DNA from: Methanosarcina barkeri str. Wiesmoor
Lineage (GTDB): Archaea > Halobacteriota > Methanosarcinia > Methanosarcinales > Methanosarcinaceae
Direction: 5' to 3'
NCBI RefSeq assembly: GCF_000969985.1
Contig: NZ_CP009526.1
Coordinates: forward strand, 1,364,001-1,428,000
DNA length: 64,000 nucleotides
Below, in pieces: positions 1-64,000 of this stretch (the first letter of the stretch is position 1; every line of letters starts with the position of its first letter). Both the position numbers and the translations under genes were made by a program. The notes beneath the pieces are model-generated. The model was not told the origin of the DNA. It searched no databases and saw only the letters and a program-made list of their open reading frames with translations.

Positions 1-193
1 TACAGTATTTCTCTAAAGCAAATTATTGCTTCCTTGATAAGTGCTTGAGGTTTCAAAGTGAAGTGTTATAAGAGGCGTTTAGATTTAGTCTGTACTTAGC
101 ATACAATACTCTGCACTTAGCATGCAAAACAGTTGTTCGGGTAAGAGGAAGGTAAGGAGTGGAACCCTTCCCCCTACCTCGAAGGTTGATTTT

Positions 194-236
194 ACTCACG
201 CAGGAGAATATGCCAGAAACCCGGCGTGAGTTTTTT
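194..236 (+). terminator. Hairpin with T-run
   Basis: An 8-bp perfect inverted repeat (ACTCACGC at 194-201, GCGTGAGT at 224-231) is followed at once by a run of T. It resembles an intrinsic terminator or the 3' end of a small RNA. The bases before it (about 135-180) are purine-rich then pyrimidine-rich and could form a second stem. No convincing gene precedes it in the window, so the terminated transcript, possibly a short RNA starting near 60-130, is unknown. Confidence 0.4.
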
Positions 237-525
237 ACTCAGATGATATATATTATGCATGAAATGTATTTAACTCTTTCTATTTTATATATATGTCTTT
301 TAATCGGGTCATCTTTTATTTTAATCCCAATTTTAATCCCAATTTTAATTTCAATTTCTGTCAAGTAAACATATAAAATTAAGTATAATCTGAAATAGTA
401 ATCTTGAAGTTCCAAATGTATTTTGAAAATTATAGGAAAACTAATATCTGAGTAAACCTATATAAATACTTAAATTTCTAAAATCCAAAAATTTTTAACG
501 AATTTTACTGGAAAGGGGTTTTAAT

Positions 526-1272
526 ATGTTCTCACTGAACGAACAAAAGGCTATTGAACTTGGAGAATCTGGAGAACGAGCAATAAGAGAACAGAATGAA
601 TATGATGCGCTCCAGTATGCTGAGTACCTCCGGGAATTAGGGCATGAGTTGCTTGAAAGTAATTTTGAGAAAGAGTCAAAGCGAGTCGTTATCTCACTCA
701 GAAACATTGGTAATAAAGCTATCCAGAAAAAGATGGATAATGTTGCGTCCACAGCTATTAATGAACTTAAATATCTTTCTGAAACTGCACTTGATAAGAA
801 TTTCTCAAACGCGATGTGGTCTTTTTCAAAAGCTGCACAGGAGATCGGAAAAGGAGCAGTACAGGCCGAGATGCTCGAACCTGCAAAACTTGCGATCGAC
901 ACGCTTAAAATGATAGGGATGGGCGCAGTTGAGAAGAAAATGGAAGTTGTAACCCTCTGGACAACCATGTCACTTGAGGAAATGGCTTATCTTGCAAATA
1001 AGCAGCAACTTGAAGATTTAACTAAGGAAGCAAAAGAGGCTAGAGAAGAAATTATAGAATACTCCGAAGCCTCAGGGTTTGTTACAAAGGAACAGATTGA
1101 CAAATACCCACAGCTTATCGCCCAAACCGTAAGTCAATTCTCAGAGCTTCGGAATCTACAGCCTGCAGGTTATGAGACCAAGCCTAATGAAGAATTCACA
1201 GAAGAGGAATTCTTTGAGGGAGAAGGGGAGGAACAAGATCCTGAAACTGAAGCTGCCAGAAAGGAAAAGTAA
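526..1272 (+). CDS. Hypothetical helical cytosolic protein
   Basis: This 248-residue protein has no signal peptide or membrane segment. It is almost entirely predicted alpha helix, with recurring 35-40 residue units (around residues 10-50, 55-95, 95-135) containing I/L-G-x-x-A-I/V-x-K/E-K/E-M-type patterns. That resembles a HEAT- or TPR-like helical solenoid. The last 35 residues are very acidic and probably disordered. The start ATG follows a GGAAAGGGG ribosome-binding site. It stands alone, convergent with the trp operon. I do not recognise a named family, and function cannot be stated. Confidence 0.85.
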   Translation: MFSLNEQKAIELGESGERAIREQNEYDALQYAEYLRELGHELLESNFEKESKRVVISLRNIGNKAIQKKMDNVASTAINELKYLSETALDKNFSNAMWSFSKAAQEIGKGAVQAEMLEPAKLAIDTLKMIGMGAVEKKMEVVTLWTTMSLEEMAYLANKQQLEDLTKEAKEAREEIIEYSEASGFVTKEQIDKYPQLIAQTVSQFSELRNLQPAGYETKPNEEFTEEEFFEGEGEEQDPETEAARKEK

Positions 1273-1378
1273 CCTGATAACCAGAATAATGAGACTGGTA
1301 ATTAAAAAATAATTTCTCCTGGAAAATTTCTGGCTGTTTGCACAGCTGGATGTCTTTTTTCATAATATCTCGGGCTGT

Positions 1379-1981
1379 TTATACAGCCGGCTGTCTTTTT
1401 TTATAATTTTTGGAAATTTCCAGAAAACTTTCTATTATTTTCAGCCCATTGGGAGTAAGCACGGATTCGGGATGGAACTGCAGGCCATAGATTGGATACT
1501 TTACATGTTCCACCGCCATAATGCTCCCGTCCTCAGCCCTGGCAGTAACTTTTATCCCGGGGGCAGGCTCCCCAATTTCAAGGGAGTGATAACGGCCTGC
1601 TTCAAATGGGCCTTGAAAGGCTGAAAACAATGCAGAGTCCTCATGAAGAATCTTCGAACTTTTTCCATGCACTGGACCGACCTTGCTTCTTCGGACAGCT
1701 CCGCCGAAAGCCACATTGATTGCCTGGTGTCCAAGGCAGACTCCAAGAAGGGGAATTTCCCTGCCCATTTCCCGGATTATTTCCAGGCAATTTCCTATAT
1801 CCCTGGGGTCTGAAGGATTACCCGGACCCGGGGAAATAACCAGGGCATCAGGCTTTATCTTCCGGAGTTCCTCAAGAGAAACCGTATTGGGAAGTACCAG
1901 AGTATCTTTCTCAAAATAAGATATATAGTCTACAAGATTCCATACAAAGGAATCCTTGTTGTTTATGAAAACCACCTTCAT
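1379..1981 (-). CDS. trpG: Anthranilate synthase component II (glutamine amidotransferase)
   Basis: TrpG hydrolyses glutamine and passes ammonia to TrpE for anthranilate synthesis, the first step of tryptophan formation. The 200-residue length is normal for a stand-alone class I amidotransferase. The nucleophile motif GVCLGHQ (Cys82) and the catalytic His170 and Glu172 in FHPES are present, as is the PGPGNP oxyanion-strand motif near residue 51. It is the last gene of the seven-gene trp operon, about 168 bp after trpE. Bifunctional TrpG/PabA use is possible but not shown. Confidence 0.95.
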   Translation of the reverse strand: MKVVFINNKDSFVWNLVDYISYFEKDTLVLPNTVSLEELRKIKPDALVISPGPGNPSDPRDIGNCLEIIREMGREIPLLGVCLGHQAINVAFGGAVRRSKVGPVHGKSSKILHEDSALFSAFQGPFEAGRYHSLEIGEPAPGIKVTARAEDGSIMAVEHVKYPIYGLQFHPESVLTPNGLKIIESFLEISKNYKKRQPAV

Positions 1982-2148
1982 CTGAAAACACCTCCTGAAC
2001 TTATCATTTTTAGTTTATTTTCCTCTCGTATCTCCCCTTTAACTTCCCCTTTTCTGAAAAGCCCGGTTCCTGGATTTCTTTCCTGTAAAACATTCCTGCC
2101 TGAACTTCTTCTCATAAATTTCACCTCGGAGTTGCTTAACAAATTGTT

Positions 2149-3798
2149 TTAATGTTCTTCGCCAATTGCCGCAAGCATTGCTCCCATCTTACGTTCGGTT
2201 TCCCTGAATTCATAACCAGGATCAGAATCAGCTACGATTCCTGCTCCAGCCTGCACTGATGCTTTCTTGCCCTGGACAATAATGGTCCGAATTACGATTG
2301 CAAAATCGGCGTCTCCGTTCCAGCTGTAATATCCGACCCCTCCTCCGTAGATCCCTCTCGGGGAAGTTTCAAGTTCGGAAATAATTTCCATGGCGCGGAT
2401 TTTCGGAGCTCCTGAGAGAGTTCCTGCCGGAAATATTGCCCTGAAAGCATCAAACTGGTCACATTCCGGTCTCAGGGTACCTATAACCTTACTTTCGATA
2501 TGCTGGACATGGGAATATTTCAGGACTTTCATGAATTCGGAAACCTTCACCGAGCCGCTTTCCGTAACCATTCTTACATCGTTTCTCCCAAGATCGACAA
2601 GCATCACGTGTTCAGCCCTTTCTTTTTCATCATGCATCATGTGTGCAGCAAAGGCTTCATCTTCGGCTTCGGTTTTTCCACGGGGACAAGTGCCTGCAAT
2701 CGGATTTGTAATTAGAGTCCTTTCATGGACAGTCAGCAGAGTTTCAGGGCTTGCCCCGACAATTGCCAGGTCTCCAAACTCAAAGATGTACATATAAGGA
2801 CTTGGATTAATTGCCCGAAGCTGCATATAAAGTTCAAAAGGTGACTGTTCGAGTGTAAACTCACATTTCCTGGAAAGAACTACCTGAAAAATATCTCCTG
2901 CAAAAATATGCTCTTTCGCCTGGACTACCGAGTCCTCAAACTTCTTTTTTCCGGCATTGCAGTCCGAAACAGGTAAGCCTGGAAAGATTGATCCGCCTGG
3001 TATTGCGATTTCTACTGAGTCTCCTGAGAGTGCAGCTTCCTTAAGTGTGGTATAGAGCTTTTCGGCTTCCAGGAGAGCTTTTTCATATATTTCTCCTACA
3101 TTTGCACCCGGAATTATGAAAGGAGTGACTACGATATATATCTCTTCAGTCATATGGTCGAAAACAAAAGTTTTCGAAACCAGCAGGTACTGGAGTTCCG
3201 GAATTTCGGACTCAAAGCCTTTTTTGACCCCTAACCAGCTATCGTAAATAGCATCATAAGCTGTATAGCCTATGGCCCCGCCCAGGAAAGTCTGTCTGTC
3301 AAAACGTTTTGTGTTCAGGAGACCCATCCCGTTTGCAGAAGGAAAAACCAGGCGAAGGGCATCGAAACCATCTTTTCCCTTAGGAATTGGAGCCGTGAAT
3401 TTTAAATTTCCCAGTTCTGAGTTTTCTTTCTCCGGATTCTCCTCCTCTATGGTTTCACACCCACAGGCATCTTTGGTTTTCGACTGAATTTCTTCAAAAA
3501 AAGGCGAAGCATTTGGGTTAAGGAGTTCAAGAGAGATTTTCCTGTCACCTATCTTAACTACGGCATCAGGATCATTTCCAACAAAAGAGTACCTTGCCTT
3601 AGTTTCCTGTTTTTCCACTGATTCCAGCAGGTACGAATAACCTGAGGTCCCTGATGCCCTCAGGGCGTGGTAAAGTTCAAGAGGAGAACATGTTAAATTA
3701 TCGATTCTTGCAAGGAGCTGGATAAAGCCTGGCTGGCTTACTCCTGAAGCAAGTTTTTTGAATTCTTCTTTTCCAAGGTCAAAGGAAAGCATTGGCAC
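2149..3798 (-). CDS. trpE: Anthranilate synthase component I
   Basis: TrpE converts chorismate plus ammonia to anthranilate, with TrpG as partner. The 549-residue protein has an N-terminal anthranilate-synthase domain containing a YSYLLES-type motif (about residues 54-60), which forms the tryptophan feedback site in this family. The chorismate-binding domain follows (about 280-545), with the motifs IVGASPE, PIAGTCPRG, GTLSGAPK and AGAGIVADS. Its start codon lies inside trpF (20-nt overlap), which implies translational coupling. An acidic, low-complexity insert at about residues 115-130 is unusual. End-product inhibition by tryptophan is expected from the family but not shown here. Confidence 0.96.
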   Translation of the reverse strand: MPMLSFDLGKEEFKKLASGVSQPGFIQLLARIDNLTCSPLELYHALRASGTSGYSYLLESVEKQETKARYSFVGNDPDAVVKIGDRKISLELLNPNASPFFEEIQSKTKDACGCETIEEENPEKENSELGNLKFTAPIPKGKDGFDALRLVFPSANGMGLLNTKRFDRQTFLGGAIGYTAYDAIYDSWLGVKKGFESEIPELQYLLVSKTFVFDHMTEEIYIVVTPFIIPGANVGEIYEKALLEAEKLYTTLKEAALSGDSVEIAIPGGSIFPGLPVSDCNAGKKKFEDSVVQAKEHIFAGDIFQVVLSRKCEFTLEQSPFELYMQLRAINPSPYMYIFEFGDLAIVGASPETLLTVHERTLITNPIAGTCPRGKTEAEDEAFAAHMMHDEKERAEHVMLVDLGRNDVRMVTESGSVKVSEFMKVLKYSHVQHIESKVIGTLRPECDQFDAFRAIFPAGTLSGAPKIRAMEIISELETSPRGIYGGGVGYYSWNGDADFAIVIRTIIVQGKKASVQAGAGIVADSDPGYEFRETERKMGAMLAAIGEEH

Positions 3799-4495
3799 AC
3801 CTCACTTCTTCAATAAAACTTTTGATTTTTACGGCATCTTTTTTCCCGCAGGTCTCAACCCCGGATGCTGTGTCCACAGCATAAGGCGAAACAGCCCTGA
3901 TTGCTCCCCGCACGTTTTCAGGCTTGAGCCCGCCTGCAAGGATAAGGGGAAGTCGCGTTTCTTCTGAGATTCGCCGGCTCAGAGCCCAGTCGTGCACACA
4001 GCCTGTGCCTCCGGGCTTTTCGGACCTTGCCGTATCAAGCAGAATGGAATCTACAATGTCGGCTTCTTCCAGTAGACTGACCTCTTCAAGTAGGCTTGAG
4101 ACAGAAGCAGGATTTCCGGAACCTGCGTTTGAAGCCTCTCCCTGTGCAGGTACGGACAGAGTTTTTATGATAGGGATGCCCGTTTTTTCTTTTATTATTT
4201 CAAGTTCGAGATGGGGCAGTCTGGAGTGGATCTGCACGATATCGGGTTTTATTTTATTAATCAGACCTACGGCAGTATCCGCGTTTTCAGGCATGATAAC
4301 CAGTACGGAACTCAGGGTTTCAGGGACTCTGGACACGAGGTAAGCGGCAGTATCGGAATCAAGCTTTCTTGGGCTCTCGACAGGAACTTCTGTAATAAAC
4401 CCAACTGCATCGGCTCCGTAAAGGGCTGCAATTTCGATTTCTTCAGGGCTGCGGATTCCACAGATCTTTATTCTCGTTTTCACTTTCGCTGTCAT
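3779..4495 (-). CDS. trpF: Phosphoribosylanthranilate isomerase
   Basis: TrpF performs the Amadori rearrangement of N-(5-phosphoribosyl)anthranilate to the CdRP intermediate. The beta-alpha barrel of 238 residues begins with KICGI (catalytic Cys12). It carries the C-terminal phosphate-binding motifs ILAGGLKPENV and VDTASGVE. The segment ILLDTARSEKPGGTG holds the expected catalytic Asp and glycine-rich loop. It overlaps trpD by 4 nt at its start and trpE by 20 nt at its end, so it is tightly coupled in the operon. The segment around residues 118-140 (SVPAQGEASNAGSG) is a slightly long insert. Confidence 0.95.
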   Translation of the reverse strand: MTAKVKTRIKICGIRSPEEIEIAALYGADAVGFITEVPVESPRKLDSDTAAYLVSRVPETLSSVLVIMPENADTAVGLINKIKPDIVQIHSRLPHLELEIIKEKTGIPIIKTLSVPAQGEASNAGSGNPASVSSLLEEVSLLEEADIVDSILLDTARSEKPGGTGCVHDWALSRRISEETRLPLILAGGLKPENVRGAIRAVSPYAVDTASGVETCGKKDAVKIKSFIEEVRCANAFL

Positions 4496-5610
4496 ACCCT
4501 CTCTCCCGAGGCCGGGCTTAATATGGAAGTTCTTGAGCGCATTGACATGCTTTTTCCCGAAAGACTTTCCTTGTTTTTCTGTCTGTAAAACTCTGAAGTA
4601 AAAGTCTTGAACTGGTTGAATTTAACCATGACCTTTCCACTGTCAATGGCATCTTCGGCAATAGGAATTGCTTGCCGGATAGAACCTACTATCCCGCCTA
4701 CATAAAGGGCGGCAGCCGCATTCATGACTACAATATCTCTTTTTGGTCCTTTCTGGCCCTTAAAGATGCAAAGCAGATCTCTTGCATTTTCTTTTGGAGT
4801 GCCGCCCTTTATATCCTCGGGATTTGCCCGCAGCATGCCAAGAGCTTCCGGAGTTAACGTATAGGTTGAAACCTTGCCGTCCTTTAACTCCGCAACATAG
4901 GTTTCACCCGTATTTGTAATCTCATCCATTCCATCTCCGTGCACAACAAGAGCATGCTCGGTCCCGAGTTCCGCAAGAGCATAGGCTATTGGTTCACAGA
5001 GTTTTTTATCAAAAACCCCTATTACCTGCCCTTTAGTACCTGCCGGGTTAGTCAGGGGCCCAAGAATATTGAAAACCGTACGAACTCCGAGTTTTTTCCT
5101 TACCCCTGCAACCCTCTTCATAGCCGGGTGAAAAACCGGAGCAAACATGAACCCTATTCCTATCTCTTCAATCGTTTGCCTGACAGCTTCGGGCTCCAGG
5201 TCAGTTTTAATTCCCAGGGCGTCAAGTACATCCGAACTCCCTGACATTGAAGTGGCAGCCCGGTTTCCGTGCTTGGCTACGGGAACACCTGCTGCAGCAG
5301 TAACAATTGCGGCTGCTGTCGATATATTGATTGTATTAAGGCCGTCTCCTCCTGTCCCGCAGGTATCCACAAGCCTGAAAGATGTTTTGGGCCGGATCGT
5401 TTTTCCGGCTTTTTTCATTCCCCTTACAAAACCCGCGATTTCTTCGGGCTTTTCACCTTTTGCCCTCAGAGCAAGCAGAAATCTCCCGATTTCCTCATCC
5501 TGTGCTGTACTCAGAATTTTACCTACTGCGTCTTCAGCTTCTTCGGGGCTCAGATCATGCCCTTCTTCCAGCCTTTGAATATATCTCTGCATTGCTTCTT
5601 CCTCCTTCAA
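4492..5610 (-). CDS. trpD: Anthranilate phosphoribosyltransferase
   Basis: TrpD joins anthranilate and phosphoribosyl pyrophosphate. The 372-residue protein shows the family signature DTCGTGGDGLNTINIST (PRPP-binding, about residues 83-99), HGNRAATSMSGSSDVL, and the FNILGPLTNP motif. About 25 polar residues at the C-terminus (NKESLSGKSMSMRSRTS) go beyond the usual family end and overlap the start of trpF by 4 nt. The gap to upstream trpA is about 120 bp. Confidence 0.95.
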   Translation of the reverse strand: MKEEEAMQRYIQRLEEGHDLSPEEAEDAVGKILSTAQDEEIGRFLLALRAKGEKPEEIAGFVRGMKKAGKTIRPKTSFRLVDTCGTGGDGLNTINISTAAAIVTAAAGVPVAKHGNRAATSMSGSSDVLDALGIKTDLEPEAVRQTIEEIGIGFMFAPVFHPAMKRVAGVRKKLGVRTVFNILGPLTNPAGTKGQVIGVFDKKLCEPIAYALAELGTEHALVVHGDGMDEITNTGETYVAELKDGKVSTYTLTPEALGMLRANPEDIKGGTPKENARDLLCIFKGQKGPKRDIVVMNAAAALYVGGIVGSIRQAIPIAEDAIDSGKVMVKFNQFKTFTSEFYRQKNKESLSGKSMSMRSRTSILSPASGERV

Positions 5611-5729
5611 ACTCCTGATTTCTCCCTTTCCAATGTAATTTAAGATTCAAAATCTTCTCAACTGTTGACGTTCTTGATTTTTCGGATTATTTCTCTTTAA
5701 CTGTCTCTTCTAATTTCGGACATTTTTCT

Positions 5730-6521
5730 TTAACTGGCTCTTTTGATGCCGGATTTGAGTTCCTTTGCAAGGGCTTCCAGCCTTTCGTTTACGTCTTTTC
5801 CTTCATCTATAATCTTAACAAAAGCCGAGCCGACTATAACTGCATCTGCTCCGGCGTCTCTAACTTCTGCAGCTTGCTCTCCTGTTGAGATTCCAAATCC
5901 CACAGCCTTAGGAAGCCCGGTTTCTACTCTGGAAAGTAGCTCTCTGGTAGAGGATGAGACATCTTCCCTGGCTCCAGTGACCCCAAGCCTCGAGACAAGG
6001 TAAAGGAAACCTGAACCTCTTTCCAGGATTTTCTGGACTCTTCCCTCGGTTGTTGTGGGTGCAATTAGAAAGATAAGGTCAAGCCCGTGCTTTTCACAGC
6101 TATTTTTCAGGTCAGCCGCTTCTTCAACCGGGATATCGGGTACTATCAGTCCGCTTATTCCGGCATCTGCAGCCTTTTCTACAAATTTTTCCACTCCGTA
6201 CCTGAATACAGGGTTGTAATAGGTCATGCAAACAAGTGGAATTCCAACATCCAGGTTTTTAATAAGCTCAAAATAACGCTGTGTATCCATTCCTGCTGCA
6301 AGTGACCTCTGTCCTGCCACCTGGATTGTCGGGCCGTCCGCTACAGGGTCTGAGAAGGGAAAACCTAGTTCTATGATATCCGCACCTCCGTTCACCAGAG
6401 CTTTTACAATTTCCCCGGTTTTTTCTGCGGACGGGTCTCCTGCCATTACGTAACAGATCAGAGCACCTTCCTTTTTTTCCCTGAGTTCGGAGAATTTTTC
6501 GGAGATTTTTTGCCTCTCCAT
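5730..6521 (-). CDS. trpA: Tryptophan synthase alpha chain
   Basis: TrpA cleaves indole-3-glycerol phosphate to indole and glyceraldehyde 3-phosphate, and delivers indole to TrpB. The 263-residue barrel contains ELGFPFSDPVADGPTIQ with the catalytic pair Glu51 and Asp62, and the phosphate-binding VGFGIST and VIVGSAFV motifs. It starts 1 nt after the trpB stop codon, the usual translational coupling of the two synthase subunits. Confidence 0.97.
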   Translation of the reverse strand: MERQKISEKFSELREKKEGALICYVMAGDPSAEKTGEIVKALVNGGADIIELGFPFSDPVADGPTIQVAGQRSLAAGMDTQRYFELIKNLDVGIPLVCMTYYNPVFRYGVEKFVEKAADAGISGLIVPDIPVEEAADLKNSCEKHGLDLIFLIAPTTTEGRVQKILERGSGFLYLVSRLGVTGAREDVSSSTRELLSRVETGLPKAVGFGISTGEQAAEVRDAGADAVIVGSAFVKIIDEGKDVNERLEALAKELKSGIKRAS

Positions 6522-6522
6522 T

Positions 6523-7803
6523 TTAGATCCCTCCTCTCAGGCTAAGGACGGTTTCCAGGTCCTTATCGCCTCTTCCTGAAAGGTTTACAACCACTACTTC
6601 TCCCAGTTCTCCGGCTTCTGAGGCTCTCTTCAGATAAGCAAGGGCATGTGAAGATTCCAGTGCAGGAATTATTCCTTCATGCCTGCTCAGTTCATGGAAA
6701 GCTTCAAGGGCTTCATCATCAGTTGCATATCTGGCTGTAACTCGGCCGATTTCGGACAGGTAAGCCAGTTCAGGCCCTACCCCTGAGTAATCAAGACCTG
6801 CGGAAACGGATTCGGATTCCAGGATTTGACCGTTTTTGTCCTGCAGTATCTTTGTTCTTGCACCGTGCAGGATTCCTTCTTCTCCTGCACAGAGAGAAGC
6901 TGAGTGAAGAGCGGCTTTTTCCGTACATTTAAGGGCTTTTCCTCCGGCTTCGACAGCAATCAGTTTTACATCCTTATCCTCAATAAAGGGGTAGAAGATC
7001 CCCATTGCATTACTTCCGCCGCCTGCACAGGCAATAATGGAATCAGGCATACGACCTTCTTTTTGCAAAATCTGTTCCTTTACTTCACGACCTATAACGC
7101 TCTGGAAATCCCTTACTATTACAGGATAGGGATGAGGACCTACAACCGAGCCTATGAGGTAATGTGTGTTTTCTATGTTCGTGACCCAGTCCCTGAAAGC
7201 CTCATTAATGGCATCCTTAAGGGTTTTTGAGCCGGTTTCCACGGGTTTTACTTCAGTGCCCATGAGTTCCATGCGGTAGGCGTTCATCTGCTGTCGTTTG
7301 ATATCTTTAGCACCCATGTAGACAACGGTTTCAAACCCGAGATTTGCTCCTGCCATAGCTGTTGCAGTCCCGTGCTGTCCTGCACCGGTTTCGGCAATCA
7401 GCCTGGTTTTCCCCATATATTTTGCAAGCAGGGCCTGCCCTATGGCATTATTTAACTTGTGGGCTCCTCCGTGCACAAGGTCTTCCCGTTTGAGGTAGAT
7501 CTTTGACCCGTATTTTTTACTCAGGTTCCTGGCAAAATAAAGAGGTGTTTCCCTGCCTGCAAAATCCCGCAGGTAATGGTCAAGTTCGGCAAGGAATTCA
7601 GGGTCATTTTTATACCGCTCGTATCCCTCTTCCAGCTCTTCTAAGGCCGGCATGAGGACTTCTGGTACGTACTGTCCCCCATATTTCCCGTATTTTCCTT
7701 TTACCTGGCCTATCTGTCTGTTTTTGGAATTTTTCTTCGAACCTGCGAGTTCATTTAAGTATGAGTCCTTTGCAGGAAATTCTGAAACTTTAGTTTCTGT
7801 CAA
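6523..7803 (-). CDS. trpB: Tryptophan synthase beta chain
   Basis: TrpB condenses indole with serine in a PLP-dependent reaction. The 426-residue protein has the PLP lysine in HGGAHKLNN (Lys116), the phosphate-binding loop GGGSNAMG, and the [12 protein letters not shown] catalytic segment. These mark the TrpB1 type that pairs with TrpA, not the free-standing TrpB2. About 35 residues at the N-terminus, rich in Lys/Ser/Asn, precede the conserved [10 protein letters not shown] start. They could be a true extension, or a downstream start may be used. Confidence 0.97.
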
Positions 7804-7894
7804 TTCAATTACTCCCTTGTCTTTTTGATGAATCCTGTAGCGTAATTTTTATATCGCATTCGAAAGCGTAGTTTTGGATTTTGTCATTGAAGCA

Positions 7895-8022
7895 AAATTT
7901 AATTTTGAATGTTTTTTGAGTGAATTTTGAATAAACTTTGAATGAATTTTGCATAAATTTTGAATAATTTTGAATAAACTTTGAATGGACTTTGAACAAA
8001 TTCAAAGTGATTTTGAGTGGAC
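7895..8022. repeat. Degenerate 10-12 bp tandem repeat between trpC and trpB
   Basis: The spacer between trpC and trpB contains about ten degenerate copies of a TTTGAATAAA/TTTTGAATGA unit. It gives no stable protein in any frame; short ORFs seen there are low-complexity. It separates trpC from the tightly packed rest of the operon. It could hold a second promoter or an mRNA processing site, but no clear signal is visible. Confidence 0.75.
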
Positions 8023-8074
8023 TTTTCAACCTGTCCAGTCACAGGTGAAAGCTTCGAAAAGTCTGGGAAAACAG

Positions 8075-8881
8075 TTATTGACGCCAACCAGCGCCCTGGA
8101 CGAATTCTTTCGTTTTATCAAAAACAGAAGCATTTTCCATAAGTGCGGAACCTATCAGTACGGCATCCGCACCTGCCTGGATTACCCGTCTGACATCTCG
8201 TACGCTGTTCATTCCGCTTTCGCTTATTATCAGATGCCTGGTTCCGTGATCAAGGTCGCATTCCCGAATAATTGGGGCCAGCTCTTCTGTGGTTCCGAGG
8301 TTGATTTCAAGAGTTTCAAGGTCTCTGTTATTAATTCCTATTACTCTTGTGTCAGTTTTCAGGGCCAGATCAAGCTCTTTTCTGTTGTGAACCTCTACTA
8401 GAGGCTCCACTCCCTTTTTAAGGGCAAGCTCAACAAAATTTCCTAGTTGTTCTCCAAGGATTCCTGCAATCAGGAGTACGAGATCACTTTGAGCTTCTTC
8501 AAGCTGTAACTTGTCAATTATAAAGTCTTTCCTCAGGATAGGCAAGCAGACCTTATTTCTAACTGAGTCCAGGTTTTCAAGTGATCCTCTGAATACCCCA
8601 GGCTCGGTCAGGACTGAAATTGCAACAGCTCCTGCTTCTTCCATTTCCCATGCAAGCTCGGCAGCCTTTGCAGGCGAAATATCCCTGAAAGTTTTCCCTG
8701 GCGATGCGGGCTTGACCTCTGCAATTACAGGCACCCTACCGTCGGCTTTTGCATCTGTCACTGCCGAGATAAAGTCCCTTTTCTCAAATCCCATCTCCTG
8801 GCTTTCACTGGAAGTCTGCGGTCCCAGGGCCTGGACACGGGTTTTTGTTGTGTTGAGGATGTGGAGAATTGAAGCGTGCAT
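8075..8881 (-). CDS. trpC: Indole-3-glycerol phosphate synthase
   Basis: TrpC closes the indole ring from CdRP. The 268-residue barrel shows the substrate-binding VIAEVKPASPGKTF, the catalytic-lysine segment LRKDFIIDKLQ, GINNRDLETL and the SESGM / LIGSALM phosphate-binding motifs. It is the first gene of the trp operon. Its start lies about 25 nt downstream of the palindromic operator candidate at 8906-8929. The gap of about 270 bp to trpB is filled by a short tandem repeat. Confidence 0.96.
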   Translation of the reverse strand: MHASILHILNTTKTRVQALGPQTSSESQEMGFEKRDFISAVTDAKADGRVPVIAEVKPASPGKTFRDISPAKAAELAWEMEEAGAVAISVLTEPGVFRGSLENLDSVRNKVCLPILRKDFIIDKLQLEEAQSDLVLLIAGILGEQLGNFVELALKKGVEPLVEVHNRKELDLALKTDTRVIGINNRDLETLEINLGTTEELAPIIRECDLDHGTRHLIISESGMNSVRDVRRVIQAGADAVLIGSALMENASVFDKTKEFVQGAGWRQ

Positions 8882-8905
8882 ATTTTATCACTAAGGTATA
8901 GTTTT

Positions 8906-8941
8906 GTACATCAACGTCTAATGACGTACTTCATATAAAAA
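8906..8941 (-). promoter_or_regulatory. trp operon promoter with palindromic operator candidate
   Basis: On the minus strand a TATA box (TTTTATATGA, complement of 8931-8940) lies about 55 nt before the trpC ATG. Directly after it is a 24-bp palindrome, 8906-8929, of the form GTAC-x-TCA-x ... x-TGA-x-GTAC. The predicted start site (about 25 nt from the TATA centre, near 8911) falls inside the palindrome. A protein bound there would block transcription. The outer GTAC/TGTAC boxes recall the TGTACA boxes bound by TrpY in Methanothermobacter. That a TrpY-like repressor acts here is inference. Confidence 0.55.
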
Positions 8942-9238
8942 GGTTTTGGATAAGCACAATATGAACTGAGATTCTTATTCCATAAAAGCCGGAAATTCTT
9001 GTGCTCAATTAAACTTATTTTGAATGTTGGGGGCAGAGTCTATTCCTTGCTCATTTTCAACGGTGCACTACTTCTCATTTATTCAGAACGGGAAGAGAAA
9101 ATCGAAAAAATAATTTTGTTCTGAAAAAGCTGCTAATGTGTTTGATTTTCGTCTTTTACTTCATTGAGTAAGGAAAGTTGTGATTCTAGAAAAAACTTTA
9201 TGAATTTAAATGAATATAAATTATTAACATTTTTTAAT

Positions 9239-11458
9239 ATGAAATATAAACGAAAGTCAAAGGAGGAATTTTTAATAAAGTATCAACACGATAACACATT
9301 TAGGATAATGTCACTATGTTTGATTATCCTCTTTCTTGGAGTAATGAGTGCATCAGTTGCGCACGCTGAAAGTTATAAGTTTGTTACTAAATGGGGTTCT
9401 TATGGCAATGGAGCTGGACAATTCCATTATCCACGTGCTATTGTTGCAACTTCATCTGGATATATTTATGTTGCCGATTCCGGAAACAATCGAGTTCAGG
9501 AATTTAATAGCAATGGTAAATTCATTAACCAGTGGAGCTCTACTAATGATGTATCACTGGGTTCTGTAAATGGTGTTGCTATAGATTCTTCAGGTGATGT
9601 TTATGTTGCTGATACTAACAATCGCATTGTGAAGTTTGACAAAAATGGTAATTTCATTACAAAATTTGGTTCTTATGGAAGTGGCAATGTACAGTTTAAA
9701 AATGCTCGCGATATTTGTTTAGATTCATCTGGCAATATTTATGTTGCCGATACGGGCAATAATCGAATTCAGAAGCTTGATAACAATGGAAATTATTTGG
9801 TGCAATGGGGCTCTTATGGCAGCAGTAATGGACAATTCAAGAATCCTATTGATGTTGCCTTAGATTCTTTGGATAACGTTTATGTTGCTGACAAAGATAA
9901 TCATTGCATTAAAAAGTTTGATAGTAACGGCAATTATCTAATGCAATTCGGTAATTCTGGCAATGGTGATGGACAGTTTAATAACATTATAAGTGTTTTT
10001 GTTGACTCTTCTGGCAATATTTATGTTTCTGACAGAGGAAATACTCGCATTCAGAAGTTTGACAGTGACGGCAATTATCTAACACACTGGGGTTCTTATG
10101 GAACAAATGATGGGCAATTCAAAAATCCTGAAGATATTGGTGTAGATTCTTCAGGCAATGTTTATGTTGCTGATGCTGACAACAATCGCATTCAGAAGTT
10201 TGCTCCAGTATATCCACCAGTAACTAATTTTGTCAGCAATGTTACCACAGGCTATGCTCCCCTGGCAGTAAAGTTTACTGACACAAGTACAGGAACACCA
10301 TTTTCCTGGACATGGAACTTTGGAGATGGGACTTTTTCAACGGTAAAGAATCCGACACATACATATTCCAAAGCAGGAAAATACACCGTAAAACTTACTG
10401 CAACAAATGAAGGGGGCAACAGTACTGCAGCAAAAACAAATTATATAACTGTCAAAACGACTACTGTAAAACCTGTTGCTATATTTTCCGCATCTCCAAC
10501 CTCTGGAAAAGCACCGTTAAAAGTTACTTTTACTGACAAAAGTACAGGGTCACCGACTAAATGGAAATGGAATTTTGGAGACGGGTCAAAGTCATTCCTC
10601 CAAAATCCAAGTCATAAGTATTCAAAAGCAGGAAAATATACCGTTAGCTTAACTGTAAAGAATGATAAGGGCAGTAATACGGTAACAAAAACAAACTATC
10701 TAACAGTAGTAGCAAAACCTGTTGCTGCATTTTCTGCCTCTCCAACCTCCGGAAAAGCACCGTTAAAAGTTACTTTTACTGACAAAAGCACAGGGTCACC
10801 GACTAAATGGAAATGGAATTTTGGAGACGGAACAACTTCAGCAAAACAGAATCCAATTCATAAGTATTCAAAGGCAGGAAAGTATAAAGTGACACTTACA
10901 GTTGCCAACGCAGCGGGTATTAATACGGTAACAAAAACAAACTATATAACAGTAATAGCAAAGCCAGCTGCTGCATTTTCTGCCTCCCCAACCTCCGGAA
11001 AAGCACCATTAAAAGTTACCTTTAGTGACAAAAGTACAGGAACACCAACGAAATGGAAATGGACCTTTGGAGATGGATCAAAGTCATTCCTCCAAAATCC
11101 GACTCATAAGTATTCAAAGGCAGGAAAGTATAAAGTGATACTTACGGTTACCAACACAGCAGGTAGTAATACGGTAACAAAAACAAATTATATAACAGTA
11201 GTAGCAAAACCTGTTGCTGCATTTTCCGCTTCTCCAACTTCCGGAAAAGCACCATTAAAAGTTACCTTTTCTGACAAAAGTACAGGAACGCCGACTAAAT
11301 GGAAATGGAATTTTGGAGATGGAGCTACTTCAATCAAGCAGAATCCAGTCCATAAGTATTCCAATGTAGGTAGTTATACTGTTAAGTTGACAGTAACGAA
11401 TGCTGCTGGAAGTAACACTAAAACTATTTCTAATTATATTATATTGAAAAGTAAGTAA
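9239..11458 (+). CDS. Secreted NHL-repeat / PKD-domain surface protein
   Basis: This is an exported protein of about 739 residues. A hydrophobic signal segment (CLIILFLGVMSASVAHA) ends about 40 residues in. Six NHL-type repeats follow, each about 47 residues with I/VYVADxxNNRIQKFDxNGNY and WGSYG patterns, and should form a beta-propeller. Then come five PKD domains of about 80-85 residues with WxWNFGDGT and HxYxKAGKYTVxLTVxN motifs. PKD units 2-5 are nearly identical at DNA level, a sign of recent tandem duplication. The start is uncertain: ATGs at 9200, 9239 and 9308 are in frame, while the only strong ribosome-binding site (AGGAGG, 9261-9266) is not well placed for any of them. Such proteins are usual in Methanosarcina envelopes; the binding partner is unknown. 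Confidence 0.85.
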   Translation: MKYKRKSKEEFLIKYQHDNTFRIMSLCLIILFLGVMSASVAHAESYKFVTKWGSYGNGAGQFHYPRAIVATSSGYIYVADSGNNRVQEFNSNGKFINQWSSTNDVSLGSVNGVAIDSSGDVYVADTNNRIVKFDKNGNFITKFGSYGSGNVQFKNARDICLDSSGNIYVADTGNNRIQKLDNNGNYLVQWGSYGSSNGQFKNPIDVALDSLDNVYVADKDNHCIKKFDSNGNYLMQFGNSGNGDGQFNNIISVFVDSSGNIYVSDRGNTRIQKFDSDGNYLTHWGSYGTNDGQFKNPEDIGVDSSGNVYVADADNNRIQKFAPVYPPVTNFVSNVTTGYAPLAVKFTDTSTGTPFSWTWNFGDGTFSTVKNPTHTYSKAGKYTVKLTATNEGGNSTAAKTNYITVKTTTVKPVAIFSASPTSGKAPLKVTFTDKSTGSPTKWKWNFGDGSKSFLQNPSHKYSKAGKYTVSLTVKNDKGSNTVTKTNYLTVVAKPVAAFSASPTSGKAPLKVTFTDKSTGSPTKWKWNFGDGTTSAKQNPIHKYSKAGKYKVTLTVANAAGINTVTKTNYITVIAKPAAAFSASPTSGKAPLKVTFSDKSTGTPTKWKWTFGDGSKSFLQNPTHKYSKAGKYKVILTVTNTAGSNTVTKTNYITVVAKPVAAFSASPTSGKAPLKVTFSDKSTGTPTKWKWNFGDGATSIKQNPVHKYSNVGSYTVKLTVTNAAGSNTKTISNYIILKSK

Positions 11459-12036
11459 TAATGTTGGTGAGTAACTAATGAAAATAGGCAAGATATAAAA
11501 GGAATTCAATTCTATCAAATATAATCCTTTTAATCTTGCTTTATATTTTTGAGAACCTTTTAACTTCCTATTTTAACACCCGTTACTAGTTTCTCTCAAG
11601 CCACACTTCAAGCTCACACTGTCTGAAGTCCTAAAAGCAAACTTATTTTGTAGGGTCAAGTGCTCATATTTATCTGGAGAAATAATTAATGAATTAATGT
11701 ACCACAAAAAAGACAAACCTGAATTATTGAAGTTTTTTCTTAGGTTCTATCCGAAAGATGCTGTTCTTACTGTAACATTTCAATATGCATTACTGATTTT
11801 TTGGATATGTTTTAAGCTTCGGATAAATTCTGCGGCGTTTCACTCTTATGTGGGTAGAAGGTCATTTGAAAATCTCTTATAACCCTCAGCATAATTTATT
11901 TAGTAAAAATAATTACAGAATTCTTTACATAAGATCAATAAGTAGTGTCACAACACACAAGAGGATTTTCCTTGAGTGCCATGGCGAACATTATATATAT
12001 CTTAGCCCGAAGTATGCTCCAGATTGAGGTGCAGCC
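11459..12036. other. Non-coding intergenic region
   Basis: This stretch of 578 bases holds no gene I can support. A 61-codon ORF at 11697-11882 has no ribosome-binding site and an atypical composition. A TATA-like TTATATATAT near 11990-11999 sits about 40 nt before the next gene and is a plausible promoter for it. Confidence 0.5.
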
Positions 12037-12672
12037 GTGGAAACAACGACCATTAAAATTAGTGCCGAGCTATACGAAGCGCTCGATTTTTGCAGAGACA
12101 GAAATAGTGACAGTGCCTGGGAGTCAAGGAGCACGATAATTAGAAAACTATTAGCTCGATACGATGATACCTGCCAGCTTATACATGAAAACGGTAGCTA
12201 CTGGTTCGTTATTAACGGCAGGAAGCGAAGTTTCCCGGAGCTTTCGCATACTACGGAAAATGTGAGAATCACACAGGGGCTTCATGACAGACTCAATGAA
12301 GCGAAAATCCACCCTGATGAAACAATAAATACTGTTTTGCAACGTTTGTTGTTTTCGTACTATGGCAACAAACTGGTTTACCGTATTAATATAAAATCCG
12401 CCAGTGACAAGGACAGCCAGGATTTAATATCTTTCATGCACGAGGTCCTGCTGACAGAACCAAAATTTAATAACGCCCTGTTTGCCGAAGTTGTAAATGT
12501 AGAAAATTATCCGGAAACAATGAGTAAATACGATAAAAACTTGTTACCGCTATCGATATTGTACGATTTTGAAGACCATGAGGTGTGGCGCATGGAAGGA
12601 AAGCATGATTTATATGAGGTGAGAAGAAATTTAGAGTCCTTTATCGATTCGTTAGAAGAGTTTATTGATTGA
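12037..12672 (+). CDS. Ribbon-helix-helix-like protein of unknown function
   Basis: The 211-residue protein starts with GTG, preceded by GAGGTG at 12026-12031. Residues 1-45 (TTIKISAELYEALDFC ... RSTIIRKLL) match a ribbon-helix-helix/CopG-type beta strand plus two helices. A second similar unit appears at about residues 75-110 (NVRITQGLHDRLNEAK ... TVLQRLLF), so the protein may carry two RHH modules in one chain. The remaining 100 residues are acidic and unrecognised. It is probably a DNA-binding regulator or a stand-alone antitoxin-like protein; no toxin gene is adjacent. Confidence 0.75.
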   Translation: METTTIKISAELYEALDFCRDRNSDSAWESRSTIIRKLLARYDDTCQLIHENGSYWFVINGRKRSFPELSHTTENVRITQGLHDRLNEAKIHPDETINTVLQRLLFSYYGNKLVYRINIKSASDKDSQDLISFMHEVLLTEPKFNNALFAEVVNVENYPETMSKYDKNLLPLSILYDFEDHEVWRMEGKHDLYEVRRNLESFIDSLEEFID

Positions 12673-13146
12673 CGTGCGGCTGGAGCTTGTAAACAGGTGA
12701 TTTTCCTCACCTCATCCAAGAAAGCTTTTGAAAATGTTTTACTTTTTATGTGGTAATGTTAATGGACTAACATACTATATGGTCCAATATGAACATTTAG
12801 CCATAACGACTCGTAGTTGAACCTTAATTGTTTTTCTTTTTAGGAATTGTCTTTTCAAGAGGCATCTTTTTAAGAAAATTCAAAATCATAGCTATCTTTA
12901 CAGATGTTGACCACCCATTATCGAATTATTGATCTTATATTCTATTTTTCCACTGCCACTGATATTTTCCATTTTTTATCTGTTCAAATCCAATGGACTC
13001 TAGCCGCGCCTAGCGAGAAAAATGTATGCTAAAAATATCTGCCAATTCAGCCGGAGATAATACCATCAGGTTTCCTGCGGATCACCAAAAAAGAAAATTA
13101 ATCTGCCGATAGGAACGTCGGCTTAAAGTAATCAAATCATCAACCT

Positions 13147-13282
13147 AAATATCTGACCTGAACATCTAACCTGAATATCTAACCTGAATATCTGACCTGA
13201 ATATCTGACCTGAATATCTGACCTGAATATCTGACCTGAATATCTGACCTGAATATCTGATCTGAATATCTGACCTAAATAT
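13147..13282. repeat. 13-bp tandem repeat, about ten copies
   Basis: Ten consecutive copies of a 13-bp unit (GAATATCTGACCT and close variants) lie in the gap between the RHH-like gene and the exported-protein gene. There are no spacers, so this is a minisatellite and not a CRISPR array. Five central copies are identical, which suggests recent slippage. Confidence 0.9.
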
Positions 13283-13346
13283 TGCCAAAAATTTGCTTGT
13301 TAAGCCTGTAAATTTAGTAACGTCCTCTGATTTTAGTATCGCAGTC

Positions 13347-13895
13347 TCAATTAAAAAGCTCTGCCATTGCTTTTACACTCTTGAACATTTCGACAATCAT
13401 AGGTGTAGTACTATTAGGTTCTCCAAGGGTCGAGTTAGCAGCTTCGATCATATCGTCAGGGTATCCAAGGCTTGAATTAAGCCGTTCCATATTTTCGTTT
13501 AAAGGAACCAGGGAATTTTCTGTTTCATTCAAATTTTCAGGGTCCGATTCCAGCACACCGAGTATGGAATTCGTTGTTGCTATGCCTGCTTCCGTTCCTT
13601 CGATTGTAGGCTGCAGAAACGGATATTCTTCAACGCGGGCGTTCAGGGTTCCATTTATGAGGTTAAGGTTGAGGTCAAGCATCTGAAGCATGGATGTGAG
13701 AAACCGGAAGTTCAGGCTAATTTCCTGATCCATTAGTTCATTTTCGTTATACGTCGATGCAAAATCTGTTTCATTGTTTTCATCTTCAAAATTAGTCTCC
13801 GCTACATCATTTATCGCAAATGAAATTGGAAGCGTTAATAGAATAACCAGGAAGCTTGCAGCTATCCTAAGATAAAAAGCCTTGGTTCTGTTCAT
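13347..13895 (-). CDS. Exported acidic protein, unknown function
   Basis: The 182-residue protein has a clear signal peptide (MNRTKAFYLRIAASFLVILLTLPISFA) and no later membrane segment. The mature part is acidic and helical, with many Asn-x-Ser/Thr sequons (NET, NGT, NETE, NSS, NST), so it is probably N-glycosylated on the cell surface. The ATG at 13895 is chosen because GTGGGGGA lies just upstream at ribosome-binding distance; an in-frame GTG at 13910 lies within that element. I do not recognise a family. Confidence 0.8.
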   Translation of the reverse strand: MNRTKAFYLRIAASFLVILLTLPISFAINDVAETNFEDENNETDFASTYNENELMDQEISLNFRFLTSMLQMLDLNLNLINGTLNARVEEYPFLQPTIEGTEAGIATTNSILGVLESDPENLNETENSLVPLNENMERLNSSLGYPDDMIEAANSTLGEPNSTTPMIVEMFKSVKAMAELFN

Positions 13896-13910
13896 AACAA
13901 TTTCCCCCAC

Positions 13911-14737
13911 TATTACTTTTCCAGTTTAGTAAAATTACCCTCTAGTTAAAAATACTCACACTTGTCTATAAAAATGCAGCGATTTATCCAAAATAATGTA
14001 GAAAGTAGAAAACCTTCGTAAAGAGAAACAGATTACTAAAAAATATCTATTAATATCTTATTATTAAGACACTAAGAAAGCGCATTTTATAGAAGAGCCG
14101 CGCAGATATTTAAGGAGTTATATTAAAAATTATTGTTCTGTAGTTGTATTTTTATTGGAATGAATTATAAACGATCGGACAAGTAAAATTAAGGAATTAC
14201 AAGCTTTCTAAATAGAAAGAAAGACAAGACTATCTAATGTACTCATAATTATCTTAAAGAACAGTAAATAAGAACAGTAAATAGAAACAGTAAATAAGAA
14301 CAGTAAATGATGCTTTCAGCACTGGGTTAATAAAGGAGTATCAATTTTCAATACATAGTCTCTCAAACACAAACAATAAGGCAAGAAAATTCCTTAATCG
14401 ATGGTAGTGGAATTTATTCTAGCTTCATAGAAGCGAGGACCAAGAAGCTAAGAAACGATACTAGGTGTACCCTGAAAACAACAACCAAATAATATAAAGT
14501 TATCTGTTTTTTAAAGTTTTTAATAATAAGGATAAATTGTTCGGCTGTTTTTATTTATTATCTAGTTGTATACATTTATGTTCTTAAGTGGAATAAATTT
14601 TGGCTCATTATTTTAACAATATGAATGTATCGTCCAGATGACTTTAAAAATTAATTCTCGAATATGTTAAAAAATATTTATACACACATGTCTTAAAAAA
14701 TCAACTGTATAATATTGAAAGTAATGGAAGACCTAAC
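13911..14737. other. AT-rich intergenic region with short repeat
   Basis: This stretch of 827 bases has no supportable gene. A GAACAGTAAATAA-type unit is repeated four times at about 14261-14308. The last 100 bases, rich in T/A with TATTTATACACA near 14677, probably contain the promoter of the following lipoprotein gene. Confidence 0.5.
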
Positions 14738-15259
14738 ATGAAGAAATCAGTTATATTACTGATCTTGCTTGTATTAGTACTCTTTACGGCTGGATGTGAT
14801 GAAAAAACTCCAGAAAATTCAACAAGTTCAGAGGCAAACATGGAGAAAAGTGTTGTGGCTATAACCCAACTGGAGCAGGTAAACACATCCCTTCAGAAAA
14901 ATCCTGTCTTTGTGAAGGTAGGATCTAGATGGTGTCCAGAGTGCCGGTCTTTGAAGCCCGTTCTTGATAAATTAGCGGTAGAATACCAGGGAAAAGCAAC
15001 TATTGCTTCCATAGATGCAGACAAAAACCTAGAACTTGCAGAATATTTCGAAGTAGAGTTCATTCCGGACTCTTTTGTGATTGTGGGCATTGAAAATGGA
15101 ACATATGTCTATATGCAGGAGAATGGGAATGTCAGCACAGACAGATCTAAGGCCAGGTTTGTTGGACGAAATGATACTGATGAAGAAATGTTTAAAAACG
15201 TTCTGAATCTTGCCCTTATTCAAAAGGAAAAAGCAGACGCAAATGAAACGAAACGTTGA
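14738..15259 (+). CDS. Thioredoxin-like lipoprotein
   Basis: The 173-residue protein has a lipoprotein signal with lipobox LFTAGC (lipidated Cys20). A short linker rich in Ser/Asn/Glu leads to a thioredoxin fold with the active-site motif WCPEC (Cys66, Cys69) and the typical strand IASIDAD. It should act on the outer face of the membrane as a thiol-disulfide oxidoreductase. The usual cis-proline after the second half is seen as FIPDSF. The following gene, 118 bp downstream, encodes a small Cys-containing membrane protein and may be its redox partner (inference). Confidence 0.88.
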   Translation: MKKSVILLILLVLVLFTAGCDEKTPENSTSSEANMEKSVVAITQLEQVNTSLQKNPVFVKVGSRWCPECRSLKPVLDKLAVEYQGKATIASIDADKNLELAEYFEVEFIPDSFVIVGIENGTYVYMQENGNVSTDRSKARFVGRNDTDEEMFKNVLNLALIQKEKADANETKR

Positions 15260-15377
15260 CTAATAGATTTAATTTCAAAGTCCCGATGTAATTTCAAAGT
15301 CCGGATATAAATCGGAAACTAAAGATTAGAGTAAAATTCAAAGTTCAATATCAAAATCAAAGAGTAAGAGGATAACT

Positions 15378-15611
15378 ATGGTTTGCCCAGTGTGTGTGGT
15401 TGGAGGACTTGGATTCATTCTTAGTCGAGTTTTTGGGCTCCCTGATGTTTGTGTTTCTTTCGTGGTCGGGATGCTGGCGACTTCGATGTCTTATTGGGTA
15501 AATCATATCATGTCAAAAAGATGGAGGAAAAAGAAAGGTCAACTTATAGCACTCAATATCCTTTCAGGGATTATGTTTTTGTACTCTCTAAAGTTGATAG
15601 GATTATGGTAA
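15378..15611 (+). CDS. Small membrane protein with N-terminal CPVC
   Basis: The 77-residue protein has two or three hydrophobic segments (about residues 5-20, 23-43, 56-75) and a basic loop (KRWRKKKG, about 47-54). Cys3 and Cys6 in MVCPVCVVGG form a CxxC pair right at the N-terminus. The ribosome-binding site AGAGGA precedes the ATG. Co-orientation with the thioredoxin-like lipoprotein suggests that both work in extracytoplasmic thiol chemistry. No named family is recognised. Confidence 0.75.
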   Translation: MVCPVCVVGGLGFILSRVFGLPDVCVSFVVGMLATSMSYWVNHIMSKRWRKKKGQLIALNILSGIMFLYSLKLIGLW

Positions 15612-15721
15612 GGCAGAAAAGAAATGTACTTTAAAATTTCATTCAACTATCTTAGTCGTAAACCAGTTTTCCACACTAAAACTTCGTTCTTTCACAATTT
15701 TTATGTAATCCTGTTTCGGTT

Positions 15722-15935
15722 TTACTGCAACCGTTGCGCCGTTTGATCACGCTGACCACGTTCTTGCTGTTGTTTTCGTTCAATCCTTTTTTGAAAAGGG
15801 TTGTGATCACGCCGACCACTTTCTTGCTGTTGTTTTCGTTCAATCCTTTTTTGAAAAGGGTTGTGATCACGCCGACTAAATTGTTGCTTGAGTTTTCGGT
15901 CAAACCTTTTCAAAAAAGGCTTGTGTCCAAATCTT
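15722..15935. repeat. Dispersed hairpin repeat, 60-bp tandem form
   Basis: A 60-bp unit containing CAATCCTTTTTTGAAAAGG followed by TTGTGATCACGCCGACC is present about 2.5 times in tandem at 60-bp spacing (15781, 15841), after a partial copy at 15728. The same family occurs at 19996-20205, 44829-44865 and 45904-46110. The T6/AAAAGG core forms a hairpin with a T-run, and the array lies 3' of the small membrane protein gene. A terminator role is plausible. ORFs seen across it on both strands are artefacts of the repeat. Confidence 0.85.
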
Positions 15936-16123
15936 TATTTAATAGAGTTGTAACCACGCTCGCCGCACGGCTCAAAACGAAATTAAGGTAAATATATTTT
16001 CTGAGCTCGTTGAAAATGTAACTTTTCTTGTCCTTAAATTAGTTTTATTGGCTCATTTCAGTATCTTCATTATAATTCAGCCCTCTTGAGCGAACGAAGT
16101 GAGCGAAAAGGGCACCGTCCTCC

Positions 16124-16172
16124 CGAGACGGGACTCGGGTGACGAGACTCGGGTGACGGAACTCGGGCAGCG
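16124..16172. repeat. GC-rich 15-bp tandem repeat
   Basis: Three copies of a GACGGGACTCGGGTG-like 15-bp unit are found in otherwise AT-rich intergenic DNA. They follow a short palindromic GAGCGAACGAAGTGAGCG at about 16087-16105. The composition contrasts sharply with the neighbouring DNA. It lies 80-180 bp upstream of the cyclophilin gene. Confidence 0.65.
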
Positions 16173-16270
16173 AAGCATTTACATGTAAGGTGAACATAGA
16201 GTGCACGATAAGCCGACAAAAAGACAGGCAAAAATAAAAATGAAACTGGATGACTGGCAGAGGAAAATCA

Positions 16271-16738
16271 ATGGCTGTATGGAAAGGAAAGAAAGTGGTT
16301 CTTCACACCACTATGGGTGATATAACAATTGAATTCTTTGAGGACATGCCAATTACGGCAGGAAATTTCGCAAAACTCGTTGAGAAAGGTTTCTACGACG
16401 GAGTTATTTTCCACAGGGTGATCGACAAATTCATGATCCAGGGCGGAGACCCGACAGGTACAGGCATGGGAGGGCCAGGCTACGAGATCCCGGACGAGTT
16501 TACGAATCATAACCGCAATGATAGGGGCACTCTATCCATGGCAAACGCAGGCCCGAATACAGGCGGCAGCCAGTTCTTTATCAACCTTGTGAATAATAAT
16601 TATCTCGACAAGATGCACCCTGTCTTCGGAAAGGTAGTGGAGGGGATGGATGTTGTGGATTCTATAGGAAAAGTAAAAACTGACCGCCAGGACCGCCCGA
16701 AAACCGAAGTGAAAATTACGAAAGCTGAACTTGTCTGA
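16271..16738 (+). CDS. Cyclophilin-type peptidyl-prolyl cis-trans isomerase
   Basis: This 155-residue cytosolic cyclophilin accelerates proline isomerisation in protein folding. Core motifs are present: [21 protein letters not shown] (catalytic Arg in FHRV), [19 protein letters not shown] and [14 protein letters not shown]. It is a compact single-domain form without a signal peptide. The ATG at 16271 is preferred because AGAGGA lies 7-12 nt upstream; the in-frame ATG at 16250 lacks such a site. Confidence 0.95.
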
Positions 16739-16835
16739 GAGTTCTTACACTTCAGGGCAATTCATGCCTTTTATTTTTCCCATCTTTCCAGCTTTCTATT
16801 TTTATACATTCTGCTTTTTATTTCGATTTTTGACT

Positions 16836-16950
16836 ATCATTTTTGACCACCGTTTTTGACCACCGTTTTTGATCACTATTTCTGATCGCTATTTCTAATC
16901 GCTATTTCTAATCACTATTTCTGATCACTATTTCTAATCGCATTTTCGGA
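16836..16950. repeat. 15-bp tandem repeat upstream of nrdJ
   Basis: About seven degenerate copies of a GATCACTATTTCTAA / GACCACCGTTTTTGA unit with 15-bp spacing lie between the cyclophilin gene and the ribonucleotide reductase gene. There are no unique spacers. Confidence 0.8.
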
Positions 16951-17016
16951 TACAATGATAAAAAATCCCGCCTAATAAGAATATAATTTATTTTATTGAA
17001 GACTGAAGCCTGCTGA

Positions 17017-18702
17017 ATGTTCACAGGAGACGAGATCTTTGTGTGGGAAAAAGAAGTGGAATTGGATATTCTGGTAAGTGAGACCCTTAAAGCCAGGTAT
17101 CTGCATGAAGGGGAAAATAATTGGGAGGACATCTGCGAGAGAGTTGCAGAAGCAGTTGCATTAACTGATGAAGAGTATCTAGATTTCAAAGACCTCATGC
17201 TTAGAAAGGTTTTTCTTCCAAGCTCGCCGACGCTCATGAATGCGGGCACAGAGTTTGGGCAACTTGCAGCTTGTTTCGTAATTCCTGTAGAAGACAAAGT
17301 CGAGGAAATCTTCGATTCGATTAAAGCTGCAGCCTTGATCCAGAAAACCGGAGGAGGCACAGGGTTTGATTTTTCAAAAATACGTCCCGAAGGTTCTTCT
17401 AACTCATGTGGCGATGACGCGACGAGCGGTCCTGTAGCTGTCATGAAACTTTTCAATGAGGCAACTGAGATCGTAAAACAGTTTGGAAGGCGACGAGGTG
17501 CCAATATGGGCATCCTTGATATTTCCCACAATGATATCCTTTCTTTCATCAGGTCAAAGCATGTCGAAGGAGAGTTGAGCAATTTCAATATCTCGGTTAT
17601 GGTGCCTGATGCTTTCATGGAACTTGTTGAAGCAGATAAGGCTGATGAAGTTTGGAACAGGCAAACAGATGTGACAGTCGGGCGCATATTTTCCGAGATT
17701 GTAGAAGGAATCTGGAGAAACGGCGAACCAGGCATTCTTTTTTATGATCGAATAAACAGGGACAACTTCACGCCTGCACTTGGTGATATCTCGGCCACAA
17801 ACCCCTGCGGGGAGGAACCACTTCTGCCTTTTGAAGCCTGCAACCTGGGCAGCATAAACCTTTCTCTTTGTGTTATAGACGGGAAAGTAAACTGGGACTT
17901 TCTCAGGGAAGTAGCTGGAAAAGCGATCCGTTTTCTGGATAATGAAATTGATAAAAATGCATATCCTGTTCCGGAGATCGAGACTGCAACTAAGAGGACC
18001 AGGAAAGTAGGGCTTGGGGTAATGGGACTTCACGATATGCTTTTAAAGATTGGGCTGCCCTACGACTCACAGGAAGCTCTCGAGCTTGCGGAAAAGCTTA
18101 TGGAACAGATTACCTGGGCTTCGATCAGGGAATCAAGGAAGCTTGCTGTGGAGAAAGGAAGTTTTCCGGGATATGAGGATTCCACATGGGAACTTCCTAT
18201 GAGGAATGCTGCATTAACCGCAGTCGCTCCGACAGGCACGATCAGCATTCTTGCCGGTTGTTCGGCAGGAATTGAGCCTGTTTTCAGCTGGGTTTACAGG
18301 CGAACTCAGACCGTAGGCAGGGAATTTATGCTTGTTCATCCGTTTTTTAAGGCGCATTTCAAATCAAAACTGTCGGAAGCTGACTATAGCTGGCTTCTGG
18401 AGCATGTCTATAAATACGGTACGTTGCAGGATGTGGAAAATCCAGAACTTGTAAGCGAAGAGGAAAAGCAGCTTTTCAGGTCAGCCCTTGACATTGACTG
18501 GAAGGCTCATATTGATATGCAGGCCGCATTTCAACGACATTGCCATGCAGGAATTTCGAAAACTATCAATATGCCTGCTTCCGCAGGAAAAGAGGATATC
18601 GACAAGGCTTTGGTTTATGCCTGGAAACAGGGGTTAAAGGGGCTTACTATTTATAGGACTGGAAGCAGACAGTATGTGGTGCTCAGCCTACAAAAATTTT
18701 AA
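17017..18702 (+). CDS. nrdJ: Adenosylcobalamin-dependent (class II) ribonucleotide reductase, C-terminally short
   Basis: The enzyme reduces ribonucleotides to deoxyribonucleotides using coenzyme B12 and needs no oxygen. The 561-residue chain shows SSPTLMNAGT, the first redox Cys in AACFVIPVED, KTGGGTGFDFS, the radical-site motif NPCGEEPLLPFEACNLGSINL with the expected Asn/Cys/Glu and second redox Cys, and the phosphate-site APTGTISILAGCSAGIEP. The protein ends soon after GLTIYRTGSRQYVVLS. In many NrdJ proteins 100 or more further residues follow, including a C-terminal Cys pair that regenerates the active-site disulfide; that tail is absent here. A frame shifted by one base stays open for about 45 codons after the stop but is a 24-bp repeat (see findings). 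Confidence 0.9.
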   Translation: MFTGDEIFVWEKEVELDILVSETLKARYLHEGENNWEDICERVAEAVALTDEEYLDFKDLMLRKVFLPSSPTLMNAGTEFGQLAACFVIPVEDKVEEIFDSIKAAALIQKTGGGTGFDFSKIRPEGSSNSCGDDATSGPVAVMKLFNEATEIVKQFGRRRGANMGILDISHNDILSFIRSKHVEGELSNFNISVMVPDAFMELVEADKADEVWNRQTDVTVGRIFSEIVEGIWRNGEPGILFYDRINRDNFTPALGDISATNPCGEEPLLPFEACNLGSINLSLCVIDGKVNWDFLREVAGKAIRFLDNEIDKNAYPVPEIETATKRTRKVGLGVMGLHDMLLKIGLPYDSQEALELAEKLMEQITWASIRESRKLAVEKGSFPGYEDSTWELPMRNAALTAVAPTGTISILAGCSAGIEPVFSWVYRRTQTVGREFMLVHPFFKAHFKSKLSEADYSWLLEHVYKYGTLQDVENPELVSEEEKQLFRSALDIDWKAHIDMQAAFQRHCHAGISKTINMPASAGKEDIDKALVYAWKQGLKGLTIYRTGSRQYVVLSLQKF

Positions 18703-18902
18703 AATTGAATCTGTTGTGGCATGTAAAAACCACAAAGCAGTAGCCTGTAAAAATTATAAAACTGTAATCCGTAAAAACTGTTTGCGATCTCAAAACGGAG
18801 TCTTGAGCCTGCGAAGAAATCTGTTCTCCAAACAGTATAATAAATATTAGAAAGTGTTATCTTACTAAAAATATATATACATTTAATCACTCTAAATAAT
18901 AT

Positions 18903-19868
18903 ATGACTGATACTTTTAAACCTCACCTTGAATTGCTAGTTGCATGCGTCATTTACGGCACCGTCGGACTCTACATGGAACAACTTGAGGATATGTCCAT
19001 AGGCTCAATTATTTTCTACAGAATACTCTTTGGACTAACAGCCCTTTTATTCTATCTTGCAGTTACTGGGAATTTAGGCCAGTTGGCTCTTAAAAGAAAG
19101 AAGAAGTACCTGCTCCTTCTGGGAGTTCTGTATGTTTTGCAGATGTTTTCCTATTATTCGGCAATTCGTTATCTAGGGGCTTCTTCAGCCGTTCTTCTGC
19201 TCTATACGGACCCGATTTATCTGACTATTCTTGCCCCTTTGCTGCTGGGAGAAAAGAACACGGGAAAAACGATTTTTGCTCTCTTCCTCGGCTTGATCGG
19301 AGTATTCTATATAACAAGGCCGGAAGGAGGCTTTGAACAGCTTGAATTTGGCAGTAGTTATCTTAAGGGAGTGCTTTTTGGGCTTACAGGGGGTCTTTTC
19401 AGCAGTGGTGTAATTATTTCGGTTCGTTATCTCAGAAATGAATATAACGGGCTTACCCAGCTCTTCTGGCAGAGTACAATCAGCCTTTTCTTCCTTTCAC
19501 CGTTTGCAGTTTCCGTTCCACGGAATGTACTCACCGCAAACCTCCCAGTCCTGATACTCTTCGGAGTATTGATTACAGGAATCGGTGCAGTGTTTTATAT
19601 AAGGGGTGTAACAGGCGTGAACGCTATTACAGGCAGTCTCTTTGCTCTGCTTGAACCGGTTTCCTGTATATTCTTCGATTATACTATACTGGGAAATCCT
19701 ATTCACAGTGGAATGCTTACTGGATGTGTTTTCATCCTTGCTGCAGCAATTGTAATAAGCCTTGATGATTCGTTTTCCCTGAAAAAATTGTTTTTCCGGA
19801 ACAAAACAGTCCTTGGTAAAAATACTTCTATCCGAAAAAAACCGATTATAAGAGCCCCGGATAAATAA
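18903..19868 (+). CDS. EamA/DMT-family membrane transporter
   Basis: This 321-residue integral membrane protein has ten predicted transmembrane helices built from two EamA repeats (about residues 8-140 and 155-290), the layout of drug/metabolite exporters. Typical motifs include ASSAVLLLYTDPIYLTILAPLLLGE and the equivalent LFALLEPVSCIFFDYTILG in the second half. The basic C-terminal tail is cytosolic. The substrate cannot be deduced. It is a single gene with AT-rich upstream DNA and is followed by the dispersed hairpin repeat. Confidence 0.9.
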   Translation: MTDTFKPHLELLVACVIYGTVGLYMEQLEDMSIGSIIFYRILFGLTALLFYLAVTGNLGQLALKRKKKYLLLLGVLYVLQMFSYYSAIRYLGASSAVLLLYTDPIYLTILAPLLLGEKNTGKTIFALFLGLIGVFYITRPEGGFEQLEFGSSYLKGVLFGLTGGLFSSGVIISVRYLRNEYNGLTQLFWQSTISLFFLSPFAVSVPRNVLTANLPVLILFGVLITGIGAVFYIRGVTGVNAITGSLFALLEPVSCIFFDYTILGNPIHSGMLTGCVFILAAAIVISLDDSFSLKKLFFRNKTVLGKNTSIRKKPIIRAPDK

Positions 19869-19977
19869 AAATCTATATTTGAGCTCTATTTTTCCTTTTT
19901 CTTTTATTTCTTTTTCTCTTAAGTTAACCTGCTTCCGTTTCTCCTGAACCGTAATCCTTGATCCGCAATCGTTACGA

Positions 19978-20205
19978 TGTCGATCTCGTCGTTACTAATA
20001 TTTTCGGTCAAGCCTTTTTTTAAAAGGGTTGTGCCGCAACCGTTGCGCCGGTTGATCACGCCGACCATGTTGTTACTGAAGTTTTCGGTCAAGCCTTTTT
20101 TTAAAAGGGTTGCGGTCAAGCAGTTTTTTTAAAAGGGTTGCGGTCAAGCAGTTTTTTTAAAAGGGTTGCGGTCAAGCAGTTTTTTCAAAAGGGTTGCGGT
20201 ATAAC
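19978..20205. repeat. Dispersed hairpin repeat with 28-bp sub-repeats
   Basis: Two longer copies contain TTTTCGGTCAAGCCTTTTT with an AAAAGGGTTG arm, separated by GCAACCGTTGCGCC and TTGATCACGCCGACC. They are followed by three 28-bp copies of a shortened unit (GCGGTCAAGCAGTTTTTTTA then AAAGGGTT). It belongs to the family at 15722, 44829 and 45904. It sits about 110 bp after the EamA gene stop and could terminate that transcript. Confidence 0.85.
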
Positions 20206-20489
20206 AAAGCTTAAATCAAGTACAGTAATTACTGAATAAATTGATTGGCGCGTGGAAGAGCCGTTTCTTTCAGGACAGGTAAAGGCGTTCTTCCCCGAAT
20301 ACTGATATTGTGTTCGTTAAATACTTATTTGAAGTTTAATATATAAGCGGCCGGTAGTAAAGTTTTCCAACAGTCCACCGGTTAGAAATTTATTATCAAT
20401 ACTTATCGGGCAGCAGCAGGACATCTTCAGGACAGGACTGCACTGACCGCACTTTCACTTTAGCTAATCTTTCTTCAGGGAGACCCTAT

Positions 20490-23400
20490 ATGATAAAAGA
20501 AATCACTGCTAAGTATAACGCAGAGCAAATTGAAAAAAAGATAACACAGCTCTGGAAAGATAGCGATGCTTATCGAAAAACCCGAGAGCACCGCAAGACT
20601 GGAAAAAGACTTTTTTTTGTTGACGGCCCCCCGTATACGACCGGACATATCCACCTGGGAACTGCCTGGAATAAGATCATTAAAGATTCCATTCTTCGCT
20701 ATTATTCTATGAATAACCGTAATATTCTCGAGCGCCCTGGCTGGGATATGCATGGTCTGCCGATTGAAGTCAAAGTTGAGGGCGTGCTCGGTTTCAAATC
20801 CAAAAAGGACATTGAGAGCTTTGGAGTAGAGAATTTTATCGAGAAATGTAAGGAATTTGCTATCAACCAGAAGCAGGAAATGACTGAACAATTCCAGAGG
20901 CTAGGGGTCTGGATGCAATGGGAAGCCCCCTACATGACCTTAAAAGACGATTACATTGAAGCTGCCTGGTGGACTCTCAAGCAAGCCAGTGAAAAAAACC
21001 TGCTGGATGTGGGCAAACGTTCAGTCAACTGGTGCCCTCGCTGTGAGACTGCAATTGCGGACTCAGAGGTTGAATATGCCGAGAGGACCGATCCTTCAAT
21101 TTATGTAAAATTTAAGATCAAAGGCGAGGAAAATACCTTCATAGTCATCTGGACAACAACCCCCTGGACAATTCCCGCAAATGTAGCTGTAGCTGTACAT
21201 CCTGGTTTTGAATACTCGAAATTCAGGGCAATCAGGCAGGATGGCTCTGATGAGATCTTGATTGCAGCTACCGACCTGATCGAGAACGTCCTTAGACAGG
21301 GCAGGTATGTTGACTACGAAGTACTTGAGACAATGCTCGGGGAAGACCTGACGAAACTTGAGTACGAAAGCCCTGTTGGGGATCTTGTGCCTGTGCAGAA
21401 TGAGATAAAGCATGGCATTTATCTTGCCGATTACGTAACTGCAGAAAACACAGGCTGTGTACATATTGCCCCAGGACATGGTATGGACGACTTTAACGTT
21501 GGCGTGAAGTATAACCTTCCAATCCTCTGTCCTGTGGGCCCGAACGGTGCTTATACTGAAGAAGCCGGGGAATATGCGGGCAAAAACGTCAGGGAAGCAA
21601 ACCCGATTGTTATTGAAGACCTGAGGAAACGTAACAGGCTGCTTGCAGAAGGAACTGTTACGCACAGGTACGGGCACTGCTGGCGCTGCAAAACTCCTAT
21701 AATCTATCTTGCAACCGAGCAGTGGTTCCTCAAGGTTACAGATATAAAGGACAAAATGCTTGAGGCAATTGATGCCGTAGACTGGTACCCTGAATGGGCA
21801 GGTTCAGCCAGGTTCAGGACCTGGGTTGAAGGTGCCCGAGACTGGTGTATTTCCAGGCAGCGCTACTGGGGAATGCCAATTCCGGTCTGGAAGTGTAAGA
21901 AATGTGGAAAACTTGAGGTAATAGGAACCAAAGCCGAACTGCTGGAAAAATCCGGAGCAGGCAGTGATGTCGAACTTCACCGCCCCTATGTGGACAAACT
22001 AACTATTCCCTGTGAGTGCGGCGGAGAGAAAAAACGTGTTGAGGACGTTTTCGATGTCTGGTTTGATTCGGCTGTCGCTTCCTGGGCTACTCTGAAGTTC
22101 CCGCAGACCAGGGAACAGTTTGACGAATGGTGGCCTGCTGACTTTATTACTGAAGGGCATGACCAGACACGCGGCTGGTTCTATTCACAGCTTGGAGCAA
22201 GCATGGTGGGCTTCGGACGAGCTCCTTACAAGAGTGTGCTCATGCACGGCTTTACGCTTGATGCAGGTGGAAAGAAAATGTCCAAAAGCCTTGGAAACGT
22301 GGTTTCCCCGATTGATGTAATCGACAAGTATGGGGCTGACACTCTGCGTGCCTATGTGCTTTCCTCAAGTGCGCCCTGGGATGACCTTAAGTTCAACCAG
22401 GAAGAAGTGGAAAACGTCCATCGTTCAATCAATATTCTCTGGAACGTTTTCAGGTTCCCGCTGCCTTATATGGCACTCGATAATTTTGATCCTCTTAAGG
22501 TCAGCCTTGATTCCGTAAAAGACGCGCTCAGGGAAGAGGACAGGTGGATTCTCTCAAGAATTCAGTCTGTTGTTAAGGCTGTAGACGAAGCAATGAGCGG
22601 GTACTTCCTACATAAAGCAGTGCGTGAGATTCTTGAATTTACTCTGGAAGACCTCTCCCGCTGGTATATCCAGCTTATCCGTCCGAGAACCTGGACCGAA
22701 GCCGACGATCCTGACAAGCTTGCAGCTTACCGTGTGCTTTATGAAGTCTACGTAACCCTTACAAAATTGATCTCTCCTTTCATGCCTTACTTGGCTGAAG
22801 AGATGTATCAGAACCTTATAAGAAATGTAGACCCGAATGCACTGGAATCAGTTCATATGTGCGATTGGCCAAAAGTCAATGAAGCCTATCTTGACCCTGA
22901 ACTCGAAGCGGCCATGAGCACTGCACGTTCTATCGTGGAAGCCGCTTCAAACGCCCGCCAGAAGGCAGGACGAAAGCTCAGGTGGCCCGTTTCCCGAATA
23001 GTTGTTTCCCCTGAAAGTGAGGACGCAGCAAAGGCTGTAGAGAGACTGCGCTCAGTCCTTATGGACCAGACAAATTCCAAGGCAATTGTCCTGACGCCCG
23101 TTGGTGAGAGCTGGGATGAACTTGGGCTTGAAGTAATCCCTGATCCAAGTAAAATAGGCCCTGTATTTAAGAAGGATGCAGGAAAAGTCATTCCTGCCCT
23201 GCAAAAGGTTGACGGTTTTGCTTTGAAAAAAGCCTTTGCCGAGGCTGGCGAGTTTGAGCTCTCCCTTGCAGACAGAACAACGGTTACAGTCACTCCTGGT
23301 ATGGCAAACTTCAAAGAAACCCTGCCAGAAGGTACAGCAAGTGCAGAATCCGATGCTGGTCTTGTCTATGTGGACGCAAATCTGACTCCAGAACTGGAAG

Positions 23401-23666
23401 CTGAAGGGTATGCAAGGGAAGTAATTCGCAGGCTTCAGGACATGCGGAAGGAGCTTGACCTTGTGGTGGACGAAAACATCCGCGTCTCAGTCCGGATCGA
23501 AGATGAAAGAGTCCTGAGACTTGTTGAAACACTCAAGGATCTGATTGCAGAAGAGGTAAGAGCCGAGATCCTTAACCTTGGCAGTGATATCGATGTTTCC
23601 GGAGCCCTTGTAAAGGATTGGGATGTTGAAGGCATTGCCATGAAGATGGGTATTTCAAAGAAATAA
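20490..23666 (+). CDS. ileS: Isoleucyl-tRNA synthetase
   Basis: IleRS charges tRNA-Ile and edits misactivated valine. The 1058-residue length fits the archaeal/eukaryal type. The HIGH-class motif is HIHLG at about residue 53, and the KMSKS loop is at about residue 595. The CP1 editing domain contains [13 protein letters not shown] and [10 protein letters not shown]. The tRNA-binding C-terminal region ([15 protein letters not shown], then a beta-rich tail) is complete. Zinc-type CxxC sites are visible (WCPRC, CWRCK, CKKCGK). It is followed 71 bp later by mptE, probably on the same transcript. Confidence 0.98.
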
Positions 23667-23737
23667 ATTCTGAAAATGGGTTGAAAATCAAATAGGTTTT
23701 GAACTCAAACTGTATAACGGAAAGGAAACTGATTCAT

Positions 23738-24379
23738 ATGGATTTTGCTACCTGGGAACCGATTTACGAACGAATCCTTGAAGATTTCGGATTCGACCGA
23801 GCAGGTGATGAAAAGGCAGCTTTCTTCCTTTCCCGCATGCTGACAGAAGAAAACACGGCCAGCCTGTCTGAACTCAAAGCAATAATTTCCGGAAAGCCTG
23901 TTCTTGTCTGCGGAAACGCTCCAAGACTCAGGAGTGACCTTTCGGAAATCAATTTTTCTGCCTTTACGTTAATTGCAGCCGATGGAGCAGCTGCTGTACT
24001 AATGGATATGGGCATTGTGCCTGAGGTCATCTGTACCGACCTTGACGGCAATTCAGAAGCTGATATCGAAAAAGAGATACTCGCCTGTGAAGAAGGCTCG
24101 ATAGTCCTTATTCATGCGCATGGGGACAATATCGATAAACTTGAGAAATATGTTCCCCGCTTTAAACGATTTATTGCAACTACCCAGGCAAAACCCTTTG
24201 ATGATGTCTATAATTTTGGCGGCTTCAGTGATGGAGACCGATGCTTTTTTGTAGCCAGAGAATTCGGAGCTCAAAAAATCAGGCTAGTAGGTTTTGATTT
24301 TGAAGACAGCGATGTAAACCCGATTAAGAAAAAGAAATTGAAATGGGCAAAGAAATTAATGGGGACCTATGATTTTTAA
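23738..24379 (+). CDS. mptE: 6-hydroxymethyl-7,8-dihydropterin pyrophosphokinase (archaeal MptE type)
   Basis: MptE transfers pyrophosphate to 6-hydroxymethyldihydropterin in tetrahydromethanopterin/tetrahydrosarcinapterin biosynthesis, supplying the C1 carrier of methanogenesis. The 213-residue protein (DUF115 family) starts MDFATWEPIYERIL. It contains VLVCGNAPRL, LIAADGAAAVLMDMGIVPEVICTDLDG (substrate and metal-binding Asp residues) and VLIHAHGDN. The ATG at 23738 is chosen: it matches the start seen in the two decayed copies, and AAAGGA lies 8-13 nt before it. Two broken copies of this gene lie 4.4 and 7.6 kb downstream, each followed, like this one, by an AT-rich leader module. Confidence 0.92.
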   Translation: MDFATWEPIYERILEDFGFDRAGDEKAAFFLSRMLTEENTASLSELKAIISGKPVLVCGNAPRLRSDLSEINFSAFTLIAADGAAAVLMDMGIVPEVICTDLDGNSEADIEKEILACEEGSIVLIHAHGDNIDKLEKYVPRFKRFIATTQAKPFDDVYNFGGFSDGDRCFFVAREFGAQKIRLVGFDFEDSDVNPIKKKKLKWAKKLMGTYDF

Positions 24380-24828
24380 AAAGTAACTAACCTTCTTGAA
24401 AGTGCGAACAATCCAACTGAAAATAATATAAGTATAATGAATTGACAAGTTCTCTTCTTTTTATTCATAAGCTGAATCGAAAAACTTACCATATTAAATA
24501 GTAGTCCTTTATATTGATATTTTGTTTAAAATAAAAAGACTAAAGTTATAAAGTTTGATACTAAAAAGAGTTGTACTACTTTTTAAACAAAATTTAGTAA
24601 TTTTAAGGCTCTATATTGGATTTAACAAGGAAATATGGCTTATATAGATTATTGAAACAATATTTCTTGGCTAAACATTTAATTACAGATTTTTATTCCT
24701 GATTTATTGAGAGTTTTTATAGAACTAGATATTGTAGAGTAAATTCAAAAGTAAGTTTGTTTTATTGATAGAGAGTTTCTTCAATTTTATATAGATTATT
24801 TATATTCAGAAACAGTTATTCTAGATCT
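24380..24828. other. AT-rich region between mptE and first leader module
   Basis: About 450 bases with very high A+T and no ORF of note. Regions of similar length and composition lie between each decayed mptE copy and its TATA box (about 434 and 430 bases). This stretch is therefore part of the duplicated unit and may contain upstream activator sites. No clear palindromic operator was seen. Confidence 0.5.
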
Positions 24829-25070
24829 TTTATATAATTTCTAATTCTATGTTTAGTTGTACTTTCATGGGAGAACATGGGAGAACTGTTTCTCTCTAAA
24901 CGGAAATTAGTACTCTTATAATTTCTAAAATGTTGCCATGAAAGTATGGTTAGGAGTGGGTGAAGAAATTTGATTAGATAGTGTGATTTCCTAGTCAAAA
25001 AGCCCACTATAAAGAGATAAAATATCTGAAAAGTATGGAATAACATAGCAAAATCTTGGAGGTAAATATA
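24828..25070 (+). ncRNA. Structured leader RNA module L1 with promoter
   Basis: The TATA box TTTATATAAT near 24828-24837 predicts a start near 24858. Stem P1 begins almost there: ACTTTCATGG (24861-24870) pairs perfectly with CCATGAAAGT (24936-24945). Inside are short hairpins such as AAATTA/TAATTT. After it comes P3, an extended hairpin: AGTGGGT (24955-24961) with GCCCACT (25002-25008), enclosing TTTGATTAG (24969-24977) with CTAGTCAAA (24991-24999). A GGAGG ribosome-binding site closes the roughly 213-nt leader ahead of the peptide gene. It is the same architecture as L2-L5. Confidence 0.6.
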
Positions 25071-25166
25071 ATGTGTGGATGGTTTGGTGGCTGTGGCTGC
25101 GGCTGGAGTCGTCTCTGGAACAGCTGCTGCGGCTGTGGCTGCGGCGGTTGGGGTGGCTGGTGGTAA
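25071..25166 (+). CDS. Gly/Cys/Trp-rich 31-residue peptide
   Basis: The peptide is 31 residues long. It starts MCGWFGGCGCGW, has a short polar centre (SRLWNS), then CCGCGCGGWGGWW. It contains eight Cys, six Trp and eleven Gly. The start has an excellent ribosome-binding site (TTGGAGGT, 8 nt upstream). The codons are GC-rich in an AT-rich setting, as expected for Gly/Cys, and this supports selection on the product. There is no signal peptide. Possible roles are metal binding, disulfide-linked structural material, or a precursor of a modified peptide; none is shown. Confidence 0.7.
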   Translation: MCGWFGGCGCGWSRLWNSCCGCGCGGWGGWW

Positions 25167-25230
25167 GAATAACTGCTAGGTCAATCTTTGAACCCGTGAA
25201 ATGTTAAGTATGGATGAATAAAAATAGTTG

Positions 25231-25277
25231 TCAATTCAAGATGGAAAGATCACTTCTGATTAATTGTCTTGAATTGA
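25231..25277 (+). terminator. Stem-loop after peptide gene 1
   Basis: An 11-bp perfect stem, TCAATTCAAGA (25231-25241) with TCTTGAATTGA (25267-25277), encloses a 25-nt loop about 65 bp after the peptide stop. It is followed by a TTTTATT run. It may mark the transcript end or protect the 3' end. Confidence 0.55.
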
Positions 25278-25728
25278 TGGCTATGTATTTTATTACATGT
25301 ATGTTCGCAACTATAAGCTTCATATGTTTGAATGTGAAGGGGTTCTATTCAGGCTGATTTGGGTGTAGAGTATTGACAGACCTTCAAATTGAGTCATTAG
25401 TCAAATGAAAATTCGGAGACGATGAATTTTCAACAAAAAAGATAAAGTACTGAAGTTTGAAAACAGAATAAGTAATGTCATTTCCTTTTGCTAAATGCAC
25501 ATTTTTTGAGCTATTAAATAGCTTATAATTTGATAAATATGGTTTTTTGTATTTTTAAGGTTCTATTTTTGTCTTAATTTTAATTTCAGACTATAAATTC
25601 TGATTTTATTGGCTATTCTAAAAATTAAGCTTTCGAAATTAAATATAAGACTAAACTCATTTTATAGAGCATAATTTCTCAGCTTTTTCAATGACTATTT
25701 AGTGTTAAGAACATATTATTCTATTCCA

Positions 25729-25979
25729 TTTATATAATTTACAATTATATTATTAATTGTACTTTCTGGCAATTAAAGTTGAATCTGTCTCTTTTTAAGT
25801 GAAGATAGATTAAAACGCGATTGACAGGAGTAACAATAGGATTGAGGAGTCGATATAATATTTGGCTGAAGGGACATATACTCAAACCCCATATTATATC
25901 TTCCTCGATATATATAAATATATAAATTATATAAAAAAACATACAACGAATAAACATAGTAAATATGGAGGTAAATACA
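25729..25979 (+). ncRNA. Structured leader RNA module L2 with promoter
   Basis: TATA box TTTATATAAT at 25729-25738; predicted start near 25758. P1 pairs CTGGCAAT (25766-25773) with ATTGACAG (25820-25827), with a single internal G/A mismatch. P2 pairs AATCTGTCT (25782-25790) with AGATAGATT (25803-25811). P3 pairs GATATAATAT (25852-25861) with ATATTATATC (25891-25900), ten perfect pairs. The roughly 222-nt leader ends with ATGGAGGT before the peptide ATG. The sequence from 25690 to 25775 is strongly similar to L3, but the paired positions differ in a compensated way. Confidence 0.65.
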
Positions 25980-26171
25980 ATGGGAGGATTTCCATTCTTT
26001 AAAAACAGCTGTGGATGCGGCGGCTGTGGCTACGGCGGCTACGGTGGCTGGGGCGGCTACGGCGGCTGGGGCGGTTGCGGCTGTGGCTGCAATGACAGGA
26101 AAGTTTGCTGCATAACAGCAGTCCGTGCCTGCTGCACCAGGGGCGGCGGCGGCTGGTGGGGCGACTGTTAA
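25980..26171 (+). CDS. Gly/Cys/Tyr-rich 63-residue peptide (MGGFPFFK type)
   Basis: The 63-residue product begins MGGFPFFKNS. A Gly/Cys/Tyr/Trp repeat segment follows (CGCGGCGYGGYGGWGGYGG), then a non-repetitive core CNDRKVCCITAVRACC and a Gly-rich tail ending in Cys. It shares start, core and layout with the gene at 27319. The first ATG after GGAGGT is used; an in-frame ATG at 25965 overlaps the ribosome-binding site. No signal peptide is seen. The conserved core between variable Gly-rich segments argues for a real structured or modified peptide. Confidence 0.75.
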   Translation: MGGFPFFKNSCGCGGCGYGGYGGWGGYGGWGGCGCGCNDRKVCCITAVRACCTRGGGGWWGDC

Positions 26172-26254
26172 GAGCAATCGCTAGGCCAATAGCCGAATGC
26201 TGACTAATAGAACCATGGATTGAATAGACAAATATAAAACATAAAACCGATAGT

Positions 26255-26381
26255 GGCTCATTCATACAGCCCTTTGCCGGGTTATGAAAGCAGGAGAACC
26301 TTGATTGCATCAGAATCTTGGATATATTCAAATATCTCCTGTGATTATCCGGCATCCTTCAAAAAAATTAATGAATGAGCC
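26255..26381 (+). ncRNA. Nested 3' structure after peptide gene 2
   Basis: Three nested stems form one long hairpin: GGCTCATTCAT (26255-26265) with ATGAATGAGCC (26371-26381), eleven perfect pairs; GCCGG(26276-26280)-GTTAT with ATTAT-CCGGC (26344-26353); and CAGGAGA (26291-26297) with TCTCCTG (26335-26341). The loop region ACCTTGATTGCATCAGAA is conserved in the copy at 27584-27718. It lies about 85 bp after the peptide stop. It could be a terminator, a 3' stability element or a separate small RNA. Confidence 0.6.
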
Positions 26382-27072
26382 TATCTCACTTTATTCATCT
26401 CACTTTATTCATTAGCACTAACCCAGTTTAATTGAAGAACCAGTCGCATAGGAATTAAATGATATAATTCTGAACATTTTTACAGATCTTAAAATAGATC
26501 TGCATTTATTTTGTTTTTCCATAAGCTATCCTGATTTTTCATACTATCTACTCGCGAATCATATACCAGTGCCGAGTCTATCACAAAATGTCGTATAAAA
26601 TAGATTGCAATTATTTGGAATCGATGAATCCTTGAGGATTGACGCGACACTAGAGTCTCATCTGGTTACTCTAATTCTGGCTTCAGATTGGTTTTTTAGT
26701 TCAGTTTTGAAAGTAATTTAATCGAAAATTAAGTGTTTAGAAGAAGTAGTCAACTTTACGAATATTCAACTTTTGTATAAAAACGTTAAAATATTAAAGT
26801 TCAAAAATCAGATGAGTAATACTATTTTTGTTCGCTAAATTCACATGTATTAAGCCTCTAAAATGGTTATAATTAGATAATATAACTTATCCATGCCATA
26901 GAGGCTTTATTTTTGCATAAATATTGAATTGGAAACTTAAACTCTTGATTTTATATAACTAAAAGGAATTAAAATTCGTAAATTAAACGTAAAATTAAAC
27001 GCGTTTTACGGAGCATGATTTCCCAGCTTTTTCAATGACTATTTAATATTAAGGACTTATTATTCTATCATG
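26382..27072. other. AT-rich gap before leader L3
   Basis: About 690 bases without a gene. The part from about 26750 on resembles the stretch before L2 (25440-25728) in order and wording, for example the shared CAGCTTTTTCAATGACTATT close to the TATA box. No remnant of mptE is seen here. Confidence 0.5.
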
Positions 27073-27318
27073 CTTATATAATCTACAATTATATTATTAA
27101 TTGTATTTCCTGACAACTAAATGTAAATCTGCTTCTCTTTACGCGAACGCAGACCAAAATACGGTTTTCAGGAATAACAATAGAGTTGGCGAGTCGATAT
27201 ATAATTTGATTGGAGAAACACGCTCCAGTCTAAAAAATATATTTGCTCTATATAAAAAGCTGTGTAAATTAACTAGAAAAATATACAACAATAAAATATA
27301 AAATCTGGAGGTAGTTAT
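27073..27318 (+). ncRNA. Structured leader RNA module L3 with promoter
   Basis: TATA box CTTATATAATC at about 27073-27083; predicted start near 27102. P1 pairs TTCCTGA-C-AAC (27107-27117) with GTT-T-TCAGGAA (27164-27174), ten pairs around one mismatch. P2 pairs TCTGC (27128-27132) with GCAGA (27149-27153). P3 contains TGGAG (27211-27215) with CTCCA (27223-27227). GAGTCGATATA precedes P3 as in L2. The leader is about 217 nt and ends with CTGGAGGT. Against L2 the P1 arms change on both sides. Confidence 0.65.
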
Positions 27319-27504
27319 ATGGGAGGATTTCCATTCTTTAAAAAGTTCGGCGGTTGCGGCTGCGGTGGCTGGTGTGGCTGCGGCGGCTGGGGCGGCTGGG
27401 GCGGCTTTGGTGGTTGTGGCTGCAATGATAGGAAAGTTTGCTGCATAACAGCAATCCGTGTCTGTAAGATTAAAGGCTGCGGCTGTGGATGCTGCGACTG
27501 TTAA
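27319..27504 (+). CDS. Gly/Cys/Trp-rich 61-residue peptide (MGGFPFFK type)
   Basis: The 61-residue paralogue of the product at 25980 begins MGGFPFFKKF. It has a CGCGGWCGCGGWGGWGGFGG repeat segment, the shared core CNDRKVCCITAIRVC and a tail KIKGCGCGCCDC. The paralogues differ most in the repeat and tail, with Trp exchanged for Tyr. The ribosome-binding site is TGGAGGT. With 14 Cys it could bind several metal ions or form many disulfides. No export signal is seen. Confidence 0.75.
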   Translation: MGGFPFFKKFGGCGCGGWCGCGGWGGWGGFGGCGCNDRKVCCITAIRVCKIKGCGCGCCDC

Positions 27505-27583
27505 GAGCAATCGTTAGGCCAATAGCTGAATGCTGATTTATCAACCATGGATTAAGTAAATAGGTATAAATTAAGACCGATAG

Positions 27584-27718
27584 TGGGCTCATTTGTACAA
27601 TCCTTCGCCGGGATACAGAAGCAGGAGAACCTTGATTGCATCAGAACCCTGAAATGTATTGAAAGGTATCTCCTGTGATTAACTGACAATATTCAGTAAG
27701 GATTAACGAATAAGCCCA
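27584..27718 (+). ncRNA. Nested 3' structure after peptide gene 3
   Basis: The counterpart of 26255-26381. The outer stem pairs TGGGCTCATTTGT (27584-27596) with ACGAATAAGCCCA (27706-27718), with one mismatch and one G-T pair. The inner stem pairs CAGGAGA (27622-27628) with TCTCCTG (27669-27675). Compared with the other copy the outer stem has an A-T to G-C double change. Inner-loop residues ACCTTGATTGCATCAGAA are identical. Confidence 0.6.
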
Positions 27719-27963
27719 GTCTCATTTTATTCATTCGAGTGACATTATTTAATTGAAAAACCAATAGCATAAGAATTCAAACAATTTAATTTTGGGCATT
27801 TATCACAGATCTTAAAACAGAGTTTCAGGTATGACATCTCTTTGATCTCAGTTTTGGAAATACTATTACAGGACTCTACAAAACTAAAAATCTCTCTGTT
27901 ATATTCTTACTTTTAAATCCATCTGAGTCTATCTGTATCATCATTCTTCTCTTTTTCTTCTAG

Positions 27964-28149
27964 ATCTCCTTCTTTATTGGAATATTGGTTTTTATTTCTA
28001 TCCTTTTGTTGTATTCTCAATATCAACCTTACTTAAGTGTTATTTACTGGCGTCCTATAGTCTCGATTTTGATAATTCTAGCTATAAACATGTTTATGTA
28101 CTTGTCAAAATTCAACTCTGCGGCTCAGGAATGGAACCTGGGTAGATAA
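27964..28149 (+). pseudogene. C-terminal remnant of a membrane protein
   Basis: A 61-codon open stretch without a start encodes two hydrophobic helices (FFIGILVFISILLLYS and PIVSILIILAINMFMYL) and a polar tail ending EWNLGR. A TAG precedes it in frame. A more decayed copy, with stops and indels, lies at about 31140-31308. Both precede an mptE copy by about 6-30 bp. It is thus the tail of a gene that once stood upstream of mptE at the source of the duplication; the intact mptE of this window follows ileS instead. Confidence 0.5.
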
Positions 28150-28178
28150 CTGATCCACTGGATAGGTAACTGATCCAT

Positions 28179-28796
28179 ATGGATTTTACTGCCAGGAAAT
28201 CAATTTACGAACGAATCTTGAGAATTTCAGGTTCGACCTAGCAGGCGATGAAAAGGTAACTCTCTTCCTTTCCGGCATGCTGACAGAAGAAAACACGGTC
28301 AGCTTTTCTGAACTCAAAGCAATGGTTTCCGGAAAGCCTGTCTTTGTCTGCGGACGCGCTCCAGGGCTCAGGAGTGACCTTTCGGAAATCAATTTTTGGA
28401 TTTTGCGGTAATTGCAGCCGATGGAGCCGCTGCTGTACTCATGGTTATGGGTATTGTGCCGAGGTCATCTTTACCGATTGATGCTAATTCTAAAGCTGGT
28501 GTTGAAAAGGGAACCCTTGATTGTAGAAATAGCAAGGTAGTTATTATTCACGCGCATAAGGGCAAAATATCGATAACCTTGAAGAATCTATGACTCGCTT
28601 TAAACGATTTATTGCAACTACCCAGGAAAGGCCTCTTAGCAAGGTCTACAATATTTTATTATCCATTCAAGGAAACCGATACGTTTTTTATACAATGGAG
28701 TTCCCGATAAAAATAGTTGAACTTGACGAATTTGATTTTGAGGATTTGAGAGTGAACCTAGTTAAGAAAAAGAAGCTGAAGTGGCTGAGAGAATAA
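28179..28796 (+). pseudogene. Decayed mptE copy 2
   Basis: It aligns with mptE from ATG to the end, but several frameshifts break it: a 1-nt loss around codon 10 (ATC-TTGAGAATTTC), a shift at NFW/DFAVIAADGA (about 28397), and loss of one base in GTGCC-GAGGTCATC (about 28459). Recognisable pieces are LTEENTVSFSELKAM, FAVIAADGAAAVLM, RFKRFIATTQE and KKKLKW. The second and third lesions are shared with copy 3, so the two broken copies descend from one already broken ancestor. Confidence 0.88.
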
Positions 28797-29229
28797 ATTT
28801 GAATGTTGGAACTTTAAAGCAAAAAGTTCTTCTTAAGGATGGTTAAAGTGCAGGAAGTCAAGAAAATCCCAAATATGTATCCTTTGAATAAATCCGGTTT
28901 TTATATTTTTAGAAATAAAACACTAATTTTAATTAAATATATAAAGTATATTAGTTTGAATTTAAAGTGATATTCCTAATTTTTTTCATAAAATCAACTT
29001 TTTTATGGGCTATAATTTAATTCAATTAAGAAATAAAGCTTATTTTTTCATAATAAATTCAATTTTCGTTTTGAATATGAAAATTAAGAGTTTGAATCCC
29101 TTTTTATTAGCGTTTAATAAGAGAACACCATAATATAAATTTAATAAATAAGTATATCCATATTTTCCCGTGAAATTCGTCTAGATTTTATAGGACTATT
29201 TAATTGTAAGTAAAATTTATTCTATATGC

Positions 29230-29454
29230 TTTATATAAACTAAAGCTATATGTTTAATATACTCACTAGCAATTAAAATTTAGGTATGTCAGTCTCAAAA
29301 ATAAGATAGGCTCCCAAAACAATTTTAAAAGTAATTGCTATTGAGTATCACATAAGTCGTAGGATGAAGTTGGTAGGGAAATTATATGCATGTATTTCTC
29401 AAAAAGTAAGAAAAAATCTACAAGGAATAAACTGAAAAGGGGGGAAATGGTACA
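29230..29454 (+). ncRNA. Structured leader RNA module L4 with promoter
   Basis: TATA box TTTATATAAA at about 29230-29239; predicted start near 29259. P1 is the longest of the five: TACTCACTAGCAATT (29260-29274) pairs with AATTGCTATTGAGTA (29333-29347), fourteen of fifteen positions. AT-rich inner pairings follow. The leader is about 196 nt and ends AAAAGGGGGGAAATGG before the peptide ATG. It lies 434 bp after the decayed mptE copy 2. Confidence 0.6.
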
Positions 29455-29550
29455 ATGTTCGATATTATTAGACAGATGGTTGCAATTAGGCAGATATCTG
29501 GCGGCACGGCAGATCAGATTGCTGTTGGAGTTAACGTCCTGGTATTTTAA
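29455..29550 (+). CDS. 31-residue amphipathic peptide
   Basis: The 31-residue product begins MFDIIRQMVAIRQISGG and ends QIAVGVNVLVF. It has no Cys and is unlike the Gly/Cys peptides, although it follows the same type of leader. A strong purine-rich ribosome-binding site (GGGGGGAAA) precedes the ATG. The N-terminal half could be an amphipathic helix and the C-terminal half a hydrophobic strand. The gene call rests on the leader and ribosome-binding site and not on homology. Confidence 0.5.
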   Translation: MFDIIRQMVAIRQISGGTADQIAVGVNVLVF

Positions 29551-29597
29551 GTATTAACCTTGTAACGAAAATGATAAAAACGGAAAGAATTTAAAAA

Positions 29598-29638
29598 TTA
29601 GGACTTGCGTGCTTCTCTTTCAATCATGCAAGTCCTAA
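29598..29638 (+). terminator. Stem-loop after peptide gene 4
   Basis: An 11-bp perfect stem, TTAGGACTTGC (29598-29608) with GCAAGTCCTAA (29628-29638), lies 48 bp after the stop codon. It occupies the same relative place as the stem-loop at 25231 but has unrelated sequence. Confidence 0.6.
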
Positions 29639-29820
29639 ATAAGTCCCTGATAATAGAAATGAGGTTGTACAATTTTAGGATAACAAGGTGCAAATTAATG
29701 AACAAGTATAATGGACAATGTTCCTTGAATTTATCTTGTCTTGAACTAGTGGTTGTGGACCCATTTCTTTAAGGAATACATAATTGACACTAGGATACAT
29801 CAAAAGAGGAGGGAAGTATA

Positions 29821-29946
29821 ATGGCTTTAATCGATATGCCTATTGATATTGGTATAGCAAACCAATTTATCACAGCAGCCCAAGCTTCATTTGCTGGGTC
29901 ACAAGTTACAGATCTATTAAACTTATTTAGCTTGATATTTGGATAA
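29821..29946 (+). CDS. 41-residue hydrophobic peptide
   Basis: The 41-residue product begins MALIDMPIDIGIANQFI and ends LLNLFSLIFG. It is uncharged apart from three Asp and is strongly hydrophobic. The ribosome-binding site GAGGAGGGAA lies 7 nt before the ATG. A paralogue lies 260 bp downstream with a matching upstream stretch (CATTTCT-TAAGGAA-ACATA). Possible roles include a membrane-active peptide, a small membrane regulator or a peptide toxin; none can be fixed from sequence. Confidence 0.6.
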   Translation: MALIDMPIDIGIANQFITAAQASFAGSQVTDLLNLFSLIFG

Positions 29947-30205
29947 AATGAACCTAACTTGATAACAGGCAATAATTGAACAAATATAACAATGGGCGAA
30001 TATTTTTGGAGTTCATGTTATCTTAAACTAGTGTCTTGGCAATTTAATTGTTGAGCATTATCTTAGTAGCTTCTCATCAGAGTACACTGATTTTGAGCTC
30101 ATTAGATAATTAATAATTAAATTTTCATGACACTGGTGGCTGTGAACTCATTTCTCTAAGGAACACATAGGATATTAGAATACATGAAAAGAGGAGGAAA
30201 TTACA

Positions 30206-30322
30206 ATGGCTTTTATCTATATACCTATTAATATCAATATATTAAACCAATTTATCATAGCAACCCAAATTTCAGGTGCTGGATCACAAACTATGGATCT
30301 ATTTAACTGGATATTTGGATAA
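30206..30322 (+). CDS. 38-residue hydrophobic peptide, paralogue of 29821
   Basis: The 38-residue product begins MAFIYIPINININIL-like (MAFIYIPININILNQFI) and ends MDLFNWIFG. Shared positions with the peptide at 29821 include MA-I--PI-I-I-NQFI-A-Q, AGSQ, DL and IFG at the C-terminus. All Asp residues of the first half are replaced by Tyr or Asn. The ribosome-binding site is GAGGAGGAAA. Conservation of frame, length and both ends while the middle diverges indicates a real gene pair. Confidence 0.6.
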   Translation: MAFIYIPININILNQFIIATQISGAGSQTMDLFNWIFG

Positions 30323-30500
30323 AATAACCTAACTTAATAAAAGGCAATAAAAAATCCGACTAATTTAGTTGCGTTGGAGTATTCCACAGTGAGCAGTAGA
30401 TGTGTACTTGCATCACCGTTCATTTTAAGATGTGAATCAAGTTCATGTTGTAGCTTTTACACGTAACTCAGCGCATAATGTAGCCAAGTGAAAAAGGGTG

Positions 30501-30568
30501 CATGAGAAAGAGTTAAGCAATTGCCTGCGAAGCGGGTAATTGCTTAACTTTTGACAAATTGTCTCATG
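30501..30568 (+). ncRNA. Strong nested stem-loop
   Basis: GTTAAGCAATT (30512-30522) pairs perfectly with AATTGCTTAAC (30538-30548) and is extended inward by GCCTG/CGGGT. An outer stem pairs CATGAGA (30501-30507) with TCTCATG (30562-30568), and flanking AAGG/CCTT may add to it. It follows the hydrophobic peptide pair by 180 bp, and a TTTT tract follows the inner stem. It is a terminator or a small-RNA candidate. Confidence 0.55.
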
Positions 30569-30684
30569 ACCACCTTTTAAACATATAATGAATAAGCCCT
30601 TAGATTCATTTTATCTTCAACTGGTGGCTATGTAGAGTGCCAGATAAAATATAATAAACATACGAAAGATAGAGGAAATTATTA

Positions 30685-30825
30685 ATGTATCTTCATAAAG
30701 AATCTTTATCACATTTAGAATATTTCAAACATTGGCCTTTAAAATGTAGACTCTGTAAAGAATGGGCAAAAGGAAATTCAGAGAGATTGTTACATCATGG
30801 AGATAATTATAATACGTTTTTTTGA
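30685..30825 (+). CDS. 46-residue peptide with CRLC motif
   Basis: The 46-residue product is polar and basic (MYLHKESLSHLEYFKHWPLK), with a single CRLC pair and several His. The pattern could fit one zinc site using His and Cys, but this is weak. The ribosome-binding site AGAGGAAA lies 7 nt upstream. The segment before it (CTTCAACTGGTGGCTATG) resembles the segments before the other small genes. No paralogue was seen in the window. Confidence 0.4.
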   Translation: MYLHKESLSHLEYFKHWPLKCRLCKEWAKGNSERLLHHGDNYNTFF

Positions 30826-31134
30826 AAGCTGTCGACTTTAATATGAATATTTCGGCTCTGTAGAAATTCTTAATTTGATGCAGAATATTTCTGTCACTTT
30901 TTTGTTTATATCATAGGTCAATAATTTAATTTTTATTTTATACTTGGTTATAGAGCTTCTTTGCCCTCAGTATTTCTCCAAACTTCTTTTTGACAACAGA
31001 GAACATTATTTTTACTGTGTTCTATATATTTTATTTAATTTTATTAAATATTAAACATTAAATATTAAACATTAAATATTAAATATTAAATATTAAACAT
31101 TAAATATAACTTTCTTCTGAATCTTCCTTTTTAC

Positions 31135-31308
31135 TGGAATATTGGGTTTTATTTCTATCTATCTGTTTATTCTCAATATCAATCTTACTTGAGTGTTATT
31201 TACCGGCGTCTCATAGGCTGGATTCTGGCAATTCTAACTGTAAACATGTTTTTGTACTTGTAAAAATTCAACTCTGCGACTGAGGAATGAAACCTGAGTA
31301 GGTATTGA
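31135..31308 (+). pseudogene. Second, more decayed membrane-protein remnant
   Basis: It aligns with 27964-28149 (shared TATTCTCAATATCAA, AGTGTTATTTAC, GTAAACATGTTT / ATAAACATGTTT, AAAATTCAACTCTGCG). It has a TAA in the second helix region (TACTTGTAAAAATTC) and further stops and indels. It stands directly before decayed mptE copy 3, like the remnant before copy 2. Confidence 0.5.
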
Positions 31309-31313
31309 TTCAT

Positions 31314-31930
31314 ATGGATTTTGCTACCTGGGAACCGATTTACGAACGAATACTTGAGGACTTCAGGTTCAACCGAATAGATGATGAAAAGGTAACTCTC
31401 TTCCTTTCCGGCATGTCGACAGAAGAAAACACGGTCAGCTTTTCTGAACTCAAAGCAATGGTTTCCGAAAATCCTGTCTTTGTCTGCGGACGCGCTCCAG
31501 GGCTCGGGAGTGACCTTTCGGAAATCAATTTTTGGATTTTGCGGTAATTGCAGCCGATGGAGCCGCTGCCATACTAATGGATATGGGTATTGTGCTGAGG
31601 TCATTTGTACTGACTCAACAGCAATTCTGAAGAGAACTCGACAAGAGATACCTGCCTGTGAGCATCGTTCGTCAATTCTGACCCTGACATCAGGATACTA
31701 TTTATAAGCTCGAACACGTGCTCACTTCCAGCTCTTTATCGCAACTACCCGGATAAAGCCTTTAGGTAAAGTCTACAATTTTGGAGGATTCCTTTAGGAA
31801 AACCGATGAGTTTTTATCGCAAAGGAGTTTCCCGCAAAAACTGTTAAACTTGCTGTATTTGATTTTGAGGATTCGAGAGTGAACCTGGTTAAGAAAAAGA
31901 AGTTGAAGTAAGCGAAAGAATTAATTGGAA
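31314..31930 (+). pseudogene. Decayed mptE copy 3
   Basis: The first 77 codons are intact (MDFATWEPIYERILEDF ... FVCGRAPGL), then the frame breaks at the same NFW/DFAVIAADGA shift as copy 2. The GTGC-TGAGGTCAT lesion follows, and the second half is scrambled by indels and stops (TTTAGG, AAGTAAGCG). The first stop met is TAA at 31545, so pyrrolysine read-through does not rescue it. The 3' flank (AAAAGTTCTTCTTAAGGATG) is nearly identical to that of copy 2. Confidence 0.88.
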
Positions 31931-32356
31931 TGTTGGGGACTTTAAAACAAAAAGTTCTTCTTAAGGATGGTTAAAGTGCAGGAAGTTAAGAAAATCCCAA
32001 ATATGTATCCTTTGAATAAATCCTACTTTTATATTTTTAGAAAAAAAATTTTCATTTAAATTAAAAATATGAAGTATTATAGTTTGAATTTAAAGTAATT
32101 TTTCAATTTAATTTAGTAAATTAATCTATTTTATGGATTATATTTATATTTAATCAACTAATTATTCTTAGTTTACCATAATAAATTTTATATTTATCTT
32201 AAATAGAAAAAAAGAATATTTAATACCTTTTTTATTGATATTTTTGAAACAACTCCACGATATAAATTGAATGAATAAGTCTGCATATATTTTTCCGTGA
32301 AATTTGCCCAGATTTTCCAGGACTATTTAATTGTAAGTAAAATTTATTCTATATGC

Positions 32357-32610
32357 TTTATATAAACTAAAACTATATGTTTAATATACTCACTAGCAAT
32401 TAAAATTTAGTGATGTCAATCTTAAAATTAAGATAGGCTCCAAAAGATATCATGAAATTTAATTGTTAGGAGTGCCGTATAATAAAACAAATTAGAAATA
32501 ATAATTATTTACGAATTCAAAAAACATGATTAGTTTCTCAAAAATTAATAAAACTAGCCAAAAAATAAAGACAAAATAAATATATATAAAAAGTAGTGGA
32601 GGGAATGAAC
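32357..32610 (+). ncRNA. Structured leader RNA module L5 with promoter
   Basis: TATA box TTTATATAAA at 32357-32366; predicted start near 32386. P1: TACTCACTAGCAATT (32387-32401) pairs with AATTGTTAGGAGTG (32461-32474). The pairing includes G-T pairs and one bulged A and is nearly continuous, although the 3' arm differs from that of L4. The leader is about 225 nt and ends AGTGGAGGGA before the peptide ATG. It lies about 430 bp after decayed mptE copy 3 and shares most of its upstream region with L4. Confidence 0.6.
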
Positions 32611-32688
32611 ATGGTCTTCAGCTTTTACTATTCAAGAGTTTGCTGGTACTATGAAAAGGTTTGCTTCTTCGTTAAGTTCTGTTTCTGA
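32611..32688 (+). CDS. 25-residue aromatic/Cys peptide
   Basis: The 25-residue product begins MVFSFYYSRVCWYYEKV and ends CFFVKFCF. Ten of 25 residues are Phe or Tyr, with three Cys and one Trp. The ribosome-binding site GGAGGG lies 7 nt before the ATG; an in-frame ATG at 32605 is too close to it. The gene sits behind leader L5 in the position occupied by the other peptide genes. Coding status is supported only by the leader, the ribosome-binding site and the non-random composition. Confidence 0.45.
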   Translation: MVFSFYYSRVCWYYEKVCFFVKFCF

Positions 32689-32944
32689 TTAAGCAAAGAA
32701 GTAACCTATAAACAATTATTCAGTTTGAGTGCAGTAACAGAAAAAGTATCATAGTCATCTGTTCAAAGCGTGAAGCATGGGTTTTCCAATTTATTGCTCT
32801 CTGGACTGGTGACTCTACTTTTATTTTCGTCTCAATTAGTAATCACTTCTTAAAAAGCGGCCTTTTTTAATTCTCTAAGCTGTTGAGAAAGAAGTGTTGG
32901 CATGGCAAAATTTCAGGCACAACAGAAATACAAAAGTCAAATGG

Positions 32945-33006
32945 CAATTTACAACAGGAGATGTAGGGATAAAATTGTCATGTCTTCATTCAACAATTGT
33001 AAATTG
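32945..33006 (+). terminator. Long-range stem-loop after peptide gene 8
   Basis: CAATTTACAA (32945-32954) pairs perfectly with TTGTAAATTG (32997-33006) around a 42-nt loop. It lies about 255 bp after the small gene. It could be the 3' end of the leader-peptide transcript. Confidence 0.4.
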
Positions 33007-33246
33007 ATACAACAGTAAAGGCAAACCAAATAATATTGGGTTTCTTTATATCCAGTCCAAGACTGAAATAAGAACATTTTTAGGATTTTTTCATCCCTGA
33101 GCAATAAAAGCGATACCGGTTTATTGTTGTGGAAGGTTTCATTAGCACAGAGAGATAAAAATCCCTATATCAGATGAGAGCTATTTTTATCTTATTTATA
33201 TACCCGATTCATTTTTAATTCCAGAAGACAGGCAGGAGTGAAATTA

Positions 33247-33435
33247 GTGAGCTCCAGAGCTCCATATCAGGTTTCCGGAAAGTCTAAAAGAAAAAATATT
33301 TTATGCCTTATAGGTCTGCATAAATGGAAAAGAAGCGGTGGCTTGAATATTTATGCTTCAAATGTGAGAGAAAAGTATTTTGTATGTATGCGCTGCGGGA
33401 AGACAAAAACAGTTTATGAACCAAAAAATAAATGA
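33247..33435 (+). CDS. Small zinc-ribbon-like protein
   Basis: The 62-residue basic protein carries ILCLIGLHKWKRSGG and, 25 residues later, FVCMRCGKTKTVY. This Cys-x-x-x-(G)xHKW ... CxRCG arrangement resembles the small DUF1660-like zinc proteins often carried by phages. The GTG at 33247 is preferred because CAGGAG ends 8 nt before it; the GTG at 33238 overlaps that site. It marks the end of the small-gene island. Its function is unknown. Confidence 0.65.
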   Translation: MSSRAPYQVSGKSKRKNILCLIGLHKWKRSGGLNIYASNVREKYFVCMRCGKTKTVYEPKNK

Positions 33436-33751
33436 AATTCCTGAAAAACTTAAAAAAGAAACTCTAATCTTTACCTGCTGATCTGATTCTTATTTATAAA
33501 TGGGTCATACTAACTCAATTATTTATATGTTTCTATTAATTTTTTTTAATCCCATTAAATTGACACCTTTATTACACGGGCAATAATAGAAAGCGCTCTC
33601 CGCTAATGAATAATTTTAATTTCCCGAGCCTGCAAGAATCGACTTTATTTTGTAAATTTTCCAATTTTATGTTCTCAGGTTATTAGTGGATTAAGGACTT
33701 ATTAGCGCCAGAAAAACTATATATTTTCGTTTCACAAATTATTTTGATAAC
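33436..33751. other. AT-rich intergenic region
   Basis: About 315 bases with no gene. A TATA-like AAACTATATATTTTC at about 33714-33728 sits 24-38 bp before the ATPase gene and would give a nearly leaderless transcript. Confidence 0.4.
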
Positions 33752-35056
33752 ATGCAAAATTTTGACAACAGACAAAAATTAGAGCCCCTATCTATGATCT
33801 GCGGTCATCATAATTTTTTTCAAAATGCCCCAGATTTAATCTCCAGAGATATTTTCCCCTGCTGTTCCGTAGGAGACAGTGAAATTAAACTCATCTCTGG
33901 ACCCACTCATGCAGGTAAAACCACCTTCATGAGTCAGGTTGCCAGTAACCTGGTTGGAGTAAAAATTTATATTGATTTTGAAGAGAGTCAGGTACAGGAG
34001 CTGGGATCTGGAGATTTACAGGCTATTGAGGAGACTGCAGCCGAAATCCGCAAAAAAGAAACTGAAGACGGAGCAGGAAGGATTTTCTACTTTTTTGATG
34101 AAATCCAGAATCTACAGGGCTGGGAGAATTGGGTTGACAGGCTTCACAGACAGGGAGCAGAAATTTATCTAACTTCATCGAGATCAAAATTAATAAATGA
34201 GTTTTCTTCCAGATTTTCAGGTAGATGTAAAATTTTAAGGCTTTTCCCGTTCTCTTTTAGGGAATATCTGCAGATTAAAGGTAATATAATAGCAGAGCCG
34301 AACTTTCTAACGCTTGCAAGCAGTGATGAACTGTTATGTATGTTTTTCCAGTATTTTGAAAACGGTGGTTTTCCGGATGTAATCAAAAAAGATGACATAA
34401 GTCTATCCCGAAAATATTTTGAAGAAGAGCTGCAAAAAGGGGCTGCAGCGGGGTATGATATTCAGAAGTTAAAAAAGTTAGCCATATTCCTGATTTCGAA
34501 CATGGCTTCGGAATACTCCCCCGATACCCTAAAAAAAGTAAGTGGAATTGAAAGTGAGGAACTCATAGACACTTATCTGGACTATCTAGAAGACATTTTC
34601 TTGCTCTATCGGGTCCCAAAGCTCAACAGACTCCAGGAAAGTGGGAAGGAAAAAGAAAGTCCCTGTAAGATTTATGCAGGCGATACCGGACTTTTCAAGG
34701 CAGTATATCCCGGTTACCCTGACAGCCTTGGGCTGAGATTTGAGAACCTTGTGTTCCTTGAACTGCTGAGAAGGGAAAAACAGGTATTCTACTTCCGGAA
34801 CAAAAGAGAATGTGATTTTATCATTAAGGAAAAAGGCAGCCAGAAAGTTTCAGCTGCAATTCAGATCTCGGTTTGCTTCGGAAACCCTGCAGTGAAGGAA
34901 AGAGAAATTCTGGGGCTTATGGAAGCTCTTGATGAGTACGGCCTTGAAGAGGGGCTTATTCTGACAATGGACGAAGAAGAGACCATTATAGTTGACAGCA
35001 AAGGCGGAAAAAAAATAATCATGGTTAAATCAGTGTGGAAATGGATGCTGGAATAA
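33752..35056 (+). CDS. AAA-type ATPase with DUF4143 domain
   Basis: The 434-residue protein has a Walker A motif GPTHAGKTT (residues 50-58), a Walker B region RIFYFFDEIQNLQGW, and sensor-like IYLTSSRSKL. A winged-helix-like segment (DTLKKVSGIESEELIDTYLDYLEDIFLLYRV) follows. The C-terminal DUF4143 nuclease-like region is typical: KIYAGDTGLF, LRFENLVFLELLRR and VFYFRNKRECDFIIKE. The family is common in archaea with no settled function; a PD-(D/E)xK-like fold in the C-terminal part is often noted. It is a single gene. Confidence 0.9.
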   Translation: MQNFDNRQKLEPLSMICGHHNFFQNAPDLISRDIFPCCSVGDSEIKLISGPTHAGKTTFMSQVASNLVGVKIYIDFEESQVQELGSGDLQAIEETAAEIRKKETEDGAGRIFYFFDEIQNLQGWENWVDRLHRQGAEIYLTSSRSKLINEFSSRFSGRCKILRLFPFSFREYLQIKGNIIAEPNFLTLASSDELLCMFFQYFENGGFPDVIKKDDISLSRKYFEEELQKGAAAGYDIQKLKKLAIFLISNMASEYSPDTLKKVSGIESEELIDTYLDYLEDIFLLYRVPKLNRLQESGKEKESPCKIYAGDTGLFKAVYPGYPDSLGLRFENLVFLELLRREKQVFYFRNKRECDFIIKEKGSQKVSAAIQISVCFGNPAVKEREILGLMEALDEYGLEEGLILTMDEEETIIVDSKGGKKIIMVKSVWKWMLE

Positions 35057-35301
35057 AGAAAACAAAGAGCAAAAAGGCGACACTCATGTAAAACGTTATA
35101 ATAACTCCCGAACCTGTGCGGAAATACGTAACAAAGGGTAAAAAATGAAAAGAAACCGGAACGTGAATATTCCGGACTTAATTTTCTATTCGGGATTTTT
35201 TCCGAAATCAGAAAGTCTTAAGGGAGTAGTTCAGGTTCCTTTTATTCTGAGGTTTCTGTTTGTATTTCGCCACTTCGATTCTTATTTCATACTTAAGTTT
35301 C

Positions 35302-36828
35302 TTACACTGAAATTTCACCAAGAATGGCATCTTTTTCCGCAGCTTTTCCTTCTTTTGCTTCTCTCTGGGAATAAAACCAGAGCGGGATGTAGAGACAAAG
35401 CACGAAAAAACCTACCCCTGTAGTAGCCCAGCCTAATTCAAGGCTATTGAGGTAAATTATCCCTATCAGAAAGAAGGGAACATTCAAAATTGCCGTTGCC
35501 ATTGCTACGTTTTTCCAGCCGCGTGGGGCTTTAAAGGGTCTTTCTAACTTTGAGAACTCAGGGTCATTCCTTACCTTGAAATACGTATAGAGACTGATTC
35601 CGTTAGCACATATATACCCTATTGCAGAAGCTGCAAGAATTGCAGTAGGATTTCCCAAAAGGATTAAACACATATTGAACATGGCATCTGCAGCCATTGC
35701 ATTCATCGGGTGTCCGTGGGCGTTCAGTTTGCTTAGAAATGCAGGAAGATTGCCTTGAATTGACATTGAATAAATTGACCTTGCTGAGGAGAGAAACGCA
35801 GTCTGGATAATCAGTAGCATGGCTCCGATAAGCATTATTATCGAGATGGAAGCCCCAAGAGCGCCTAGAGAAAGATTTGCAAGAGGAAGCATAGGAGACA
35901 CAGGCTGGGCAATTACTTGATCAACTCCAAGAGTACCTATTACAGATGTCTGAACCAGTATATAAAGCACGAGACAAATTCCTCCGCAGACTAGTAGTGC
36001 TTTTGGAGTATCAGTATTAGGGTTCTTGTATTCTGGCCCGTAAATTGCTGCTGTTTCCCAGGCACAGGCACTCCATTCTGCCATTGCGAAAAGCCCGAAA
36101 ATGATGAGTACATGCTGCAGGTCCCAGGTCCAGTCAACAGGGAACCATGAGCCTGTGATATTAGCAGTATGAAAGTCTCCTGTGAGAAACGGAGCAAGTG
36201 TAATAACCATAAGAGGAATCAAAGAGACTATCGCTAAGATGTACCCTGCTCTTGCTCCATTCTTGAGTCCTTTTGAATTTATAACTGCAAGAGATCCAAA
36301 AATAAATCCACCTACCAATAAGGAAAGAAAAGTCTTGGGAATTACATCAAGAGCTGGTATCAAGCCCTGAAGGTAATCCCCTATCAGGATAGCATAAATT
36401 GCAAGCACAGGACTCCAGCCGAACCAGTAACTCCAGGCGCTGAAACCACCTATGAATTTACCAAACTTAAATTTTCCTTGATTAATTTTATTTGAATTTG
36501 AGCCAAAAACGGTTTGGGTATAACCTGGCAAACCTGAAGCCTTAGGAAAAACCGTTGCAAGCTCTCCGAATGCGAGGTTCTGGATAAAGCCGAGTAAAAT
36601 AGTCAGGCCCCATAATATTATTGAAAAAGCCCAGACATAGCCTGTAAAGTAACCTATTGACGGTAGGATTAACAAAGGAACGCCAAGAGCTATTGCAAGC
36701 CCTTGCTTCCAGTCAATACTTCTTTCAAGCTCCTTTGGCTCGCAGTGTGCCCTGCTGCAATCTCCTGCTGGCTTCAGGTCAGTTTGAGGGTGGGTCTGAG
36801 GATGGGAAGGATAATTGTCACTGCTCAT
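35302..36828 (-). CDS. mtbP: APC-family permease of the dimethylamine operon
   Basis: The 508-residue amino acid/polyamine/cation-type permease has about twelve membrane helices after a hydrophilic N-terminus of about 40 residues rich in Pro, His and Glu. It starts 27 bp after the mtbB stop on the same strand, so it is the third gene of mtbC-mtbB-permease. In Methanosarcina, permeases of this class are placed next to methylamine methyltransferase genes and are taken to import the methylamine. Specificity for dimethylamine is inferred from position only. Confidence 0.85.
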   Translation of the reverse strand: MSSDNYPSHPQTHPQTDLKPAGDCSRAHCEPKELERSIDWKQGLAIALGVPLLILPSIGYFTGYVWAFSIILWGLTILLGFIQNLAFGELATVFPKASGLPGYTQTVFGSNSNKINQGKFKFGKFIGGFSAWSYWFGWSPVLAIYAILIGDYLQGLIPALDVIPKTFLSLLVGGFIFGSLAVINSKGLKNGARAGYILAIVSLIPLMVITLAPFLTGDFHTANITGSWFPVDWTWDLQHVLIIFGLFAMAEWSACAWETAAIYGPEYKNPNTDTPKALLVCGGICLVLYILVQTSVIGTLGVDQVIAQPVSPMLPLANLSLGALGASISIIMLIGAMLLIIQTAFLSSARSIYSMSIQGNLPAFLSKLNAHGHPMNAMAADAMFNMCLILLGNPTAILAASAIGYICANGISLYTYFKVRNDPEFSKLERPFKAPRGWKNVAMATAILNVPFFLIGIIYLNSLELGWATTGVGFFVLCLYIPLWFYSQREAKEGKAAEKDAILGEISV

Positions 36829-36855
36829 AAAATCGCCTTTTTCAAACTCCTTTTT

Positions 36856-38259
36856 TCAGGCAATCTGCTTTCTGAAGAGATTGCAGGAATTAATTTTAAT
36901 ATCGAGCAACTTTTCGATGTTCATCTTTGCAGCAATACCTTTTGCCGCGCCTGGTACTGACGTTATAATACCAATATCGAGTTCTTCACGCAGCTCGCGC
37001 ATAACGTGCTCGTCTACGAGGTCCATCTTGTCGACGCCAAGTTTCTTTGCGACGTACTCTTTTGCCTCGCCTATGCGCATATTTTTCGAGAACTCCATTC
37101 TTGCAACAAGGTCACCTGCAGCTCTAATTCCAGTCATACCTGAAGCCATTATATGGGAAATCGGCATACCCATCGGGTCGCCGACTCCGATCTATATGCC
37201 GTCGACACCTGCAATTTCGACCATTGCCTTGCTGGCCCTTGTAACTGCATCAATAGGAGGAGTTTCAAGCATCGGAATTCCGCCGACCCCCATACCCATA
37301 TTTACGTGACAGGGAATTGGAGAAGCTTCTACTGCAGCCTTGATGAAAGTAACTGCACGAGCAAGGTTCCAGGCTGAGGTCTTACTGGTATTTGTGTTGC
37401 ATACTGGCCCGAAAACATTTGCTCCGGCTTTTGCAATAAGCGGAGCCTGTTCATGCGGCCATGAACCTGCGAGCCGCACTCCATCATATTCCAATTCTCC
37501 ATGCATACCGAGTACCATCTCGCCAGCCATTCCGGCTTCAATATACATATCAGGGAACTCTTTTCTAAGAGCCTGGATTGCATAAAGTGTGCCGTACATA
37601 TCTCCGTCGCCTGCTGCGCCGGTTGTATCAAAGTTAACTCCATCGGCCCCTGAAGCAAAAAGTTTCTGCATAACCCAGACCGTGTCTCTGGTAAGGTGTT
37701 CTGCAGCGTGTTCCATAGATTCTTTTGCTTTATCAATCTTGAATAGCTTCATAAGGTCCCCAGGATTCTCAAAAGGCCCGTCAGGAGTATAATAAAGTCC
37801 CATATTGGGCATTGCTCCGTAAAACAGTGGAATGATCATGTTCTGCTGGCAAACTTCCATTGCCTGACACTCGTTTGATACGACAGGTTTTACCGGCTTG
37901 AAACTGTAATCAATGTGCCCGAGTTCCATCGTGTCGGCACCAAAAGCACGCTCGTGCATCATGCAGCCCACTAAACGGCTTGAAGGAATGCCAACTCCAC
38001 TGTTCCCCTGATCACCATCAAGCCTGATAGTGCCGATATCGTGTGTTACAGGAATTTCCATACCCTGTTCGACACTAACGGTCTTGCCAGGCATCATAAG
38101 GATCTCTGCAAGCTTGTCCATTTCATTGTCATTCAGAGCAGGAATATCACCAAGGTCGGCAGCATTTGCAGTTCCGGCCTCGATCTCCGCCATTATTTTT
38201 TCTTTGGTAAGGAAGACACGTTTCCCGTCTCCCATTCTCAAAGCGTATTCAGTTGCCAT
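36856..38259 (-). CDS. mtbB: Dimethylamine:corrinoid methyltransferase, pyrrolysine-containing
   Basis: MtbB moves a methyl group from dimethylamine to the corrinoid of MtbC, releasing methylamine. The coding region is 467 residues including one in-frame TAG (complement of 37192-37194) at codon 356, in the context AGVDGI[13 protein letters not shown]. The reading frame continues 111 codons to a TAG-independent stop, and the protein has family length only if the TAG is read as pyrrolysine. A conventional reading would split it into ORFs of 355 and 105 codons. It lies 82 bp after mtbC. Expression should depend on the pyl genes elsewhere in the genome. Confidence 0.97.
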
Positions 38260-38341
38260 TTTTTCGCCTCCATCCTTCTGATAGATTCAGTTTAGATAGT
38301 TAGTTCAGATAGAATTCAAGTTCAGCAGCTAAAACTCAAGT

Positions 38342-38986
38342 TCAGAACAGCAATTCCTTTGCTTTTGCCACAGCTTCGCTTGCGTTTTCGGCGTAGCAGT
38401 CTGCACCGATTTTGTCAGCCCAGGACTGGGTTGCAGGGGCTCCACCTACCATAACCTTTACTTTGCTCCTGAGACCTTCTTCCTTGAGGAGTTCAATTAC
38501 ATCCCTCTGCCCCTGAAGGGTAGTTGTCATAAGGGCTGAAATTCCGATCATATCAGCATTGACTTCCTTTGCCTTTTCGATGAAGTTCCTTGTAGGCACA
38601 TCCCTGCCAAGATCATGTACTTCAAAGCCAGAAGATTGGAGCATAGTAGAGACTATTGACTTGCCAATATCGTGGACGTCGCCTTCGACGGTTCCGTTTA
38701 CGATAACTCCCAGTTTCTTTTCCTGTGTGCCTGCTGGTAAATCTTCTTCAAGCAGCTTTACCCCGGCAGTCATTGCATCGGCTGCCATCATCACATGGGG
38801 CAGGAAAAGTTTCCCTCTCTCAAAAAGGGTTCCTACCTGGTTCATGCCTGCTGAAAGCCCTTTTTCTATGATCTCTTCAGGAGGGAGCTTTAACTTCGCT
38901 TTTCCTACAGTTTCGATTACTTTTTCCTTTTTACAGGAGATTACCGCATCAGTAATCTCAAGGAGTAAGCCTTCTGTATCTGCCAT
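38342..38986 (-). CDS. mtbC: Dimethylamine corrinoid protein
   Basis: MtbC carries the methyl group between MtbB and the CoM methyltransferase MtbA on its bound cobamide. The 214 residues form an N-terminal helical cap (about 1-88) and a Rossmann-like B12 domain, with the cobalt-ligating His105 in [10 protein letters not shown] and the usual GGAPATQ-type loop near the end. It is the first gene of the minus-strand mtbC-mtbB-permease operon. Confidence 0.95.
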   Translation of the reverse strand: MADTEGLLLEITDAVISCKKEKVIETVGKAKLKLPPEEIIEKGLSAGMNQVGTLFERGKLFLPHVMMAADAMTAGVKLLEEDLPAGTQEKKLGVIVNGTVEGDVHDIGKSIVSTMLQSSGFEVHDLGRDVPTRNFIEKAKEVNADMIGISALMTTTLQGQRDVIELLKEEGLRSKVKVMVGGAPATQSWADKIGADCYAENASEAVAKAKELLF

Positions 38987-39564
38987 TTTTTTCTGTCCCT
39001 TTTTTATCTTAAAGTAACTGACGTTTTTCTTCTCCTTTTCTAGGAAAACGGTAAGTTATTTCCTATTTCTTATATATATAATTTTCTAAAAGTATATAAT
39101 AAGATATTAAAAATATAAAGGAAACATTAAAAGAAATGATGATATCTATATTAAAATTTTTAAGAGCATTCTTATCCTTTAAAAGAAAATAATAAACTTT
39201 GAAATATCTTTGATACTAAAGGAGTTACATAAATTTGTACTGTTTGTAGATCCCCAGCTTAGAATTCTTCAGTGACATTATCTTTCCAGAGATCAAGTAT
39301 ATATTTTATTATCTAAAATATGAGTATTAATGGGGGAGTGAAGAAAATAGTGTACTGTCCTTAATATAAGGGGACCTGGAGATTCTTTCTGGAAGAAAAC
39401 AGAATACGCTATTTTTCTATATTAATAAATTAACTGGAAGTCTCTGGTTACTTCATTACGAATTAGTATAATTAATAAATAATATATTTATTAAATTATA
39501 AATAAAAATTATATTAACTAAAAAAATTATACTAGGTAACGAATTATAGTAGGGGGAAGGAAGT
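38987..39564. promoter_or_regulatory. Divergent promoter region of mtbC and the SAM methyltransferase gene
   Basis: This 578-bp region of high A+T separates two diverging genes. On the minus strand a TATA-like ATTATATATATAAG at about 39072-39085 would start mtbC mRNA near 39050, giving a 5' leader of about 65 nt. For the plus strand, GGGGAAGG precedes the ATG at 39565, but several TATA-like tracts (39470-39520) make the start ambiguous. No clear operator palindrome was found. Confidence 0.45.
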
Positions 39565-40305
39565 ATGGAAGTAGAAAGTAGAAATAAGATGGAAAAAACG
39601 CATACGAAGCCAAAGAATGTCTGGGAAGGCTTTTTTAAGGATAAGACACACGGAGGCCATAGATATTCATCTGAGGAGTTTCTTGCTATGGAAGCAAGGG
39701 AAAAACTATTTCACCTTGAAGGAGGCAAAACACTGCTTGACTTCGGGTGTGGCTCTGCAGAACTCCTGACTTACTATGCTCCTGAATATGAACAGCTTTT
39801 AGGAGTAGATTTTTCCCCGTCCATGCTTGGAGAAGCAAGTAAGAGGATCAGTGAAAGAAAATGTAATAATATTGACCTTATACTTGCTGACCATGAAACA
39901 CTCTGGGAAAACCTGGACTCAAATTTTGATCGAATAACTGCAGCTGGAGTAGTCCAATACTTAACGTTTCAAGAAATTGATGACTTTATTGCTAAGTCAT
40001 CAGAATATCTCAGTACAGGCGGTAAAATAGTATTTTTTGACATACTGGATCCACGCCTATACCCATTGTGGAAACTAGGAGTATTTGCGCCGAATGCAGG
40101 GCTTTTAAAAGCTTTATACAGGGTAGGTTGCGATTTTCAGACTTCAGTTCTGGCAACTTTAAAAAACCGTCCGAGAAACATTTATGGTTTTACCCATAAT
40201 CCTTATAAAATCCAGAAAATTGCAAACAAAAACGGCTTTGAGATGCGCTATGTACAATCAATGTACTACGAATATAAGTATCATGCAATAATGTTTCGAA
40301 CTTAA
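39565..40305 (+). CDS. Class I SAM-dependent methyltransferase
   Basis: The 246-residue protein has the SAM-binding motif LLDFGCGSAELL (about residues 58-69), the acidic end of strand 2 in GVDFSPSML, motif III-like NFDRITAAGVVQYL, and IVFFDILDP after the fourth helix. The C-terminal part (NIYGFTHNPYKIQKIANKNGF) resembles small-molecule methyltransferases. The substrate is not evident. It is divergent from the dimethylamine operon, which is suggestive but not proof of a link. Confidence 0.85.
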   Translation: MEVESRNKMEKTHTKPKNVWEGFFKDKTHGGHRYSSEEFLAMEAREKLFHLEGGKTLLDFGCGSAELLTYYAPEYEQLLGVDFSPSMLGEASKRISERKCNNIDLILADHETLWENLDSNFDRITAAGVVQYLTFQEIDDFIAKSSEYLSTGGKIVFFDILDPRLYPLWKLGVFAPNAGLLKALYRVGCDFQTSVLATLKNRPRNIYGFTHNPYKIQKIANKNGFEMRYVQSMYYEYKYHAIMFRT

Positions 40306-40538
40306 GCGGAAATGAGCTAAGAATTAAATCTCGTGCAATAATGGGCCGACTTTATCTAACCTTATCTAACTATGTCTAACTTTATCTAACTGTATCTAAG
40401 TATGCCTAAGTATGCCTATCCATGTATAATTATATCTATCTATATATAATATTGTGTTGTAATCAGGTCAGCATTATCTTATTATCAGACAAGTAAATAT
40501 CTCTAATATGTTGTGATCAGACCAGTATTATTTTATCA

Positions 40539-41627
40539 TCAGACCAGTAAATCTTCAATCCCTTCCTCTTTTACAATCTCGATCGCTTTAGTCTCTTCTT
40601 CCGGAGTCAGGCGGCGTCCAATCTCTGGATATTCCATAGCCCGGTAGCACGGTCTGTACTGGAACATGAGGTTAAATCTTATTTGCGGAATATGTTTTGC
40701 AACCCATTCGGCAATAGGTCTTGTGCAACATTCCAGGTGGCCCGGAAGGACCAGGTGTCGAAGGAGGACTTCTGCGGTTGCGTAAGCAAATTCAAAATTG
40801 GGCTGCACGATTTCCAGGTAATTTTTTATTTTTGAATATTTCCGGGCGCATGCATTGTTTCCGTACTTAAAATCTCCCAGGTAAACATCCACAACCCCTT
40901 CAAGGATCTCTGCAACTTCTGGAGAATGATACATATTTGAGTTCCAGATCACAGGAGTGTTTACAGAGATTTCCCGGACTATCTTCAGGACGGTATGCGC
41001 ATGCGGAGTCGGGGTAACGAAATTCACGTTTCTGGCCCCGTGCATTCTCCGAAGGTCGATAAGCTTTGCAAGTTTCCTGGGTTCGATCCGAGTCCCAGAT
41101 TCAGGATTAGTTGAGATATCCCAATTCTGGCAGTAAACGCAGGCAAAAGCACAACCTGTAAGAAAAATCGTATGAGAAGGCACAAGCTCAGGCTCCTCTC
41201 CCATGTGCAGGAACTCAGAAGCGTAATTGGAAGTGTCGGCTAGTCTGCAGAAGCCTTTTTCACCGGCTTTCCTGTCAACTTCACAGCGCCACCCGCAGCA
41301 CTGGCAGTTCGAAAGCATTCTGTCCGTAATCTCGACCTTAAGGTCAAGAAGAGAGGGGCTGGCTTTTGGAAGTTCCAGGAAGTTTTTGGTAAAAAATGCC
41401 AGCCTGTCATTTTCATCTTTATAGCCAAGGGCTTCAGCGGCTTCTAGTTCAAGGTCTTCTTTGATTTTTCGGTACTCTTCAAGCTCATTACTATGAATTT
41501 TCCTGAGCTCTTCAAGCTTCATGCCTGGATCAAACTGGACTGGAATTCTTTCGGTTATCTTAAAAAAGGCAGGCATTTCATCTCTCTGCACCTTGAAGTA
41601 GTGTTTCAGGTACTTCGGGGCTGCCAT
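40539..41627 (-). CDS. Radical SAM protein, PflA-like
   Basis: The 362-residue protein carries the radical SAM cluster motif CAFACVYC (Cys159, Cys163, Cys166), preceded by a Cys-rich segment NCQCCGWRC ... GFCRL (residues 108-127) typical of the COG1313 group of pyruvate-formate-lyase-activase-like enzymes. The SAM site region NVNFVTPTPHAH and VIWNSNMY are present. The extra N-terminal domain of about 100 residues is helical. It may activate a glycyl-radical or other enzyme, but no target gene is adjacent. Confidence 0.88.
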   Translation of the reverse strand: MAAPKYLKHYFKVQRDEMPAFFKITERIPVQFDPGMKLEELRKIHSNELEEYRKIKEDLELEAAEALGYKDENDRLAFFTKNFLELPKASPSLLDLKVEITDRMLSNCQCCGWRCEVDRKAGEKGFCRLADTSNYASEFLHMGEEPELVPSHTIFLTGCAFACVYCQNWDISTNPESGTRIEPRKLAKLIDLRRMHGARNVNFVTPTPHAHTVLKIVREISVNTPVIWNSNMYHSPEVAEILEGVVDVYLGDFKYGNNACARKYSKIKNYLEIVQPNFEFAYATAEVLLRHLVLPGHLECCTRPIAEWVAKHIPQIRFNLMFQYRPCYRAMEYPEIGRRLTPEEETKAIEIVKEEGIEDLLV

Positions 41628-41691
41628 ACTGGAATATTATTCCACATGGATTAAAGTCTTATTGTCCGTTTCTTCAGAGTTTCAATTCTAA

Positions 41692-41795
41692 TATCCGGTT
41701 CTGATTTTTAGTTCTGATTTTTCAGTTCCGATTTTTCAGTTCCGATTTTTCAGTTCCGATTTTTCAGTTCCGATTTTTCAGTCCAGACTTATAAT
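41692..41795. repeat. 15-bp tandem repeat
   Basis: Six or so copies of CAGTTCCGATTTTT with 15-bp spacing lie upstream of the radical SAM gene. There are no spacers. It is another of the intergenic minisatellites in this window. Confidence 0.85.
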
Positions 41796-41993
41796 TTTTG
41801 ATTTTTAACTTCTGTTTTTGCTGGTTTCTTAAATCTGATTTTACCATTCATTATTGTATTTTTTAGAAGGGGATAAGCTTTTCCAGGCTCTCTTCGCAAG
41901 CAAGGTTATAAGAAGACAAAGGCTGTTTACACTTCTTGACTGCTATCTCTCACGGTAACTCTTAAAATTTACATAAGCAGGTTGGAAACGAAA

Positions 41994-42311
41994 ATGGAAT
42001 GGGTCTTCCTTTTTATCGCAGGTCTTTTTGAAGCAGCCTGGGCAATCGGGCTGAAATATACAGAAGGTTTCACGAAGCTTTATCCAAGCGTCCTTACCAT
42101 CGTGTGCATGTTCCTTAGCTTTTATTTTCTTTCCCAGTCCCTAAAGACTCTGCCAATAGGAACCAGCTATGCAGTTTGGACCGGAATCGGGATTATCGGC
42201 ACTACGATTCTTGGTTTCCTGCTCTTTAATGAACCCATGGACTTTGCAAGGGGTTTCTGTATTATTCTTATATTCTCAGGGATTCTCGGGCTCAGGATAA
42301 TTTCTCTATAA
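41994..42311 (+). CDS. SMR-family transporter, Gdx/SugE-like
   Basis: The 105-residue protein has four transmembrane helices. The catalytic Glu is in the first helix (LFEAAWAIGLKYTEGF), and the Gdx/SugE-type motif AxWAIGLKY is followed by the conserved TLPIGTSYAVWTGIGIIGT. Proteins with this signature usually export guanidinium or small quaternary cations as antiparallel dimers. The ATG at 41994 is preferred over the TTG 12 nt upstream. No guanidine riboswitch was recognised upstream. Confidence 0.9.
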   Translation: MEWVFLFIAGLFEAAWAIGLKYTEGFTKLYPSVLTIVCMFLSFYFLSQSLKTLPIGTSYAVWTGIGIIGTTILGFLLFNEPMDFARGFCIILIFSGILGLRIISL

Positions 42312-42495
42312 ACTCTTGCAGAATTTCTGTTCTTTTTCAGGGACTTTCCTTTACTCCCTGGATGAGGCTTTTTTCTGCAGTAGGGAGCCAAAAATTAAAA
42401 ACCTGCAAGACAATTTATCATAGGATTAAGTCCGAGGGTTGTTTCAGTTCCTTTTATTTTACCTTTTGACCTAGTGGTCAAAATTAGCTTTAAAG

Positions 42496-43386
42496 GTGCC
42501 CGCGGGAAGCTTTTGGGGGAATATTCTGGTTACGCTTGACAGCACGACAATTAGTCTCTGGGATTTAATGTCCCTTTTATTTGTACTTCTGTTTCTCTAT
42601 GCAGTAATCTACCCGCAGTCGCAGCTAAAACAAATCCGGTTGCGGCGCATGGCAAAACTAAAAGCTATGGAAAAAAGCCACGGCTGCAAGGTGCTCACTA
42701 TGATTCACAGGCGGGAGGCAATCTCTCTTTTCGGGATACCAGCTTATCAGTACATAGATGAGGAAGACGCCGAGCAGATCCTGCGCTGGATAAGAAAATA
42801 CAAAGACTACCCTCTTGAGCTGATTCTGCACACGCCAGGCGGACAGCTTCATTCTAGCATCCAGATTGCACGTGCCCTACGGCGGCACTCGAAAAACACT
42901 AAAGTTATTATCCCGCACTACTCGATGTCAGGAGGCACAATTATCGCCCTTGCAGCAAATGAAATCGTGATGGACAGAGATGCAGTTATCGGGCCAATTG
43001 ATCCCCAGATAGGAGATTTTATTCGTGGGATGTACCCTGCTCCCTCCTGGATATATGCTGCAGAAACAAAAAAAGAAAAAGCCGATGATACCACCCTTGT
43101 TATGAGTGATGTCTCAAGAAAAGCCCTCAAATTCACCAGAAATGTTGCAAAAGAGCTTCTTGAAGGCAAAATCCAGCCAGGGCCGGCTGGGGAAAGTAGG
43201 CTAGATGAAGTGGTTGAAAAACTGGTCAGCGGAGAAATGATTCACAGCACACCCTTATCAGCCGGCGAGGCAAAAAAAATAGGGCTTTCCATAAGTACGG
43301 ATTTTCCGCAGGATGTGCATGAGTTTATGAAACTTTTCAAGCCTGTAAAAAGGAGTGTGGAATCTGTGGAATCAAGTTCTTCATAA
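42496..43386 (+). CDS. Membrane-anchored ClpP/SppA-like protein (SDH proteinase family)
   Basis: The 296-residue protein has one N-terminal membrane helix (about residues 22-40), then a ClpP-crotonase fold: LELILHTPGGQLHSSIQIARAL, the nucleophile region PHYSMSGGTIIALAA (candidate Ser in SMSGG) and VIGPIDPQIG. This matches the serine dehydrogenase proteinase family found in archaea. The GTG start at 42496 follows TTTAAAG and is not strongly supported. The C-terminus is Ser/Glu-rich. Confidence 0.88.
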   Translation: MPAGSFWGNILVTLDSTTISLWDLMSLLFVLLFLYAVIYPQSQLKQIRLRRMAKLKAMEKSHGCKVLTMIHRREAISLFGIPAYQYIDEEDAEQILRWIRKYKDYPLELILHTPGGQLHSSIQIARALRRHSKNTKVIIPHYSMSGGTIIALAANEIVMDRDAVIGPIDPQIGDFIRGMYPAPSWIYAAETKKEKADDTTLVMSDVSRKALKFTRNVAKELLEGKIQPGPAGESRLDEVVEKLVSGEMIHSTPLSAGEAKKIGLSISTDFPQDVHEFMKLFKPVKRSVESVESSSS

Positions 43387-43462
43387 ACGGAAGAAAATAA
43401 GAGCGAGGAAGACCAAACATCAGGACTTTTTTCAGAAGAAATGTTTTCATTCTTTTTAGAAT

Positions 43463-43580
43463 ATAGAAAAATCATAAATCACTATAGCAAAATGATTATA
43501 GAAAAATCATAAATCACTATATCAAAACCGTTATAGAAAATTCATGAATCACTGCAGAAAAATCGCTATAGAAAAGAAAT
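43463..43580. repeat. 35-bp tandem repeat
   Basis: Three-plus copies of an ATAGAAAAATCATAAATCAC-type 35-bp unit start at 43463, 43498 and 43533, just 3' of the first tRNA-Glu gene. A different repeat lies in the same place after the second tRNA gene. Confidence 0.8.
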
Positions 43581-43603
43581 TCGGTGTAAGAAATTAAATT
43601 TGG

Positions 43604-43678
43604 TGCTCCGGCCGGGATTCGAACCCGAGTCTTCGGCTCGAAAGGCCGGAATGATTGGCCGGACTACACTACCGGAGC
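43604..43678 (-). tRNA. tRNA-Glu (UUC), copy 1
   Basis: The 75-nt gene begins GCTCCGGTAGTGTAGTCCGG on the minus strand. Acceptor stem GCTCCGG/CCGGAGC is complete, and the anticodon loop CTTTCGA gives UUC. The T loop GTTCGAATC is standard. The 3' CCA is encoded (complement of 43601-43603). The anticodon stem has a C-A mismatch at its outer pair (CCGGC against GCCGA), and the T stem has one T-G pair. It is identical to copy 2. A TATA-like TTTATATATT lies about 45 bp upstream. Confidence 0.93.
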
Positions 43679-44055
43679 ACATTGCATCTCACAGCGAGAC
43701 CTTCAATATACTTAAATAATATATAAAACTGTCCCTTGATGGGGAAAGTTTTTGTAAACATTTTTAGTAGTTTGTCGATAGTACTAACATAAAAAGATGA
43801 TTTTATTCTAGAATGGTTAATAGGTTAAGATTTTTTACCTGATGAATTCGAATAAATAAAGACTTTAGTTTTAAAATAGAATGAGCCTATCCCAAAACTT
43901 TTTTGTTCTAAGTCATCAGAAGTTTTTAGGATCATTTTCCGTGATCAGATGTTTGATTGGTTGTTCCAAATACGACATTCAAAAATAAAGTTATGAGTTA
44001 TGGGATAGACTCAATGTCAAACTTAATAACTAAAATAAGTAATTGGTAAGGACGT

Positions 44056-44392
44056 TTATTTTACAGGATAGAAGTGAACCTGGATTAGCTTGTTGCCTTT
44101 ATTATCATACTGCCAGAAATAATGTGGGTCCTCGTAGTATTCTGAGTTATAAGCTTTCAGTGCATTCAGGTAGTCAAATACCCAGGCATCATTTCCACCT
44201 AACTGTGTGTTAATGAGATCAATAGCATCAGGTTCCTCAGCTACGTTCACGTAGAAAAGACCTGTAGCATTATCCATGCAGGCTTTCTGGTAATGTTCAC
44301 TTTCCCGATATCAAAGTAATATGTGTCGTTACACTTGACCCAGCCATTTACATCTGTACATCCGCCTGGATAAAAAATAAACATGAACTCAG
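44056..44392 (-). pseudogene. Broken gene for an extracellular-type protein
   Basis: The minus strand encodes GGCTDVNGWVKCNDTYYFD ... VNITRKPA, then a one-base frameshift near 44278, then MDNATGLFYVNVAEEPDAID ... QVHFYPVK to a stop. The two parts read as one domain of about 110 residues rich in Asn, Tyr and Asp with sequons (NDT, NIT, NAT), like Methanosarcina surface proteins. No start or signal peptide remains. It lies between the two tRNA-Glu genes. Confidence 0.6.
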
Positions 44393-44490
44393 AATAAACC
44401 AAAAGTCATCATAGAACTACTTATGAAATCAGATACATTAAAAAACAGAGAAAGTAACCAACATCATGAAACAAAAACTGTAAAAGCCGG

Positions 44491-44602
44491 CTACTAAGAA
44501 ACAGAAAACTAAAAATTCATAAATACACTACTAAGAAACAGAAAAACTAAAAATTCATAAATACACTACTAAGAAGCAGAAAACTAATAATTCATAAATA
44601 CA
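44491..44602. repeat. 37-38 bp tandem repeat
   Basis: Three copies of a CTACTAAGAAACAGAAAAC ... ATTCATAAATACA unit start at 44491, 44528 and 44566, immediately 3' of the second tRNA-Glu gene. Confidence 0.85.
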
Positions 44603-44631
44603 ATTCTTTTAGTTTCAATAGGAAAGTATGG

Positions 44632-44706
44632 TGCTCCGGCCGGGATTCGAACCCGAGTCTTCGGCTCGAAAGGCCGGAATGATTGGCCGGACTACACTAC
44701 CGGAGC
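44632..44706 (-). tRNA. tRNA-Glu (UUC), copy 2
   Basis: It is identical in all 75 positions to 43604-43678, including the C-A mismatch in the anticodon stem and the encoded 3' CCA (complement of 44629-44631). Just upstream on the minus strand are a TATA-like AACTATATATAG and a hairpin formed by CCCCCTATTGAGG / CCCTTCAATAAGGGG. The tandem copies are 1028 bp apart. Confidence 0.93.
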
Positions 44707-44828
44707 TTCTATTGTATCTTATTTTTCCCCTTATTGAAGGGGGTTCCTCAATAGGGGGTTTTTCTATATATAGTTAGCGGCTGCAGATGCCTTTTAAAAT
44801 GTTATTAACTGTTGAATTCGGAAATTAT

Positions 44829-44870
44829 ACAAGCCTTTTTAAAAAAGGCTTGACTGAAAACTGTCTTTGA
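44829..44870. repeat. Dispersed hairpin repeat, single short copy
   Basis: CAAGCCTTTTTAAAAAAGGCTTG followed by ACTGAAAAC is a near-perfect palindrome of the family at 15722, 19978 and 45904, in inverted orientation. It lies just 3' of the regulator gene that ends at 44907, consistent with a terminator on the minus strand. Confidence 0.8.
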
Positions 44871-44906
44871 GAATGCTATTGGCTGTTGAGCTCGAAAATT
44901 TTCTTT

Positions 44907-45326
44907 TCACATTTCTTCTTCAACTTCTTCCTCATTTTTGGCATCGGCTTTTATTTCACCGGTCTCTTCCGATCTTTCCGTCTCTTCCGATCTTTCCTCT
45001 TCTTGTATGAGGTTGCCAATCCATTCGCTGAGTCTTCCGCAGTATTCGGGTTGACAGTCGCCAGTGCAGCCTGTACAGGCCGAAAACAACTCTCCTGCAA
45101 GCAGGAGGTCATATTTTTCCTTAACCTCTTCTTTTGCTTTCAGTAGGTATGTTCTTGCTCCGTTTGAGACTCCAACCTCTCGTACAATAAGGTCTTTATC
45201 CAGAAGCTTTTTTATGATTCTGGAACATTTTCTGCTGTCAATATTCAGCTCTTTCCAGATGACGTTCTGGAAAACGCCTTCTTTATGTCTTTTTATTATA
45301 TTATAGGCTTCTTCTTCAAGATCCAT
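44907..45326 (-). CDS. Winged-helix transcription regulator with Cys cluster
   Basis: The 139-residue protein begins with a winged helix domain (EEEAYNIIKRHKEGVFQNVI ... KKLLDKDLIVREV), like the MarR/TFIIIC B-block-type domain. Next is a segment ACTGCTGDCQPEYCG with four Cys, which could hold a metal ion or Fe-S cluster, and finally a very acidic Glu-rich tail. It follows the Sm-like gene by 32 bp and is probably co-transcribed. A redox- or metal-responsive role is inference from the Cys cluster. Confidence 0.85.
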   Translation of the reverse strand: MDLEEEAYNIIKRHKEGVFQNVIWKELNIDSRKCSRIIKKLLDKDLIVREVGVSNGARTYLLKAKEEVKEKYDLLLAGELFSACTGCTGDCQPEYCGRLSEWIGNLIQEEERSEETERSEETGEIKADAKNEEEVEEEM

Positions 45327-45358
45327 GATTCCACACTAATAGAGTTCCTTATGAAGTT

Positions 45359-45583
45359 TTATTCTTCGATAGGAGTGATCAGTATAATGTTATTGCCACG
45401 AAGTACTACTGAGCCAAGGGAACGAACTTTTTCTCCTTTTACGATCTCCATGGTGTCCACGAGATGAAGGTTCATATAGTCGTCCACGCTCTTAAGAGTG
45501 CCTTCAAGCAGATTAAGATCGCCTTTCATTTCTACCTGGATTCTTGATCCAACAATTTTCTGAACTTTTTTATTTGGGAACAA
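45359..45583 (-). CDS. Archaeal Sm-like (LSm) RNA-binding protein
   Basis: The 74-residue protein has both Sm motifs: Sm1 with VEMKGDLNLLEGTLKSVDDYMNLHL and Sm2 with GSVVLRGNNIILI. Such proteins form heptameric rings that bind U-rich RNA. The protein has family length from its ATG. It is followed by the winged-helix regulator gene. Confidence 0.95.
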   Translation of the reverse strand: MFPNKKVQKIVGSRIQVEMKGDLNLLEGTLKSVDDYMNLHLVDTMEIVKGEKVRSLGSVVLRGNNIILITPIEE

Positions 45584-45903
45584 ATTTAAACCCTCGCTGA
45601 TTTATTCTGAATTCTCCCCTTACTCGCTTCTGTTTTTACGTCCCAAGCCAGTGAGGAACAAGTCGCATCAGAACCGCATCCATACCTGCGGTTTACTTGC
45701 TGCCTGTATCAACCGCTTCATGTTAGCGACTGAGAAATTTCTTCATATCGTCACTCCACCGGCTTTTAAGAAAACTGAAAACTACATACCCTTTACAGAG
45801 ATATATAACCATCGATCTCCAGGAGCTCTGAAATGACCCCTGGATCAAATAGCTCCTCCTATAAGGTGCATTTCAAATTTTCCGGTTTACCAGCAACTGT
45901 TGT

Positions 45904-46110
45904 GTCGCAACCGTTGCGCCGTTTGATCACGCCAACCATATTATTCTGGTTTTTCGGTCAAGCCTTTTTTGAAAAGGCTTGTGATCACGCCGATAGGGTT
46001 AGGGGATAGTTTCCTCAAACTCAAACACAACCGTTGCGCCGTTTGATCACGCCGACCACGTTCTTGCTGTTGTTTTCGGTCAAGCCTTTTTTGAAAAGGC
46101 TTGTGATCAC
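45904..46110. repeat. Dispersed hairpin repeat, two 120-bp copies
   Basis: Two copies about 120 bp apart consist of CAACCGTTGCGCCGTTTGAT CACGCC, a variable stretch, then TTTTCGGTCAAGCCTTTTTT with arm GAAAAGGCTTGTGATCACG, and a GATAGGGTTAGGGGATA-like end. It is the longest form of the family also found at 15722, 19978 and 44829. It lies between the DUF3467 gene (stop at 46159, minus strand) and the Sm-like gene. Confidence 0.88.
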
Positions 46111-46158
46111 GCTGATAAGGTTTGGGGATAAGGTTCACTCAAATTCAAACATAATGGG

Positions 46159-46557
46159 TTAGATGTAACCCTGGAGATCAGTACTTTCGTCAACAAGCTT
46201 TGCAGACTCCTTTTTTGGTCTCGGGATTGCTCTTGCAATGGGCCCGAAAACGGATTCGTATTCATTTATATGCTGGGTCAGCCAGCGGGAAAGCTCAAGT
46301 GCAGCTACCGGAGAAAGTATCACTTCGGTTTCTACACGTCTCTGGATAACCCTTGATTCCGAGGCATCTCCTAACAATTTTGGAGTGTCATTATAAAAAC
46401 CAATCCTGAAATCATAGGGGCTGTGCCCACCTGCAGCTCCTATAGCATATATCTGCCTGAAATTCTCAGGCTTCACAAACTCGATTTTAATGCCTTTCTT
46501 AGTCTTTTTAGAAGCTGCTCTTTCGATATTTTCCCTGGATTCAACATCCTCGGTCAT
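46159..46557 (-). CDS. DUF3467 protein
   Basis: The 132-residue protein has the DUF3467 pattern: an N-terminal strand IKIEFVKPENFRQIYAIGAAGGHSPYDFRIGFYND, then ILSPVAALELSRWLTQHINEYE. Members are small cytosolic proteins of unknown role found in bacteria and archaea. The C-terminal 25 residues are polar and basic. It is a single gene. Confidence 0.88.
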   Translation of the reverse strand: MTEDVESRENIERAASKKTKKGIKIEFVKPENFRQIYAIGAAGGHSPYDFRIGFYNDTPKLLGDASESRVIQRRVETEVILSPVAALELSRWLTQHINEYESVFGPIARAIPRPKKESAKLVDESTDLQGYI

Positions 46558-46727
46558 GAAATTACCTCTATTTTTACTCTCAGAGTATCTGATCAGATTT
46601 TGATCTCATTATACTGACCGGCTCTTAAAAAACCGGTTAATCCTCTCATATAAACAAAGCATTCCCACGTAAGCAGGAACATTTTAACTCATTATACAAT
46701 GTTATCTGCAAAAACGTTTTTGATCTT

Positions 46728-49205
46728 TTAACCCTGAACTTTCTTTTTAAGCTTTTTTGCTTCTTCTGCAACTCCCTTTTTAGAGTGTACTTTTGCTATA
46801 AGTTCCACGGCGTCAAGGTTTCTGACTGCGTTGTCCAGGTACCCGAAAACGTCACCCTGATAGGCCGAGATCCCGTACTTGTTTTCAAGTTTCTTTATTA
46901 TCTGTGCAGGCTCAAGAGCTTCTGTACGCAGCTTAATTATTTTTTCCGAAAACTTCTGTTCTGCGCAGCCGCAGTAAGGTGAATCTTTGCATTTACAGGT
47001 TAAAAAGTCCGAAGCAAAGTTTAACAGGAGTTCCTGGATTTTTGCATCAAGCTGGGAAAGAGACTCCCCGTCAAAGATTATATCAAGTGTAGCTCCCTGA
47101 AAAATCCTTGAAGGCATATTCACATGCAGGGAGCTTCCGATCTGGTTAGTATATTTGAAATACGCTGCATCAAAAAACTCCAGGTTGGTTGCGATCTTCA
47201 GGGGTTCATTCTCTCCAAGCACTGCATCCCGAATCAGAAAAGCTTTCGATACAGGAAGGAAATGAGCTGCAATAATTTTTCCAAAACGCGTAAGCGTTAT
47301 TCGGTTTCCTTTTCTTTCCACAAAACGGTAGCTTTGAAGGCGCAGAATCAATTTATTCAGGTCGTAGCCTCCAAACATCTGGTTGTGGATCATTCTAAGG
47401 TCCTGCACCGAGGAGGTGACTGCAACCGATGCAAGCACTTCCTCAAGCTGTTCGGCTTCTCCATATTTTACGCCTGCTGAGAGCATTTCTCCCTGGAGTA
47501 GTTTAATTGCAACCTCTTCTTCGGTATCGGACTGGGAACCTGAATATGATTTTCCAGGCACAGGCATCAGCACAACAACTCCCCTATCATGGTAGTCAGG
47601 CCTCCCTGCCCTTCCGCTCATCTGCAGAAAATCCTGGACTGAAATCCAGTCTATTCCCATTGCCAGGGATTCAAAGATCACCTGGGAAGCCGGAAAATCC
47701 ACCCCAGCCGCAAGGGCAGCCGTGGTCACAATTACCGGAAGTTCTCCTTTTGCAAAGCGAGTTTCAACTTTCTTCCTTTCATACTGGGAAAGCCCGGCAT
47801 GATAGGGTGCTGCCCGAATCGAAAGGGCTCCTGCAAGTTTATGACAGTTTCGACGGGAGTTTGTAAAGACAATTGTCTGGCCCCTGTGCTTTTTTGAAGA
47901 TAACATTGAATATTCTTCTTTCGCAAGCTGGGAAATCAATTTTGCCTTTTCGTTTTCCTGACAGAAAAGAAGATGCCTGTCAATAGGAACCGGTCTGTGC
48001 TCGTAACGGACAAGCCGGGCTCCGAGTTTCTTTGCATAGCCTTCGGGATTTGCAACGGTTGCAGATAGATAGATGAATTGAGCTTCGGGTGCCACGTACC
48101 TTAGTCTCCCAATAAGCCCGTCCAACCTGTGGCCCCTCTCCTGGTCTTCGAGAGTATGTACTTCGTCCACTACCACAGTTCCGATTTTGCCCAGAAAATC
48201 GGCATTTCCCGACCGAAGCATATGGTCTATGCCTTCGTAAGTCCCTACAATGATATCCGCACCCGGGCTAGTCTGCATCTTCACGCGCTGAGACGTTTTT
48301 ATGAGAATTGCCCCGATCTTTATGGATGTGGTGAACCCAAGTTTTGAATAGCGTTCTTTGAACTGATCATACTTCTGGTTTGCAAGTGCAACCAGAGGAA
48401 CGAGGTAGAGCATTTTTCCTTTTTTATTAAAGAGGTTCTGGATCCCTGCCATCTCCCCTATAAGGGTCTTTCCGGTTGCTGTTGCTGAGACTACAAACTG
48501 GTTTTTTCCTTCTAGGAGCCCGGATTCTATTGATAATGCTTGCACAGGCAGCAGGGTCTCGGATTTCTCGAGCAGCATTTTCTTGAATTTCTTTTGAAGA
48601 GGCAGGCTTTTTACTCTAACTGTAGTACTGGATGGATTTGTTCTTATAGTATCGTAGCGTGTGAACTCAGGGTCCAGCCTTTCAGGGCTCAGCATCCGGA
48701 TAGTCCTGTCAAGGTCTCGGGTTTTTGAGAGCACCTGCTCCAGGAAATCTATGGATTTTTCCCCATACGGCGCACCAGCCGAACGGACTGCACGCAAAAG
48801 TTCCTCTTTTGCACAGTCCAGGCAGATGAGTTCGTTATTGTATTTGATGGATTTACTGTTTACAAAGTTGAAGCGCTTCTTTATCCAGCAGTGTTTACAG
48901 ATTTTTACTTTGTCCGCATTAAGTTGAAATCCTTTAAGCATTTCCAGAAAAGCAGCCTCATTTGCAGGATCTCCTCCTTCTGCAAGCATTATTCGGTTTG
49001 CACTGCGCAGAAGCTCTATAAACTGCTGTGGTGGAATGAATTCTTCTTTTTTTTTGCCGGTAAAAAGCCTGATTTTAAGAGGGCGAGGCCCTTTGTAACT
49101 ATCTTTTATGAGGAGTTCGGCCATATAAAGCGGCTGTTTCATCCGGTCCTTTATAGCCATAATTCTTATCTTCGATTTTTCAGCGTAACCTAGGACCCAA
49201 AGCAT
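46728..49205 (-). CDS. Ski2-like DEAD/DEAH-box helicase
   Basis: The 825-residue ATP-dependent helicase has motif I SATATGKT, motif II VVDEVHTLEDQERG (DEVH), motif III LSATVANPEGYA and motif VI QMSGRAGRPDYHDRG. This places it with Ski2/Hel308-like superfamily 2 enzymes. The N-terminal 180 residues contain a Cys-rich zinc-ribbon-like segment (CKHCWIKK ... LICLDCAKEE). The C-terminal part has another Cys cluster (CKCKDSPYCGC). It may act in RNA decay or DNA repair. An in-frame ATG at 49160 is an alternative start. Confidence 0.92.
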   Translation of the reverse strand: MLWVLGYAEKSKIRIMAIKDRMKQPLYMAELLIKDSYKGPRPLKIRLFTGKKKEEFIPPQQFIELLRSANRIMLAEGGDPANEAAFLEMLKGFQLNADKVKICKHCWIKKRFNFVNSKSIKYNNELICLDCAKEELLRAVRSAGAPYGEKSIDFLEQVLSKTRDLDRTIRMLSPERLDPEFTRYDTIRTNPSSTTVRVKSLPLQKKFKKMLLEKSETLLPVQALSIESGLLEGKNQFVVSATATGKTLIGEMAGIQNLFNKKGKMLYLVPLVALANQKYDQFKERYSKLGFTTSIKIGAILIKTSQRVKMQTSPGADIIVGTYEGIDHMLRSGNADFLGKIGTVVVDEVHTLEDQERGHRLDGLIGRLRYVAPEAQFIYLSATVANPEGYAKKLGARLVRYEHRPVPIDRHLLFCQENEKAKLISQLAKEEYSMLSSKKHRGQTIVFTNSRRNCHKLAGALSIRAAPYHAGLSQYERKKVETRFAKGELPVIVTTAALAAGVDFPASQVIFESLAMGIDWISVQDFLQMSGRAGRPDYHDRGVVVLMPVPGKSYSGSQSDTEEEVAIKLLQGEMLSAGVKYGEAEQLEEVLASVAVTSSVQDLRMIHNQMFGGYDLNKLILRLQSYRFVERKGNRITLTRFGKIIAAHFLPVSKAFLIRDAVLGENEPLKIATNLEFFDAAYFKYTNQIGSSLHVNMPSRIFQGATLDIIFDGESLSQLDAKIQELLLNFASDFLTCKCKDSPYCGCAEQKFSEKIIKLRTEALEPAQIIKKLENKYGISAYQGDVFGYLDNAVRNLDAVELIAKVHSKKGVAEEAKKLKKKVQG

Positions 49206-49874
49206 GATTTTTTATCCTGATATATGAGTGGTATAAGTAAGCTTCCCTTCAAAACCTGTAAATTTCCCTTTAAAATTTAAATTTTGAAGTTTGAAAAACC
49301 AACATTCTGCTGTCTTCTTAACTTCTGACAGCATAATTTGCATTTACAGGTGAAAGTCTATTCGAGTCTATTAAATTCTATTCAAGCTTGTTAAATTCCA
49401 TTCACGTCTATTAAAATTTATTTAAATTCGCTAAATTTTATTTATATCTATTTAATTTTATTTGAATCTATTATATCTATTATTTCATATCTATTATTTC
49501 ATTTGCAACCTCATCTTATGGGCACTATTATATAAATATTTTATCACTTATTTATTATATAAATTAAATTATTGAATGTCAAATGAATACTGATACCAAC
49601 GAATACAATATTTTGTGGATTATTTTAAGAGAAATTGAATGTCGATGACATTATTGAACACGATATTTAGGAGATTATTTTTGAGATTATTTGGACAAGA
49701 AATTATTGAAAAATGATGTCAAGAAAGTATTTAATGAAAATATTTAATGGAAACATTAATCGAAAATACAGGAATAAAAATTTTATCTCCATAAAAGTGA
49801 TTTTCCTGTTGTATATTCAATTACGGTTTATAGGAAGAAGCGTAAAACCCTGAGTCCTTAGTTCATGGGGTAAT
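49206..49874. other. Intergenic region with degenerate T-rich repeats
   Basis: 669 bases without a gene. From about 49356 to 49500 there are about ten degenerate copies of a TTCAAGTCTATTAAATTCTA-like unit of 15-20 bp. A second AT-rich stretch at 49690-49765 repeats AAGTATTTAATGAAAATATT-like words. The helicase promoter should lie at its left end (AGGATAAAAAATC before the ATG on the minus strand). Confidence 0.5.
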
Positions 49875-50651
49875 TCACAAGCAGGCTCCGTCCTTAGCAA
49901 ATCTGCACCTGCAGTTTCGAGTTTCTGGAATCTTTTCTATCGTATCCGAAATAATCTCAAAGATTGCGTCCTGAGCTTTTCCCACAACCTCGGTAACTTC
50001 GTCTGCAGTTAATTTCTGTGTGGTCATTCCACATGCCTGATTTGTGACTATAGCAAGAGAAGCGTAACAGAGGCTGAGTTCTTTTGCAAGGCCCACTTCA
50101 GGTACACCGGTCATGCCTACAACATCTGCAAATTGGCTCATCATGCGGATTTCGGCCCTGGTCTCAAAACGCGGGCCCTCCGTACAGGCATAAATTCCTT
50201 CGGTATAGGGTAGTCCCTGTTTTTCCAGAGCGTCTCTAAGGGCTATCCTTATCTCAGGGCAGTAGGGCTCAGATACATCGACGTGTGCGGTTCTGTCATC
50301 ATAGAAGGTAGAAGGCCGGTTCCGGGTAAAATCTATGAAATCGTCAAGTACTACAAAGCTGCCCACCGGATGCCCTCGCATTGACCCTACGGAATTTGTG
50401 GAAATTACACGTTTTGCTCCAATAGAATATACAGCCCAGATATTGGCCCTGTAATTAATCCTGTGAGGAGGAATATGGTTTTCTCCCGCATGCCTGGGGA
50501 TTACTACAACTTTTTTCCCTCTTACAGTAGTAAGATAAACCGTAACTTCTCCATATGGTGTGTTTACTAACTGGCTTTCAAATTCCTGGTAAGAGTTAAA
50601 ACCGACACCACCGAGCACTGCAATTTCAACGTTTTCAGGTATTTTTTCCAT
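49875..50651 (-). CDS. mtnP: Methylthioadenosine/methylthioinosine phosphorylase
   Basis: The 258-residue purine nucleoside phosphorylase family enzyme cleaves methylthio-nucleosides with phosphate to the base and methylthioribose 1-phosphate. Motifs are VVVIPRHAGENHIPPHRINYRAN (phosphate/ribose site), STNSVGSM, YACTEGPRFETRAEIR and VGMTGVPEVGLAKEL. In methanogens related enzymes prefer methylthioinosine; which substrate applies here cannot be read from the sequence. It lies 93 bp downstream of the DUF373 gene on the same strand. The C-terminus has an unusual NCRCRFAKDGACL Cys cluster. Confidence 0.92.
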   Translation of the reverse strand: MEKIPENVEIAVLGGVGFNSYQEFESQLVNTPYGEVTVYLTTVRGKKVVVIPRHAGENHIPPHRINYRANIWAVYSIGAKRVISTNSVGSMRGHPVGSFVVLDDFIDFTRNRPSTFYDDRTAHVDVSEPYCPEIRIALRDALEKQGLPYTEGIYACTEGPRFETRAEIRMMSQFADVVGMTGVPEVGLAKELSLCYASLAIVTNQACGMTTQKLTADEVTEVVGKAQDAIFEIISDTIEKIPETRNCRCRFAKDGACL

Positions 50652-50735
50652 TTTGTTATCTTCCTGACGGTTTTTACTGTTACCCCCCGTTTTCGATTTT
50701 GTTAACCCCTTCGAGCTTCAAATATTCTGGCAGGT

Positions 50736-50760
50736 CGCCTGCGGTCAGGCGAGTTTTTTC
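50736..50760 (+). terminator. Hairpin overlapping a stop codon
   Basis: TCGCCTG-CGGT-CAGGCGA followed by GTTTTTT forms a compact hairpin that covers the stop codon of the DUF373 gene, with the T-run on the plus strand. Because both neighbouring genes read on the minus strand, a terminator in this sense would act on antisense or read-through RNA only. The hairpin may instead affect the mRNA on the minus strand. Confidence 0.4.
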
Positions 50761-51881
50761 CTTCTTTTATCTCTTCCTTTCTCTTCGTTTTCGGAGGCCT
50801 GGTTTGATACGCTGTATTTTATGCCTGCAAGAGAAATAAGAATCGCAACTGCGACCGAATACACAAAGTACTGTAGAGCAATGGATGCATCATTAGTAAT
50901 GCCTTCCGAAAGGGAAGCCGTCGCTAAAATGTATGTACTTGCGCCCCAGAAGAGCAGCCCTGTTGCGATCACAAATAAAGAAATCGCGATATTTTTATAA
51001 ATGGGCTTATTTTCCATCTTTAAATCGAAGATTTTACCAAGGTCGGCAAGCAGCATGGCTCCTGCATACCACCAGACTGAAGCATTGATGAATACTGAGA
51101 CAAGCGTAAGGATCCCTTGATACCATACCCCATCTGCCGAGTAAAGCTTCCATACTTCCATAGTTCCGTACACAGTTGCTACAAGGAGTGTAAGCAGGGA
51201 AGCCGTATAGCTGATAAAAACCATTCTCTGTTCAAGAAAAGCGTCCCAGAGCTTTTCTTTTTCAAGAGCGACAAGATCGTCCAGTCCAAAACCCCTGTAC
51301 AACATGTAAAGCCCTACAGCTGCAAGAATTCCTATAACTGCACCATCGGGATAATCTGCAAGCAAAAATATTGCATAAATGAGAAAAGCAAGCCCTAAAG
51401 GTACAAAGAAAGTCTGGGAGATTTTTGGGTCGCTAAAAACATGTTTCAGGATATAGTAAGTACTTTCCAGATTCTGGCTCTGCATTATTACGATTCTTTT
51501 TACGGAGTCAATTCTCATACGGGATTGGACAATAGGCACAAGCGTTTCGTCCTCTGCCCCATCCGAGACGAATACCGCCCGCTGCACGTCATACATATTG
51601 AGAAATGTTTCAAGCTGCTCGGAAATTTTCTGGTCTGAGATCACTCCAACATTTTTATCTCCTGCAAAAGAAACTATCTCAGCATCAGTTCCTTTTGCCC
51701 GTAATTCATCAAGAATCCTGATTCCACCGAAGATAGTGTTGGTATCAGAATCCTCCGGGTCTGCGATCCCAAGTGCGACGGCAGCCTGAACATTTGCCTC
51801 CCGTCCTACTATTGGGGTTTCGAGTTTTGCTTTTTCGCCCAGATCGTTGTCTCTGTCTATGCATATAACTAAGGTCTGCAT
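50745..51881 (-). CDS. DUF373 membrane protein
   Basis: The 378-residue protein has a soluble N-terminal domain (about 1-140; LVICIDRDNDLG, ADPEDSDTNTIFGGIR, VFVSDGAEDE) like a nucleotide-binding Rossmann fold, followed by six or seven transmembrane helices. This is the DUF373 layout typical of euryarchaea. The Asp residues at the strand ends could bind metal. Function is unknown. The C-terminal tail is highly charged. Confidence 0.9.
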   Translation of the reverse strand: MQTLVICIDRDNDLGEKAKLETPIVGREANVQAAVALGIADPEDSDTNTIFGGIRILDELRAKGTDAEIVSFAGDKNVGVISDQKISEQLETFLNMYDVQRAVFVSDGAEDETLVPIVQSRMRIDSVKRIVIMQSQNLESTYYILKHVFSDPKISQTFFVPLGLAFLIYAIFLLADYPDGAVIGILAAVGLYMLYRGFGLDDLVALEKEKLWDAFLEQRMVFISYTASLLTLLVATVYGTMEVWKLYSADGVWYQGILTLVSVFINASVWWYAGAMLLADLGKIFDLKMENKPIYKNIAISLFVIATGLLFWGASTYILATASLSEGITNDASIALQYFVYSVAVAILISLAGIKYSVSNQASENEEKGRDKRRKKLA

Positions 51882-52127
51882 ATATCCTCTATAGCTTTCA
51901 ATGGCTTACTCTATCGCAGAGAGCTGGTTTTTCATGAATACGATATCCTGATTTGGCTCTTATATCGTTCCTGCCGGAGTTTTACATAAACTCTTTTAAT
52001 CAGTTAAGTTGCTTTACTTTTTACAAGCATACTATTTTAATTTATACTTTATAAGCTTGTATCGTAACGTAATTTATTTTCAAAACTTATTTTTGGCGTG
52101 AGAATTTTTCCTGTTTCTTATAAAACA

Positions 52128-52370
52128 ATTAAACGATTCATTAAGTAAGCAATTCATTAAACGATTCATTAAGTAAGCAATTCATTAAGCGATTCATTAA
52201 GCGATTCGTTAGGTAAGCAATTCATTAAGCGATTCATTAAGCAATTCATTAAGCGATTCATTAAGCGATTTGTTAGGTAAGCAATTCATTAAGTAATTCA
52301 TTAAGCGATCCATTAAGTAATTCATCAAGCAAATTCATTAAGTGATTCATTAAGCAATTCATAAATAACT
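52128..52370. repeat. 12-bp tandem repeat, about twenty copies
   Basis: A run of ATTCATTAAGCG-like 12-bp units with interspersed AAGTAAGCA variants covers about 240 bp before the helical-protein gene. Higher-order units of about 70 bp (with GTTAGGTAAGC) recur. There are no unique spacers, so it is not CRISPR. Confidence 0.9.
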
Positions 52371-52479
52371 TTTAAAGATACTTTTATAATTTTGAAAACT
52401 CATAAGTAGATATCTATAAAAACAGGTTCTCTTTCAGAGAGAAATCCGTTATCTTTATCCAAAATGAAAAGGGGTTTAT

Positions 52480-52821
52480 ATGGCACAACCAATGGAAAGC
52501 GAAAGTAAAGAAACCGAAGCTGGAAAAAAGAGCAGAATACAGGAGAAAGTTGGAAAGCTTGGGAGCGACATTGATATTCTTGCCAAAAAAACAGGGGGCG
52601 AAGCCTCCAAACTTGCGAAGAATATAAATACTGAAATAAAATCCATTTCGGGGGAAATAAAATCAATTGATGTAAAGGACGAGGTAAAGAGCATCACTGC
52701 AAAGGTTGAAAAACTGGTTGATACAACCGGCGATAGTGCAAAAAAGCTTGCCTCAGATATCAAGACCGATGTAAAGAAACTGGGGGATAAGATTGAAATT
52801 CCCATCTCAAAGAAAAAATAA
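52480..52821 (+). CDS. Highly charged helical protein
   Basis: The 113-residue protein is rich in Lys, Glu, Ser and Ile, with no Cys or Trp. From about residue 20 on it shows an 11-residue amphipathic periodicity (KVGKLGSDIDILAKKTGGEASKL, then KSISGEIKSID, DEVKSITAKVEKL), as in apolipoprotein- or LEA-like helices. It has no signal peptide. The ribosome-binding site AAAAGGGG precedes the ATG. Likely a stress- or membrane-surface-associated protein, by composition only. Confidence 0.8.
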   Translation: MAQPMESESKETEAGKKSRIQEKVGKLGSDIDILAKKTGGEASKLAKNINTEIKSISGEIKSIDVKDEVKSITAKVEKLVDTTGDSAKKLASDIKTDVKKLGDKIEIPISKKK

Positions 52822-53069
52822 AATCGAATAAAGGTAATGTAATAAAAGTAACAAAGTCACATATGAGAAGGTAAGAATCTTCCCTGTGAGAATAAATATC
52901 TTCTCAACATTCTTTTTTATTATCGGTTTTACTTCTCAATTACATATTCGTCGAATCTGTTTTGATTTCACGTTCCATACTTTCAACATTTTTAATTCTA
53001 TACTTTATTTAAAGAGTTAACTTTATTATTCATCACCGCGTCTGTATAAATTAAATTGGAGAGTACTGA

Positions 53070-53471
53070 ATGCAACCATACTCCGGCATTTGCAGGAGGC
53101 TTATAGCCTCAATGATCGATTTTTTTGTAATTATTTTCCTTTTCATGTTTTTAGAGCTAATTACAGAAACCCTGGATGAAACCCTTTTCTACATTCTGTT
53201 CTTTCTCACGATGTGGGCTTATTTTGTCTTTCAAGAGAGTTCAATATTGAAGTCAACTGTGGGCAAGCAAGCTGTGAACATTATTGTTACTGACCTCAAC
53301 GGAAACAGGATTTCCTTTAAGCAGGCAACAATGCGCTTTATTCTAAAAATTCTCGCTGCAATTCCATTCTTTACAGGATTTCTGCCAATTTTTTTTACTT
53401 CAAAAAAGCAAACCTTCCACGATATCGTTGCAAAGACCGTGGTGTTTATTCAAGAGGACCAATCTCAATAG
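53070..53471 (+). CDS. RDD-family membrane protein
   Basis: The 133-residue protein starts with the RDD signature region (YSGICRRLIASMIDFFVIIF). It has three membrane segments and the typical STVGKQAVNIIVTDLNGNRISFKQATMR loop, and ends with the KKQTFHDIVAKTVV motif. Family members are often linked to transport or Na+/H+ balance; the role here is unknown. Confidence 0.92.
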   Translation: MQPYSGICRRLIASMIDFFVIIFLFMFLELITETLDETLFYILFFLTMWAYFVFQESSILKSTVGKQAVNIIVTDLNGNRISFKQATMRFILKILAAIPFFTGFLPIFFTSKKQTFHDIVAKTVVFIQEDQSQ

Positions 53472-53646
53472 TTCCACCTAAATCAGTGTATAAAGAAATC
53501 AAATCTCTATACAATCAAATAAGACTTTATTATACTCATTCTAACTTTTGTAGGGGTCATATGGGACTAACAAAAAATAATTTAAGATTATACTAAAATG
53601 AGTATCATTATAAGATTTGTAATTCGGCGGAAAAATATTGAGAATA

Positions 53647-54699
53647 TTACCCAAACCAGTTTTTCTCTAATCTCTCTTCCCTCTCCCCCTGTTCGCTCGC
53701 ATAAGCCACATACCCTCCGCTCTCCGCATCAAAAATAAACCTGTAAACCGTTTTGAAATAAGCCCAGTGCTTAACATATTTATCTCTTGCATCGCTCAGC
53801 GTAACAGCCACCGAATCGTTTTTTTCCGAAACGCTGTAAACAGGATAATCGATTTCCTGAGGAACGGTTGTGCTGTAGAGTTTTCCGACTCTTTCAACAT
53901 AGGTGGAGGCATCGGGAACTGCGCCGTTCACGTTGATTTTTTCAATATAATCTCTTTTTTCGATCCCTGACCAGTAGCTAACTTCCATAATCTTGTAATG
54001 GGTGGAGTTATACGAATAAGCGGAAATGAACTTCCCTACAGAAGAAGGATAGGTGTCCTGATAGCTGATTTTCGCGTCTTCCACGCTGGAAATATAATTC
54101 ACAAGAAGTAGTTTTGTCACCGGAAGGACTGCAAGCCAGATTACAAGCACAATTAAAAGGGCAGGATAGAGTTTGCTCCGATTTTTCGTGACAAAGGTAC
54201 AGAAGTTATTAAACTTCCCATTCCATTTTCCGTGGCCTTTCATGTATGCCACAAGTAATACGAAAACGGGAAGCAGAGGAAGAATATTCGCCAGCGGATC
54301 GAAGAAATAAATGGCTCCGAGAGTGGATGTCTCGGTACTGAACGGATAGATCGGACGCATTTTCCAGCTTGTTGCGTAGTCAAGGTAGACGTGGGAAAAT
54401 ATAGCTGCAAACCCGGCGGCTGTAAACAGGCGGTCTTTTGTTTTAATCCAGATAAAAAGCGTGACAAGAAGAATGAAGAGGATTGAGTGCAGAAATTCCC
54501 TGTGGCCAAGCAGGTAGAAAAGCTGGTTTCGAACCTCGTGGCTTACGCTGCCGCTGATGAGAGCAAACAGAATGTATGGAATAAAATCCAGGTCAGGAAG
54601 AATTGCCAGGAACCCGAGAGCATTTCGCTTTTTTCCTTTAAAGCCGAGAGCCAGGGCAATCAGAAGGCCGATTCCCAGATGGGAAAGTGAATTTACCAT
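53647..54699 (-). CDS. DUF457/YdjM-like membrane metal-dependent hydrolase, paralogue 1
   Basis: The 350-residue protein begins with the family motif MVNSLSHLGIGLLIALALG. It has IL-PDLDFIPY, HREFLHSILFILLV and HVYLDYATSW, in which His and Asp residues probably bind metal within the membrane. Five or six N-terminal helices are followed by an external domain of about 150 residues (SAYSYNSTHYKIMEVSYWSGIEK, DYPVYSVSEKNDSVAVTLSDAR). Two paralogues follow at 57588 and 58959. The substrate is unknown. Confidence 0.9.
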   Translation of the reverse strand: MVNSLSHLGIGLLIALALGFKGKKRNALGFLAILPDLDFIPYILFALISGSVSHEVRNQLFYLLGHREFLHSILFILLVTLFIWIKTKDRLFTAAGFAAIFSHVYLDYATSWKMRPIYPFSTETSTLGAIYFFDPLANILPLLPVFVLLVAYMKGHGKWNGKFNNFCTFVTKNRSKLYPALLIVLVIWLAVLPVTKLLLVNYISSVEDAKISYQDTYPSSVGKFISAYSYNSTHYKIMEVSYWSGIEKRDYIEKINVNGAVPDASTYVERVGKLYSTTVPQEIDYPVYSVSEKNDSVAVTLSDARDKYVKHWAYFKTVYRFIFDAESGGYVAYASEQGEREERLEKNWFG

Positions 54700-55212
54700 T
54701 TGCTTTCTTCCTCAACTAATTTTTATCTTTATTTAGTCTTTAACTTCGCTCCTGCCTCTACTGTACTTTTATTTTTATTGTGACTTCTGATATTATTGTT
54801 AATACATCAAAGCTTTGTTGGAGATCCTGAATACATTTCTTCAAAAATATCTATAGTTTGTATCTTTTACCTTTAAATAGTTTGATGATAATTATGTCTT
54901 ACACTTTGAATTGCCAGACGCAATTCAATATGTGTTTGAAAAGATTCAAAGCAGAATGCTTTACAGAGCAGAGTGCTTTACAGAAAGAAATAATGTTCAG
55001 GAATAAAATTGTTCACGACAGAGTAATTTAAACAGCTTCCTGTAATATAAATAAGGGGAAAAGTGTTTAGCGGGGCAGGATTTGTAGTGGGATCATTTTA
55101 TAGTGTGATCTTTTGACTGGAGAGTATAGATCCACATTTAAATCCATATTCCAGAACAAAATTTTGCAAAGCCAATAGCTCATAAAAAACTTAATAAAAG
55201 GAGTAGATAAAT
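54700..55212. other. Intergenic region before sod
   Basis: 513 bases without a gene between the diverging DUF457 and sod genes. A ribosome-binding site AAAGGAG is present before the sod ATG. A TATA-like tract near 54985-55045 is possible, but no operator was identified. Confidence 0.4.
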
Positions 55213-55824
55213 ATGGCCAAAGAATTGTACAAATTACCACCTTTAAAATTTGGATATGGAGACCTGGCACCTTATATTTCTGAAGAGCAGCTCAAGTTAC
55301 ATCATGACAAGCACCATCAGGCTTATGTGACTAATGCAAATGCAGCTATAGAAATGATGGATAAAGCAAGGAAAGAAGGAACTGACTTTGATTATAAAGC
55401 AACTGCAAAAGCCTTTTCTTTTAATCTGGCCGGGCATGTCCTTCACGATTATTTCTGGTGGGAGATGACTCCTGCAAGCAATTCAAGCAAAGAGCCTGTC
55501 GGAGAATTGTCTGAAGTCATCAAAGAAGATTTCGGAAGCTTTGACAGGTTTAAAAAGGAATTTTCCCAGGTAGCATCAAGTGTGGAAGGATCAGGATGGG
55601 CGGTATTAACCTACTGTAAAGATACTGAAAGGCTCATGATCATGCAGATAGAAAAGCATAATGTAAATCTTGTCCCTGACTATCCGATTATTATGGATCT
55701 GGATACCTGGGAACACGCTTACTATATTGATTACCGCAATGACAGGGCAAAATTCATAGAGGCTTTCTGGAATATAGTCGATTGGGAAGAAATCGACAAA
55801 TACTTCAGGAAAATGAGGAAATAA
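55213..55824 (+). CDS. sod: Superoxide dismutase (Fe/Mn family)
   Basis: The enzyme converts superoxide to oxygen and peroxide. The 203-residue protein shows the four metal ligands: His30 in LHHDKHHQAYV, His78 in GHVLHDYFWW, and Asp164 plus His168 in DTWEHAYY. The GWAVLTYCK and NVNLVPDYPI segments are typical. The length is normal and there is no signal peptide. Metal preference (Fe or Mn) cannot be decided by eye. A strong terminator-like hairpin follows 44 bp after the stop. Confidence 0.96.
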   Translation: MAKELYKLPPLKFGYGDLAPYISEEQLKLHHDKHHQAYVTNANAAIEMMDKARKEGTDFDYKATAKAFSFNLAGHVLHDYFWWEMTPASNSSKEPVGELSEVIKEDFGSFDRFKKEFSQVASSVEGSGWAVLTYCKDTERLMIMQIEKHNVNLVPDYPIIMDLDTWEHAYYIDYRNDRAKFIEAFWNIVDWEEIDKYFRKMRK

Positions 55825-55867
55825 TCAAAAAGCTTTTTCTCACATATTTTCCCATTGCGATTAAATT

Positions 55868-55902
55868 TTTCGACTACTTTTTTATTTTAAAAGTAGTCGA
55901 AA
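55868..55902 (+). terminator. sod terminator hairpin
   Basis: A 14-bp perfect inverted repeat (TTTCGACTACTTTT and AAAAGTAGTCGAAA) has a 7-nt loop. Both arms begin or end with T/A runs, so it could serve transcripts from either side. Confidence 0.8.
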
Positions 55903-56334
55903 TATTCAATTTAATAAGAAAATTTCGTTTAAACGATGAAATTTCATTTAGTTAGTGAAATTTCATATAGTCATTAACAAAATTATTTTTATTGGAAAAA
56001 ACGACATAGTTCCACAATCCCACTTTCCGCAGATGTCCTGCCAATTTTCACAATTTTTCCTGCTATCGTTTTTTTCTGAAAGCTGCCCAGTTGCTCAAAC
56101 ATGTGTTTTTGAAATCTCTCCCAATTTTCAACTTTTTGCCTTGATTGAATATTTCCGGCACAAATTTACGAAGCTTAAGTTGAGACAATAACTGCAGATT
56201 TTCAAATAATTCTCCAAAAACGATGACAAGAACAATGTTATTTTTTTGAAGACATCTATGGGAAGTTGGATGTAGCTAAGATATTTGCTGCTTTTTGATC
56301 AAACTCTGAATTGACTTTATCATTATAATGGTAC
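55903..56334. other. Intergenic, probable decayed coding DNA
   Basis: No intact gene. Read on the minus strand, about 56190-55990 gives protein-like words (KFVPEIFNQGKKLKIGRDF, SNWAAFRKK) interrupted by stops. This may be the remnant of a transposase or other gene. The 78-codon plus-strand ORF here looks like a shadow. Confidence 0.35.
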
Positions 56335-56424
56335 TGTTGTTGTGCCGTAATATCATTACATAATTGTAAATAGATCTATGTAGTGATGTTACGCTTATTT
56401 TGTCACTAGATTTTGAAACTGAGT
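56335..56424. repeat. Palindromic repeat element, copy A
   Basis: TTGTTGTGCCGTAA leads into a stem of GTAATATCATTACAT (56347-56361) with ATGTAGTGATGTTAC (56378-56392), thirteen Watson-Crick and two G-T pairs. CTTATTTTGTCACTAGATTT and GAAACTGAGTC follow. Copy B at 57462-57552 has the same layout, and the two flank the exported-protein gene. Confidence 0.7.
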
Positions 56425-56552
56425 CTTGAAGAAAGTGTTTTAATATAACTTATAGAAAAATGCTTCAATCGCATAAATTCTAATATTGATACATTTTCCT
56501 CGGATATTTTGACTTTTGTTCATCATCCATATATTTACATGCTTATTCTGAT

Positions 56553-56569
56553 ATTTTTACAACAGAACC
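56553..56569. mobile_element. Isolated IS6-like terminal repeat
   Basis: ATTTTTACAACAGAACC is the complement of a GGTTCTGTTGTAAAAAT end, the terminal inverted repeat type of IS6/IS240-like elements. No matching left end or transposase gene is nearby, so it is a remnant at best. Confidence 0.35.
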
Positions 56570-56878
56570 AATTTGATAGAACTTGTAAAACATATTAGCC
56601 TACAAATAATCCTGTATATCTACTTATCGTAAAATAAGATGTTTGGATATTTGTATATAATAATTTTCATAATACTTAATTAATTATTACATTACTTAAT
56701 TACTATAAGAAAGACTATCTTTTTAGAATTCATGTTTCCGTTTTTGTTATATAGTTTAGTCTATAATACTTAAATCAGCCAACATAAAATTATGTGGGGC
56801 TATTAATATAATAGTACGGCATCTAGCTTCTAAATCTCTTGATTTAGACTATAATCTAGCTATATGGGAGTTCAAAGT

Positions 56879-57211
56879 ATGGGTAAATATAAAGGAATAA
56901 GAGCAACATCTCTATTTATTGGGGTTCTGTTTTTTGTGGCGTCAATACAGATTTCATTTGCGGCATTTAACTCCACAAACTGGAATTGGAATGAACCAAT
57001 TGAGAACAAAACAACTGAAAATATAACATGGAGTAATATAACATGGAGCTCAATGAACGGTTCTACTGACAACATAACTCCAGAAAATACAACATGGAGT
57101 CAAACAAATGGGTCTGTTCCATCTTTTGATCCTACAGACATTGATACGTTCCTTCGTTCTAGGAATATTTTAATACCAACTATAAAGCAACTACCAACAA
57201 TATATAATTAA
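56879..57211 (+). CDS. Small exported Asn/Trp/Thr-rich protein
   Basis: The 110-residue protein has a signal peptide (MGKYKGIRATSLFIGVLFFV ... ISFA). The mature part is rich in Asn, Thr, Ser and Trp, with repeated NxTWS / ENTTWS units and about eight N-glycosylation sequons. The ATG at 56879 is chosen over 56864 because GGGAG lies 7-11 nt before it. It is probably a glycosylated surface or secreted protein of unknown role, flanked on both sides by a repeated palindromic element. Confidence 0.75.
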   Translation: MGKYKGIRATSLFIGVLFFVASIQISFAAFNSTNWNWNEPIENKTTENITWSNITWSSMNGSTDNITPENTTWSQTNGSVPSFDPTDIDTFLRSRNILIPTIKQLPTIYN

Positions 57212-57309
57212 ATAATAGGTAAAAACAAAGTATTTTATTAAAATATTTAAAAACATGTCCAAAATGCAAAGCTAACTTGAAACTGCGTGTAAATGGTGAG
57301 ACCCAGTAT

Positions 57310-57459
57310 GGTTCTGTTGCAAAAATCTGGTTATTTACAAAATCAGTGAAAAACTTCACAATTAGGAAAGTTAATCATTCTCATCACTTGGAAAAACAGT
57401 GCATAAAGGTATTAGTTATAGCCTTAAAGCGCGAGATAAAAATTTTTGCAACGGAACTC
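57310..57459. mobile_element. IS6-like MITE of about 150 bp
   Basis: The left end GGTTCTGTTGCAAAAATCT (57310-57328) matches in inverse the right end AATTTTTGCAACGGAACTC (about 57441-57459), 16 of 19 positions. These are typical IS6/IS240 family termini. The interior is too short for a transposase and has no related coding. A CPKCKANLKL stretch just before it (57256-57285) may be a fragment of an interrupted zinc-finger gene. No clear target-site duplication was found. Confidence 0.55.
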
Positions 57460-57461
57460 CA

Positions 57462-57552
57462 TTGTTGTGCCGTAACATCAATATATAATTCTAAAATTAT
57501 ATAATATCGGTGATGTTACCTTATTTTTATCACTAAATTTTGGAACTGAGTC
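57462..57552. repeat. Palindromic repeat element, copy B
   Basis: TTGTTGTGCCGTAA is followed by a stem GTAACATCA (57472-57480) with TGATGTTAC (57511-57519) enclosing AATATATAATT-type inner pairs, then TTATTTTTATCACTAAATTT and GGAACTGAGTC. It differs from copy A in the stem but keeps the pairing. Confidence 0.7.
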
Positions 57553-57587
57553 AAAAGAACTTGGATTTTATTTTAATTACTCAATAG

Positions 57588-58712
57588 TTACTCAAAATAG
57601 TTTTTACCAAGTTTCTTTTCCGGTCTTCCGTAATGGCTTTCATATGCCTCATATTCTCCGCTTTTCCTGTCAAAAACGAACCTGTAAACCGTATCGAAAT
57701 AAGGCCACTTGTCAACATAAGGATTTCTGGCATCGCTAAGAATTACGGTTATAAGTCCATTATCTTCGGAAACCGAATACACAGGATAATCGATTGCCTG
57801 GGGGACTGAAGCACTGTAAAGTTTTCTGGCTTTTTCGGCATAGGCCTGAGCGTCAGGGACCTCGCCGGTTACAGATACTTTTTCAACGTAAAAGCTTTTT
57901 TTGATTCCTGACCAATAGCTGATCTCCAGAAGCTTATAATGGGTATTGCTATACGGATATACTGCAAGGAATTTGCCGATAGATATCGGATAGGTGTTTT
58001 TGTAGCTTATTCTGGTTTCTTCATTATCGGAGACGTAATTGATCAGAAAGATTTTCGCAATCGGAAACACAGTAGTCCAGAGAATGAGAACTAAAATTAC
58101 GGAGGCATAGAGTTTTCTCTCGTTCCTGTTTACAAAACCATGGAAACTGGTTAGCCCATTCAGCTTCCTGCTCCAGGCATCTATTGTTTTAATACTCCTT
58201 CTGTCAATTTTCAAGTTGACTTTGTTCCCAATTTTCCATTTGTTCCTGTTTTTAACGTATTCTCCTGCCACTATGAAAAGAGGCAGCAGTGGAAGAAAAT
58301 TGAGAATTGGGTCTAAGGGATAAATAGCCCTGAGGGCTGATTCATCTGTGCTGAACGGATAGAAAGGGCTCATTTTTGCGCTTGTAGTGTAATCGACTAA
58401 GATATGGAGGAAAACGGCCTGAAATCCACCTAATGTAAAGCGCCGGTCTTTAGTTTTAACCCAGATGAAAAGTGCGACAAGAAATGCAAAAAATATCGAA
58501 TGCGTAAGCTCCCTGTGGCCAAGCAGGTAGAATAACTGGTTTCTCGCCTCGTGGCTTACGCTGCCGCTGATGAGCGTAAATATTGAATACGTAAAATAGT
58601 CAAGGTCAGGGAGTATAGAAAGAAATAGTAAAATCAGCTTCTTCCTTCCTTTAAGGCCCAGAGCATAGGCGAGAAGCAGGCCGATTCCAAGATGAGATAG
58701 TGTATTTACCAT
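57588..58712 (-). CDS. DUF457/YdjM-like membrane protein, paralogue 2
   Basis: The 374-residue paralogue starts MVNTLSHLGIGLLLAYALG. It carries ILPDLDYFTYS, HRELTHSIFFAFLV and HILVDYTTSAK metal-site motifs and the same external C-terminal domain as its neighbours. It has an insert of about 25 basic residues (KIDRRSIKTIDAWSRKLNG) missing in paralogues 1 and 3. The ATG at 58712 is chosen by alignment with the paralogues; the open frame extends 35 codons upstream without similarity. Confidence 0.9.
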   Translation of the reverse strand: MVNTLSHLGIGLLLAYALGLKGRKKLILLFLSILPDLDYFTYSIFTLISGSVSHEARNQLFYLLGHRELTHSIFFAFLVALFIWVKTKDRRFTLGGFQAVFLHILVDYTTSAKMSPFYPFSTDESALRAIYPLDPILNFLPLLPLFIVAGEYVKNRNKWKIGNKVNLKIDRRSIKTIDAWSRKLNGLTSFHGFVNRNERKLYASVILVLILWTTVFPIAKIFLINYVSDNEETRISYKNTYPISIGKFLAVYPYSNTHYKLLEISYWSGIKKSFYVEKVSVTGEVPDAQAYAEKARKLYSASVPQAIDYPVYSVSEDNGLITVILSDARNPYVDKWPYFDTVYRFVFDRKSGEYEAYESHYGRPEKKLGKNYFE

Positions 58713-58958
58713 GAATTTATGTTCCGTATTATTGAAATTTGTTTTGACTTTCGGGTTGTCATAAATTGTATTCAAAAAACTCAGGATAACAAATTTCTTG
58801 GCACTATAGCGCCCCATAATATTTAACTTATATTATATAAAACAACTGATAAATTATGAAAAAAAGAATCTTTTATTGGCTGCCGTAACGAAAGAGACCA
58901 AGCGTGGTTTTTCAGAGGATTTCCAACGCAAAAATGTTCTGTTTTGTCATTTAAAAGT

Positions 58959-60014
58959 TCATCCAAACCAGTTCATGCCTAATCTCTCCTCCTGGCTACC
59001 ATGCATACTTGCATATACTTCGTATTTCTCTATGTTTTTCCTGTCAAAAACAAACCTATAAGATGACTTAAAATAAGCTATATCTTCGATGTATGGGTTT
59101 CTGGCATCACTGAGAATAACCGTTACAGAATCGCTTGTTCCGGAAACCGAGTAGACCGGATAATCGATTTCCTGGGGAACACCTGCCCTGTATAAGTTCT
59201 CTGCTCTTTTAACATAAGTGGCAGCATCAGAGATATTTCCGTATGCGGACAATTTTTCAACGTACATACTTTTCTCGATACCTGAACGATAACTTATTTC
59301 CAGGACTCTATAATGAGTTGAATTATATGAATACGCAGTCAGGAACTTATTTGTGGATTCTGGATAGGTATTCTGGTAGCTTATTTCGGCTTCCTCTGCA
59401 CAGGAGATATGGTTGATAAGAAAAGCTTTTGAGACCGGTATGACGGTAAGCCAGACAAGTAACAAAAGAATAAGCGAGGCATAGAGCTTATCATCAACGT
59501 TTGATATGAAGGTGCAAAGTCTCTTTATTCTTCCATTCTTTTTTCTTGTGTGGCTCAAGTTTACTATAATTACAATGAATGGAGGCAAGAGAGGCAGCAG
59601 GTTTAACATAGGGTCAAAGAAATAAACCGCACTCATAATGGAAGCATCCGTACTGAACGGGTAGAGGGGACGCATTTTCCAGCTTGTAACATAATCCAGG
59701 TAAGAGTGAAAGAAAAGAGACTGGAACCCCCCTACCGTAAAAAGCCAATCCTTTGTCTTAAACCAAAGAATACACGTAATCAGAACAATGAAAAGGATAG
59801 AGTGCATGAACTCTCTGTGCCCGATCAGATAGAAAAGCTGGTTTCTTACCGCAGGGCTCAGGCCATTATTGGCATAGATAAAGATCGAATACAGGATAAA
59901 ATCCAGATCAGGAAGCACGGATAATAAAGCTACGACTTTCAGTTTATTCCCCTTCAGGCCTAAAGCTAAAGCAATGAGAAGCCCTACTCCAAAATGGGAA
60001 ATTACATTTACCAT
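58959..60014 (-). CDS. DUF457/YdjM-like membrane protein, paralogue 3
   Basis: The 351-residue paralogue starts MVNVISHFGVGLLIALALG, with VLPDLDFILYS, HREFMHSILFIVLI and HSYLDYVTSWK. It lies 246 bp upstream of paralogue 2 and on the same strand, so the two may be co-transcribed. The divergence among the three copies is about as large between 2 and 3 as between 1 and 3 (by eye), so the duplication is not recent. Confidence 0.9.
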   Translation of the reverse strand: MVNVISHFGVGLLIALALGLKGNKLKVVALLSVLPDLDFILYSIFIYANNGLSPAVRNQLFYLIGHREFMHSILFIVLITCILWFKTKDWLFTVGGFQSLFFHSYLDYVTSWKMRPLYPFSTDASIMSAVYFFDPMLNLLPLLPPFIVIIVNLSHTRKKNGRIKRLCTFISNVDDKLYASLILLLLVWLTVIPVSKAFLINHISCAEEAEISYQNTYPESTNKFLTAYSYNSTHYRVLEISYRSGIEKSMYVEKLSAYGNISDAATYVKRAENLYRAGVPQEIDYPVYSVSGTSDSVTVILSDARNPYIEDIAYFKSSYRFVFDRKNIEKYEVYASMHGSQEERLGMNWFG

Positions 60015-60910
60015 GATCCTGGATTCCTTAAGGAATATTTTTATGTTTAATTTTTATAATAAATGATGTAAAGAATTGAAGATATATTTATTCTTTTTAA
60101 AAAAATCGTGTTCAGGGGTTGCAAAGTTGTACTTACTTTTGAAGATGATAAAAAATAATCTATAAAAATAATCTATAAAAATAATCTATAAAAAGTAAGA
60201 ACATAGGAAGAAAAAGCATAGAAAGCAAGAACATAGAAAGCAAAAGTATAGAAATCAAGCTCCTAAATATGAGCTTTGAGTTTCATTGCAAGTGCTTCCT
60301 ATAGCTTCCGAAGCTCGAGAGTCAGAACAAGAGGAAGCTTTAATCCCCAAAGAGCCAAGAAGGCATACTATATGAAAAAATAAGATTAATTTGTTCATAA
60401 ATTCATTTACCCCCTGAAAAACCATATCCACCAGGAAATATCGTGCAGCTTCAATGTTTTTTTCCCAGAGTACGGAAAGTTGTGGATAACTTTGAAAGCC
60501 TGATCTTTATATTAGCCCGACATCAGTGAAAAAATCAGGGAGTTCACTATGTATGTTCACAATACATTTTTGATGTGAATTCTCTATATATCTGCGATAT
60601 AAACTTCTAATATTATTTTTCAACTTGAATATTGACTATGTACTTCTGGGTTCGTTTTATCATCTGTCTAAGCGTCAAGCAAGCCTTTTGCTCTCTGGTG
60701 TTTCTGGGCTCTTTTTGTCATCTATCTAAGCGTCAAGCAAGCCATTTGCTCCCTGGTGTGAAATTTAAGGGTTTCGAGCAAAATAACTCAACTATTATCT
60801 ATAATTTACATAGTTGAATTTGAGAAATATATATATTTTTCCTTATTATGCTAACTGCATTCAGTTAAATATCCAAATATTCATATTAATAATTAAAAGG
60901 AGATATATAC
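60015..60910. other. Long intergenic region before the methyltransferase cluster
   Basis: 896 bases with no supportable gene. Contents: a short tandem repeat (AATAATCTATAAAA and AGCATAGAAAGCAAGAAC units, 60154-60258), and a 59-bp direct duplication at 60643-60760 (TTCTGGG ... TAAGCGTCAAGCAAGCC ... TTGCTC-CTGGTG). TATA-like tracts at 60790-60845 lie ahead of the AAGGAGAT ribosome-binding site of the next gene. The duplicated segment could be a regulatory site. Confidence 0.5.
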
Positions 60911-62014
60911 ATGGTAAGTGAAATGACTCCAACCCGAAGAGTTATGGCAGCAGTGCTTGGAGGTAGGGTTGATTACGTACCCCCAGCGAATCCCCTCGCT
61001 CAGACTACAACTGAACTGATGCAGATATGCAATGCTTCCTGGCCAAAAGCCCACTTTGACAGCAAGATGATGGCAGACCTTGCAGCCGCTCCCTATGAAG
61101 TTTGTGGTATAGAGGCTGCACGTCCCCAGTTTGACATTTCTCTCGAAGCGGAGGTTCTGGGGTGTAAACTTGACTGGGACAAACCGGACAGACCTCCCGT
61201 AATAGGTCCTGCTTATACCGATCCCTCCAATGTAACCTGGCCTGACAATCTGGAAGAAGCCGGAAGAATTCCGGTAGTGCTCGGAGCGATTGAGGAACTG
61301 AGGACGCGCTATGACGGCATGCTTCCTGTTATCCCACTACTTACATCTCCTTTTACGATAGCAAGTCATATAGCAGGCGTCGAAAACATGGCAAAGTGGA
61401 CAAAGACCGCTCCAGAAAAAGCACATGCCTTCATTGAGGCAGCAACAGATTTCGTGATAGCTTACGGGAAGCTGCAGACTATTTATGGAGCACACATCGT
61501 CTTCCTCGCCGACCCTTCGGCTTCCGGGGACCTGATTTCTGCGGAAACGTACAGAGAATTCGTACTTCCTGCCCACAAAAGAATAGCAAAGGAAATCAGC
61601 TGTCCCCAGATCTTGCACATCTGCGGAGATACAAGTAAACTTCTGCCCTACATAAAACAGAGTGGAATTGACTGCTTCTCCTTCGATGCCGTTCCGGTCT
61701 CGTATTGCCGTCAGGTAGTGGGCAATGAAATGTCCATCCTCGGAAGCCTGGATGTTATAGATCTTATGCCAAACGGCACCCCCGAACAGGTTTATAACAG
61801 AACAAGGGAATGCATCCTGCAGGGAGCTGATATTGTTGGGACTTCGTGTGGACTCTCATTTGGAACCTCCCTCGAAAATCTCAGGGCATATGTCAGGGCT
61901 TGTAAAGAGACACAAATCCCGAAATGTGATGATGTGGAAGACCTTATCAGGCAGATTGGAATCGGTATTGGAAAGAATATGAGAGAAAACGTGTTGGGTG
62001 GGATGAAGGAATGA
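60911..62014 (+). CDS. UroD-family methylcobamide methyltransferase (MtaA/MtbA-like)
   Basis: The 367-residue TIM-barrel protein is related to uroporphyrinogen decarboxylase. Zinc-site residues of the MtaA/MtbA/MtsA group are present: His236 and Cys238 in [10 protein letters not shown], and Cys313 in GTSCGLSF. These enzymes move methyl groups between a corrinoid protein and coenzyme M, and some relatives are the substrate-side methyltransferase instead. It overlaps the corrinoid-protein gene by 4 nt and is followed by a RamA-like activase gene. The methyl donor is unknown. Confidence 0.88.
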
Positions 62015-62838
62015 TCAGGCACATAGACGTTGCAGTTCAAAAGATATTCGAGATGAAAGAAAAAGAACCTGCAAAATTTAAAAGACTCATTGATGAAGGG
62101 ATCATGATAGGCCTCGGGGTAGACTCTGTAGATCGGAGCAAAGAAATGGCCCCCGCCAACCAGATAAAGAAGCAGAACAGGCCAAAAAATCCCGAATACG
62201 CAGCCATTGCAGAAGCCGTAATCACGGGAAATAGAGCCGAAACCGTAAAACTCACAACTGCCCTGCTTGCAGAAGGAAGAGATCCTACGGACCTAGTCTT
62301 AAATGCCCTTATGCCCGGAATACATACTGTGTGTGAGCTTTATGACATCGGGGAAAGCTACGTACCTGAAATCCTGCTGGCAAATGAAGCCCTTATTGGA
62401 GGGGTGGGACTCTGCCAGGAAAGGATAGGAGAAGTCCCCTACCAGGGGAAGGTTGTATCCCTCGTTATTGAAGGGGATGTGCATGACATAGGCAAGAACA
62501 TTGTAGTCGCTATTCTCAGGGCAAATGGTTTCGAAGTAGTTGATATGGGAAGTGATGTAACGGTGGAAGAAGCCGTTAAAGCCGTAAAGGCAACAAATGC
62601 TGACCTTGTTACTGGGACAACCCTTATGAGTACAACCAAAGGAGGCATTAAAGACCTTGCAGAAATCCTTTACTCTGAGGACGTTCCCGTAGCCTGTGGC
62701 GGGGCTGCAATCGATAGGAATTTCGTCGAGACTTTTAGTAACTCAGTATATGGAAAAACCCCACTTGACGCGGTAAAAATAGCAAAAAAGATCTGTGCAG
62801 GAAAGAGCTGGAAAGAAGCCCGTGAGGAACTTTACTGA
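62011..62838 (+). CDS. Corrinoid protein, MtaC-like
   Basis: The 275-residue protein has an N-terminal extension of about 60 residues ([37 protein letters not shown]) not usual in MtbC/MtmC. A helical cap follows, then a B12 domain with the cobalt ligand His158 in [12 protein letters not shown] and the TGTTLMSTT and ACGGAAI segments. It resembles the methanol corrinoid protein MtaC more than the methylamine ones. The ATGA overlap with the upstream gene suggests the two products work together. Confidence 0.92.
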
Positions 62839-63087
62839 TTCTACTTTACTTTTAGTTCTCTTTATTATTAGCTCTCTTTATTATTATTTTTCTTTTTTAT
62901 TTGTATTATTTAATATAAACTTTTTTATTTAACTTTAAATGGGAAATAAATACTCTAAGATCACAAATGAAGGAATGCTGGAAAGTGAAAACAAGCATCA
63001 GAAAGAAAAACGAAGAAACAAGAAAAATAAGGAAGCATAAACTGGGAAAGGATGAACAAACACCTCAAAAAAATCCTGGGATAAAGT

Positions 63088-64000
63088 ATGGATCAGGCAA
63101 TAAATATCGATATCGGTACCAGTGGAATTAGAGCTCAGCTACTGAATCTTATGGACTCCTCTGTCCTCAGGACTGCAATTTTATCCAGAAACCCACTTCC
63201 GGGCGCAAATGTTGTTGACCATATGGACTTTGCGATTAATTATGGGCAGGGTATAGCCCATGAAATTCTTATCTCAGCCGTCAATTCCCTGATAAAGAAC
63301 CTTAAGCCAGAAAATCTCAAGCGTGTAGCTGTTTGTGGGAATCCTATCCAATTGTCGCTATTCGAAGGAATAGAAATACGAGACCTTGCATTTGCGGGAA
63401 AAAATGCCCTCGAGAAAATAAATGTAAAACTTCCAGAAAGGAACGGGCACATGGTCTCAGGAAACGAAATAGGACTTTGTGCAGATGTTGATGTGGTTAT
63501 CCCACCTTCAGTAAAGCATGAAATCGGAGCCGATGCCCTTGCCATGATGGTAAAGAGTGGGTTTCTAGATACTCCCGAGGCATGTATGGTTACGGATTAT
63601 GGGACAAATGCCGAGATGGCCCTGAAGGTAGGAAACAGAATATACACAGGATCGGCTGCTGCAGGCCCTGTTATCGAAGGACAGCAGATCAGCAAAGGAA
63701 TGCTGGCAACGCCTGGAGCAATTGCCGACCTGAAGCTTTCCGGAGGCTGGCAATCGCTTGTTCTTGACGAAAAACTCAGGCTGGTAGAAGGACCAAGAAT
63801 AGACCTGCGCAACAGAACTTTTAAAACCATCGGATATCCTGCAAAGGGAATTACAGGCACGGGGGTAATTGCCCTTATGTATGCAGGACTTGTAACTGGC
63901 ATAATAAAGCCTCCTCATATTGAAGGCGATATAATTCGGCTTGGAAAGGAAATTACGTTTACGGAGAAAGATGTAGTAGAAGCCGGAAAAGCCTTCGGAG
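63088..64000 (+). CDS. RamA-like corrinoid activation protein (partial, runs off the window)
   Basis: The first 304 residues match the N-terminal ASKHA-type domain of corrinoid-reducing activases: INIDIGTSGIRAQLL, VAVCGNPIQLSLFEGIEIRDLA, KHEIGADALAMM, VTDYGTNAEMAL and TGSAAAGPVIEG. RamA-type proteins use ATP to reduce Co(II) to Co(I) in methylamine corrinoid proteins. The C-terminal 4Fe-4S domain should follow beyond 64000. Its place after the corrinoid-protein gene (249 bp) suggests it serves that protein. The start ATG at 63088 has only a weak upstream ribosome-binding site (GGGATAAAG). Confidence 0.9.
   Translation, partial: MDQAINIDIGTSGIRAQLLNLMDSSVLRTAILSRNPLPGANVVDHMDFAINYGQGIAHEILISAVNSLIKNLKPENLKRVAVCGNPIQLSLFEGIEIRDLAFAGKNALEKINVKLPERNGHMVSGNEIGLCADVDVVIPPSVKHEIGADALAMMVKSGFLDTPEACMVTDYGTNAEMALKVGNRIYTGSAAAGPVIEGQQISKGMLATPGAIADLKLSGGWQSLVLDEKLRLVEGPRIDLRNRTFKTIGYPAKGITGTGVIALMYAGLVTGIIKPPHIEGDIIRLGKEITFTEKDVVEAGKAFG

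Follow-up and report, generated by a model that had tools for sequence, protein, structure and literature searches.

Conserved, covarying folds behind small-protein genes of Methanosarcina point to an RNA control or 3'-end module

The window, a stretch of 64,000 nucleotides from Methanosarcina barkeri str. Wiesmoor, belongs to a Methanosarcina genome of 4.9 Mb and carries a pyrrolysine insertion element at 37095-37194. Three small ORFs (pep1, pep2 and pep3) are flanked on one side by an isoleucyl-tRNA synthetase gene and the gene next to it, and on the other by degenerate copies of the latter. All three encode Gly/Cys/Trp-rich peptides, have a predicted GGAGG ribosome site and return no family match in Pfam or NCBIfam. 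The cluster comprises:

25071-25166, + strand: pep1, 31-aa Cys/Gly/Trp peptide ORF, first in the cluster; the order is the same in relatives
25224-25284, + strand: pep1's own, different 3' hairpin, ATAGTTGTCAATTCAAGA..TCTTGAATTGATGGCTAT, with tail ATTTTATT; conserved across species
25980-26171, + strand: pep2, 63-aa Gly/Cys/Trp-rich ORF with the GGAGG site immediately 5'; ORF kept in Methanosarcina
27319-27504, + strand: pep3, 61-aa paralogue of pep2; ORF kept in Methanosarcina

pep2 and pep3 form units that are duplicated in full, with 5' leader, ORF and 3' region all aligning. Their best conserved stretch is the promoter and the start of the leader (25675-25760 and 27017-27100), with an identity of about 0.88-0.96 across orthologues. 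Here, a TATA-like TTTATATAA precedes a leader of approximately 200 nt, which opens with the pairing stretch TTTCTGGCAAT..ATTGACAGGA. Peptides of the pep2/pep3 type were detected in 12 of 31 Methanosarcina genomes. The gene at 23699-24379, which resembles a 6-hydroxymethylpterin pyrophosphokinase (MptE-like), recurs as degenerate partial copies after the peptide units, at 28190-28800 and 31305-31910, which suggests tandem duplication of the region.

Each of pep2 and pep3 is followed by a long folded segment, and these are called E2 and E3:

26253-26383, + strand: E2, full model match, 131 nt (cmsearch with covariance model R1, 112.7 bits, E 9e-22, the sequence being itself part of R1; fold z -4.66)
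26255-26265, + strand: E2 P1 5' arm (closing stem), GGCTCATTCAT; pairs with 26371-26381; compensatory changes keep P1
26276-26280, + strand: E2 P2b 5' arm, GCCGG; pairs with CCGGC at 26349-26353; 83% of cells paired with zero double changes, hence weaker support
26290-26297, + strand: E2 P3 5' arm, GCAGGAGA; pairs with TCTCCTGT at 26335-26342; P3 covaries over 53 copies
26371-26381, + strand: E2 P1 3' arm, ATGAATGAGCC; pairs with 26255-26265
26383-26398, + strand: E2 T-rich tail, ATCTCACTTTATTCAT; putative U-tract terminator; tail conserved in other copies
27584-27718, + strand: E3, full model match, 135 nt (R1, 148.4 bits, E 2.4e-29, this sequence too being part of R1; fold z -5.69)
27585-27596, + strand: E3 P1 5' arm, GGGCTCATTTGT; pairs with ACGAATAAGCCC at 27706-27717; one C.A mismatch
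27621-27633, + strand: E3 P3 5' arm, GCAGGAGAACCTT; pairs with 27663-27676
27706-27717, + strand: E3 P1 3' arm, ACGAATAAGCCC; pairs with 27585-27596
27719-27734, + strand: E3 T-rich tail, GTCTCATTTTATTCAT, read from the sequence; tail conserved in other copies

A sequence-only reading of the window had described two related, nested hairpins after the second and third peptide genes, and the minimum free energy (MFE) folds bear this out. Both folds are the nested structure, with z of -4.7 and -5.7 against dinucleotide shuffles, and in each case 0 of 200 shuffles were as stable. The identical segment that the reading had placed in both hairpins is likewise there, as GCAGGAGAACCTTGATTGCATCAGAA occurs exactly at 26290-26315 and 27621-27646, where the chance expectation is 0. 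The reported alteration of the outer stem on both arms, ATTCAT/ATGAAT versus ATTTGT/ACGAAT, was found in P1 of E2 and E3. In the E2 tail, CTCACTTTATTCAT stands twice in tandem up to 26412 (26384-26412), a duplication that E3 does not have.

Because the gene unit around E2 and E3 is itself duplicated, the pair on its own is weak proof; homologues were therefore collected, and it is the wider alignments that provide the evidence. BLAST with the 3' region found 11 of 60 genomes (own genome included), every one Methanosarcina and with the same gene order, and the full-length copies in these 11 genomes sit 3' of a pep2- or pep3-like ORF. Searching with the paired structure was among the checks proposed in the sequence-only reading. 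Here, R1 detected the full-length element, with pairing conserved through compensatory changes, in 13 of the 31 Methanosarcina genomes and gave no match in 120 relatives outside the genus. Model R2, which is built on sequence only and covers the 5' half of the element, yielded approximately 65 matches (E<0.02) spread over 20 of the 31 genomes; in 150 genomes of the order its scores beyond the genus were at chance level only. Rfam 15 has nothing over the element at the gathering threshold (matches at E<=5 are at chance level, far below gathering scores), and the phage and plasmid collections searched gave no match. In GTDB genome contigs, the exact core pattern occurs in Methanosarcina sp. UBA5, and single 19-mer matches in a Dehalococcoidia MAG and a Thorarchaeota MAG were taken as chance. 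E2 and E3 are members of one RNA family, which appears to be restricted to Methanosarcina, there being no convincing match elsewhere.

The nested structure was then evaluated on alignments of 18 and 23 copies, in which 88-89% of cells are paired, compared to 34-51% in slid controls. RNAalifold gave a z of about -10.6 against column shuffles, none of 200 being as low, and both P1 and P3 show changes on both sides of the stems in these two alignments. These shuffle tests are lenient because the copies are related, and the count of pairs with a double change shows no clear excess over shuffles. Further support came from P3 over 53 copies of the pep class (those behind pep2/pep3-type genes) and the secreted class described below, where covariation was 0.365; shuffles gave 0.288, none of 500 reaching the observed value, and slid controls 0.14-0.21. 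In P3, G.U occupies 95 cells and A.C 49; this roughly two-fold preference favours the sense strand, as would follow from selection acting on the sense RNA. The balance in P1 is neutral, with 16 G.U and 18 A.C cells, so that P1 alone is no proof of the sense strand. Two of the R1 matches, L050 and L051, were left out of the P1 pair counts, their 3' halves being forced alignments into a palindromic insert. P3 is absent from the single-sequence MFE in about half of the rows of alignment A7, mostly secreted-class ones.

Constraint is also seen outside the helices. An internal strand, ACAGUCCUNNGUCGGAUUACAGAARCAG, is conserved, and the loop GATTGCATCAGAA is strongly conserved in the pep class. Throughout the alignment there are insertions and deletions of single bases, which shows that the element is not coding. 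Across pep2/pep3 orthologues the identity of the element is 0.62-0.85, compared to 0.42-0.76 for the ORF, and conservation stays above that of coding sequence over much of the length of the element.

The second class of copies lies behind a different gene family. Four weak R1 matches stand directly 3' of unrelated genes, which encode signal-peptide proteins with Cys/Trp/Lys/Asp-rich repeats and the signal peptide consensus xxKKTLxILxLVxFVxSxTAASxSA. As seven secreted-class sequences went into the training of R2, its discovery of this class is not independent; the 38 new copies were, however, fetched blind to context, position and strand playing no part in the search. Behind the stop codon of a secreted low-complexity repeat-protein ORF, on the same strand, lie 34 of these 38, a number that exceeds that of the independent events since many of the genes are duplicates. 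The gap is 11-264 nt with a median of 31, and is at most 50 nt in 30 of the 34. The other four comprise L179, which stands behind such a gene lacking its start, L159 and L160, both behind a possible remnant, and L187, which has none. The protein family itself reaches up to 16 matches per genome and is present in 29 of the 31 genomes; the element is found behind some of its genes only, others ending in different long hairpins.

In at least 16 secreted-class copies the P1 3' arm (TTACGAATGAGT and variants) lies 110-250 nt downstream and is followed by a T-rich tail. This class also has a third helix, P2c, with compensatory changes: GGAUUGCAGG..CAGU / ACUGG.CCUGCAAUC, GUUGG/CCAGC, GCUGG/CCAGC and GCAGG/CCUGC. 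In most of these copies a MITE-like palindrome of about 115 bp, AGGACTTACGCAGTT...AACTGCGTAAGTCCT, makes up a large arm after P3. It occupies one fixed spot inside the secreted-class elements (L163, L166, L168, L171, L175, L192 and others), where it would add a further arm to the RNA, and is missing from E2 and E3. The same palindrome is dispersed over the genome analysed here on both strands, with 42 matches versus 2 for a control.

Could the element itself be such a DNA-level palindromic repeat, a MITE-like sequence or recombination site that hitchhikes with duplicating genes? Like MITE/REP-type repeats it is a dispersed, multi-copy imperfect palindrome, and R1 gives even E2 and E3 a weak score on their reverse strand. 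In addition, many secreted-class copies contain the MITE-like sequence, which also recurs on both strands in other parts of the genome. We nevertheless hold this explanation to be highly improbable, as orientation and place follow the neighbouring gene, both in the 34 of 38 copies above and generally, all but very few copies standing close 3' of a small ORF and in the same orientation. The compensatory changes over species and the sense-strand preference for G.U rather than A.C in P3 are likewise unlike what such repeats show.

A plain transcription terminator, in which a hairpin and U-tract have no further role, is improbable to a lesser degree. Almost every copy of the pep class, and many of the secreted class, have the T-rich tract directly 3' of P1, where the transcript would be expected to end, as in archaeal terminators of the U-tract/aCPSF1 (FttA) type; hairpins do lie upstream of some archaeal 3' ends and may contribute in some cases (PMC7237163). 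In archaea, including M. mazei, U-rich 3' ends form without a required hairpin, aCPSF1 terminating at the U-tract (PMC8716108, PMC10450193). A long, conserved, covarying fold therefore exceeds a simple terminator, for which 130-270 nt, several helices and conserved unpaired sequence would all be superfluous (PMC8716108 for the dispensable hairpin). The constraint extends beyond hairpin and tract, to multi-helix covariation and the internal strand. The sequence-only reading had already argued for a specific 3' RNA element beyond a terminator, and on this point covariation, conservation, the second gene family and published work on archaeal termination lend it good support.

That reading also proposed, as an alternative, a separately processed small RNA. 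Whether derived from the 3'-UTR or independently transcribed, such an RNA would be released as a stable species of 130-270 nt and act in trans. The compact, closed fold with its T-rich tail and the strongly conserved pep-class loop would suit such a molecule, and a TATA-like A/T-rich stretch lies 22-25 nt 5' of P1 in most copies. In M. mazei, numerous small RNAs carry small ORFs as well (PMC11456600), and the element resembles these dual-function sRNAs/spRNAs, and the 3'-UTR-derived sRNAs of bacteria, in being a structured RNA joined to small-protein mRNAs with a 3' tail of its own. It differs from both in being restricted to one gene context and in having no Rfam match. A start about 25-30 nt past the TATA-like box would fall inside P1, and an own promoter was rejected on this spacing; pairing with the U-rich tail also explains the A-rich strand. 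Conservation of the loop does not extend to the secreted class. Kissing with the loop of the pep1 3' hairpin, TTCTGAT, was likewise discarded, as the 7-nt match seen in the window is lost in relatives. Taken together, we regard a small RNA as rather unlikely, if less so than a bare terminator.

We lean towards a cis-acting role, in which E2 and E3 would be copies of a Methanosarcina-specific structured 3'-UTR element that provides the folded 3' end of small-protein mRNAs and serves stability or 3'-end definition. The fixed sense-strand place behind a stop codon, together with conserved pairing, is what such an element would display. Transcription would end in the U-rich tract beside P1 by aCPSF1/FttA-type termination. 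P1 would then seal the end of the mRNA, and the element, now its folded 3' end, may act in cis on stability or 3'-end definition and shield the message from 3'-5' decay. The internal strand is conserved beyond the needs of pairing, which suggests a common binding factor for which it may be the recognition site. Such a factor could provide joint post-transcriptional regulation of the secreted and the Cys-rich small proteins. A more tentative reading, possible but not favoured, is a genus-wide post-transcriptional regulon, in which one RNA-binding factor or released RNA might recognise the common 3' element and jointly control many secreted low-complexity proteins and Gly/Cys/Trp-rich peptides.

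To our knowledge, conserved structured 3'-UTR RNA families have hardly been described in archaea, and a search of the open-access literature, which was not exhaustive, found no earlier description of such an element. The alignments and gene contexts point to a hitherto undescribed module for RNA control or for the 3' end. Dozens of copies with a clear gene context make 3'-UTR control in methanogens directly testable, and the element offers an entry point to two uncharacterised families of small proteins.

Since pep1 also ends in a conserved hairpin, of another kind but with a comparable tail, a folded 3' end seems to be common to these small genes in general. The stretch 29455-30322 contains another three short ORFs of 31, 41 and 38 aa, which have strong ribosome sites and no Pfam or NCBIfam match. 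Downstream, 3' of the small ORF at 30206-30322, is a strong hairpin at 30480-30612 (AAGAGTTAAGCAATTGCC..) that gave no model match; it is followed by AATGAATAAGCCCTTAGATTCATTTTAT, resembling the P1 3' arm and tail of the element, and is perhaps a decayed or related element.
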